Assembly: GCF_007655305.1 (NCBI RefSeq) | Contig: NZ_VLOG01000019.1 | Location: 168,970 to 207,491, forward strand | Direction: 5' to 3' | DNA: 38,522 bases | Source: Algoriphagus algorifonticola | GTDB lineage: Bacteria > Bacteroidota > Bacteroidia > Cytophagales > Cyclobacteriaceae | Part shown: piece after piece, positions 1 through 38,522 of the stretch | Layout of the letters: each line of letters begins with the position of its first letter | How positions within the stretch are numbered: position 1 is the stretch's first letter | The notes under the pieces: model-generated | Told to the model about the DNA's origin: nothing | Database searches by the model: none | Seen by the model: only the letters and a program-made list of their open reading frames with translations | Position numbers and translations under genes: made by a program

Positions 1-427
1 AAATTAATCTTCCGTATGCATATAAAGGAATCGGTAAATCACTACAGCCTTTGACAACAACCGGTCTGTCGTCAAACATTTCCAAATCCAAAGTCTCCAA
101 ATACTTTTCCGTAATGAAATTTTCAAGGTCAGAAAGACTTCCCACTACAAAACCTTTGGCAACTCCTTCCAAATAAGTTGCAACTAACATATAAGCCCAA
201 GTAGGAACAATCGCATCAGCAGAACAATTAATCGCCACCCATTTATCTGAATAATCAGACCAATCCAATTCCTTCAAGGAGGCTCTAAACTCCTTTTCTT
301 TTAAAATCAATTCCTGAAATAAAAAAGGCTTCAAATCAAATTCAAGTCGCTCCTCTCTAGGATAACTTTCTTCCAAGTTTAAAGATACGATAGCACTCTG
401 GGCAACTCTATTAACTATTTCACTCAT
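1..427 (-). CDS. DUF2480 family protein, 3' end cut by window edge
   Basis: The minus-strand frame is open from an ATG at 427 to the window edge, giving 142 residues with the C-terminus missing. It begins MSEIVNRVAQSAIVS and contains the conserved stretch INCSADAIVPTWAYM at about residues 70-84, which I recognise from the Bacteroidetes family DUF2480 (usually about 165-170 aa, so roughly 25 residues are outside). No signal peptide or membrane segment is visible, so it is probably cytoplasmic; the function is unknown. Its ATG overlaps the TGA of tsaB as ATGA, so translation is probably coupled and it is the last visible gene of the rpmH-rnpA-S41-tsaB operon. Confidence 0.85.
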   Translation of the reverse strand, partial: MSEIVNRVAQSAIVSLNLEESYPREERLEFDLKPFLFQELILKEKEFRASLKELDWSDYSDKWVAINCSADAIVPTWAYMLVATYLEGVAKGFVVGSLSDLENFITEKYLETLDLEMFDDRPVVVKGCSDLPIPLYAYGRLI

Positions 428-1110
428 TGCAATAATGGATTTTTTTTGGAATGGAGTGCTTTAAATTCTTTCAGATAATTAGGGACAAAGTATGCTAAAT
501 TAACGAACTCCTTATTCTGATACTTCTCCCATGCAATCCGTCCAACAGATTCTGCACTGACCTGGTTCTCTAAAAAAACGGCATTTTCATGCAAAATAAC
601 TTGACTTGCCTTTCCTACTGCATCTCCTATGAAGTAAACTTTTCCTAAATCCAAATAAGATTGATAGACCTCCTCTGTCAAAACCTCTGCTTCTAATGCT
701 CTTTTCACACTTCCTTCATTTGAAAAAACCTGACTATAAACTTCCATTCTCCTGGCGTCTAGCATTGCGATAATACGGAAGTCTTCATTTTCTTCTTTAG
801 CCTGATAAGCCAAAGCCTGAAGCGTATTCACTGTTATGAGGGGCAGTCCTAAAGCAAAAGCAATACCTTTTGCAGTAGAAACCCCTATTCTCAACCCAGT
901 ATAAGAGCCGGGACCTTCCGAAACTGCAACTGCCTTTAAATCTGAAGCTCGAAGATTTGTGGTATCTAAAACCTCATCGATCAACTCCATGATTTTTTCA
1001 GCATGAACTCCTTTTTCGTTGAGCTCTTTCATAGAAAGCAATTGACCTGATTGATGTAGGGCAATCGACAGTTTGTCCGTAGCTGTTTCTATAGAAAGGA
1101 TATACGCCAT
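424..1110 (-). CDS. tsaB: tRNA threonylcarbamoyladenosine biosynthesis protein TsaB
   Basis: This 228-residue protein has the ASKHA-fold start MAYILSIETAT and the family signature GPGSYTGLRIG at residues 66-76, plus the C-terminal VPNYLK motif. TsaB is the non-catalytic partner that binds TsaD and, with TsaE and TsaC, makes the t6A modification at position 37 of ANN-decoding tRNAs in the cytosol. The length is normal for the family. It starts one base after the stop of the S41 peptidase gene and its TGA overlaps the ATG of the DUF2480 gene, so it sits inside a packed operon that begins with rpmH and rnpA. No own promoter is visible. Confidence 0.95.
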   Translation of the reverse strand: MAYILSIETATDKLSIALHQSGQLLSMKELNEKGVHAEKIMELIDEVLDTTNLRASDLKAVAVSEGPGSYTGLRIGVSTAKGIAFALGLPLITVNTLQALAYQAKEENEDFRIIAMLDARRMEVYSQVFSNEGSVKRALEAEVLTEEVYQSYLDLGKVYFIGDAVGKASQVILHENAVFLENQVSAESVGRIAWEKYQNKEFVNLAYFVPNYLKEFKALHSKKNPLLQ

Positions 1111-1111
1111 G

Positions 1112-2776
1112 TTATTTTTTTGCAGATGCCGTCAAAATCATACCAAACTGAGAAGGTTGTTTAATCACTTCCAAAGCTCTCAGCACATCCTTATCTTTCA
1201 AAAGCCCGGCTTCGATCATTCCTTCCTGAAAATAATATCGGGAAACGATTTCTTCAGAAATTACTTTTTTCACTTCATCCTTATAAGTGATCAAATCTTG
1301 TTCTTTACTATGATTCACCCTTTTTTCTAAGGCTTCAATTTGATCTTTTATTTCATCATAATAAGGTGCCTTTTCGGCATTCTTTTTCATATCAGACACA
1401 GACTTCTCTAAATAAGTCGTGTAATCATACTCCTTCCCTTCAAGCCACTTAATGAAATTCTGATAATCCTCATCCGATATACTGAACTCTCTAGGCTTAC
1501 CTATCGATGGATGCTTATAAAAATATTCAGTGGCATAGTCAAAAACATGATTTCTCGCTACAAGACTATAGGTAATAGGAGCGTATGTTTTAGATTCTAT
1601 GATCTCATCAGGCTCAATACCAGCACCGTCCCTTACTATTCTTCCATTTTTTGTCTTGAATTCCTTTCTCAAAGAGTCAGGAATAGAATATACCTCGCCA
1701 TTTTCTCTGCTTTGAGCATAATCTATCGCCTGAATACATCTACCGCTTGGTATATAATATTTAGCGGTAGTTACTTTCATTTGGGCATTATATGTTAATG
1801 GAATAGTGGTTTGAACCAAACCCTTTCCGAAAGACTTCCTTCCAATCAAAACTGCACGATCATAATCCTGCAGAGCACCAGCCACAATTTCTGAGGCAGA
1901 AGCACTTCTTTCATTAATCAATACGACAAGCGGGATATCTTTATCCAAAGGAGTTTTAGTAGTTTTATAAGTGAAATTCACATTTTCCAGCTTGCCTATA
2001 GTTTTTACCACCTCTTTCCCCTTAGGGATAAACAAGTTCACTATCTCCACTGCCTCACTCAAAAGACCACCTGGGTTATCTCTTAGATCTAATACAAGCT
2101 TTTCAGCCCCTTGGTTTTTCAAAGCAATCAATGCATTTCTCACTTCTAGGGAAGCATTGGTAGTAAAGTCTCCCAATTTGATATAACCCGTCTTTTCATC
2201 AAGCTTACCATAATATGGTACGTTCTTGAGGGAAATCTTCTTTCTGACCAAGTTAAACTCCAAGGTATCGAGATTTCTTTTGACTTTTATTTTGACAGGG
2301 GTGTTAGCAGGACCTTTCAGTAAATCAGAAACTTCTGAGGTATTCTTTTTTGAAACATCAACTGAGTCCACTTTCAAAAGCTGATCAGCGATTTTCAGCC
2401 CCGCAGATTGGGCAGGAAAACCAGTATAAGGCATTATAATAATATTCCCTTCACCTCTTCCTCCAATCAAAGCACCAATCCCTGCATATTCTCCTGTGGT
2501 TAACATCCTGAAATCAGCAGATTCTTCTTCTGGAACATACTCAGTATAAGGATCCAATTCCTCAAGCATGGCATTAATTCCAATTGAAACCAATTCATCT
2601 GGGTCGATTTCATCCACATAATATGAGTCCAGTTCCCGAACTAAGGTTGCGAAAATATCTATATTCTTGGCTAGAGCGAATAACTTGTCATTTTTTGCCT
2701 TAAATGCAAAAAAACCAGTCAACAGCAATCCTCCACAAAGGATGATTATACTATATCGCTTTAATTGATTACTCAT
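1112..2776 (-). CDS. C-terminal processing peptidase, S41 family (CtpA-like)
   Basis: The chosen ATG at 2776 gives 554 residues. An in-frame Met at 2842 would add 22 residues lying inside rnpA and place the membrane anchor too far in, so I reject it. Domains in order: one N-terminal membrane segment (about 9-25, IIILCGGLLLTGFFAF), a PDZ domain (about 98-168), and the S41 protease domain with nucleophile Ser295 in SASASEI and general base Lys318 in SFGKGLVQT. A charged helical tail of about 150 residues follows. It is expected to be anchored in the inner membrane with the protease in the periplasm, trimming C-termini of exported proteins. It overlaps the rnpA stop by 8 bp and is followed after 1 bp by tsaB. 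Confidence 0.93.
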   Translation of the reverse strand: MSNQLKRYSIIILCGGLLLTGFFAFKAKNDKLFALAKNIDIFATLVRELDSYYVDEIDPDELVSIGINAMLEELDPYTEYVPEEESADFRMLTTGEYAGIGALIGGRGEGNIIIMPYTGFPAQSAGLKIADQLLKVDSVDVSKKNTSEVSDLLKGPANTPVKIKVKRNLDTLEFNLVRKKISLKNVPYYGKLDEKTGYIKLGDFTTNASLEVRNALIALKNQGAEKLVLDLRDNPGGLLSEAVEIVNLFIPKGKEVVKTIGKLENVNFTYKTTKTPLDKDIPLVVLINERSASASEIVAGALQDYDRAVLIGRKSFGKGLVQTTIPLTYNAQMKVTTAKYYIPSGRCIQAIDYAQSRENGEVYSIPDSLRKEFKTKNGRIVRDGAGIEPDEIIESKTYAPITYSLVARNHVFDYATEYFYKHPSIGKPREFSISDEDYQNFIKWLEGKEYDYTTYLEKSVSDMKKNAEKAPYYDEIKDQIEALEKRVNHSKEQDLITYKDEVKKVISEEIVSRYYFQEGMIEAGLLKDKDVLRALEVIKQPSQFGMILTASAKK

Positions 2777-3149
2777 GATGTTCGGAAACTTGGGTGGAAA
2801 TTTGTTGTAAAATAGATACAACTTTCTTGGAAATAGTTGCAAAATCTAAGGGTTCTGAAGCTACATATATCAGACCAATATGCAATCCTGCCTCAAGATT
2901 TGGAAGTGAATGTTTGTTAAGACGGTAGGACTCTTTCATCCTTCGCTTAATCAAATTTCTATTAACAGCCTTCTTGATTTTCTTTTTTGAAACGGAGAAA
3001 AGTATCTGATTAGTTTCCCCGTCCTGCTTTTTGATTAAATACAGGACTTTAAAAGGGTATAAAAAAAAAGAGGAACCTTCGTTAAAAAGTTCCTTAATAG
3101 ACTTTTGGGCATGAAGCCTTTCACTCTTGGGAAGTTTGTAATTCATCAT
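2769..3149 (-). CDS. rnpA: Ribonuclease P protein component
   Basis: This basic protein of 126 residues carries the RNase P protein signature NRNLIKRRMKESYR at about residues 64-77 and a conserved FSVSKKK strand before it. It binds the RNase P RNA and helps cleave 5' leaders from tRNA precursors. Two consecutive ATG codons (3149 and 3146) are possible starts. It lies 44 bp downstream of rpmH, the arrangement conserved in most bacteria, and its stop overlaps the S41 peptidase start by 8 bp. Expression should come from the promoter upstream of rpmH. Confidence 0.96.
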   Translation of the reverse strand: MMNYKLPKSERLHAQKSIKELFNEGSSFFLYPFKVLYLIKKQDGETNQILFSVSKKKIKKAVNRNLIKRRMKESYRLNKHSLPNLEAGLHIGLIYVASEPLDFATISKKVVSILQQISTQVSEHHE

Positions 3150-3193
3150 CAGGTAAGGATCCGCATTAAAAATACGAAAACTACCTTGAAGAA

Positions 3194-3352
3194 TTACTTC
3201 TTCAAGGTCTTTTCAGAGGATACAGATAGTTTCTTTCTACCTTTTGCTCTTCTGGCTTTAAGAACTCTTCTACCGTTGGCAGTGGACATTCTTTCTCTAA
3301 AGCCGTGCTTGTTTTTTCTTTTTCTGCGAGAAGGCTGGAATGTTCTTTTCAT
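3194..3352 (-). CDS. rpmH: 50S ribosomal protein L34
   Basis: A short 52-codon gene, easily missed by length cut-offs. It begins [18 protein letters not shown] and continues with [23 protein letters not shown], the nearly invariant L34 sequence, ending in a TAA at 3194-3196. L34 is a small, very basic protein of the large ribosomal subunit. It is the first gene of the operon; a good Bacteroidetes promoter lies at 3432-3462, leaving a leader of about 70 nt. Confidence 0.98.
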
Positions 3353-3431
3353 GATGGAATATCTTTAACTGATTGCTTTCTTTATGGTCTATTTGGAATT
3401 GGCCTTCCGGCTTACCCTCCAAAAAGGACTG

Positions 3432-3462
3432 CAAAGATATGCAGCCTTTTTTTAAATACAAA
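3432..3462 (-). promoter_or_regulatory. Bacteroidetes-type promoter of the rpmH operon
   Basis: Reading the minus strand there is TTTG (3462-3459), a spacer of exactly 19 nt, then TATCTTTG (3439-3432). This matches the Bacteroidetes consensus TTTG-N19-21-TAnnTTTG completely. Transcription would start near 3425, about 70 nt upstream of the rpmH ATG. It is the clearest promoter in the window. Confidence 0.85.
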
Positions 3463-3501
3463 CTGTACCTTTACAATTGTTGAAAGTCAATACCTTAATT
3501 C

Positions 3502-5142
3502 ATGTTCGAATTTCTATTTAAAAGCTCAAATCCACTATCACAGTTCCTCGAAATTGAACTTAAAATACCTGTATCACAATCGGGCGAAATACAATTACAG
3601 CTGCCATCATGGCGCGCAGGACGTTATCAATTTGCGAATTACGCTCAAAATATTCGAAAAATCAGTCTTTCTGACCAACAAGGAAAATCAATACAGCTTC
3701 GGAAGAATAGTAAAGACTGTTGGGCTTTCGATGCCAAAGAAAACCAGACATATTTTTTAAACTATGAATATTTTGCTGGAAAAATGGATGCGGGATCTTG
3801 CTGGATGGACGATCAGCAGCTTTATATCAACTTCGTCAATTGTTGCTTCGAAGTAAAATCATCTGATAGTCTTCCTTATACAATTGAAATACAAGATTCA
3901 CGATTTAAAGATTTTGTCTGCACTTTACGCAGAGAATCAAGTGGAATTTTTTTGGCAGAAAGCTTTCAAGAACTCGCCGACTCCACATTTCTTGCTTCAA
4001 AAAAATTAACCTATTGGAGTTACGAATCCAATCGTACCCAATTTAATGTCTGGATAAATGGTGAGGTGCTATTTCCTAAAGAACAATTGATCCAACCTTT
4101 CAAAAAATTTACGAATAAATTAATTGCTGATTTTGGAGAGTTTCCTGAACATGAGTATCACTTTATTTTCCAACTATTACCATACAAGCATTTCCATGGA
4201 GTTGAGCATAAAAAGGGAACAGTGATTACTTTAGGTCCAGCCCACGAACTTTCCAGTCCAGAACAATTTGGAGATTTGATGGGAGTAAGTTGTCATGAGC
4301 TCTATCATGCCTGGAATGTTTGCCGAATAAGGCCCAAAGAACTATTGCCTTATGATTTTTCAAAAGAGAATTATAGCGAAGCCGGATGGGTCTTGGAGGG
4401 AATCACCACATACATGGGTGACCTATATTTGCTAAAATCCGATTTTTTTGATTTGGATGAATATTTAAAAGAACTCAATAAAATAATCAGGCGAGTGAGT
4501 TCAAATTTTGGCTGGAGGAATAAAAGCCTTCTGGACTCCTCTCTGGATTTATGGCTAGATGGATATCAAGAGGGAATTCCTGACCGAAAACAAAACATCT
4601 ATGCAAATGGCTGCTTGGTTGCATTCGCAATTGATTTGGAATTGCTTCAACAGGGTTCATCCTTAACCGAATTTATGAGGGAAGCCTGGCAGAAATTTGG
4701 CAAACTTAATATCGGATATGATTTACAGACTTTCTGGAAGCTGATCCATAAGCGAGAAGGTCATTGGGACAGCCAAGAATTTTTCAGAAAATTTATAGCA
4801 GGGAATGAGGATATTCTCAAGTTGTTGGAGCAGTTAATTCTGCCCTTTGGCATGAAAATTACAAAGAGTCCAAATGAAGAAATTCTAGCCAGACAGCTGG
4901 GAATCATTGAAAAAGATGGTAAAATTCAGAAAATCCATCCTGAAAGTCCAGCCTACTTTAATTTGATGGTAGGCGATGAGATCATTGAAAGCAAAATCAA
5001 ATCTCCCCAAATCACTCTTGAAATTAAAAGATTGAATGGAGGACAGCATCAATTATCCTATAGTGAAGATGGAAATTTCTTTCCAATAGTTCAGGTGAAA
5101 AAAATGGAAGAAACATCACTAATGCAAAAATGGAGAAATTAA
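3502..5142 (+). CDS. M61 family metallopeptidase (glycyl aminopeptidase-like)
   Basis: The 546-residue protein has the zinc motif HELYH at residues 265-269 inside CHELYHAWNVCRIRP, and the downstream Glu of GWVLEGITTYMGD as third ligand, the M61 pattern. The N-terminal part (about 1-160) is the all-beta M61 domain with the motif LPSWRAGRYQFANY. The C-terminal part (about 460-530) looks like a degenerate PDZ domain. M61 enzymes are aminopeptidases that prefer N-terminal Gly or Ala. No signal peptide is seen, so it is probably cytoplasmic, unlike many Bacteroidetes homologues. It stands alone, divergent from rpmH; a weak -7-like TACCTTTA lies at 3466-3473. Its TAA touches the first base of a 175-bp foldback element. 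Confidence 0.9.
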   Translation: MFEFLFKSSNPLSQFLEIELKIPVSQSGEIQLQLPSWRAGRYQFANYAQNIRKISLSDQQGKSIQLRKNSKDCWAFDAKENQTYFLNYEYFAGKMDAGSCWMDDQQLYINFVNCCFEVKSSDSLPYTIEIQDSRFKDFVCTLRRESSGIFLAESFQELADSTFLASKKLTYWSYESNRTQFNVWINGEVLFPKEQLIQPFKKFTNKLIADFGEFPEHEYHFIFQLLPYKHFHGVEHKKGTVITLGPAHELSSPEQFGDLMGVSCHELYHAWNVCRIRPKELLPYDFSKENYSEAGWVLEGITTYMGDLYLLKSDFFDLDEYLKELNKIIRRVSSNFGWRNKSLLDSSLDLWLDGYQEGIPDRKQNIYANGCLVAFAIDLELLQQGSSLTEFMREAWQKFGKLNIGYDLQTFWKLIHKREGHWDSQEFFRKFIAGNEDILKLLEQLILPFGMKITKSPNEEILARQLGIIEKDGKIQKIHPESPAYFNLMVGDEIIESKIKSPQITLEIKRLNGGQHQLSYSEDGNFFPIVQVKKMEETSLMQKWRN

Positions 5143-5316
5143 ACCCGGATTATGCATTAGAATCTGTAGTGAGAGATCAAACCGCAATAAAATCAATCCG
5201 CCTGAGGCGGAGAATGAAGCATAGCACAGCTACCGTGATTGAGCTAAATACAGCAAAGCGATTGATTTTGAAGAGGTTTGGGCTCGTAATAAGAAGTCTA
5301 CTGCATATTTCGGGTT
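5142..5316. repeat. 175-bp foldback (MITE-like) element
   Basis: The two ends form inverted arms of 57 bp (5142-5198 and 5260-5316). Aligned without any gap, the left arm and the reverse complement of the right arm agree at 41 of 57 positions by my count. The outermost 19 bp (AACCCGGATTATGCATTAG versus AACCCGAAATATGCAGTAG) and the innermost AAAATCAATC/GATTGATTTT are best conserved. The 61-bp core starts with a small palindrome, TCCGCC-TGA-GGCGGA at 5197-5211. No target-site duplication is obvious. A 62-codon reading frame across it is not convincing as a gene. It is probably a non-autonomous mobile or REP-like repeat; copies elsewhere in the genome would prove this. Confidence 0.65.
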
Positions 5317-5319
5317 AAA

Positions 5320-5345
5320 AAAAGCGGAGAATAATCTCCGCTTTT
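5320..5345. terminator. Bidirectional intrinsic terminator
   Basis: An 11-bp perfect stem AAAAGCGGAGA/TCTCCGCTTTT with an ATAA loop, with runs of A on one side and T on the other. It can end both the plus-strand M61 transcript (through the foldback element) and the minus-strand M16 operon, which stops at 5370. Confidence 0.9.
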
Positions 5346-5369
5346 CACATTTTCCTAAGAGAAGAACTT

Positions 5370-7415
5370 TTATTGAAAGTCCTCTGCTGTCAATTCAGGG
5401 TTAATTTCCAAAGAGGTAATCTTAGCTTCTAAGGGAACTGGAATCATCTGAGATTTGATCGTCCAAACCATAGGGAAAAGAACCCCTTCTTTTTCTTGGT
5501 AATCCGAGTAAAAGGTATCACCTGAGGCTGGATTTTCATTTTTGATTTTTAGACCGCTGTCTGCAGCATAATAATTGACTAATTGAGCTCCTGAAGGGGC
5601 CTTGATCAACACTTTATAGGCGGGAGTTCCTTCTACATCTTTCAATCCGTCCAATTCCACAGAGTATCCTAATTTTTCGTACCAAGCTTCAGGGAACAGA
5701 TATGAGTTGATTTTCGCCATTTCAAACTGCTCTCCAGTCAATTCCATAGTTTGACCTTGAGCGCTGATAGATCCACTGTCTTCAAGAATAGTGGTGCTTT
5801 GCATCACATTTCCCATGATGAGTGTCTTCTGTCCATACCTGCCACCTCTAGCATCATAAACAGCTTGAAGGGTCAATTTATTTCCCATCACTTCTGCTTC
5901 CATAGCTATGGAAGCCGTTTGAATAGATCGTGCATTATCTTTTCCTCCTATCGCTGCTAAGTAATTTTCCATCACCATCTCAGCAGTCATATCTGCATCT
6001 GCAGTTAATTCCTTAGCTGGGAAGCCCATGTTATCATACATTTTCACTTCCCCAAAACGAGCCAATTTTTCCTTTATCTCTGAGCCATTACCTACTGCCG
6101 TGATATACAGTTTATCAGGCTCTATAAGTTTTTTGGCAGTAGCATTGATATCAGCAACAGTAAGTGCATTGAGTTTCTGCAAATACGTTTTATAATAATC
6201 TGAAGGTAGATTATAGCGTTCGATGTTGAGTGCGAAGTTTGCAATGGTGGAAGGACTTTCCAATGATCTACCGAAAGAACCAGAAAGGTTAGCTTTTGCT
6301 TTTTCCAATTCCTCTTCTGTTACTCCCTCTTCTACAATTTTATTGAACTCATGAAGGAATTCAACCACGGCCGAATCAGTTACTTCTGTTCTGACGGATG
6401 CATTGGCAGAGATTTGTGAAACTAATCTGTCAGAACCAATGGATGAATAAGCTCCATATGTATAGCCTTTGTCCTCCCGAAGGTTTACAAATAGTCTTGA
6501 AGAAGATCCGCCTCCTAAAATTTGATTCAACAGTCTACTTGGAATATAATCCTCATCTCCCAATTTCAATTGAACTGGTTGCGCAATATTGATTACAGTT
6601 TGAACTGAAGAGCTTCTATCTACCAAACCCACCACATTCTCAGATGATCTTGTTGGCATTTTGTATTCAAATGATGGAACTTTTCCAACTTTCCAATTGG
6701 AGAAATACTTCCTCACAACTGTCTGGGCCTCGGACTTATCCATATCACCCACAATCACCAAGTAAGCAATATTTGGTTTGAAAAAAGTATTGTAATACTC
6801 TTTAACATCCTCAACTGAAATATTTTTGACAGTTGCCTCAGTCGTTACCTCTCCATATGGATGGTCTTTGCCATAAACCATTGCAGAACTTAATCTACTA
6901 GAAATGGCATTTGGATTATCTTTACTTGTGGCTAGGCCTGTCAATGTTTGCTTTCTCTGCTTTTCCAATTCATCTTCCGGAAACACAGGATTAAACAAAA
7001 CATCAGTCATCAACTCCAAGGTTTTATCCTGATGCTTTTTCAAGGAAGAAGCAAAGATCGAAGTTGAGCCTGCTGAAAGGCTGGCTCCAATGAAGTCAAT
7101 TTCTTCATCTAACTGATCTTTTGTTCTATTTTTTGTTCCAGCCATCATCATTTGGCCGACAAAACCAGTCAAACCAGCTTTATCTCCTTCCATTAATGGA
7201 TCTCGGTCCAATACAAGATTGAAAGTTACTCGAGGTAGTTTATCATTTTTTACTACAAAAACTTTCAGACCATTATCTAATTTGAAAGTTTCTGCATCGG
7301 CAATTTTTATCTCAGGAGCAGGTCCTGCTTCTGGAAATTGACTTCGATCTACTTGTGCAAAGCCAATGGTGCTTGCCAAAAGAATGCAGATATATGTTGC
7401 AATTAGTTTTTTCAT
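5370..7415 (-). CDS. M16 family peptidase homologue, inactive subunit, with C-terminal LolA-like domain
   Basis: This 681-residue protein starts with a signal peptide (MKKLIATYICILLASTIGFA-Q). Residues about 35-490 form two M16 (insulinase/pitrilysin) halves, but where HxxEH should stand the sequence reads GFVGQMMMAG, so the zinc ligands are absent. A further 190 residues (from about 495, starting ENYLAAIGGKD) resemble a LolA-like, lipoprotein-sorting type beta domain; this assignment is tentative. It lies 27 bp downstream of an active M16 peptidase, like the alpha/beta pairs of two-subunit M16B enzymes, where the inactive partner helps form the chamber. Location is expected to be periplasmic or on the outer membrane. 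Confidence 0.88.
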   Translation of the reverse strand: MKKLIATYICILLASTIGFAQVDRSQFPEAGPAPEIKIADAETFKLDNGLKVFVVKNDKLPRVTFNLVLDRDPLMEGDKAGLTGFVGQMMMAGTKNRTKDQLDEEIDFIGASLSAGSTSIFASSLKKHQDKTLELMTDVLFNPVFPEDELEKQRKQTLTGLATSKDNPNAISSRLSSAMVYGKDHPYGEVTTEATVKNISVEDVKEYYNTFFKPNIAYLVIVGDMDKSEAQTVVRKYFSNWKVGKVPSFEYKMPTRSSENVVGLVDRSSSVQTVINIAQPVQLKLGDEDYIPSRLLNQILGGGSSSRLFVNLREDKGYTYGAYSSIGSDRLVSQISANASVRTEVTDSAVVEFLHEFNKIVEEGVTEEELEKAKANLSGSFGRSLESPSTIANFALNIERYNLPSDYYKTYLQKLNALTVADINATAKKLIEPDKLYITAVGNGSEIKEKLARFGEVKMYDNMGFPAKELTADADMTAEMVMENYLAAIGGKDNARSIQTASIAMEAEVMGNKLTLQAVYDARGGRYGQKTLIMGNVMQSTTILEDSGSISAQGQTMELTGEQFEMAKINSYLFPEAWYEKLGYSVELDGLKDVEGTPAYKVLIKAPSGAQLVNYYAADSGLKIKNENPASGDTFYSDYQEKEGVLFPMVWTIKSQMIPVPLEAKITSLEINPELTAEDFQ

Positions 7416-7442
7416 TTCATTGTTGATTTAAAGTTGAAACAA

Positions 7443-8771
7443 TTATTCAGTAGCGTCTTTTGGTTTTGGCAAATAATACAATACCACTCTTCCATTGAGA
7501 TTAAGATATTCATTAGCTACTCTTTTGATATCCGCTTGCGTCACTTTACTGTAATAATCCATGGTCTTATTGATATAATCTGTATCTCCATAAATCACAT
7601 GAGCTTCTGCCAAATTTTGTCCAATACCTGATACTGAGGAATTACTGCTGACGATGTTGTTCTCAATAATATTCTTCAGTTTTTCAAAATCTCTATCTGA
7701 AATACCTTCCTGCTGTACCTGCTGAATCAACTTATCGATTTCCGACTCCAATGCTTGTGGCTCAACTCCCATATTGGTGATACCATACATGATGAACAAC
7801 CCTCCATCTTCCAATTCCAAAGGAATAGCTGCTATAGCCAACGCTTTTTGTTGATTATCAACCAACTCTTTGGTCATCAAAGAAGAGTTACCACCAGTTA
7901 GATAAGTTGAAAGCATGCTCAAAGCATAAGAATCCGGATGCGTCTGAGGAGGAAGGTTGTAGGCCTGAATTACTGCAGGAATCTGAATATTGTCATAGAT
8001 AACATCTCTAATCTCCGCAGACTTTTTAGGTTCCGCGACTTTTGGTCTATAGATATCTTTATTGCTGCTTGGGATTTCGGCGAAATACTTTTTAACCCAC
8101 TTTTCAGTCTGATCATAATCGATATCACCTGCAATTGTCAACGTGGCATTATTTGGTACGTAAAAGTCCTGATAGAACTGCTGGAATTCTTCAATTTTCG
8201 CAGCATTTAAATCATCCAAAGATCCAATTGGCGCCCATCTGTATGGATGCACAGAATAAGCTCGTTTTAGAGTCTCAGGAAGAATGGTACCATAAGGTTG
8301 ATTCTCATATCGCTGACGATATTCTTCTTTAACAACCTCGCGCTGGGTCTCAACACCTACCTGATCTACCTTGGAATGCAACATTCGCTCACTTTCCATG
8401 TAGAGAGTCAATTCCAGTTCGTTTGAAGGAACAGTCTCATAGTAGAAGGTGATATCATTACTGGTGAAGGCATTCAAAGTTCCCCCTCTTCCCTGGATGA
8501 TATTCATATATTCTCCTCTTTCAATATTCTCTGTTCCTTCAAACATCAAGTGCTCGAAGAAATGTGCAAAACCTGTGCGGTCTGGCTGTTCGTTTTTCGA
8601 ACCCACATGGTACAATACTGAAGTGTTGACGATAGGAGTGGAATTATCCTTGTGCATAATGACGTGCAAGCCATTATCCAAAGTGAATTCCTTAAACTCA
8701 ATCTTGTTTTGGGCTAAAACTGGGCTGCCTAGCAGTCCAACTACCAAGCCTAAAGCAGTTAGTTTTTTCAT
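7443..8771 (-). CDS. M16 family zinc peptidase, active subunit
   Basis: The 442-residue protein has a signal peptide (MKKLTALGLVVGLLGSPVLA-Q) and the inverted zinc motif HFFEH at residues 70-74, followed by the third ligand in the EVVKEEYRQ segment (Glu149/150), the M16 pattern HxxEH-x74-76-E. The length fits a single M16B subunit with two homologous halves. It should degrade peptides in the periplasm, together with the inactive partner encoded 27 bp downstream. A near-consensus -7 box (TAACTTTA, minus strand, 8807-8800) lies about 30 bp before the start, and a pair of palindromes lies upstream of it at 8837-8869. Confidence 0.93.
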   Translation of the reverse strand: MKKLTALGLVVGLLGSPVLAQNKIEFKEFTLDNGLHVIMHKDNSTPIVNTSVLYHVGSKNEQPDRTGFAHFFEHLMFEGTENIERGEYMNIIQGRGGTLNAFTSNDITFYYETVPSNELELTLYMESERMLHSKVDQVGVETQREVVKEEYRQRYENQPYGTILPETLKRAYSVHPYRWAPIGSLDDLNAAKIEEFQQFYQDFYVPNNATLTIAGDIDYDQTEKWVKKYFAEIPSSNKDIYRPKVAEPKKSAEIRDVIYDNIQIPAVIQAYNLPPQTHPDSYALSMLSTYLTGGNSSLMTKELVDNQQKALAIAAIPLELEDGGLFIMYGITNMGVEPQALESEIDKLIQQVQQEGISDRDFEKLKNIIENNIVSSNSSVSGIGQNLAEAHVIYGDTDYINKTMDYYSKVTQADIKRVANEYLNLNGRVVLYYLPKPKDATE

Positions 8772-8836
8772 GGTAAAAATTAAGGGTTTGTTTTCTTACT
8801 AAAGTTAAATCTGTAAATTCTTGAAAATGTTTGACC

Positions 8837-8869
8837 TGTCCACTAATGGACAATATTTTTCAATATTGT
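8837..8869. promoter_or_regulatory. Two adjacent palindromes upstream of the M16 operon
   Basis: TGTCCA-CTAA-TGGACA (8837-8852) is directly followed by ACAATATT-TTTC-AATATTGT (8850-8869), sharing three bases. They lie about 45-75 bp upstream of the likely transcription start of the M16 operon (near 8793), a normal place for an activator or repressor site. No T-run follows on either strand, so a terminator is unlikely. The rest of 8772-8979 is AT-rich and shows nothing else. Confidence 0.4.
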
Positions 8870-8979
8870 TAATTAATATACCGCTAAACACAAATTCACC
8901 CTTAAAAAATCATAAATAGATGAAATAAAAAAATTTAAGTTGATTAAAACTAATTTGATTGATTTATATCAAAAAGGAA

Positions 8980-10242
8980 TCAATACCCATATTTCTCCCC
9001 CCATTTAGATTGAAGGTATTTTCTAAGTTCATTTTCCCTGGCATTTTTCCCAGGCTCATATAACCTCATTCCCTTAATCTCATCGGGCAGAAACTCCTGA
9101 TTTACAAAATTGCCTGGGAAATCATGAGAATATTTATATGCCTTCCCATAATTCAAGTCCTTCATCAATTTTGTGGGTGCATTTCTAAGGTGAAGTGGTA
9201 CAGATAAGTCCCCTTTTTCGCGGACTAAGCTTTGAGCTTGATTGATCGCCATATAAGCGGCATTACTCTTAGGCGAGCTTGCCAAATAGGTCACGCATTG
9301 AGAAAGAATGATTCGAGACTCAGGGTAGCCGATGATTTTTACTGCTTCAAAGCAATTGGTTGCTAGGAGTAAGGCATTCGGATTGGCATTGCCGATATCC
9401 TCAGAAGCTAAAATCACCAGTCTGCGTGCTATGAACTTGACATCTTCCCCTCCTTCGATCATTCTTGCCAACCAATACACGGCTGCATTGGGATCAGAAC
9501 CTCGGATGGATTTGATAAAAGCGGAAATGATATCATAATGCTGCTCACCAGACTTATCATAAAGCGCAACTTTTTGCTGAGCAATCTGCATCACTTTTTC
9601 ATCCGTGATCACGCAGGGATTCTCGTTGATGCCATCAATTACTATTTCAAGAAGATTCAAAAGTTTCCGACCGTCTCCCCCAGAAATTCGAAGCAACGCA
9701 TCTGATTCTTTCAGTTCTACTTTTATTTTTTTGAGCTCGATATCTTGTTCTAAGGCTTGCTGAATCATGGCCTCCAATTCTGTTTTTCCTAAAGAATTCA
9801 ATGTGAATACTTGGCATCTGGAGAGTAATGCAGCATTTACTTCAAAAGATGGGTTTTCAGTAGTTGCCCCAATCAGTCGAATAATACCTTTTTCTACTGC
9901 CCCTAAAAGTGCATCCTGTTGCGACTTGTTGAAGCGATGAATTTCATCGATAAAAAGAACTACGCCCATTTGGAACTTTGCCTTTTCAATCACCTCTCGA
10001 ATGTCCTTTACACCGGAACTGATTGCTGACAGGGTATAAAAAGGGGCTTTGATTTCATTGGCGATGATATTGGCAATAGTCGTTTTTCCTACCCCAGGAG
10101 GTCCCCATAAAATCAAAGAAGGCACATTCCCGGACTTAATTGCCTTGTATAAAAAAGATTTGGGAGAGGACAAATGCTCTTGACCGATCAGATCATCCAA
10201 TCGGGTGGGTCGCATGCGTTCGGCTAAGGGAGTAGAATTCAT
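8980..10242 (-). CDS. rarA: Replication-associated recombination protein A (AAA+ ATPase)
   Basis: The 420-residue protein shows Walker A GPPGVGKT (47-54), Walker B VVLFIDEIHRF (Asp99-Glu100), the sensor-1 region GATTENPSFEVN and an arginine-finger region LLSRCQVF, followed by the C-terminal MgsA/WRNIP1 domain with the family motif SPKSNAAYMA. RarA acts as a tetramer at stalled replication forks together with SSB and recombination proteins. Length and domain order are those of a full RarA. It is a single gene; the upstream region carries an 11-bp inverted repeat at 10315-10344. Confidence 0.96.
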   Translation of the reverse strand: MNSTPLAERMRPTRLDDLIGQEHLSSPKSFLYKAIKSGNVPSLILWGPPGVGKTTIANIIANEIKAPFYTLSAISSGVKDIREVIEKAKFQMGVVLFIDEIHRFNKSQQDALLGAVEKGIIRLIGATTENPSFEVNAALLSRCQVFTLNSLGKTELEAMIQQALEQDIELKKIKVELKESDALLRISGGDGRKLLNLLEIVIDGINENPCVITDEKVMQIAQQKVALYDKSGEQHYDIISAFIKSIRGSDPNAAVYWLARMIEGGEDVKFIARRLVILASEDIGNANPNALLLATNCFEAVKIIGYPESRIILSQCVTYLASSPKSNAAYMAINQAQSLVREKGDLSVPLHLRNAPTKLMKDLNYGKAYKYSHDFPGNFVNQEFLPDEIKGMRLYEPGKNARENELRKYLQSKWGEKYGY

Positions 10243-10314
10243 TTTTTCAGAAGTGGGAAATCAGAAGTATGAAACTATAAAGAATCACACATCAATATTC
10301 ACAGTATTATAAAG

Positions 10315-10344
10315 TTTCAAATTGAGTGTTTTTTCAATTTGAAA
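10315..10344. promoter_or_regulatory. 11-bp perfect inverted repeat upstream of rarA
   Basis: TTTCAAATTGA (10315-10325) and TCAATTTGAAA (10334-10344) are perfect reverse complements with an 8-nt T-rich spacer. The repeat lies about 75-100 bp upstream of the rarA start and 21 bp from the threonine aldolase terminator. It has no T-run after the stem on the minus strand, so it reads as an operator or leader hairpin rather than a terminator. Function unproven. Confidence 0.35.
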
Positions 10345-10364
10345 TGGGAAAATAACATAAAAAA

Positions 10365-10380
10365 AGGCCTTTTCAGGCCT
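10365..10380 (-). terminator. Intrinsic terminator of the threonine aldolase operon
   Basis: On the minus strand AGGCCT-GAAA-AGGCCT is followed by seven T. It lies about 40 bp after the stop of the threonine aldolase gene. Confidence 0.85.
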
Positions 10381-10418
10381 CATGAATTATTAAAGAAGGA
10401 AAATATCCTAGTCTGCCT

Positions 10419-11435
10419 TCACTCTGCTTTTTTAATTCTTTTCCCAAATTCCTCCAGTTGATCGTCTGTAAAATCCAAATGTGTAACAAAACGAACCAGA
10501 TCTTTTCCAAATTTGACCGATTTGATATTTTGATCGGAAAGCTTTTTCATAAATTCTTCGGGAGTTGTTCCTTCCAATCTAGCAATGACAATATTGGTCG
10601 CTACGGGAAAAATTTCTGATACTACAGGCAAATCACCCAGCATTTCTCCCAAAGACTTTGCACGAGAATGATCTTCTTTTAGCCTATCTACATGATGGTC
10701 TAGCGCATGGATTCCCGCAGCAGCCAAAAATCCGGCTTGGCGCATGCCTCCACCAAATGCTTTTCTGACTTTTCTAGCTCGTTTGATATCGGATTTGCTT
10801 CCGACTAAAGCCGAACCAACAGGACAACCCAAGCCTTTACTTAGGCAAATAGAAATGGTATCAAAAGTAGCTCCCCAATCCTGAGTTTTCTCACCACTAG
10901 CCACTAATGCATTAAAAAGTCTCGCGCCGTCCAGATGAAGCTTAATCCCCCTTTCTTGACAGAGATTTTGAATTGGTTTGACCTCATCCAGAGTATAAAT
11001 ACTTCCCCCTCCTTTATTCATCGTGTTTTCTAGAGAAACCAAAGTTGTCTCAGGAGCGTGCACATCATCAGGATTGATGGATTCCGCGATTTGCGCCGCT
11101 GTGATTTTTCCCAAGTCTCCATCTAACAATTTTACCGATGCCAAGGAATTGGCCATAATCCCTCCACCTTCATATAAATAAATATGTGAGTATTTGTGAC
11201 AAATGACCTCTGTTTGAATCTGGGTATGCAATCGGATTGCTATCTGATTTGTCATGGTTCCAGACGGACAAAATAGCGCTGCTTCCATTCCGAATAGTTT
11301 GGCTATTTTTTCCTCTAAAGCATTTACTGTTGGATCTTCTCCAAAGACATCATCTCCTACAGGGGCAGAAAACATGGCTTCTTTCATTCCTGGAGTAGGA
11401 CGTGTTACGGTGTCGCTTCTTAAATCAATTAACAT
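10419..11435 (-). CDS. ltaE: Low-specificity L-threonine aldolase
   Basis: The 338-residue protein is a fold-type I PLP enzyme of the beta-eliminating lyase family. It starts MLIDLRSDTVTRPTPGM, the hallmark of threonine aldolases, with the PLP-stacking His83 region (KYSHIYLYEGGG), the Asp169 region (HLDGARLFNA) and the Schiff-base Lys200 in SICLSKGLGCPVGS. It cleaves L-threonine and L-allo-threonine to glycine and acetaldehyde in the cytosol. Its start overlaps the end of the GDPD gene by 11 bp, so it is the last gene of a three-gene operon and ends at the terminator at 10365. Confidence 0.94.
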   Translation of the reverse strand: MLIDLRSDTVTRPTPGMKEAMFSAPVGDDVFGEDPTVNALEEKIAKLFGMEAALFCPSGTMTNQIAIRLHTQIQTEVICHKYSHIYLYEGGGIMANSLASVKLLDGDLGKITAAQIAESINPDDVHAPETTLVSLENTMNKGGGSIYTLDEVKPIQNLCQERGIKLHLDGARLFNALVASGEKTQDWGATFDTISICLSKGLGCPVGSALVGSKSDIKRARKVRKAFGGGMRQAGFLAAAGIHALDHHVDRLKEDHSRAKSLGEMLGDLPVVSEIFPVATNIVIARLEGTTPEEFMKKLSDQNIKSVKFGKDLVRFVTHLDFTDDQLEEFGKRIKKAE

Positions 11436-12375
11436 GAGTAAAATAGGGGGATTTTGAGCTTTTACTTGGGCTTAAGTTCTTGATAATTTGAGCTGCTTCT
11501 ATGGGCCTATCGGTAGCTAAGATATCTGCTCCATTCTGAATAAATGAAGCATAGATTTCATCGCCTCGAGCCTCGGCTCTTCTATCCAGGTTTCCTATCA
11601 CACCGAGAATAGTGAAAACACCTCTTTGATGAAGGGCCTGATTAAAATCTTTTGATCTTTCAGCAACTCCCGTGAAAGCAATAACTCGGTCCCAGGGTAT
11701 ACCTGTTTCTTCTAAACGTTTGATTTCATTTTCATTTCGGATGGTCACCGAAAGCATTAAATCCGGAGCAAGCATATGAAGTTTTTTGGCAGCTGGAAAA
11801 GTATATGAAATCAAAGCAGCATAGGCTTCGGACTCTGTTTCTCTGACTGTTTCAATTACTTTTTCAAAAGGAACCGAACGTTTTATATCCACAGTCAAAG
11901 GTGCTTTTCCTTTCGCCCAGATTAAAGCTTCCTTCAAAGTTGGAACCTTGAATTCGGTTAGATCCCCTTCCATATCTTCCAATAATAATCCTTTGATGTA
12001 TTCAAAAGTAACCTCATTGACTTTTCCAGTACCATTGGTTGTCCGATTCAGGTCATCATCATGCATCAAAATAAGAACTGAATCTTTGGTCATGGCCACA
12101 TCCAATTCAATAATTGCCGGAGTGTGCTTTAATACATTTTCAAAAGTTTCGATGGCATTTTCAGGAAAGCCGGGATAAGGTCCTCCTCTATGGGCAGAAA
12201 CCATCGGAATTCTATCCGAAGTCCAGGAATAAAACTGTCGTGTTTCTTCTAAATTGATCAGCTTGATTTGATGAACTTCGCTCTGTACGGAAGTTTCAAG
12301 AGCCTCTTCAACGGGTTTATTTTGACATGCAATGAAAAGCAGTATCCAGCCTGCCGCTAGAAATAATTTATTCAT
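11425..12375 (-). CDS. Glycerophosphodiester phosphodiesterase family lipoprotein
   Basis: The ATG at 12375 gives 316 residues beginning with a lipoprotein signal (MNKLFLAAGWILLFIAC, Cys17). A longer frame from 12489 lies inside the upstream gene and would bury this signal, so I reject it. The GDPD signature follows: VSAHRGGPYPGFPENAIETF with the catalytic His, then the metal-binding IELDV and the second His in LMHDDDLNRTTNGTG. Such enzymes hydrolyse glycerophosphodiesters to glycerol 3-phosphate and an alcohol; here it would be membrane-anchored in the periplasm. It overlaps the upstream DUF2721 gene by 8 bp and the downstream aldolase gene by 11 bp. Confidence 0.92.
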   Translation of the reverse strand: MNKLFLAAGWILLFIACQNKPVEEALETSVQSEVHQIKLINLEETRQFYSWTSDRIPMVSAHRGGPYPGFPENAIETFENVLKHTPAIIELDVAMTKDSVLILMHDDDLNRTTNGTGKVNEVTFEYIKGLLLEDMEGDLTEFKVPTLKEALIWAKGKAPLTVDIKRSVPFEKVIETVRETESEAYAALISYTFPAAKKLHMLAPDLMLSVTIRNENEIKRLEETGIPWDRVIAFTGVAERSKDFNQALHQRGVFTILGVIGNLDRRAEARGDEIYASFIQNGADILATDRPIEAAQIIKNLSPSKSSKSPYFTHVN

Positions 12376-12823
12376 TCTTTTTATTTTCTTTTCTGAAAAA
12401 TACATCCAAGCTACTTCTACGCTTCTCGAAGACCTCTTCCATATCTGAAAGTTCCAAATTGAGAGCTTTGGTAGAAATTTGAATCTCAATCAGGGATAGC
12501 CCCAAAGAAACCAGCAAAGCCCCCATGCTTCCTACAAACACCCAATTGGCGGCTACCGTGTAACCTTGGAAAAGCAAATACATACAAATGATGCATAATA
12601 AAAAGCTGAATACTCCGAAAAGCTGCATGTTTTTGATTAATGTCAGTCTTCTCCTCAGATTATGAATTTGCTCAACAATTATCTCTTGGTCAGGAGACTT
12701 CATGTAGTTTTTGTGAAGCCCCCTTATAAGACTGGCTATGGCCAAAAATCGATTGGTGAAAGCAAGCATCAGCAATGTAATTGCCGAGAAAAGCAATGCC
12801 GGAGTAGAAAGTTGGAGTTCCAT
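12368..12823 (-). CDS. DUF2721 family membrane protein
   Basis: A 151-residue protein with three predicted membrane segments (about 8-28, 68-87 and 90-113). A basic linker, LIRGLHKNYMKSP, and the segment IHNLRRRLTLIKNMQ separate the first from the second, which is typical for DUF2721. The C-terminal 35 residues are charged and probably cytoplasmic. Function unknown. It is the first gene of the operon with GDPD and threonine aldolase, overlapping GDPD by 8 bp. Confidence 0.85.
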   Translation of the reverse strand: MELQLSTPALLFSAITLLMLAFTNRFLAIASLIRGLHKNYMKSPDQEIIVEQIHNLRRRLTLIKNMQLFGVFSFLLCIICMYLLFQGYTVAANWVFVGSMGALLVSLGLSLIEIQISTKALNLELSDMEEVFEKRRSSLDVFFRKENKKNE

Positions 12824-12872
12824 GGGTAAATAAATGATTTGCTAGTCTCTAAGTTCAGAAAAAACAATAAAA

Positions 12873-12898
12873 AAGCCCGTTCTTTTCAAAACGGGCTT
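12873..12898 (-). terminator. Intrinsic terminator after the anti-sigma gene
   Basis: AAGCCCGTT/AACGGGCTT, a 9-bp stem with an 8-nt loop; on the minus strand it is followed by a run of T. It lies 20 bp after the anti-sigma factor stop and separates that operon from the DUF2721 operon. Confidence 0.88.
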
Positions 12899-12917
12899 CA
12901 ATTTAATTCTAATTAGA

Positions 12918-13742
12918 TTAGGCGACCTCACCCAATACCACCAACTTCTCTAAGGTTGGGGACTGCGAACCACCTTTAGGTTCAATGGTAATTGCGAAGG
13001 CTCCTGCTTCAGCTACCGCTTGCATTTGCTGTAGTGTAAATCGCTCGCCCGGATTGACTAGGCCTATTCCCACAGGACCATCCGGTCCTATCGCCCAAAG
13101 CTGATAATCATATTCTCCACCCAAAGAATTTAATTTATTGACTGCAATGAATACTTCTTGCTGCCCTTGATCCCAGAAGACATCAACTTTAGCATCCTTT
13201 TGCATATCAAATGCCTCACCTTTCATCTCGACTCTTTTAAAATCACCTGCTACCAGACGATCCAATCTTGAGTCCGTTTCTTCATACTGGAGTTTAACCT
13301 GATTCAAATTATCAGCTAATACTTCCTGTTCCTGAACTAAGGCAAGGAACTGTTCTTCTGTTTCGTAAAATTTACTCGCAAAATATATTGCGAGACCTGA
13401 GGCAATTACTGCCACAATGCTTGCCGCTACTGCAAATGGTTTCCAAGGAGAAATTTTCACAACCTTTCCGGTCTCTTCCGGAGCGACTGTAGGCTTCAAC
13501 TCTTTTACAGGAGCAAAGTCCTTTTCAAGGTCGGCCATAATTTTCTCTTTCAACCCTGCAGAAGGTATAGGAGCGCTTGCTTGGTCAAAAGCTAACATTG
13601 CTTCCTCGATCTCATCTAACTCTTTCTGAATCTCGGGATGCTGTTTAGCTAAGGCCAGAACCTCTTCACGCTCGCGATCAGACAACTCTCCTAATAAGAA
13701 GAGCTCCAATTTACCTGATTCTATGTATGCTTGAATGTTCAC
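12918..13742 (-). CDS. Anti-sigma factor, RskA-like
   Basis: The 274-residue protein has an N-terminal helical anti-sigma domain (about 1-60, including LELFLLGELSDREREEVLAL), a proline-rich linker, one membrane segment (about 97-118, AVAASIVAVIASGLAIYFAS), a coiled-coil stretch (about 122-160) and a C-terminal periplasmic RskA domain with YDYQLWAIGPDGPVGIGLV. It should hold the adjacent ECF sigma factor at the membrane. No zinc HxxxCxxC motif is present. The start is GTG, sharing its G with the TAG stop of the sigma gene (TAGTG), which implies tight translational coupling. Confidence 0.9.
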   Translation of the reverse strand: MNIQAYIESGKLELFLLGELSDREREEVLALAKQHPEIQKELDEIEEAMLAFDQASAPIPSAGLKEKIMADLEKDFAPVKELKPTVAPEETGKVVKISPWKPFAVAASIVAVIASGLAIYFASKFYETEEQFLALVQEQEVLADNLNQVKLQYEETDSRLDRLVAGDFKRVEMKGEAFDMQKDAKVDVFWDQGQQEVFIAVNKLNSLGGEYDYQLWAIGPDGPVGIGLVNPGERFTLQQMQAVAEAGAFAITIEPKGGSQSPTLEKLVVLGEVA

Positions 13743-14275
13743 TAGATTCTGTCTATGTTCTTTTTTAATACTAATAACGCAGCCCGGACTCTGGATTTAA
13801 CAGTGCCGAGGGGGATCTCAAATTCTTCGGAGATTTCAGAATGGGTGTATCCTTTGAAATAAATATACTCAATTACAAATTTTTGATCCTCATTGAGCTC
13901 ATTCATCAGTTCTTTTACTCCTATGCCTTCGACATGTTCCTCAGTTCCTGACTGACTTTCAAGACCATATACGAAATCATCTATCCCATTGGTCTTACTG
14001 GATTGAGAAATTTCTTTGGAGCGGAGTTTATCAATGGCAGAATTCCTGCAAATATTGGCCATCCATGTATATAAACGGCCTTTTGATTCCTCATAGGAGT
14101 CGATTTTTCGGGTGATTTTGATAAATGCATCGTGAAAAACTTCCTCTGCAATATCCTGATCAGAAATGATTCGAAAAATGACACCCAGCAGTGCACGGGA
14201 ATACTTTTCATACAAGTATTCGACCGTTTTTTTATCCCGGGCCCTTAGACCTTCTATAAGTTGTTCTTCCTGCAA
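13742..14275 (-). CDS. ECF-type RNA polymerase sigma factor
   Basis: The 177-residue protein has sigma region 2 (about 10-85, with EKYSRALLG and the DIAEEVFHDAFIK segment) and region 4 (about 115-170, with the helix-turn-helix YTHSEISEEFEIPLGTVKSR). It should direct transcription of a regulon controlled by the membrane anti-sigma factor encoded next to it. The first possible start in frame is a TTG at 14275; no ATG or GTG occurs upstream in frame, and the first internal ATG lies within region 2. It therefore almost certainly uses TTG. An lpdA terminator lies just upstream at 14314-14339. Confidence 0.93.
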   Translation of the reverse strand: MQEEQLIEGLRARDKKTVEYLYEKYSRALLGVIFRIISDQDIAEEVFHDAFIKITRKIDSYEESKGRLYTWMANICRNSAIDKLRSKEISQSSKTNGIDDFVYGLESQSGTEEHVEGIGVKELMNELNEDQKFVIEYIYFKGYTHSEISEEFEIPLGTVKSRVRAALLVLKKNIDRI

Positions 14276-14313
14276 GTGTGAAACGCGGTTGGTTGAATTG
14301 GTAAAAAAGAAAA

Positions 14314-14339
14314 CACCAGACTTTTGTTTAAGCCTGGTG
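14314..14339 (-). terminator. Intrinsic terminator of lpdA
   Basis: On the minus strand CACCAG and CTGGTG plus three inner pairs (CTT/AAG, after one mismatch) form a hairpin that is followed by TTTTCTTTTTT. It is 25 bp after the lpdA stop. Confidence 0.8.
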
Positions 14340-14363
14340 CCAAAATACTAGATATTTTTTGCA

Positions 14364-15761
14364 TTACAAATGAATGACCTCATCATAAGCAGCTGCCGCA
14401 GCTTCCATCACTGCTTCAGACATAGTTGGGTGAGGATGAACGGTCTTGATCAATTCATGACCGGTAGTTTCTAATTTACGGATAGCAACGATTTCAGCAA
14501 TCATTTCAGTCACATTAGCTCCGATCATATGGGCCCCTAGTAGCTCTCCATATTTTTTGTCAAAAACCAATTTCACAAATCCGTCTTTCGCACCGGCTGC
14601 GGAAGCTTTCCCAGAAGCTGAAAAAGGGAACTTACCTATTCTTACTTCATATCCTGCCTCTTTTGCTTTTGCTTCGGTATAACCAACTGAAGCTATCTCT
14701 GGTGAGCAGTAGGTACAACCTGGGATATTGTTGTAATCCAATGGCTCTGGATTATGTCCTGCGATTTTCTCCACACAGATGATTCCTTCCGCTGAGGCAA
14801 CGTGCGCCAAAGCCGGACCCGGAACTACGTCTCCTATCGCATAGTAACCAGGCATATTGGTTTTGTAGTACTCATCTACTTTGATTTTCCCTTTTTCTAC
14901 CAAAATCCCTACATCTTCCAATCCGCAGTTTTCCAAATTGGATACTACTCCAGCTGCCGAAAGCACTACATCACATTCTAAAGTTTCTTCTCCTTTGGAA
15001 GTTTTTACAGTCACTTTACATCCAGTACCCTTGGTATCAACAGCAGTAACTTCAGAAGATGTCATGATCTTCATCCCTGCCTTTTTATAAGTTTTTTCCA
15101 AAGCCTTGGAAACTTCCACATCCTCCACAGGCACAATTCTATCCAAATACTCTACAATGGTTACTTCTGTGCCAATTGAGTTGTAAAAATAGGCAAACTC
15201 AACTCCGATTGCGCCAGAGCCTACGACCACCATTTTCTTTGGCTGCTTTTCCAAAGTCATGGCCTTTCGGTAGCCGATGATTTTTTTGTCATCAATCTTC
15301 ATGGAAGGTAATTCTCTGGATCTTGCGCCCGTTGCGATGATAATATTATCCGCAGAGTAAACTGTCTTTTTTCCGTCCTTATCTGCTACTTCGACCTTTT
15401 TACCAGGCTGAATCTTGCCCCAACCTACGATGATTTCGATTTTGTTTTTTTTCATCAGGAACTGTACGCCTTTGCTCATTCCGTCTGCCACACCGCGACT
15501 TCTTTTGACCATTCTTTCAAAATCAGCTTTGGCATCCTTCACCGTGATACCGTAATCAGCAGAGTGGTTGATGTATTCAAAAACCTGTGCACTTTTTAAT
15601 AAAGCCTTGGTCGGAATACAGCCCCAATTCAAACAAATCCCTCCCAACTCTTCAGCCTCTACGATGGCAGTTTTCAGTCCTAACTGAGAAGCTCGAATGG
15701 CGGCAACATAACCACCTGGACCGCTTCCCAAAACAATTAAATCAAATTTGGTCGAAGACAT
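14364..15761 (-). CDS. lpdA: Dihydrolipoyl dehydrogenase (E3)
   Basis: The 465-residue flavoprotein has the FAD motif LGSGPGGYVA (11-20), the redox-active disulfide Cys43/Cys48 in GGICLNWGCIPTKALL, a second dinucleotide-binding motif VVGSGAIGVEFAYF for NAD, and the C-terminal active-site His444-Pro-Thr...Glu449 in VHPHPTMSEAVMEA. It reoxidises dihydrolipoamide in the 2-oxo acid dehydrogenase complexes and glycine cleavage system. No E1 or E2 gene is adjacent. A -7 box lies at 15799-15806. Confidence 0.97.
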   Translation of the reverse strand: MSSTKFDLIVLGSGPGGYVAAIRASQLGLKTAIVEAEELGGICLNWGCIPTKALLKSAQVFEYINHSADYGITVKDAKADFERMVKRSRGVADGMSKGVQFLMKKNKIEIIVGWGKIQPGKKVEVADKDGKKTVYSADNIIIATGARSRELPSMKIDDKKIIGYRKAMTLEKQPKKMVVVGSGAIGVEFAYFYNSIGTEVTIVEYLDRIVPVEDVEVSKALEKTYKKAGMKIMTSSEVTAVDTKGTGCKVTVKTSKGEETLECDVVLSAAGVVSNLENCGLEDVGILVEKGKIKVDEYYKTNMPGYYAIGDVVPGPALAHVASAEGIICVEKIAGHNPEPLDYNNIPGCTYCSPEIASVGYTEAKAKEAGYEVRIGKFPFSASGKASAAGAKDGFVKLVFDKKYGELLGAHMIGANVTEMIAEIVAIRKLETTGHELIKTVHPHPTMSEAVMEAAAAAYDEVIHL

Positions 15762-15798
15762 ATCTTATATACTTGTTTAATAACGATTTGAAACTATG

Positions 15799-15806
15799 CA
15801 AAAATA
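15799..15806 (-). promoter_or_regulatory. -7 box of the lpdA promoter
   Basis: TATTTTTG on the minus strand matches TAnnTTTG exactly. A T-run (TTTT) sits where the TTTG -33 box is expected, 19 bp upstream. It is about 40 bp before the lpdA ATG. Farther upstream are CTTTTGGGTTC (15810-15820) and its exact reverse complement (15873-15883). Nothing else is visible in the 295-bp gap between lpdA and fabG apart from the fabG -7 box. Confidence 0.55.
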
Positions 15807-16026
15807 GGCCTTTTGGGTTCAGAAAAAAATTTGGATTATTTGGATCAAACAGGTTTAAAAAGACTTCTTTTAGAACCCAAAAGCATATTTCCAAATGAAA
15901 TCCTGCTCTTACTAAGATCACATTTATAAAATTTTTAAATCATTTGAATTATCAGTTGTATTCCTTGAAAATCAGCGAAAAATTAATTGTTGCCTTACAT
16001 ACAAAAGATTCTTACAGCTTTTTTCC

Positions 16027-16034
16027 TAATTTTG
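16027..16034 (+). promoter_or_regulatory. -7 box of the fabG promoter
   Basis: TAATTTTG matches TAnnTTTG exactly and lies 22 bp before the fabG ATG, leaving a leader of about 15 nt. No clear -33 TTTG is seen at the right spacing. Confidence 0.55.
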
Positions 16035-16056
16035 ACCAAACAAAATTTTACTATTC

Positions 16057-16803
16057 ATGGGTTTACTTTCAGGAAAAACAGCTTTGATCACCGGAGCTTC
16101 CAAAGGAATTGGAAGAGCAATTGCCATTAGATTTGCACAAGAAGGCGCTAATGTGGCTTTTACATTTTTATCCTCTGTTGAAAAAGGACAGGCTTTAGAA
16201 TCAGAATTGGCAGGCTTTGGCATCAAAGCAAAAGGATATAGATCCGATGCTTCCGATTTCAAAGCAGCAGAAGACTTGGTCAATGCAGTTGTTGCTGAAT
16301 TCGGAACTTTAGACGTTTTAATCAATAATGCGGGTATTACAAGAGATAACTTGTTGATGAGAATGACTGAAGAATCATGGGATGAAATCATGAATGTAAA
16401 CTTAAAATCCTGCTTCAATACTGTGAAGGCTGCTACCCGCACCATGATGAAAGCAAAGTCTGGCTCCATCATCAATATGACTTCAGTCGTGGGTGCCAAA
16501 GGAAATGCCGGTCAGGCCAACTATGCAGCTTCCAAAGCGGGGATCATTGGATTTACCAAGTCAGTTGCATTGGAACTGGGTTCCAGAAATATCAGATGCA
16601 ATGCGATTGCTCCTGGATTTATCGAAACGGAGATGACCGAAGTATTAGATGAAAAAACAGTACAAGGATGGAGAGATGCTATTCCTATGAAGCGTGGCGG
16701 AAAGCCTGAAGAAATTGCGGATGCCTGTGTTTTCTTGGGCTCAGATATGAGTACTTATATTTCAGGACAGGTGCTACATGTGAATGGGGCGATGTATACC
16801 TGA
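16057..16803 (+). CDS. fabG: 3-oxoacyl-[acyl-carrier-protein] reductase
   Basis: The 248-residue protein is a classical short-chain dehydrogenase: TGASKGIGRA (12-21) for NADPH, NNAG at 90-93, the catalytic Asn115, Ser143, Tyr156 and Lys160 (YAASK). The segment GITRDNLLMRM and the end ISGQVLHVNGAMYT are typical of FabG. It reduces 3-oxoacyl-ACP in fatty acid elongation in the cytosol. It is a single gene, divergent from lpdA, and ends in the terminator at 16833. Confidence 0.93.
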   Translation: MGLLSGKTALITGASKGIGRAIAIRFAQEGANVAFTFLSSVEKGQALESELAGFGIKAKGYRSDASDFKAAEDLVNAVVAEFGTLDVLINNAGITRDNLLMRMTEESWDEIMNVNLKSCFNTVKAATRTMMKAKSGSIINMTSVVGAKGNAGQANYAASKAGIIGFTKSVALELGSRNIRCNAIAPGFIETEMTEVLDEKTVQGWRDAIPMKRGGKPEEIADACVFLGSDMSTYISGQVLHVNGAMYT

Positions 16804-16962
16804 TTTACGATTTTAGATTTACGAATTACGAGCGGCTGAGGAGATTCAGTCGTTTTTTTGTTTTTCCCACAGATAAGTACAGATTAAAAACACAGATTTT
16901 CACAGAAATTCTACAACAATTCTATTCGTAGAAATCTGTGACTCCTTCTGTGGGAATCTGTG
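16804..16962. repeat. Intergenic repeat region: TTTACGA motifs and CACAGAT/ATCTGTG hairpin
   Basis: Right after the fabG stop there is ATTTACGA-ttttag-ATTTACGAATTACGA. Then come four CACAGA or ACAGAT copies on the left (16868-16905) and three TCTGTG copies on the right (16935-16962), arranged as nested inverted repeats. The outer pair TTCCCACAGA (16864-16873) and TCTGTGGGAA (16947-16956) is perfect. The transcript would fold into one long imperfect hairpin. This type of low-complexity intergenic repeat is seen in many bacteria; the role is unknown. Confidence 0.6.
16833..16859 (+). terminator. Intrinsic terminator of fabG
   Basis: CGGCTGA/TCAGTCG (one G-T pair) with a 6-nt loop, followed directly by seven T on the plus strand, 30 bp after the fabG stop. 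Confidence 0.75.
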
Positions 16963-16975
16963 AGAAACTATTAAC

Positions 16976-18130
16976 TCAATTCCGAAATTGACTCAAATCG
17001 ATTTTGTAAAACTCATACTCGTCTTCGGATTTTTGCTCGGGTTTGTTGATAAAAAGACCTTCGGAAGTGCTGAACAAATTTTCAAATTTAGTCCCGGGAT
17101 AATACACCTGTTCCAATTCTGCTAAAAGCTTCCAATCCTCATCATAAATAAGCATTAAATAGGTAACCTCCTTCGAAACCATCTTTTGATGTAAATCAAC
17201 TTTGTCGGTTTCATTTCTTTTCTCTCTCAAATGGATAAATCTTATAAATAAACCTGTGCTAACATCTTTGATCAGATATAGATTAGAAGCTCCATCCTCC
17301 GGCTTAACCCACCTTCCTGAATTCTTGTTTCCCTCATATTTTTCAGGGAAATAATAAATGGAAGAAAGAGAATTCAGCTTTAGTCTTTGAATTACTTCAC
17401 AATTTTTGATTTGATACAATGAGTCAGAATAAGGAAACATCGCCCAAGATTCCCCTTCTTCCACCATTCTAACCAACTTTCCACCCTGAGTAGACTCTCC
17501 AAAACTCTTATCGTATGGAGCAAGAAAATCTGACTCGCAAATAACCTTCCCATTTCTATCAAATTCGCCAATCCAGGAAGTAAAACTCAAATCTAAGCCA
17601 TCTCTTCCCTCTCGAATGGCCATAAATTCAAATGGGTTGAAGGTTAATTCAAAGTTTCCAGATGGAAGTGAATGAAAAGAATTTCTAGCATCACCGAGAT
17701 AAATATACCTTCCATTTGCAAAGGAATCCATCTCACGTCTGAAGGTAGTCATCAAGGTGTCCCTGAAGTAAATATTTGTATTTCCCGTTGAGTTTGTAAT
17801 CAACAACATATCATCCTCCAAAAATCCTCCAACTTCAGCTCTTCCTTTAATCCCTTTGGGTCCTTCAGTAGGAATAGTTAGGAAATCAATTCTTCTACCT
17901 GATCGAACATCAAAAAATTGAAAAGTCTCATTCTGTTTGGTATAAAGTAACTCTTTCCCATTTCGAATAGTCGTTTTATGAAATCCCATAAATCCAACTC
18001 CCTTTTTTCGCTCAAAACTCAAACTGTCAACAACAAATTCTTCCAAATCTCCTTGAAATACATTGGTAGATTTTTCAGGTCCACAGGAAAAAAAAGTCCA
18101 AAGAAAAAGTATAAAAATTATTTTATTCAT
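16976..18130 (-). CDS. Lipoprotein of unknown function, possibly DUF4221-like beta-propeller
   Basis: The 384-residue protein has a lipoprotein signal (MNKIIFILFLWTFFSC, Cys16). The rest is rich in beta-strand-forming segments with repeated short aromatic/charged strands and no transmembrane helix, suggesting a beta-propeller. The opening (a strand with FVVDS, then a readout-like YTKQNETFQFFDVRSGRRID) recalls Bacteroidetes DUF4221 or 6-bladed propeller lipoproteins, but the match is by impression only. It would be anchored in the outer or inner membrane. It is a single gene with no functional neighbours; the region downstream is the repeat at 16804-16962. Confidence 0.6.
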   Translation of the reverse strand: MNKIIFILFLWTFFSCGPEKSTNVFQGDLEEFVVDSLSFERKKGVGFMGFHKTTIRNGKELLYTKQNETFQFFDVRSGRRIDFLTIPTEGPKGIKGRAEVGGFLEDDMLLITNSTGNTNIYFRDTLMTTFRREMDSFANGRYIYLGDARNSFHSLPSGNFELTFNPFEFMAIREGRDGLDLSFTSWIGEFDRNGKVICESDFLAPYDKSFGESTQGGKLVRMVEEGESWAMFPYSDSLYQIKNCEVIQRLKLNSLSSIYYFPEKYEGNKNSGRWVKPEDGASNLYLIKDVSTGLFIRFIHLREKRNETDKVDLHQKMVSKEVTYLMLIYDEDWKLLAELEQVYYPGTKFENLFSTSEGLFINKPEQKSEDEYEFYKIDLSQFRN

Positions 18131-18186
18131 ATCTCTATTTATATTACATAATTAAACTAAATTATTTCATAATATTGAAATAAAAA

Positions 18187-18218
18187 AGCCCCGATCCCGA
18201 AAATTAGGAACCGAGGCT
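18187..18218 (-). terminator. Imperfect intrinsic terminator downstream of pruA
   Basis: AGCC..CG..TCC pairs with GGA..CCGAGGCT with a few mismatches, and on the minus strand the hairpin is followed by six T. It lies about 90 bp after the pruA stop, beyond a repeat element. Confidence 0.6.
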
Positions 18219-18224
18219 CTTTAA

Positions 18225-18313
18225 ACCTTTGAAGTCTTTGGGATTTCGAAGGTTTTCGAAACTTGAATGATTTGTTTCAATAAGACCTTCGGGGTTTTAG
18301 AAACCTCAAAGGT
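18225..18313. repeat. 89-bp intergenic repeat with terminal inverted repeats, containing the pruA stop codon
   Basis: The ends are ACCTTTGA (18225-18232) and TCAAAGGT (18306-18313), exact reverse complements. Inside, GGTTTTCGAAAC (18251-18262) is repeated as GGTTTTAGAAAC (18293-18304), and AAGTCTTTGGG/AAGACCTTCGGGG segments are similar too. The right end supplies the last codons of pruA (CTT, then TGA at 18306-18308). It looks like a short interspersed repeat that inserted at the gene end. Confidence 0.5.
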
Positions 18314-19943
18314 CGCTACCCAAAAACGGATATCGATAATCGGTTGGAGACACGAATGTTTCCTTAATCGTGCGAGGAGATACCCAGCGTAGTAAGTTAA
18401 TCATGGAACCAGCCTTATCATTGGTTCCGGATGCTCTAGCTCCACCAAATGGTTGCTGACCAACTACAGCACCGGTTGGCTTGTCATTGATGTAGAAGTT
18501 TCCGGCTGCATTTCTCAGCTTGGTACTTGCCAACTCAATCGCATATCTATCCTGAGAGAAAACGGCTCCCGTCAAGGCATAAGGCGAGGTTTGATCTACC
18601 AATTCCAAAACAGTTTCGAAATGCTCTGCATTGTAAACATAAATGGATAAAACCGGTCCGAAAATCTCTTCACACATGGTGGTATACATCGGATCCTGCG
18701 TTAAGATTACAGTCGGTTCGATGAAGTAACCTTTAGACTTATCATATTTTCCGCCTGCAATGATTTCCACCCCTTCCGCAGCCTTTGCATTATCTATATA
18801 CTTAGCGATTTTATCAAATGACTTTTCGTCAATAACGGCATTGATAAAGTTAGTGAAGTCTTCTGTTCCACCCATTTTCAGGCTGGCCAAATCTTCCAGC
18901 ATATACTTTTTCACATCCTCCCAAAGATTAGATGGAATATATGCTCTTGAAGCAGCTGAACATTTCTGCCCTTGATACTCAAAAGCACCTCTCACCAATC
19001 CTACTGCAACTGCCTTCGCATCAGCAGATTTATGGGCTAATACAAAGTCTTTTCCACCTGTTTCACCAACAATTCTTGGATAGGATTTATAAAGCTGGAT
19101 GTTTTCGCCGATAGTTTTCCAAATGTGCTGGAAAACCCCTGTAGAACCAGTAAAGTGGATTCCGGCGAAATCAGGATGCTTGAAAATGATATCTCCAGCG
19201 GTAGGTCCATCCACATAAATCAAATTGATCACTCCATCTGGTACACCTGCTTCCTTGAAAACTTCCATTAATACCTGAGCAGAATAGATCTGCGTGTAGG
19301 CTGGCTTCCATACGATGGTATTGCCCATCATCGCCGCGGATGTTGGAAGGTTCCCAGCAATTGCCGTGAAATTGAAAGGAGTCAAGGCAAAAACGAAACC
19401 TTCAAGCGGCCGCTGCTCTACTCTATTCCATACTCCATTTCCGGACACAGGCGGTTGTTGAGCGTAAATTTCGGTCATGTATTTCACATTGAACCTCAAA
19501 AAGTCAATGAATTCACAAGCCGAGTCGATTTCTGCTTGCATGGCATTTTTGGATTGACCCAACATCGTCGCAGCATTGATTTTTGCACGATATGGTCCAG
19601 CCAATAAATCTGCAGCTTTCAAGAAAATAGCAGCTCTTTGTTCCCATGCTAAGTTTTCCCAAGCTTCTTTGGCTCCCAATGCTGCATTAATAGCCTGCTC
19701 GACGTGGGATGCGTCTCCTTCATGGAAATGTCCTAAAATATGCTGGTGATCATGAGGAGGAGACATGGGTCTGGTTTTTCCGGTACGTACCTCCTCACTT
19801 CCGATATACATAGGCACGTCCACTTGCTTGGACCTTGCTTCTTTCAAAGCTGCCTGTAACTCTTTTCGCTCTGGGCTTCCCGGAGCATATGATTTTACCG
19901 GCTCATTGACAGGAGTCGGTACGCTGAAAAATCCTTTTAACAT
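18306..19943 (-). CDS. pruA: L-glutamate gamma-semialdehyde (1-pyrroline-5-carboxylate) dehydrogenase
   Basis: The 545-residue protein is an aldehyde dehydrogenase of the P5C dehydrogenase type. It has TPFNFTAIAGNLP (188-200), FTGSTGVF for NAD, the catalytic Glu294 in VGETGGKDF and the nucleophile Cys328 in YQGQKCSAASRAYIP. It oxidises glutamate semialdehyde to glutamate, the second step of proline breakdown. The proline dehydrogenase (putA/prodh) gene is not in the window. The ATG follows a perfect -7 box at 19975. The final Leu codon and TGA fall inside a repeat. Confidence 0.96.
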   Translation of the reverse strand: MLKGFFSVPTPVNEPVKSYAPGSPERKELQAALKEARSKQVDVPMYIGSEEVRTGKTRPMSPPHDHQHILGHFHEGDASHVEQAINAALGAKEAWENLAWEQRAAIFLKAADLLAGPYRAKINAATMLGQSKNAMQAEIDSACEFIDFLRFNVKYMTEIYAQQPPVSGNGVWNRVEQRPLEGFVFALTPFNFTAIAGNLPTSAAMMGNTIVWKPAYTQIYSAQVLMEVFKEAGVPDGVINLIYVDGPTAGDIIFKHPDFAGIHFTGSTGVFQHIWKTIGENIQLYKSYPRIVGETGGKDFVLAHKSADAKAVAVGLVRGAFEYQGQKCSAASRAYIPSNLWEDVKKYMLEDLASLKMGGTEDFTNFINAVIDEKSFDKIAKYIDNAKAAEGVEIIAGGKYDKSKGYFIEPTVILTQDPMYTTMCEEIFGPVLSIYVYNAEHFETVLELVDQTSPYALTGAVFSQDRYAIELASTKLRNAAGNFYINDKPTGAVVGQQPFGGARASGTNDKAGSMINLLRWVSPRTIKETFVSPTDYRYPFLGSDL

Positions 19944-19974
19944 ACTATTTGGTGTTTATATGATTTCTGATTTT

Positions 19975-19982
19975 CAAAGATA
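19975..19982 (-). promoter_or_regulatory. -7 box of the pruA promoter
   Basis: TATCTTTG on the minus strand, a perfect TAnnTTTG box, 31 bp upstream of the pruA ATG. The expected -33 position reads CTTT, an imperfect match to TTTG. It lies in the 71-bp gap after the YjjG-like gene, so pruA has its own promoter. Confidence 0.6.
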
Positions 19983-20014
19983 AGTCATCCCCCGCTAAGA
20001 GAAAGGGATTTTGC

Positions 20015-20710
20015 TCACAAAAGGGATTCTAACTCCTGCAAATGTTTAATTTCATAAGTAGGCTTTAATTCTATAGCCTTCCCTTCAGGGTTGAAATAAA
20101 CTTGATCAATATTGGCATTTTGAGCTCCTAAAATATCAGAGTTAGGATTATCTCCAATCATCAGGCAATGCTCTGCTTGGGTTTTCAACTGATCCAATGC
20201 ATAATGGAAAATTCTTGGATCAGGCTTTTTATGTCCGGTAGTCTCAGAAGTCACTACTAATTCAAAAAACACGTCCAGACCTGAAGATTTCATTTTCTTT
20301 GCCTGGGACTCATTGAACCCATTCGTAATCACATGTACTCTATATTTTTCCTTCAGATAGGTTAAAATTTCTTTAGAATATGGAAAAACATGGGATTTTG
20401 AGGAAGTACGATGCATGAAATCTTCTTCAAACTCTTGAGGAATGGCCTCCGCCCTGCCTCCTGCATGAGAAAATATTCTAGGAAAGCGCTCCTTTCTGAG
20501 ATTGACCTTATCAATTTTCCCCACATTATACCAGTCCCACAACTGAAAATTGACTGCATGGAAAGAGTCAAAAAAATGCTGGAAGCTAGGGATACCTAAT
20601 TCCACCAAACTGTAGTGCTCATATAGCTCAGCTAAAGACTCGGTGACATTTTTATCATAATCCCAAAGTGTATGGTCTAGGTCGAAGAATAAATGTTGGT
20701 AAGTTTTCAA
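20015..20710 (-). CDS. yjjG: YjjG-type noncanonical pyrimidine nucleotidase (HAD family)
   Basis: The 231-residue HAD hydrolase has motif I FFDLDHTLWDY (nucleophile Asp10, acid Asp12), motif II VHVITNG, the motif III Lys in TTGHKKPDPRIF and motif IV MIGDNPNSDILGAQ. The TLWDYDKN start and helical cap match the YjjG family, which dephosphorylates dUMP, dTMP and non-canonical pyrimidine nucleotides (house-cleaning role). It follows the ArsR-type gene by 5 bp, so the two are co-transcribed. Confidence 0.88.
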   Translation of the reverse strand: MKTYQHLFFDLDHTLWDYDKNVTESLAELYEHYSLVELGIPSFQHFFDSFHAVNFQLWDWYNVGKIDKVNLRKERFPRIFSHAGGRAEAIPQEFEEDFMHRTSSKSHVFPYSKEILTYLKEKYRVHVITNGFNESQAKKMKSSGLDVFFELVVTSETTGHKKPDPRIFHYALDQLKTQAEHCLMIGDNPNSDILGAQNANIDQVYFNPEGKAIELKPTYEIKHLQELESLL

Positions 20711-20715
20711 GGGGT

Positions 20716-21099
20716 CTATTTTCTGTATTGGTTATTCTGAATTTTATTGATAGCAAGCTCCCGGTTAGATTTGAGAATTTCAAATGTTTCCTGATCGCGA
20801 ATTAAGTTGGGATCTTTTTGAATAAACTTAAAAATCTGCTGAATGATTTCAAGGTACTCTTCTAAAATGTAATAAAACATCCATTGGTCTACCCTTCGAC
20901 TTCCCAGAAGACCTGCGTTCTTTAAATAAATCAAATGACGGCTGGTTTTGGTTTGAGTAAAGTCAAGAATATGCTCCAAATCTGAGATGGTCAGCTCTTT
21001 ATTCAACATTAATAGATGAATAATTCTTACCCGAGGTTCTTCACTGAGAGCCTTGAAGATTCGCAAACCATAATTTAAACTGATATTTTTGAGTCGCAT
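20716..21099 (-). CDS. ArsR-family winged-helix transcriptional regulator
   Basis: The 127-residue protein contains a winged helix: LRIFKALSEEPRVRIIHLL (about 12-30), ELTISDLEHILDFTQTKTSRHL as helix-turn-helix, and LIYLKNAGLLGSRRVDQWMFYYIL as the wing. The usual ArsR metal motif ELCVCD is absent (it reads ELTISDL), so it is probably not a metal sensor. A C-terminal helical tail follows. It lies 5 bp before the YjjG-like gene and divergent to the CarboxypepD_reg gene; it may regulate either. The ligand is unknown. Confidence 0.85.
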   Translation of the reverse strand: MRLKNISLNYGLRIFKALSEEPRVRIIHLLMLNKELTISDLEHILDFTQTKTSRHLIYLKNAGLLGSRRVDQWMFYYILEEYLEIIQQIFKFIQKDPNLIRDQETFEILKSNRELAINKIQNNQYRK

Positions 21100-21206
21100 T
21101 AGTAAGATTTAACGCTTATTTCTCGGTGAAAATAAAAAATCACCCGAAATTAGGGTATTATCGCATCCAAAAGCCAACCTTTGGCCGTCCAATAAGTTAT
21201 TTATTT

Positions 21207-21854
21207 GTGAAGAATTCAATTTTACTCCCATTTCTATCGCTACTTTTTGTAGGATTTCTTTTTTCCTTCTCGTCTGTTCATGCCCAAGAGCGTGAAAGAA
21301 AGGTGATTCAGTTATCCGGTGTCATCCTAAACGCTGACAGTACCGATGCTGTTCCGGGGGTAAACGTATATGTACCCAAAAAAGGTCGTGGCACAAGCAG
21401 TGGTCGTTTTGGTTACTTCTCGATGCCAGTTTTAGAAGGAGATAGCATAGTTTTCAGCTTCATCGGCCTAAAAAGACAGACTTTCAAAGTTCCTGATAAT
21501 GTGGAAAATGATAGGATTAGCCTTATTCTTACCATGGAGGTAGATGAGATTGCATTGGCAGAAGTAGAAGTAATGCCTTATCCAACTGAGGATGAATTCA
21601 AAAAAGCTGTTTTGGCAATGAATGTGGTGGATCCAATGTCCATCTCCAGAGCTAATATGAGTCCTGAAATGTTATTGAGATGGGCTGAGTCCATGCCTGC
21701 ATCAGGAAATGAAAATTTCCGATACTTCCAACAGGGTGTGATGCAACAAAACCAGGATATATATGGGCCTAGACCGTTGAGGTTGCTAGATCCATTCGCT
21801 TGGGCACAGTTTATTCGGTCGATCAAGAGAGGCGACTTGAAAAGCCGTAATTAA
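21207..21854 (+). CDS. Secreted CarboxypepD_reg-like domain protein
   Basis: I place the start at a GTG (21207), giving 215 residues with a clean signal peptide (MKNSILLPFLSLLFVGFLF to VHA-Q). An upstream GTG at 21126 would put 27 basic and aromatic residues before the signal and is less likely. Residues about 35-115 form a carboxypeptidase-regulatory-like beta-sandwich (VIQLSGVILNADSTDAVPGVNVYVP ... GRFGYFSMPV), the domain found at the N-terminus of TonB-dependent receptors. Here no barrel follows; the remaining 95 residues (EVEVMPYPTEDEFKKAVLAM...) are a conserved helical tail. It is probably periplasmic or surface-associated. Function unknown. Confidence 0.8.
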   Translation: MKNSILLPFLSLLFVGFLFSFSSVHAQERERKVIQLSGVILNADSTDAVPGVNVYVPKKGRGTSSGRFGYFSMPVLEGDSIVFSFIGLKRQTFKVPDNVENDRISLILTMEVDEIALAEVEVMPYPTEDEFKKAVLAMNVVDPMSISRANMSPEMLLRWAESMPASGNENFRYFQQGVMQQNQDIYGPRPLRLLDPFAWAQFIRSIKRGDLKSRN

Positions 21855-21901
21855 ATTCAATCTCCCGCAAAGATTAAAAGGGGCAAAGGTGAATTGAAGG
21901 A

Positions 21902-22291
21902 TTATGAAGATTCTTTAAGTCCATTTACAACTCTTACAATTCCATTTACAAGCTTTACTTCATTGAAGTTTATAAGAAGGCCTAACCTAAGGTCCAATAC
22001 CTTTAAGTAGGTTTTCAACTGCTTTGGATGAATAGGGAGAATTTTTTCAACCGACTTAAGTTCAACCAACACCTTTCCATTCACTAAAAGGTCTCCTCGA
22101 TAGCCTAATCCAATTTCTTCCCCTTTCCAAAAAACCGGAACTGGAACCTGAGTTTGAATTTCTAAACCTTTTTCTCTTAGCTCCTTTGCAAGGATTCTTT
22201 CATAAATGGATTCGAGTAATCCAGGACCTAACTTAAAATAAACTTCGAAGGCCGAGTCTAAAATTATTTTTGAGATTTGATTTTCTGTCAT
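21902..22291 (-). CDS. GxxExxY protein (PD-(D/E)XK-like)
   Basis: The 129-residue protein has the family motif GLLESIY (24-30) and the nuclease-like core Asp67...Glu77-x-Lys79 (RGDLLVNGKVLVELK), which fits the PDDEXK_3 fold. The C-terminal KQLKTYLKVLDLRLGLLINF is also characteristic. Members occur in many copies in Bacteroidetes and other environmental bacteria; the biological role is not established. It lies alone, flanked by the inverted repeats 21862-21873/22438-22449. Confidence 0.88.
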   Translation of the reverse strand: MTENQISKIILDSAFEVYFKLGPGLLESIYERILAKELREKGLEIQTQVPVPVFWKGEEIGLGYRGDLLVNGKVLVELKSVEKILPIHPKQLKTYLKVLDLRLGLLINFNEVKLVNGIVRVVNGLKESS

Positions 22292-22354
22292 CTTAAAAAA
22301 TTAGGTTTCAAAAAATTAATTTCTTTCTTTTTCACTAAGATAACTAGTAAAAAA

Positions 22355-22384
22355 ATATGGAATCAATTAAAACTGATTCCATAT
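22355..22384 (-). terminator. Intrinsic terminator downstream of the aminopeptidase P gene
   Basis: ATATGGAATCA/TGATTCCATAT, an 11-bp perfect stem with an 8-nt loop, followed on the minus strand by seven T. It lies about 70 bp after the stop of the aminopeptidase gene and about 65 bp before the GxxExxY start. Confidence 0.85.
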
Positions 22385-22452
22385 CTACTTATAATCACTT
22401 AAATAATTATACTCTCAATAACTTTGCATTCTTCTATTCTTTGCGGGAGTTA

Positions 22453-24051
22453 TTATTCAATTTCCGGGAGCACCCAGTTTTCCAAGACGCTCGGAATCCG
22501 CATCATTTCCTCAATAGCAGCAATAGTTCTTGGAGCATCAGAGGACAAATTGATAGGATCACCGGAGGTCACCAAAATATCATCTTCAATTCTTACTGCA
22601 ATTCCCCACCATTTTGGATCACAGTCACTTCCTTCAGGAATATATATCCCAGGCTCTACAGTAAGTACCACACCTTCTTTTAATGCACCATAACCTCCTC
22701 GGTCGTGTACATCTAAGCCCAAGTGGTGACTAGTGCCGTGGGGGAAATAATTATGTCTCTGTCCAGGCTTGATAATTCCTAAGGCTGCTAACCCCTCATC
22801 GATAATTTGGCGAGTTACTTGACCGATTTGACCGAATTCTACGCCTGGCTTACATAACGCAATTCCGGCATCCTGAGCCTTTAGAACCAATTCATAAATA
22901 GCCTTTTCTTCTTCGTTAAATTTTCCACTAACCGGTATGGTTCTGGTTACATCTGCAGTATAACCCCTCCATTCAGCACCCAAATCCATCAGCAATAAAC
23001 GCTCATTGACATGCTTCATATCATTATCTATATAATGTAGAATACAGCCATTATTTCCTCCTCCCACTATGGATGGATATCCTACATTTTCAGCTCCATA
23101 CCTTTTGTATATAAATTCATGGATTCCTTGAATTTCCCGCTCAGACATGCCCACCTTAGTTGCCTTCATTACCTCAATTTGACCTATTGCAGATATTTTG
23201 ACAGCCTTTTTCAATAGAACCAATTCCTCTTCAGTTTTAACTTCTCTCAACACATCCATCATCTGAGCTAGAGCAAAAATATCTGTCTTAGAGTTAGGCA
23301 CTTTTTGTTTCACAGCCATCCTCTTTTCCGGAGTATCCGCTGCCAAAAAGTCTTTAATTACTTGGTCATCGGCTACTTCAGGAAAACGCTGTCTATATCT
23401 TCCTATTACTTGCGCTACATTGGCCGAATTTTCAATATCTGTGGCTCTGATTAATTCATAAAGCTGCAATTTAGCCTCTGAAGCTTCCTCGGGATAGGAA
23501 GCTGCTTTTTTAAAGGAATTAATCATCCTCTTCAATGGCGCATTACTACTTCCTCCTTCAATATCTTCGTTTAAATTGAAAGAAAGGACTTTATCTATTG
23601 AAGCGAAATTTATGTATGGAGACTTAACAAATTCCTCAAAAAGAAATACTTCCTGAAAGCCAAGCTTTTCTCTGACTCCTTCAACTCCTAATCGTTTCCC
23701 ATTCCACATTTCTGCCCTTGGATCTCTAGGCTGAACAAAGATTACCTCATCCACTTTTTTTCCATTGATTTCTCTAGGTTCTGAGAAAATAACCAAAGCA
23801 GAGTTAGGTTCTCTCAATCCAGTCAGATAGTAAAAATCTGTATTAGGATGATAGATGAAATCAACATCATTGGAACGGTTTTTCACAGGGTTATTAAAAA
23901 TCACAGCTGCAGAATTAACCGGCATTAATTCTTTAAGAGCATCTCTTCTGGATCTATGCCATTCAGCTGAAAGACCATCCTGAAAATACGATTGGGAAAA
24001 AGAGCACCAAGAAACACTCAAAAAGAGAAAAAGGAACGTGAGTTTTTTCAT
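22453..24051 (-). CDS. Secreted Xaa-Pro aminopeptidase (aminopeptidase P, M24B)
   Basis: The 532-residue protein has a signal peptide (MKKLTFLFLFLSVSWCSFS-Q), an N-terminal aminopeptidase P domain (about 25-200, with IYHPNTDFYYLTGL), and the pita-bread M24 domain. Metal ligands are visible in LLMDLGAEWRGYTADVTRTI (two Asp), GTSHHLGLDVHDRGG (His), LTVEPGIYIPEG (Glu) and AVRIEDDILVT (Glu). It removes N-terminal residues before proline, here probably in the periplasm. The stop is 4 bp from the inverted repeat of the GxxExxY unit; the nearest terminator is at 22355. Confidence 0.93.
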   Translation of the reverse strand: MKKLTFLFLFLSVSWCSFSQSYFQDGLSAEWHRSRRDALKELMPVNSAAVIFNNPVKNRSNDVDFIYHPNTDFYYLTGLREPNSALVIFSEPREINGKKVDEVIFVQPRDPRAEMWNGKRLGVEGVREKLGFQEVFLFEEFVKSPYINFASIDKVLSFNLNEDIEGGSSNAPLKRMINSFKKAASYPEEASEAKLQLYELIRATDIENSANVAQVIGRYRQRFPEVADDQVIKDFLAADTPEKRMAVKQKVPNSKTDIFALAQMMDVLREVKTEEELVLLKKAVKISAIGQIEVMKATKVGMSEREIQGIHEFIYKRYGAENVGYPSIVGGGNNGCILHYIDNDMKHVNERLLLMDLGAEWRGYTADVTRTIPVSGKFNEEEKAIYELVLKAQDAGIALCKPGVEFGQIGQVTRQIIDEGLAALGIIKPGQRHNYFPHGTSHHLGLDVHDRGGYGALKEGVVLTVEPGIYIPEGSDCDPKWWGIAVRIEDDILVTSGDPINLSSDAPRTIAAIEEMMRIPSVLENWVLPEIE

Positions 24052-24135
24052 ATAAAGGGAATTTATTCTTTGGTTACAATGTCTATTCTTTTAGCCATTT
24101 AACAAAGTCTTAATCCTTTAAAAGCCTCATATGCT

Positions 24136-24143
24136 TATCTTTG
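24136..24143 (+). promoter_or_regulatory. -7 box of the PafA-like phosphatase gene
   Basis: TATCTTTG, a perfect TAnnTTTG box 21 bp upstream of the ATG at 24164. It overlaps an in-frame upstream ATG (24131), which therefore lies before the transcription start and cannot be the initiation codon. No TTTG -33 box is seen at 19 bp. Confidence 0.6.
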
Positions 24144-24163
24144 GTAGCTTAAAGATTATTAAA

Positions 24164-25792
24164 ATGAAAAAAATAAGTTTTGCCCTACTATTTTCCATGC
24201 TTTTTTCTCTGGCATTATTTGCTCAGCAGCAGGCAGAAAAACCCAAAATCGTGGTTGGAATCATTGTCGATCAAATGCGGCAAGAATACTTCTACAAGTT
24301 TGCCGACCGCTATTCAGATGGAGGATTTAAAAGGTTAGCCTCCGAGGGTTATATGATGAAAAATGGGCATTATAATTACATCCCTACCTACACTGGGCCT
24401 GGACATGCTTCAGTTTATACCGGAACTACACCAGCTACCCATGGAATCATAGGGAATAATTGGTATGTAAGAAGGCAGAATAAAATGATCTATTGTGCAG
24501 AGGACTCTACTGTGAGTAATGTGGGAGGAACAGTCATGAGTGGTCAAATCAGTCCGAGAAATCTGCTTACAACAACTATAACCGATGAATTGAGGTTTGC
24601 CACAAATAAGCGCTCAAAGGTTGTTGGAATCGCCATCAAAGATCGTGGGGCAAGTTTACCTGCAGGTCATCTTGGAGATGCCTATTGGTTTGACAGCGAT
24701 AATGGAGAGTTTATGACTTCTACTTATTACAAGTCAGAACTTCCGACATGGGTAAGTAATTTTAACGCTTTAAAACGCCCTGATTCCTTACTAAACCAAA
24801 CTTGGCAACCCCTATATTCTGCAGATTCATATATCAATAGCATTGATGATAATAATGAATTTGAGGCACCCTTTATCGGGAAAGAGACTCCAACTTTCCC
24901 CTATAATCTTCCTGAATTGAGAGAAAACAACGGGAACTATGGTTTGATTGCCGCCACTCCATTTGGGAATACTTTGACTTTGGAGTTTGCATATGCTGCT
25001 ATAGAAGGTGAAAAATTAGGAATGGGAAAAGAGACCGATTTTTTGGCGGTTAGTTTCTCATCTCCCGATTATATAGGGCACAGATTTGGACCTACTTCAA
25101 AAGAGTTGGAAGATAATTATCTGCGACTTGATCTGGAAATTGAACAGTTTTTAAACTACCTCGACAAAACTTATGGTAAAGGAAATTACTTGGTATTTCT
25201 TTCTGCAGATCATGGCGTGGCAGACATTGCTACCTACATGGAAAGTGAAAGAGTACCAGCGGGAAATTTGAATTTCGGGTATATTTTAGGTCAGGCAAGA
25301 GGATATATGACCGTGAAGTATGGAGAAGGTAATTGGATCTTAAACGGATCGAACGATCAGATTTTTCTGAACCATGAGTTGATCCAAGAAAAAGAGCTGG
25401 AGCTGGACGATATTCAGGAACAGCTAGCAAACTTCCTCTTAAGGTACAATGGGATAAAAGAGGTTTATACTGCCTCAGCAATGAGAAGTACAGCTTTTAC
25501 CCAGCATAGGCCCCATTTATTGCAGATGGGTTATAATCATAAAGCTTCTGGGGACCTATTAATTATTTTGGAACCATCTTGGTTGACTGGTGGAGCAAGA
25601 GGTACTTCACACGGAACTGGATTCACCTATGACACTCACGTTCCTATCGTATTTTTTGGATGGGGAGTAAAATCCGGAGAAAGCACTCGATATGCTACAG
25701 TCACCGACATAGCTCCTACCCTTTCGATGCTATTGAATATCCGACTTCCAAATGGAGCAACCGGACAGCCGATCCATGAATTGTTTGACTAG
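24164..25792 (+). CDS. Secreted alkaline phosphatase/phosphodiesterase, PafA-like
   Basis: From the ATG at 24164 the protein has 542 residues with a signal peptide (MKKISFALLFSMLFSLALFA-Q). It belongs to the alkaline phosphatase superfamily: metal ligand Asp36 in GIIVDQMRQEYF, the nucleophile Thr within IPTYTGPGHASVYTG (Thr75 or Thr77), AVSFSSPDYIGHRFGP, VFLSADHGV, and the last His in GTSHGTGFTYDTHVPIVFFG. PafA enzymes of Bacteroidetes are calcium- or zinc-dependent periplasmic phosphatases that work on many phosphomonoesters and are not repressed by phosphate. It is a single gene with its own promoter and terminator. Confidence 0.92.
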   Translation: MKKISFALLFSMLFSLALFAQQQAEKPKIVVGIIVDQMRQEYFYKFADRYSDGGFKRLASEGYMMKNGHYNYIPTYTGPGHASVYTGTTPATHGIIGNNWYVRRQNKMIYCAEDSTVSNVGGTVMSGQISPRNLLTTTITDELRFATNKRSKVVGIAIKDRGASLPAGHLGDAYWFDSDNGEFMTSTYYKSELPTWVSNFNALKRPDSLLNQTWQPLYSADSYINSIDDNNEFEAPFIGKETPTFPYNLPELRENNGNYGLIAATPFGNTLTLEFAYAAIEGEKLGMGKETDFLAVSFSSPDYIGHRFGPTSKELEDNYLRLDLEIEQFLNYLDKTYGKGNYLVFLSADHGVADIATYMESERVPAGNLNFGYILGQARGYMTVKYGEGNWILNGSNDQIFLNHELIQEKELELDDIQEQLANFLLRYNGIKEVYTASAMRSTAFTQHRPHLLQMGYNHKASGDLLIILEPSWLTGGARGTSHGTGFTYDTHVPIVFFGWGVKSGESTRYATVTDIAPTLSMLLNIRLPNGATGQPIHELFD

Positions 25793-25810
25793 AAAAACCA
25801 AAGCCTAAAC

Positions 25811-25842
25811 AAAATCCCAGAATAGTACAATTCTGGGATTTT
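25811..25842 (+). terminator. Intrinsic terminator of the PafA-like gene
   Basis: AAAATCCCAGAAT/ATTCTGGGATTTT, a 13-bp perfect stem with a 6-nt loop, ending in a T-run on the plus strand. Confidence 0.92.
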
Positions 25843-25926
25843 TTATTGGTAATTAATGAAAACAAAATCTGAAAAACTTTTTAAAAAATTCTTTAATCCT
25901 TAAATTCAATTCTTTCATTTATAAAT

Positions 25927-26340
25927 ATGCGCCACTCACACTCCGAAATATGGACGCATTTGGTTTTTAGTACCAAAGGCCACAAACCCTCAATAGATTC
26001 ACTGAAAGTGGATATAATAAAACAAGGGCTTGGGGATTTCATCGCGTCTATCCCAGATCAGCATGGCACTTTTTGTGTTCTCGTAGATCATTTTCACATG
26101 TTAATCAAGCTGCCAGAAAACCTTTCTGTCAATCAACTAGCAGAACAGATTCAAGAATTGATTTCACAGCGATTAAGACAAGAAGGATTCGATCCAGATA
26201 CTTTAGAATGGGAGAGTGATTACCATGCGCACTCTGTTAGTTTGAATCGCCTTTCCGTGGAAAAAAGTCTGATCGAAAGGCAAGACATTAAGCACAAGGA
26301 AATTTCTTTGAAAGAGGAATTGAAATTTTTGGGCTTATAA
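25927..26340 (+). CDS. Y1 (IS200-like) transposase homologue lacking the catalytic tyrosine
   Basis: The 137-residue protein keeps the fold signatures of the IS200/RAYT transposase family: HLVFSTKGHKP (11-21), the HUH metal motif His55-Phe-His57 in VLVDHFHMLIKL, and a W...Y.A.SVS segment (95-105). In the family, a tyrosine in a motif like YIKNQEEHH is the nucleophile; aligned without gaps from the conserved KEEL near the end, this position is Leu115 (SLIERQDIKHKEISLKEEL). The protein is therefore full length but probably cannot cut DNA. I see no IS ends beside it. It could be a domesticated DNA-binding protein or a decayed transposase; the intact frame argues for a use. Confidence 0.8.
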   Translation: MRHSHSEIWTHLVFSTKGHKPSIDSLKVDIIKQGLGDFIASIPDQHGTFCVLVDHFHMLIKLPENLSVNQLAEQIQELISQRLRQEGFDPDTLEWESDYHAHSVSLNRLSVEKSLIERQDIKHKEISLKEELKFLGL

Positions 26341-26342
26341 AA

Positions 26343-26368
26343 AAAGGCTGATCTATTAACCAGCCTTT
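26343..26368. terminator. Terminator of hmgA, shared with the Y1-like gene
   Basis: AAAGGCTG/CAGCCTTT with a 10-nt loop; on the minus strand it is followed by a long T-run, on the plus strand by AAATTTTT. The hmgA stop is 7 bp away and the Y1-like gene ends 3 bp before it. Confidence 0.82.
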
Positions 26369-26374
26369 AAATTT

Positions 26375-27538
26375 TTATTCCGACCAACTCATCGGATAGT
26401 TTTTATCTACAAACTCCAATGCATCCGTGGTTATTTGCAGCGGTTTAAATGTATCTAACATTACTGCATATTCTTCTGTGGATTTAGCGCCAATTGATTT
26501 TTCAACTGTTCCCGGATGAGGTCCATGCGGCAAACCTCCCATGTGAATTGTAAATGAACCTCTGTCAATGCCTTTTCTACTCATAAACTCTCCTTCGGCA
26601 TAATATAAGACCTCATCAGAATCGATATTTGAATGATTATATGGTGCCGGAATTGCTAATGGATGGTAATCAAACAATCTCGGCACGAAGGAACAAATCA
26701 CAAAACCCCAAGCTTGAAACGTCTGATGTACGGGTGGTGGCTGATGTATTCTTCCTGTTATAGGTTCGAAATCATAAATAGACAATGCATAAGGATAGAG
26801 ATACCCATCCCAACCTACGATATCCAAAGGACTGTGATTATAGGAATATTGATGAAGCATTCCCTGCTTTTTGATTTGAACAAGGTAATCTCCCTTATCC
26901 TTTTCGATATGAAGCTCATGGGGTGGGCGTATATCTCTTTCGCAGTAAGGCGAATGTTCCAACAATTGTCCTACTTCATTTCTGTAGCGTTTAACTGTCT
27001 CAATTGGACCGTGTGATTCGATCACCAAAAGACGCAATGGACCTTCCTCTTTAAATTCAAGCCTGTAAATGGTTGTTCGAGGAATCACGATGTAATCACC
27101 TTTTCTCAATTCAAGTTTCCCGAATTGAGAATACATTATTCCTTCACCATCATGGATATATAATAGCTCATCTCCGTCAGCGTTTTTGAAATAATAATCC
27201 ATCTTACGCTTTTTGGGAGAGCATATTCCCATCATCACATCATTATTCATCATCAGCATCCTCCTGGCATCCAGGTAATCTTCACCTGTAAATTCAACTC
27301 CAGAAGTTTTTAGATGTGTTTGGTTTAAACCATGTTGGTCAGCAACCTGCCATTTAAAGGGCTTGGGTTGACCTATGGATTTCACCTCATTTGGATTGTA
27401 AATGTGATATAAATTTGAATAGATTCCTGAAAAACCTTTAGAACTGACTAGCTCTTCCTTATACAAACTTCCATCCGGCTGTCTGAATTGAGTGTGTCTT
27501 TTTGGCGGAATGGATCCTAATCTGTGATAATATGCCAT
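26375..27538 (-). CDS. hmgA: Homogentisate 1,2-dioxygenase
   Basis: The 387-residue protein begins MAYYHRLGSIPPKRHTQFR, typical of bacterial homogentisate dioxygenases, and contains NHSPLDIVGWDGYLYPY, the His-rich HQPPPVHQTFQAWGF, the iron-ligand region SDEVLYYAEGEF and LPHGPHPGTVEKS. It is a non-haem Fe(II) enzyme that opens the homogentisate ring to maleylacetoacetate in tyrosine and phenylalanine breakdown. The partner genes (4-hydroxyphenylpyruvate dioxygenase, fumarylacetoacetase) are not in the window. It is a single gene between two terminators. Confidence 0.95.
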   Translation of the reverse strand: MAYYHRLGSIPPKRHTQFRQPDGSLYKEELVSSKGFSGIYSNLYHIYNPNEVKSIGQPKPFKWQVADQHGLNQTHLKTSGVEFTGEDYLDARRMLMMNNDVMMGICSPKKRKMDYYFKNADGDELLYIHDGEGIMYSQFGKLELRKGDYIVIPRTTIYRLEFKEEGPLRLLVIESHGPIETVKRYRNEVGQLLEHSPYCERDIRPPHELHIEKDKGDYLVQIKKQGMLHQYSYNHSPLDIVGWDGYLYPYALSIYDFEPITGRIHQPPPVHQTFQAWGFVICSFVPRLFDYHPLAIPAPYNHSNIDSDEVLYYAEGEFMSRKGIDRGSFTIHMGGLPHGPHPGTVEKSIGAKSTEEYAVMLDTFKPLQITTDALEFVDKNYPMSWSE

Positions 27539-27604
27539 GACTATTTGGGTTTATGAGGGCAAGTTACAATTGAATAATCAAGCTTGAAACTACCAGATAA
27601 AAAA

Positions 27605-27630
27605 AGGTCAGCTGAATATACAACTGACCT
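27605..27630 (-). terminator. Intrinsic terminator of the csbD gene
   Basis: AGGTCAG/CTGACCT with a 12-nt loop, followed on the minus strand by seven T, 22 bp after the CsbD stop. Confidence 0.85.
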
Positions 27631-27652
27631 CCACCAAATTGGTTATCTTTGA

Positions 27653-27850
27653 TCAACTATTTTGAGAGTCTTCCTCAAAAATCATTTGTCTTAAATTCTC
27701 GATTTTTTCACCGGTCTTCTCTTGCAATAGCCCTAAAATTTCATCTTCCTGACCTTCTGTGAATTTTAAGTCGTCGTCAGTAAGTTGAGCATATTTCTGC
27801 TTTAATTGACCTTTAATTTGATTCCAGTTTCCTTTAAGTTGCAATGACAT
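27653..27850 (-). CDS. CsbD family stress protein
   Basis: The ATG at 27850 gives 65 residues starting MSLQLKGNWNQIKGQLKQKY, the CsbD family pattern (KGNW.QIKG..K...G.LT.DD). A frame extended to 27943 adds 31 hydrophobic residues with no family match and runs through the intergenic region, so I reject it. CsbD proteins are small, acidic, probably disordered proteins induced under general stress in several bacteria; the mechanism is unknown. It is divergent from the GH16 gene, with an inverted repeat between them. Confidence 0.9.
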   Translation of the reverse strand: MSLQLKGNWNQIKGQLKQKYAQLTDDDLKFTEGQEDEILGLLQEKTGEKIENLRQMIFEEDSQNS

Positions 27851-27878
27851 AAAATAAATGGTTTTCGTTATAAAAAGA

Positions 27879-27907
27879 TTACATATTATATGACGGAAAA
27901 TATGTAA
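27879..27907. promoter_or_regulatory. Inverted repeat between csbD and the GH16 gene
   Basis: TTACATATT (27879-27887) and AATATGTAA (27899-27907) are exact reverse complements with an 11-bp spacer, so half-site centres are 20 bp apart, about two helical turns. It lies 25 bp before the GH16 ATG and about 30 bp before the csbD ATG, a fitting place for an operator acting on both. No T-run follows. Confidence 0.4.
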
Positions 27908-27931
27908 AATAGTTTCATACCTAAATAGTAA

Positions 27932-28735
27932 ATGAAGAATCACGTAATAAATCGACTTATCACATTAAACCTATTTTTCCTAATGTCCACTCAAGGTTTT
28001 AGCCAAAAATTACTTTGGAATGAAGAATTTAATTATGAAGGATTTCCTGCTGACAGCAGCTGGTCTTATGATGTAGGAGACCATGGGTGGGGGAACAGAG
28101 AATTGCAATTTTACACCAAGGAGGAATTAAAAAACGCCAGAGTTGAAAATGGAAAATTGATCATTGAGGCACATAAAGATTCAGATTATCCCAAAGGTTA
28201 TACCTCTGCCCGATTAGTGAGTAAGAAAAAGGCTAGCTGGCAATATGGATATATTGAAGTAAGGGCCAAATTACCAGAAGGGAAAGGCACATGGCCGGCA
28301 ATTTGGATGCTCGCAGATGAAAACCGCTACGGAGGCTGGCCAAAAAACGGAGAAATAGATATCATGGAACATGTAGGATATGATCCGGGAGTTGTTCATG
28401 GGACAGTTCATACCGAATCCTTCAATCATGTCAAAGGCACTCAGAAGGGAGCTCAAAGGCAAGTTGACACCTTCAATTCTGAATTCCATACCTATGCAAT
28501 TGATTGGGGTGAAGAAAAGATAGACTTCTTTATTGATGATCAGCTTTACTTCACCTTTGAAAACACCGGAGGTGGGCCTGAAGAGTGGCCATTTTCTCAG
28601 CCTTTCCATATTATTTTGAACATTGCTGTTGGAGGAAATTGGGGAGGAAAAGAGGGCGTAGATGCAAACATTTGGCCACAAAGAATGGAAATCGACTACA
28701 TTCGCGTCTATGAATACAAACCAACGCAAGAATAA
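27932..28735 (+). CDS. Glycoside hydrolase family 16 endo-beta-glucanase
   Basis: The 267-residue protein has a signal peptide (MKNHVINRLITLNLFFLMSTQGFS-Q) and a single GH16 jelly-roll domain. The catalytic motif is GEIDIMEHVG, with Glu141 as nucleophile, Asp143 and Glu146 as acid/base. WPAIWML before it and EFHTYAIDWGEEKIDFFID after it are typical of laminarinase-type GH16. It probably cleaves beta-1,3- or mixed beta-1,3/1,4-glucans outside the cytoplasm. No SusC/SusD pair is nearby and no carbohydrate-binding module is attached. Confidence 0.92.
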   Translation: MKNHVINRLITLNLFFLMSTQGFSQKLLWNEEFNYEGFPADSSWSYDVGDHGWGNRELQFYTKEELKNARVENGKLIIEAHKDSDYPKGYTSARLVSKKKASWQYGYIEVRAKLPEGKGTWPAIWMLADENRYGGWPKNGEIDIMEHVGYDPGVVHGTVHTESFNHVKGTQKGAQRQVDTFNSEFHTYAIDWGEEKIDFFIDDQLYFTFENTGGGPEEWPFSQPFHIILNIAVGGNWGGKEGVDANIWPQRMEIDYIRVYEYKPTQE

Positions 28736-28810
28736 GACTGCTCAATTACTTGGGAAAATCTCGAACTTTTCCTAAACTGACAAATATAAATCGTTAGTGA
28801 TACTATCTCT

Positions 28811-29461
28811 ATGCAAGATTACTCCCTGAAAAGACGGAAAATGAGAGCCCTTCTCATCATAAGTGTCTTATTATTATTGATATATGCAAAAAATCTAATT
28901 GAGAGAAGGTCATTTAGAGATATAAGTTCCACATTTACCGAAGTCTACAATGACCGTTTATTAGTGGAGGGATATATCTTTCAGATTTCTGAAGGTCTCT
29001 TTCAGATACAAAAGTTAATTGACCATTGTAATTTGGACTATGATTATTCCAAAGTGATCGATGAAATAGAATCCAACGAGAAGGCCATTCTTCAAATAGT
29101 AGAAGATTTTGAGGCTACTAAACTAACGGAGCAGGAATCTGAGCTTTTGGGAGATTTCAAAAAAATCATTGTCAATGATCTAAGTATCAAAAGCTACGAC
29201 TTACTGTATACAGATAGTGCTGGGGTCAATAGAAATCAAGTCAAACTCTATGATCAAAAAATATCGCAAGCGAGACGTGATTTGGATAACCTAAGTAAGA
29301 TTCAAATGGTCGAGGGAGAGAAATTAATCAGTAAAGCTAAGGTGATGATCAACCGTTCTCAAATCTGGGCTCAATTTGAAGTAGCATTACTAATCATCTT
29401 AATTGTGGTATTATTTCTTCTGGTTTTTCGGAAATCAGAAGAAACGAAAGGAATGATATAA
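28811..29461 (+). CDS. Two-TM protein with a periplasmic four-helix-bundle-like domain, no output domain
   Basis: The 216-residue protein has a basic N-terminus, a first membrane segment (about 13-26, ALLIISVLLLLIYA), about 160 residues that look entirely helical and acidic, and a second membrane segment (about 191-208, VALLIILIVVLFLLVF) with a short charged tail. This is the layout of the 4HB_MCP ligand-binding domain of chemoreceptors and histidine kinases, but nothing follows the second segment. It might report to another protein or be a structural membrane protein. I cannot name a function. It ends inside a bidirectional terminator. Confidence 0.65.
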   Translation: MQDYSLKRRKMRALLIISVLLLLIYAKNLIERRSFRDISSTFTEVYNDRLLVEGYIFQISEGLFQIQKLIDHCNLDYDYSKVIDEIESNEKAILQIVEDFEATKLTEQESELLGDFKKIIVNDLSIKSYDLLYTDSAGVNRNQVKLYDQKISQARRDLDNLSKIQMVEGEKLISKAKVMINRSQIWAQFEVALLIILIVVLFLLVFRKSEETKGMI

Positions 29462-29490
29462 AAAAAGCCTGCTTTGAAGCAGGCTTTTTT
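29461..29490. terminator. Strong bidirectional terminator, left border of the 3-keto-sugar locus
   Basis: AAAAAAGCCTGC/GCAGGCTTTTTT, a 12-bp perfect stem with a 6-nt loop. It ends the plus-strand sensor-like gene and the minus-strand operon that finishes at 29495. Confidence 0.93.
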
Positions 29491-29494
29491 ATTT

Positions 29495-30055
29495 TTACCC
29501 TATTGCGTAGGCCTTATCGCCTTTATTGTAATCTATGCAGCCATCGTATCTTCCAGGCACTTCTACATAATTCAATGCCTGAGTAGCTCCTATTTCAGAT
29601 GAGAAGTAACCCAAAACCGTTAAATCCCGAAGCATATTGATCACTTGAGGCTCTTTATTTTCTGAGGTTTTGTATTGCTCATAGAGCCCATTAAGGTAAG
29701 CCAGTCTGTCCTCTGCCGGAGCGCCTACAAAATCCGTCCCTTTTTCAGATTTAAATTCCTTGCGAATCATATTCAATCCGTCCACAAAGGCTTTTTGTTG
29801 GTCAGCATTATAGGTATCCTTAACCATCATGACGATAAAGGAACCAATGCCAACTGCTTTGGCACCAGGGGTATCTGTCTCAGGAATAATTGTATCTCCC
29901 AATTCATCTAGAAATGCAATGTCATCAGGACCGAAATTCAAGCCTTCAATTTGCTTATCAGGAGAACATCCAGTTAAGATGGCTGTTGCACCAACCATAG
30001 TCCCTCCCATCATCAATACGACGCTCTTCAATGCGTCTCTTCTATTCATAGTCAT
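29495..30055 (-). CDS. Gluconate 2-dehydrogenase subunit 3 family protein (small subunit of the GMC dehydrogenase)
   Basis: The 186-residue protein has a twin-arginine signal (NRRDALKSVVLMMGGTMVGA) followed by a Cys in TGCSPDK that may be a lipobox. The mature part contains DIAFLDELGDTIIPETDTPGA, the signature of the gluconate 2-dehydrogenase subunit 3 family. Such small subunits escort a GMC flavoprotein across the membrane and are needed for its activity (LacC-type and gluconate/glucose dehydrogenase gamma subunits). ATG codons at 30055 or 30049 could both be used. It lies 17 bp after the GMC gene and is the last gene of the minus operon. Confidence 0.9.
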   Translation of the reverse strand: MTMNRRDALKSVVLMMGGTMVGATAILTGCSPDKQIEGLNFGPDDIAFLDELGDTIIPETDTPGAKAVGIGSFIVMMVKDTYNADQQKAFVDGLNMIRKEFKSEKGTDFVGAPAEDRLAYLNGLYEQYKTSENKEPQVINMLRDLTVLGYFSSEIGATQALNYVEVPGRYDGCIDYNKGDKAYAIG

Positions 30056-30072
30056 GTCTTTGTCTTTTAGAA

Positions 30073-31752
30073 TTAGAGATTACGCTTTTTCAACTCTTCC
30101 ACTGCAAAAGCAGCAGCTCTAGCTGTCATAGCCATATAAGTAAGTGAAGGGTTTTGTGCAGCAGCAGAAGTCATCGCAGCACCATCAGTTACGAATACAT
30201 TTTTCGCATCCCACACTTGGTTGTTCCCATTCAAAACAGAAGATTTTGGATCTCTACCCATCCTTGCTGTTCCCATTTCGTGGATACCTTGTCCAAAAGT
30301 ATAGCCTGAATCATAGGTTTGAACATCTTTAAAACCTGCTACTTCCAACATTTCAGCCGCATCCGCCATCATATCTTTTCGCATGTTTTTCTCATTCTCT
30401 TTGATCTCGGCATTCATCACCAATGCCTCCATGCCCCATTTATCTTTTACAGAATCACTCAATCGAATATGATTATCATGATAAGGAAGGATTTCTCCGA
30501 AAGCGGTGAACCCAATACTCCACGGTCCTGGTTCTGTTAAAGCTTCTTTCATTGGTGCCCCGAAGTTTAATTCAGCTACATCTCTATTCCATCCACTTCT
30601 ACTTGCACCTCCTTGGTATCCGAAACCTCTCAGGTAATCTCTTTTTTCTCCATTTAGGTTTCTAAATCTTGGGATATAAAGCCCAGTAGGTCTTCGACCA
30701 AAATAATATTTGTCCTCATATCCATCGATCGTACCTCTGGCACCCAAACGGAAATGATGATCCATTACATTGTGGCCTAGTTCTCCTGAACTGGAACCTA
30801 ATCCGCCAGGCCAAATATCGGTGGCAGTTCTCATCAAAATTGCCGTTGAGTTAAAAGCTGAAGCACATAGGAAGATGATTTTTGCATCATACTCCACTGT
30901 TTGATTTGTTTCAGCATCTAGCACTTCTACTCCAGTGGCCTTCTGTGTATCTTTATCATAAATCAATCTTCTGACAATAGACCATGGTCTTAGAGTCAAA
31001 TTACCGGTAGCTACTGCTGCTGGCAAAGTAGAGGCCTGAGTACTGAAATATCCTCCAAAAGGACATCCTAAAGAGCACTTATTTCTATATTGACAGCCTA
31101 CTCTTCCCGGTAATGGCTGAGTGATATTCGCCGGACGGCCCATGATCCAATGTCTAGCTCCCTTGTAGTGAGCCTTGATTCTTTCTGCTGCATCCTTTTC
31201 GACACAGTTCATTGGCATAGGAGGCATAAACTCACCATCAGGTAGAATATCCAACCCATCCTTATTGCCGGAAATACCTGCGAATTTTTCTACATAAGAA
31301 TACCATGGAGCTAAATCCTTATATCTGATTGGCCAATCCACGGCGATTCCTTCTTTGGCATTTGCCTCAAAATCTACATCTGCCAATCTATAAGACTGTC
31401 TACCCCACAATAAAGAACGCCCACCTACTTGATATCCTCTGAACCAAGTAAAAGGCTTTTCTTCTACATAGGGAGAGTCACTTTCGTGAGCCCACCAGTC
31501 TAGATTTAATTCATTTAAAACATAATCCCTTCTAAGATTGGGATGATTCTCCAACATTTCTTGGGTTCTACGTCCTCTATGTGGAACTTCCCAAGGGGGA
31601 AGTGTGGCAGTCTTATAGTCCTTTACGTGCTCTACGTTAGGTCCCCTCTCCAGGAGCAATACTTTCAGCCCCTTCTCCGTCAGCTCTTTAGCAGCCCATC
31701 CGCCACTAATCCCTGACCCAACTACGATTGCATCATACGATTGATTTGCCAT
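30073..31752 (-). CDS. GMC family FAD oxidoreductase, probable glycoside 3-dehydrogenase large subunit
   Basis: The 559-residue protein has the FAD motif VVGSGISGGWAAKEL (10-24), LLLERG, the GMC segment YQVGGRSLLWGRQS (107-120), and the C-terminal active-site stretch with HEMGTARMG and AAAQNPSLTYMAMT. A cluster CQYRNKCSLGC (Cys220, 226, 230) resembles the cysteine motif that binds a 3Fe-4S centre in FAD glucose dehydrogenases. It has no signal peptide; the adjacent Tat-signal small subunit is expected to carry it out folded. Similar two-subunit enzymes oxidise C3 of sugars and glycosides in the periplasm and pass electrons to a cytochrome c. The substrate is inferred from context only. Confidence 0.88.
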   Translation of the reverse strand: MANQSYDAIVVGSGISGGWAAKELTEKGLKVLLLERGPNVEHVKDYKTATLPPWEVPHRGRRTQEMLENHPNLRRDYVLNELNLDWWAHESDSPYVEEKPFTWFRGYQVGGRSLLWGRQSYRLADVDFEANAKEGIAVDWPIRYKDLAPWYSYVEKFAGISGNKDGLDILPDGEFMPPMPMNCVEKDAAERIKAHYKGARHWIMGRPANITQPLPGRVGCQYRNKCSLGCPFGGYFSTQASTLPAAVATGNLTLRPWSIVRRLIYDKDTQKATGVEVLDAETNQTVEYDAKIIFLCASAFNSTAILMRTATDIWPGGLGSSSGELGHNVMDHHFRLGARGTIDGYEDKYYFGRRPTGLYIPRFRNLNGEKRDYLRGFGYQGGASRSGWNRDVAELNFGAPMKEALTEPGPWSIGFTAFGEILPYHDNHIRLSDSVKDKWGMEALVMNAEIKENEKNMRKDMMADAAEMLEVAGFKDVQTYDSGYTFGQGIHEMGTARMGRDPKSSVLNGNNQVWDAKNVFVTDGAAMTSAAAQNPSLTYMAMTARAAAFAVEELKKRNL

Positions 31753-31778
31753 AAATATGGTTTTTTGGTTTATTAATT

Positions 31779-32657
31779 TTATACATCACAGACCTGCACC
31801 GCCTGGCCAAGCGCAGCAAGTTTATCTTCTGATTTTGGGATAAATTCATGTGAAACAAAGCCTTTGTAGCCTGTTTCCACGATAGCCTTCATAATTGCCG
31901 GATAATAAATCTCCTGATTTTCATCCAACTCATTCCTTCCTGGATTTCCGGCTGTATGATAATGACCAAAGTATTGGTGGTTGTTGCGAATGGTCCTTAT
32001 AACATCTCCTTCATCTATTTGCATATGATAGATATCATACAGCAATTTAAAGTTCTCGCTATCCAACCTTTTGCAAAGCTCAACTCCCCAGGGGGATTTA
32101 TCACACATATAATCTTTATGGTCCACTTTGCTATTCAATAATTCCATCTGAATGATTACCCCATGCTTTTCGGCTTCTGCCAAAACCTTTTTTAGGCCAG
32201 TGACACAATTTTCCAACCCTGTCTCATCATCCATACCTCTTCTATTTCCAGAAAAGGCTATTAGGTTTTTGAACCCATACTTAGCTACTATAGGAATGAT
32301 CTCTAGATAATTTTTCACCAATTGATCATGAAACTTCGGATCGTTCCAGCCATCAGCAATGCTTATCTCTGCCCCATTACACATGGAGCATTCCAAGTCG
32401 TATTTTTTAAGGGTATCCCAAGTAGATGGTCCAATGATATCTATTCCTTTAATGCCTAAGCTTTTTGCTCCAACACAAAGCTCCTCCAGAGTCAACGGCC
32501 TCATAGACCAAAGACAAACTCCATGGTTGATATTTCCTTTCAGAGGGAGATTTTTCTTTTCATTAAATTCGAAGGAACTGAGAGTGCCCAATGCAGCACC
32601 TCCCAACAAAACTTTCTTAAAGCTTTCCCTTCTTCCGGGATTAATAGGTTTGGACAT
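31779..32657 (-). CDS. Tat-exported TIM-barrel protein (hydroxypyruvate isomerase/sugar epimerase-like)
   Basis: The 292-residue protein starts with a twin-arginine signal (GRRESFKKVLLGGAALG, RR at 9-10). The rest is an AP-endonuclease-2-type TIM barrel; metal-site candidates lie in IIQMELLNSKVDHK (Glu), YDIYHMQIDEGD (Asp, His), YFGHYHTAG (His) and FVSHEFIP (Glu). It resembles the hydroxypyruvate isomerase-like family, found in many Bacteroidetes sugar loci. Export suggests work on a sugar in the periplasm. Its ATG overlaps the MFS stop (TAATG) and GMC follows after 26 bp, so it belongs to the same operon. Confidence 0.85.
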   Translation of the reverse strand: MSKPINPGRRESFKKVLLGGAALGTLSSFEFNEKKNLPLKGNINHGVCLWSMRPLTLEELCVGAKSLGIKGIDIIGPSTWDTLKKYDLECSMCNGAEISIADGWNDPKFHDQLVKNYLEIIPIVAKYGFKNLIAFSGNRRGMDDETGLENCVTGLKKVLAEAEKHGVIIQMELLNSKVDHKDYMCDKSPWGVELCKRLDSENFKLLYDIYHMQIDEGDVIRTIRNNHQYFGHYHTAGNPGRNELDENQEIYYPAIMKAIVETGYKGFVSHEFIPKSEDKLAALGQAVQVCDV

Positions 32658-33889
32658 TAGAGGTTATTTTGAGGTTTAATTTTTTCATCCTTAAAAAGGA
32701 ACATGAAAAATAGTAAAACCAGAACTGAAATACCAGAAGGAATTAACCAAATAGACTTCCAATCATGATTTCCTTCTGATAAAAGGTAAAAATCGGATAT
32801 GATGCCTGCCGCCCAAAAGCCAATAAGCATTCCAATTCCATAAGTAGCTAAAGTAATCAATCCCTGAGCAGAAGATTTGAATTTTTCCCCTGCATGAGCA
32901 TCGGTGTAAATCTGTCCACTGACAAAAAAGAAGTCATAACAAACACCATGAAGAGCTATTCCCACCAAAAGCATCCAAACGCCCTCATCCGCATTTCCAA
33001 AAGCAAAGAAAACATACCTCAATGCCCAGGCTAACATAGCTACAATTAATGTCTTTTTAATTCCGAATCTAGAGAAGAAAATGGGAAGGGCTAGCATGAA
33101 TAAGACCTCGGAAATCTGACCTATTGTCATTTTTCCTGTTGAGTTTTCTACTCCTATTTCTGTTAGAAAAGGGCTGGCATTTTGATAATAAAATGCCAAT
33201 GGGATACAAATTAAGATGGAGGAAAGAAAAAATATGGCAAAATTTCTATCCTTCAGTAAGGATAATGCATCCAATCCCAAAACTTCTGAAAGTTTGAAAT
33301 CCCCCTCTGTTTTTGCTTTAGGAGGAGTATGAGGGAGTGTAAAACTGAAAATCCCCAAAATCAGCGAAACTATTGCCGCCATCAACCAGGTATTTTTCAG
33401 TAAACCATCAACCAATCCGGCCTGACTATCCCAGGCGAAAGCAGAAATTAAAATGCCTGCAGCTATCCATCCAATAGTCCCCCAAACGCGGATCACGGAA
33501 AATTCTTTAGCCGGATTCAGCATTTGGTTGAATGAAATGGAATTGACCAAAGCCAGAGTAGGCATGAATAAAATCATGTAGGCTAATAGAATTGGAAAAA
33601 ACTCGCTAAAATCTTGGCTTTGGTATAGGAAATACATCAGGACAGCACCTATCAAATGAATAACGCCCAAAATTCTCTGCGCATGGAAATACCTGTCAGC
33701 TATTAACCCCACTACAAAAGGGGCAATGATGGCCCCAAAGGATTGAGTGGAAAATGCCAAAGAAATCTCCTGGTCTCTAGCACCTAGATTCGCTCCTAAA
33801 AATGTCCCCATTGTAACATACCAAGACCCCCAGACAAAAAACTCGAGAAACATCATCAAGGACAATCGAACTTTAATCAAAGCTGCCAT
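32657..33889 (-). CDS. MFS permease, nucleoside:H+ symporter (NupG)-like
   Basis: The 410-residue protein has about 12 predicted membrane segments. The start (VRLSLMMFLEFFVWGSWYVTMGTFL) and GLIADRYFHAQRILGVIHL in the first cytoplasmic loop are typical of the NupG/nucleoside:proton symporter group, which in Bacteroidetes often sits in sugar loci. It is the first gene of the minus operon, divergent from the Gfo/Idh/MocA gene, and its stop overlaps the start of the exported TIM-barrel gene by 1 nt. From context it probably imports the keto-sugar or another product of periplasmic processing; a nucleoside substrate is possible. Confidence 0.85.
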   Translation of the reverse strand: MAALIKVRLSLMMFLEFFVWGSWYVTMGTFLGANLGARDQEISLAFSTQSFGAIIAPFVVGLIADRYFHAQRILGVIHLIGAVLMYFLYQSQDFSEFFPILLAYMILFMPTLALVNSISFNQMLNPAKEFSVIRVWGTIGWIAAGILISAFAWDSQAGLVDGLLKNTWLMAAIVSLILGIFSFTLPHTPPKAKTEGDFKLSEVLGLDALSLLKDRNFAIFFLSSILICIPLAFYYQNASPFLTEIGVENSTGKMTIGQISEVLFMLALPIFFSRFGIKKTLIVAMLAWALRYVFFAFGNADEGVWMLLVGIALHGVCYDFFFVSGQIYTDAHAGEKFKSSAQGLITLATYGIGMLIGFWAAGIISDFYLLSEGNHDWKSIWLIPSGISVLVLLFFMFLFKDEKIKPQNNL

Positions 33890-34126
33890 ATACTGGGGGA
33901 TTTAGATGGAAATTGGGAGGATTGTTTAGAATTTGGGCTTTTTACCGTATTTTAAGCAAGTCCTTTGACTTTGTGAAATAAGGCGATTAAAAGTTTTGGC
34001 AAAGCCACTCATAACTTGATGCAACTACTGATCAATTAATCCTCTAATTCGGTCTAAGATGTGAGGATTTTTTGCACTAGAATCAATTATTTCAAGAAAA
34101 ATAACCTGAAAACCTACACCTGACCT
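33890..34126. promoter_or_regulatory. Divergent regulatory region of the 3-keto-sugar locus
   Basis: This 237-bp gap must hold the promoters of both operons. I find no perfect TAnnTTTG box in sense for either gene (best on minus: TGGCTTTG). Visible structure: AATCCTC (34038-34044) with its reverse complement GAGGATT (34063-34069), and ATCAATTA repeated directly at 34031-34038 and 34082-34089, 51 bp apart. These are candidate binding sites for a regulator that is not encoded in the window. Confidence 0.4.
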
Positions 34127-35296
34127 ATGTCAACTAACAAGAAACTCAAGATCGGTTTAATCGGAGGCGGACCCGGCTCTTTCATTGGAGCAATCCACCT
34201 AAATGGCGCTCTGATGGATGGTCTTTTTGAATTAGCCGCCGGAGCTTTTTCTTCCAATCCGGAGAAATCCCAGCAAAGAGGTGAAGAACTGATGCTAGAT
34301 CCTAGCAGAGTTTATGGAAGCTATGATGAAATGATCGAAAAGGAATTACAGCTTCCTGAAGAGAAAAGAATCGATGTGATCGTCATCGTTACCCCTAATA
34401 ATGTACACTTTGACCCATGCGTGAAAGCCATTAAAGCAGGCTTTCATGTTGTATTGGACAAACCTCTCACGCTGAATTACCAAGAAGCAAAAGAGTTATA
34501 TCATGTGGTAAAATCCAGCAGCAAAAGATTCCTCTTAACGCATACCTATTCGGGATATCCTATGATTAAGCAGGCAAAGCAAATGATCGAAGAGGGTAAA
34601 ATCGGCAAAGTCTGGAAAGTATATGTGGAATATCCTCAGGGATGGCTCTACAAACTACTGGAAACTGAAGATAACAAGCAGGCAGAATGGAGAACAGACC
34701 CTAAAAGAAATGGTTTGGCAGGCTGCATGGGAGATATTGGAACCCATGCTTTCCACTTAGCAGAGTATGTTTCAGGCTTGAAAATGGAAAAGCTATGTGC
34801 AGATCTGTATATCAAAGTAAAAGGAAGACCTATTGATGATGACGGCGTGGTACTCATGCGTTTTGATAATGGAGCCTCAGGAGTCTTGATGGCCTCACAA
34901 ACAGATACTGGTTTAGAAAATAATCTTAAAATCCGTGTATTTGGAGACAAGGGAGGAATAGAGTGGCAGCAAGAGGATAATAACAGCCTGATTGTTAGAT
35001 ACCCTAATCAACCAGCTCAGATTTTCCGAGCAGGAACTGGGTATTTGGGTTCATTGGCTCAGGAAAACACCAGAACTCCCGCAGGACACCCTGAAGGCTA
35101 TGTAGAAGCATTTGCAAATTTGTACAGGAATTTCGCAAGATGTATCTACGCTGAAAGAGCAGGACAAACTCCTAAAGCAGAATGGGAAGATTATCCAGGA
35201 ATTGAAGATGGAATCCGAGGAATGGCATTCATTGACCATGTATTGGCAAGCACCCAATCAGAAACCAAATGGACTCCATTTATAGTAGAAAAGTAA
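34127..35296 (+). CDS. Gfo/Idh/MocA family oxidoreductase
   Basis: The 389-residue protein has the Rossmann motif IGLIGGGPGSFIGAIH, then VIVTPNNVHFDP, the EKP-like DKPLTLNY and the catalytic His region MGDIGTHAFHLAEY, followed by the family's beta-sheet domain. It has no signal peptide, so it acts in the cytosol with NAD(P). Family members oxidise or reduce sugars and inositols, including the reduction of 3-keto-sugars (ThuB type). It is the first gene of the plus operon; the isomerase gene follows after 28 bp. Confidence 0.92.
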   Translation: MSTNKKLKIGLIGGGPGSFIGAIHLNGALMDGLFELAAGAFSSNPEKSQQRGEELMLDPSRVYGSYDEMIEKELQLPEEKRIDVIVIVTPNNVHFDPCVKAIKAGFHVVLDKPLTLNYQEAKELYHVVKSSSKRFLLTHTYSGYPMIKQAKQMIEEGKIGKVWKVYVEYPQGWLYKLLETEDNKQAEWRTDPKRNGLAGCMGDIGTHAFHLAEYVSGLKMEKLCADLYIKVKGRPIDDDGVVLMRFDNGASGVLMASQTDTGLENNLKIRVFGDKGGIEWQQEDNNSLIVRYPNQPAQIFRAGTGYLGSLAQENTRTPAGHPEGYVEAFANLYRNFARCIYAERAGQTPKAEWEDYPGIEDGIRGMAFIDHVLASTQSETKWTPFIVEK

Positions 35297-35324
35297 ACTC
35301 ATAACCTAAAAAACCTTTATAAAA

Positions 35325-36377
35325 ATGAAAACGATCAAAGGACCTGCAATTTTTCTTGCACAGTTTGCTGATGACAAAGCTCCTTTTAATAACCTGAAAA
35401 ACATCTGTCATTACATGGCAGATCTGGGATATAAAGGTGTTCAGATTCCATCATGGGACGCTCGAATGATAGACCTTCAAAAGGCAGCTGAAAGTAAAAC
35501 TTATGCAGATGAAGTTGCCGGTACCGTAGAAGAAGCCGGCTTGGTAATCACCGAGCTTTCTACCCATCTTCAAGGACAGCTTGTAGCTGTTCATCCAGCT
35601 TACAATGAATTATTCGATGGCTTTGCTCCTGCCAATCTCAAAGGAGATCTTAAAGGAAAAACTGAATGGGCTACCCAGCAGTTAAAATATGCTGCTAAGG
35701 CCTCTCACAACCTTGGATTGACTGCGCATGCCACCTTCTCTGGCGCATTGATGTGGCACACTGTTTACCCTTGGCCCCAAAGACCAGCGGGACTAGTAGA
35801 CACTGGATTCACGGAACTTGCAAAAAGATGGACTCCTATCCTGGATGAATTTGACAAATATGGGGTGGATGTCTGTTATGAATTGCACCCAGGAGAGGAT
35901 TTGCATGATGGAATTACTTTTGAAATGTTTTTGGAAAAAGTCAATAACCACAAGAGAGCAAATATCCTTTATGATCCAAGCCATTTTGTATTACAGTGCT
36001 TGGACTATTTGCAGTTTATTGATTTCTATCATGATAGAATCAAAATGTTTCACGTAAAAGATGCCGAATTTAACCCTACCGGAAAACAAGGTGTCTATGG
36101 AGGTTTCCAAGGATGGGTAGAAAGAGCTGGAAGATTCAGATCTTTAGGTGATGGACAGGTTGATTTTGGCGGAATTTTTAGCAAACTTTCGCAATACGAT
36201 TTTGATGGATGGGCAGTATTAGAATGGGAATGTGCAATCAAGCATCCTGAGCAAGGTGCAGCTGAAGGTGCTCCATTTATTGACGCTCACATTATCCGGG
36301 TAACGGAGAAGGCTTTTGATGATTTTGCCGGTACTGGAGCAGATGAATCCTTCAACAAAAAGATTTTAGGAATTTAG
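35325..36377 (+). CDS. Cytosolic sugar phosphate isomerase/epimerase-like TIM-barrel protein
   Basis: The 350-residue protein is an AP-endonuclease-2/xylose isomerase-like TIM barrel with metal ligands visible in VCYELHPGED (Glu), ILYDPSHFVLQ (Asp, His), KMFHVKDAEF (His) and AVLEWECAIKH (Glu). It lacks a signal peptide. Such proteins isomerise or epimerise sugars and keto-sugars, often next to Gfo/Idh/MocA enzymes as here. It follows the oxidoreductase by 28 bp and precedes the cytochrome gene by 24 bp. Confidence 0.9.
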   Translation: MKTIKGPAIFLAQFADDKAPFNNLKNICHYMADLGYKGVQIPSWDARMIDLQKAAESKTYADEVAGTVEEAGLVITELSTHLQGQLVAVHPAYNELFDGFAPANLKGDLKGKTEWATQQLKYAAKASHNLGLTAHATFSGALMWHTVYPWPQRPAGLVDTGFTELAKRWTPILDEFDKYGVDVCYELHPGEDLHDGITFEMFLEKVNNHKRANILYDPSHFVLQCLDYLQFIDFYHDRIKMFHVKDAEFNPTGKQGVYGGFQGWVERAGRFRSLGDGQVDFGGIFSKLSQYDFDGWAVLEWECAIKHPEQGAAEGAPFIDAHIIRVTEKAFDDFAGTGADESFNKKILGI

Positions 36378-36401
36378 AAAACCATATTTAATCAATTTAA
36401 C

Positions 36402-36827
36402 ATGAAAATTACAAAACCATTAAGCCTTGGAATGTTGGCATTGGCAGGATTAGCCTTTGCTTGTGGAGGGGGAGAAAAATCTTCTGAGAGCGCAGCCACC
36501 GAAACAGCTGCTGCACCAGAACCAGCGAAAGAGATCAGTTTAGAAGAAAAATACCAGGATGATCCGATATACATCAAAGGCTTGGAGAAAATTAAGGCTT
36601 CCGACTGTCAGTCTTGCCACATGGTGGAAAGAAAAATTGTAGGGCCCTCTTACGCAGATGTAGCGGCAAAATATGAAAGCACCGAAGAAAATGTAGCTAT
36701 GCTTGCTCAGAAAGTCATCAATGGTGGTGTTGGAAATTGGGGAGAGGTACCAATGCCAGCGCATCCAGGATTGAGTGAGGAAGATGCCAAGGATATGGTG
36801 AGATATGTTTTGCTTTTGAAAAAATAA
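36402..36827 (+). CDS. c-type cytochrome lipoprotein
   Basis: The 141-residue protein has a lipoprotein signal (MLALAGLAFAC, Cys21), a low-complexity Ala/Glu/Pro linker (about 25-45) and a single class I cytochrome c domain: haem motif Cys69-Gln-Ser-Cys72-His73 and probable axial Met118 in VPMPAHPGLSEED. It is a one-haem electron carrier tethered to a membrane in the periplasm. In this locus it is the natural electron acceptor of the GMC/subunit-3 dehydrogenase, as the LacB-type cytochrome is in LacABC systems. The DUF1080 gene begins 4 bp after its stop. Confidence 0.92.
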   Translation: MKITKPLSLGMLALAGLAFACGGGEKSSESAATETAAAPEPAKEISLEEKYQDDPIYIKGLEKIKASDCQSCHMVERKIVGPSYADVAAKYESTEENVAMLAQKVINGGVGNWGEVPMPAHPGLSEEDAKDMVRYVLLLKK

Positions 36828-36831
36828 GAAA

Positions 36832-37569
36832 ATGAAAAAAAGTTATTGGATAATGACTTTGGCGGCCGGTCTAATGATCGGCTGTTCTGGTCAAAAAACA
36901 GAAGATACCGAAAATACAGAAGTTGTAGCTGAGGCACCTGCTGATGAGTGGATCAGTCTATTTGACGGACAAACCTTCAGTGGCTGGCATAAGTATGGTG
37001 GCGGTGAAGTAGGAAAAGCCTGGAAAGTAGCAGATGGAGCTCTTTATTTGGACGCTGCTAATAAAGACGGATGGCAAACAGGAGACGGGGGAGATATCGT
37101 TACTGACGAGGAATTTGAGAATTTTCACCTGAAATACGAATGGAAGATTGCTCCAAATGGAAATAGCGGGGTCATTTTCTTCGTGCATGAATCTCCAGAA
37201 TACGACTACTGCTGGCAGACAGGCCCTGAGATGCAGGTTTTGGATAATGAAGGCCATCCTGACGCAAAGATCATCAGCCATAGAGCAGGCGATCTTTATG
37301 ACTTAATTGTAAGTAAGGAGGAAACGGTAAAACCAGCTGGAGAATGGAACCAAGCTGAAATTATTGCTGATAACGGGAATCTTACTTTGGTTCTTAATGG
37401 AGTCAATGTAGTAGAAACAACTATGTGGACACCTGAATGGGAAGCCTTAATTGCTGACAGCAAGTTTAAAGACATGCCTGGCTTCGGCAAATACAAAAAA
37501 GGCAGAATAGCTCTTCAGGATCACGGTGATGTGGTTCACTACCGAAATATCATGCTGAAAAAGCTCTAA
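36832..37569 (+). CDS. DUF1080 lipoprotein, 3-keto-disaccharide hydrolase family
   Basis: The 245-residue protein has a lipoprotein signal (MKKSYWIMTLAAGLMIGC, Cys18) and one DUF1080 jelly-roll domain: EWISLFDGQTFSGWHKYGG at its start, FENFHLKYEWKIAPNGNSG in the middle and RIALQDHGDVVHYRNIMLK at the end. The Pfam family is now named 3-keto-disaccharide hydrolase, and members cleave 3-keto-glycosides. It would act in the periplasm or on the outer membrane on the product of the GMC enzyme. It is the last gene of the plus operon. Confidence 0.92.
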   Translation: MKKSYWIMTLAAGLMIGCSGQKTEDTENTEVVAEAPADEWISLFDGQTFSGWHKYGGGEVGKAWKVADGALYLDAANKDGWQTGDGGDIVTDEEFENFHLKYEWKIAPNGNSGVIFFVHESPEYDYCWQTGPEMQVLDNEGHPDAKIISHRAGDLYDLIVSKEETVKPAGEWNQAEIIADNGNLTLVLNGVNVVETTMWTPEWEALIADSKFKDMPGFGKYKKGRIALQDHGDVVHYRNIMLKKL

Positions 37570-37574
37570 GAAAT

Positions 37575-37601
37575 AAGGCCTCTAAATTAAATAGAGGCCT
37601 T
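37575..37601. terminator. Bidirectional terminator, right border of the 3-keto-sugar locus
   Basis: AAGGCCTCTA/TAGAGGCCTT, a 10-bp perfect stem with a 7-nt loop, followed by six T on the plus strand. The minus-strand TPR/SH3 gene ends 6 bp to the right. Confidence 0.92.
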
Positions 37602-37606
37602 TTTTA

Positions 37607-38332
37607 TTATAATCTAGTAGTGTGCTCTTTTTTAACGTAAGCTATTTTGTCTTTCCATTCAATTTCATACCAAATGTCCTTACTGGACTTAATTTTTATC
37701 CGGTGACCAGGTTCAACTTGATCCACTAATTCTCCACCAGCAGTAGGCTTAGACACGATGAATGTAGGGCTATGAGTAATTAAACCAGTTGAAGGGCCTT
37801 TTAAGAAATTATTCACCAAGAATATGGAGCAAATCAACAAAACTGTAGGCCAATAAGAGGTAGATTTTTCTTCTTTTCTTCCAGTCCACCAGGTAGTAAT
37901 CATAGAAAAAACCAAAAATAAGGAAAGAAGGCCCACAATGATTTCCTTGTAATCTACCAGAAATAAAAGGAAACGTCCACCGTCACTGACTTCATAGCCA
38001 TATAAAGTAGTCTGACCAGTCAGACTTTTGATTTTAGAAATGGTCTGTGAATTGGGGCTTTGATCGTAATACTTACTCAAGTAGAGAGTAGCCTGCTCTT
38101 TATCTCCCATACCTTCTGCAATGAAGGCCATTTTCAGGAGCATTGAAGGAGAATAAAGCCCGGATTGATAGTTTGGAACATAAATTTCCATGGCTTCCTT
38201 GTAACTTCGAAGCTCAAACAAAGAATCTGCTTTTTGAAGGTCATTTACATCAGCCTGACAATGAATACTTTGCAAGAGTATTGTGAAAAATAATAAAAGT
38301 TTTGCGAGAAAGATTGAATTTGAGTTTGGCAT
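37607..38332 (-). CDS. TPR and SH3 domain membrane protein (BatE-like)
   Basis: The 241-residue protein has a signal peptide (to about residue 26), a TPR-like helical part (about 28-105, KADSLFELRSYKEAMEIYV and AEGMGDKEQATLYLSKYY), two membrane segments (about 129-147 and 161-177) and a C-terminal SH3-like domain (about 188-235, ending YEIEWKDKIAYVKKEH). This domain order is that of BatE-like proteins of Bacteroidetes, which usually sit in aerotolerance (bat) operons; here no batA-D genes are adjacent. The membrane segments may hold the SH3 domain in the periplasm. Role unknown. Confidence 0.75.
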   Translation of the reverse strand: MPNSNSIFLAKLLLFFTILLQSIHCQADVNDLQKADSLFELRSYKEAMEIYVPNYQSGLYSPSMLLKMAFIAEGMGDKEQATLYLSKYYDQSPNSQTISKIKSLTGQTTLYGYEVSDGGRFLLFLVDYKEIIVGLLSLFLVFSMITTWWTGRKEEKSTSYWPTVLLICSIFLVNNFLKGPSTGLITHSPTFIVSKPTAGGELVDQVEPGHRIKIKSSKDIWYEIEWKDKIAYVKKEHTTRL

Positions 38333-38460
38333 TTATAAATCAGAGTCATAAATTTGCAGTCCAATTACGGCAATGATCTAACAAAAAGCAAGGTTAGGAA
38401 GTCGATTTGAAAAGATAAAAACAGAGAAAAAAGCGTTAAAAAACGTCAAATCTCACTAAT

Positions 38461-38522
38461 GATTCCGTAGCTCAGCTGGTAGAGCATAACACTTTTAATG
38501 TTAGGGTCCTGGGTTCGAGCCC
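38461..38522 (+). tRNA. tRNA-Lys (anticodon TTT), 3' end cut by window edge
   Basis: The sequence starts with the acceptor half GATTCCG, then the D-arm GCTC-AGCTGGTA-GAGC, the anticodon stem TAACA/TGTTA around the loop CTTTTAA (anticodon TTT at 38494-38496), a variable region, and the start of the T-arm CTGGG-TTCGAGC. About 12 bases of the T-arm and acceptor stem lie outside the window. The 128 bp before it contain no gene and no clear promoter. Confidence 0.95.

Follow-up and report, generated by a model that had tools for sequence, protein, structure and literature searches.

A locus of Algoriphagus algorifonticola predicted to break sugar linkages by oxidation, elimination, hydration and reduction

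A divergent eight-gene locus of Algoriphagus algorifonticola probably encodes a route that breaks a sugar linkage via oxidation, elimination, hydration and reduction, with the steps split between compartments. An exported complex of a GMC flavoprotein, a small subunit (sub3) and a cytochrome c would oxidise the sugar, putatively at C3, outside the inner membrane, where the linkage may then be cut by β-elimination through the DUF1080 protein or an OGE-type protein encoded elsewhere in the genome (G000:C59). The glycal would be the reactive piece that is imported, with the MFS protein as the predicted importer. In the cytoplasm, the TIM barrel TIMb would hydrate 2-hydroxy-3-keto-glucal to 3-keto-glucose, and the Gfo/Idh/MocA oxidoreductase (Gfo) would reduce this to plain glucose inside the cell. 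A second, exported TIM barrel, TIMa, may act as an epimerase that brings other 3-keto-sugars into the gluco series. A limited literature search found no paper on such a two-compartment route.

The window is the whole analysed stretch of 38,522 nucleotides, and the gene-by-gene survey covered its part to the right of position 26374. All eight ORFs are present at the predicted positions with family matches above the curated Pfam cut-offs (Table 1), which confirms the original prediction of eight genes of named families in two tight operons. The gaps are 17 bp (sub3/GMC), 26 bp (GMC/TIMa) and -1 bp (TIMa/MFS, a one-base overlap) in the minus-strand operon, and 28 bp (Gfo/TIMb), 24 bp (TIMb/cytochrome c) and 4 bp (cytochrome c/DUF1080) in the plus-strand operon. 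Of the two terminators predicted to be bidirectional, the right stem was scored on both strands and the left stem on the plus strand only, although it has A6/T6 ends; the scan by itself is weak evidence because it gave 12 terminator-like sites in the window against 9.3 ± 3.2 expected. The sigma-70 scan of the window was uninformative (26 sites, 23.2 ± 4.7 expected). In an alignment of 63 divergent spacers, a short AT-rich stretch around 33926-33955 proved conserved, and no operator emerged. The predicted lack of a SusC/SusD pair was borne out for its SusD part, as the 13 SusD_RagB match rows in the genome all lie on contigs other than that of the window (C11). The sequences of sub3, TIMa, the cytochrome and DUF1080 carry readable export signals; those of TIMb and Gfo do not. 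The MFS protein matches PF03825 (Nuc_H_symport) with 393 bits, and 12 hydrophobic 19-mers were counted in it.

Table 1 Features of the divergent locus (positions in the window).
Feature	Position	Strand	Basis
Left terminator-like stem, end of the MFS operon, between convergent genes	29461..29490	+	Scored on + only; stem starts A6, ends T6
sub3, gluconate-2-dehydrogenase subunit 3-like, predicted Tat lipoprotein	29495..30055	-	PF13618
GMC flavoprotein, predicted glycoside 3-dehydrogenase catalytic subunit	30073..31752	-	PF00732/PF05199
TIMa, exported TIM barrel, likely metal-dependent 3-keto-sugar epimerase/isomerase	31779..32657	-	PF01261, fold neighbours
MFS protein of the Nuc_H_symport family, predicted to import the cleaved sugar product	32657..33889	-	PF03825
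Divergent promoter spacer, 237 bp	33890..34126	.	Alignment of 63 spacers
Gfo/Idh/MocA oxidoreductase, predicted cytoplasmic 3-keto-glucose reductase	34127..35296	+	Pfam; PDB 3v5n
TIMb, predicted cytoplasmic 2-hydroxy-3-keto-glucal hydratase	35325..36377	+	PDB 8ro4
Mono-haem cytochrome c lipoprotein, predicted oxidase electron acceptor	36402..36827	+	PF00034, CxxCH, lipobox
DUF1080 lipoprotein of the 3-keto-disaccharide hydrolase family, candidate for the cutting step	36832..37569	+	PF06439
Right terminator-like stem, end of the Gfo operon	37575..37601	.	Scored on both strands

The gene order is not unique to this genome. Related loci were taken as the best 80 of at least 586 confirmed stretches, and all eight genes occur together in 46 of the 70 that passed the flank filter. 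Similar clusters lie on plasmids of Hymenobacter, Xanthomonas, Paracoccus and Halomonas. The earlier proposal is supported insofar as an exported GMC/sub3/cytochrome c oxidase, DUF1080 and a Gfo-type reductase stand together in a conserved cluster that lacks SusD and would need no classical glycosidase. In a phylum sample of 296 genomes, GMC is found in at least 85, including 57/57 of those that encode the hydratase at 65% identity or more and 72/72 of those with TIMa, with kinship among genomes ignored. The co-occurrence input comprised 59 hydratase rows (at least 65% identity), 74 TIMa rows, part of the GMC rows and 70 of 94 Gfo rows, the omitted 24 being from genomes without a hydratase of at least 65% identity. 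GMC lies within 12 kb of the hydratase in at least 32 of 59 rows and within 6 kb of TIMa in at least 22 of 74, both lower bounds because the GMC rows were only partly included. In the same sample, the TIMb gene is on the same strand as the Gfo gene and at most 238 bp from it in 44 of 59 loci.

The three oxidase proteins are predicted from their sequences to form an exported flavin dehydrogenase complex with a putative role in the C3 oxidation of glycosides. Cys220, Cys226 and Cys230 of GMC align to the 3Fe-4S ligands Cys212, Cys218 and Cys222 of BcGDH, and His491 and Asn534 to its catalytic pair His476/Asn519; these cysteines and the His/Asn pair are conserved in 81 aligned rows. GMC, which is 96% identical to the proteins of A. 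limi and A. kandeliae, carries no export signal of its own. Its likely export partner is sub3 (PF13618, 120 bits), in which the twin arginines R5/R6 and Cys30 are invariant in 22 aligned rows, and TatC is encoded in the genome. Comparison of the sub3 fold with solved complexes gave no firm match. PMC6719666 describes the same combination of a GMC protein with 3Fe-4S cysteines and a His/Asn pair and a small subunit with a Tat signal for the FAD glucose dehydrogenase of Burkholderia and the fructose dehydrogenase of Gluconobacter. However, GMC scores only ~113 bits against BcGDH, the FAD-binding His105 aligns to a Leu, and the tri-haem cytochrome subunit of those complexes is absent; here there is a separate lipoprotein of 141 residues with a lipobox and a single CxxCH (C69-H73).

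TIMb, to which the original prediction gave no role, matches the solved 2-hydroxy-3-keto-glucal hydratase (PDB 8ro4) with 593 bits over residues 1-350 of 350, and the same function is predicted for it on this basis. Plasmids of Agrobacterium and Rhizobium encode hydratase relatives to which it is ~72% identical. Its Glu186-x-His188 is retained in 7 of 7 rows and stands where CGEs carry the metal Glu and the catalytic His. The best PDB match of Gfo is 3v5n (369 bits). Levoglucosan and inositol pathway identities were rejected because the NCBIfam scores are far under the cut-offs: Gfo gave 123 bits for levoglucosan dehydrogenase (cut-off 650) and 72 bits for inositol 2-dehydrogenase (cut-off 355), and TIMb gave 63 bits for myo-inosose-2 dehydratase (cut-off 290). 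Such a hydratase-type enzyme points to β-elimination, and oxidation, elimination, hydration and reduction is therefore the likely route. The 3-keto-sugar route originally proposed holds in outline, with cleavage more likely by β-elimination than by hydrolysis given the very close hydratase match in the operon.

The four steps have precedents. In Agrobacterium tumefaciens, AtOGE, AtHYD and a Gfo enzyme perform elimination, hydration and reduction after a GlycDH, the AtHYD function being called preliminary, according to PMC10628242. The present locus differs in that the oxidase and the cutter have export signals or an exported partner, in its cytochrome and MFS protein, and in lacking an OGE gene within the window. 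The LgdA-B1-B2-C levoglucosan pathway of Bacillus smithii uses the identical steps with TIM-barrel and Gfo-type enzymes, as described in PMC7676230; LgdA is NAD-linked, unlike the oxidase here.

TIMa, whose only Pfam match is PF01261 (AP_endonuc_2), is likely a metal-dependent 3-keto-sugar epimerase or isomerase and not a cutting enzyme. In 25 rows its twin arginines R9/R10 and Glu172, Asp208, His234 and Glu271 are invariant. A role as β-eliminase, considered first, was discarded on account of the missing His-x-His and the leading Foldseek neighbours, which are epimerases or isomerases; Glu172-Leu-Leu174 replaces His132-x-His134 of AtOGE, as matched by motif and strand order rather than by residue-level overlay. 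Chains of C-glycoside-cleaving enzymes also appear in the Foldseek list (DgpB-C at rank 6, 8qrz at rank 30), so the fold alone is not decisive.

For the cutting step, DUF1080 (PF06439, 176 bits, cut-off 26.8; PDB relatives 4jqt, 3osd and 8tda) is one candidate. The other is suggested by the related loci. In 38 of the best 80, a ninth gene directly after sub3 encodes an OGE-type exported TIM barrel with twin arginines, and OGE-type genes are also present in the Hymenobacter, Xanthomonas, Paracoccus and Halomonas clusters. His132, His134, Asp163, His189 and Glu233 of AtOGE, taken as PDB 8bvk because the residue numbers fit, are unchanged in 41 of 41 aligned rows (38 loci and 3 plasmid relatives). 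The gene is absent from the window and from 42 of the 80 loci, some of which are cut by contig ends; cutting here would therefore fall to DUF1080 or to the protein encoded elsewhere.

A version of the original proposal appears rather unlikely: DUF1080 would hydrolyse the 3-keto-glycoside periplasmically, the resulting 3-keto-glucose would be taken up and reduced, and the hydratase would serve only to salvage glycal arising from spontaneous elimination. DUF1080 may be a hydrolase, since PF06439 bears the name of a hydrolase family and PMC9007349 describes BT2157 as a 3-ketotrehalose hydrolase; DUF1080 is also present in all 57 testable loci from L014 to L076, where OGE is found in 32 and TIMa in 48. 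However, 56 of these 57 loci also have the hydratase, and across the phylum sample its gene lies next to the Gfo gene, which is odd for a mere rescue enzyme; the OGE-type genes of the related loci also argue for elimination.

It appears improbable that 3-keto-glycosides enter the cytoplasm intact and are cut there by TIMb as a bifunctional enzyme, with DUF1080 serving another substrate. LgdB2, a hydratase of the levoglucosan pathway, has low eliminase activity besides hydration (PMC7676230), so TIMb could cut in the cytoplasm, and the position of its Glu-x-His would fit; against this, DUF1080 and the OGE-type protein of relatives bear export signals, which places the cutters outside, and the putative AtHYD is reported as inactive on 3-keto-phlorizin in PMC10628242. 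We give very little credence to a cyclitol or other non-glycoside pathway, in which GMC would oxidise an inositol-like alcohol and TIMb and Gfo would be an inosose dehydratase and an inositol dehydrogenase. The NCBIfam matches that suggest it fall far under their cut-offs, and the TIMb match to 8ro4 and the constancy of DUF1080 across loci speak against it.

A more tentative extension of the elimination route, possible rather than probable, is that the imported currency is not a sugar but the enone 2-hydroxy-3-keto-glycal. A respiratory oxidase and exported cutters of the DUF1080 and OGE type would then supply a single glycal importer and one cytoplasmic hydratase-reductase pair, an inner funnel shared by many glycosides. 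The Nuc_H_symport-family protein would transport the glycal, and TIMa, as an epimerase of 3-keto-sugars in the periplasm, would broaden what the funnel takes in.

If correct, the identification of TIMb as a likely glucal hydratase, together with the OGE-type eliminases that relatives have in the same operon, would connect the LacABC system with the pathways of elimination and hydration; bacteria with such a route could also be overlooked where lactose or glycoside use is predicted from glycosidase genes alone. The Bacteroides BT2157-BT2160 systems share the idea of a periplasmic glycoside 3-dehydrogenase with DUF1080 (PMC11300592), whereas Gfo here is under the family cut-offs (BT_2158_fam 32 bits, cut-off 750; BT_2159_fam 20 bits, cut-off 650) and the first oxidation would be flavin-linked. 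For Caulobacter crescentus, Price 2022 (PMC9007349) gives genetic evidence that lactose use involves lacABC, DUF1080, a transporter, two 'epimerases' and a reductase. By its description, that cluster (DUF1080 CCNA_01705) has the same gene kinds as the present one; unlike our reading, its account of the cluster ascribes neither a hydratase nor an eliminase function, and a protein matching one of its 'sugar epimerases' is here named a likely glucal hydratase. The paper leaves the fate of the 3-keto-sugar from LacABC and DUF1080 open. The link between LacABC and DUF1080 was already made there for Algoriphagus and Indibacter, with similar clusters named for Algoriphagus aquaeductus T4 and Indibacter alkaliphilus LW1, whose loci (L030 and L045) are of the present type and include the ninth, OGE-type gene that the window lacks.

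The eight genes form two divergent operons in the window, as originally noted, and their family labels were upheld by Pfam matches. Gaps within the operons are 4 to 28 bp, and one junction is a one-base overlap. One terminator-like stem lies at each end of the locus. The other genes were searched for around the GMC flavoprotein in the 80 best loci in named genomes, of at least 586 confirmed. All eight genes are present in 46 of the 70 of these best 80 loci with enough flank. In the 57 of the 70 that record titles or tree labels place in the Cyclobacteriaceae (L014–L076), DUF1080, GMC and the gluconate-2-dehydrogenase subunit 3-like protein (sub3) occur in every locus, the cytochrome, the cytoplasmic TIM barrel (TIMb, "hydratase") and MFS in 56 each, Gfo in 55, the exported TIM barrel (TIMa) in 48, and an additional OGE-type TIM barrel in 32. 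TIMa and OGE are both missing from nine loci (Cyclobacterium, Lunatimonas and kin), and two Fulvivirga loci are reduced to TIMa, GMC and sub3. The genome belongs to a relative of Algoriphagus: its GMC is 96% identical to those of A. limi and A. kandeliae, and a four-protein tree groups the window beside these species, A. marincola and A. formosus. Of 296 Bacteroidota genomes, 57 carry the hydratase (≥65% identity), 72 carry TIMa (E ≤ 1e-60) and 85 carry GMC (E ≤ 1e-150); each of the 57 and each of the 72 has GMC as well, as raw counts ignoring kinship. The locus is real and well conserved, and the preferred reading is a known non-hydrolytic pathway in a form divided between two compartments.

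The association of lacABC with DUF1080 is already in print; Price 2022 (PMC9007349) reports similar clusters in A. aquaeductus T4 and Indibacter alkaliphilus LW1. This locus is present in both genomes, together with a ninth gene, and may be the cluster published for them. What is added here, by inference, is a role for each TIM barrel and the division of the route between two compartments.

In alignments with the Burkholderia FAD glucose dehydrogenase, GMC Cys220, Cys226 and Cys230 match the 3Fe-4S ligands and His491/Asn534 the catalytic pair; the cytochrome of the locus carries a single haem site, whereas the Burkholderia complex has a tri-haem subunit. The GMC sequence lacks its own export signal. 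The twin arginine and lipobox cysteine of sub3 are invariant in the aligned rows, a pattern in keeping with export of GMC as a Tat hitchhiker; TatC is encoded in the genome. Because of the neighboring genes, the complex is proposed to oxidize glycosides at C3.

TIMb matched PDB 8ro4, deposited as 2-hydroxy-3-keto-glucal hydratase, with 593 bits over residues 1–350 of 350, and no signal peptide was found in its sequence. The Gfo gene lies within 238 bp on the same strand in 44 of 59 loci of the phylum sample. In the Agrobacterium operon, AtHYD is credited on preliminary evidence with hydrating 2-hydroxy-3-keto-glucal to 3-keto-glucose, which then goes to the Gfo enzyme (PMC10628242); the levoglucosan pathway uses the same steps (PMC7676230). 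A dedicated hydratase would be sensible where a glycal arises, so beta-elimination is the most likely way of cutting. A 3-keto-glycoside would be cleaved to the glycal, hydrated by TIMb to 3-keto-glucose and reduced by Gfo.

A candidate for the cut is the ninth gene, a TIM barrel with a twin-arginine N-terminus directly after sub3 in 38 of the best 80 of at least 586 loci. The A. aquaeductus protein scored 71 bits against PDB 8bvk, taken to be the beta-eliminase AtOGE because its residue numbers fit those in PMC10628242, and 108 bits, a higher score, against 8tcd and kin. All 41 aligned rows, including three plasmid relatives, keep the five metal/catalytic residues of AtOGE. On a quick 67-row tree, presence of the ninth gene requires 10 changes, at least nine forced by well-supported branches; therefore, it was lost or gained repeatedly. 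It is missing from the window and from all seven rows nearest to it; in this genome, cutting would fall to DUF1080 or to an OGE-type lipoprotein with an HNHD motif encoded on contig C59 (29% identical to the A. aquaeductus protein).

Similar clusters occur on plasmids of Hymenobacter, Xanthomonas, Paracoccus and Halomonas (GMC 66–70%, hydratase about 60–76%, DUF1080 only 25–29% identity to the window's). An ABC importer replaces MFS in Paracoccus; the Halomonas stretch is unannotated and its reading has frame breaks. On Agrobacterium/Rhizobium plasmids (L098, L099), the hydratase lies beside Gfo-type enzymes and ABC sugar importers and the annotation of these stretches shows no GMC gene, so the enzyme occurs in a cytoplasmic arrangement as well.

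In this genome the hydratase has a single match, as does Gfo at E ≤ 1e-80 (six of 24 candidates scored), against ten PF06439 (DUF1080) matches in nine frames, five PF13618 (sub3) matches and four or more GMC homologues (E ≤ 1e-150). One inner hydratase–Gfo pair could hypothetically be shared by several outer oxidases and cutting enzymes. Further gene groups in this genome are listed below; those of L107–L109 are nearer to the BT2157-type arrangement.

Coordinates of locus TIM barrels, adjoining genes and other gene groups in the genome
Stretch	Contig	Position	Content
Window		31779–32657	TIMa
Window		35325–36377	TIMb
Window		27932–28735	GH16; adjoins locus, likewise in many Algoriphagus loci; left out of locus
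Window		28811–29461	4HB_MCP_1 membrane protein; as for GH16
L101	C1	7714–10017	GMC (58% identical to window's) with subunit 3
L103	C63	2891–5153	GMC (49%) with subunit 3; preceded by alpha-L-fucosidase gene
L117	C28	3442–6200	GMC without subunit 3; adjoins AP_endonuc_2 TIM barrel with signal-like N-terminus
L107		5707–8152	DUF1080 beside signal-bearing Gfo/Idh/MocA gene
L108		187–2894	As L107
L109		7943–10690	As L107
L111	C43	4236–13188	DUF1080-match protein and protein with weak C-terminal cytochrome c match, ahead of SusD/SusC-like genes
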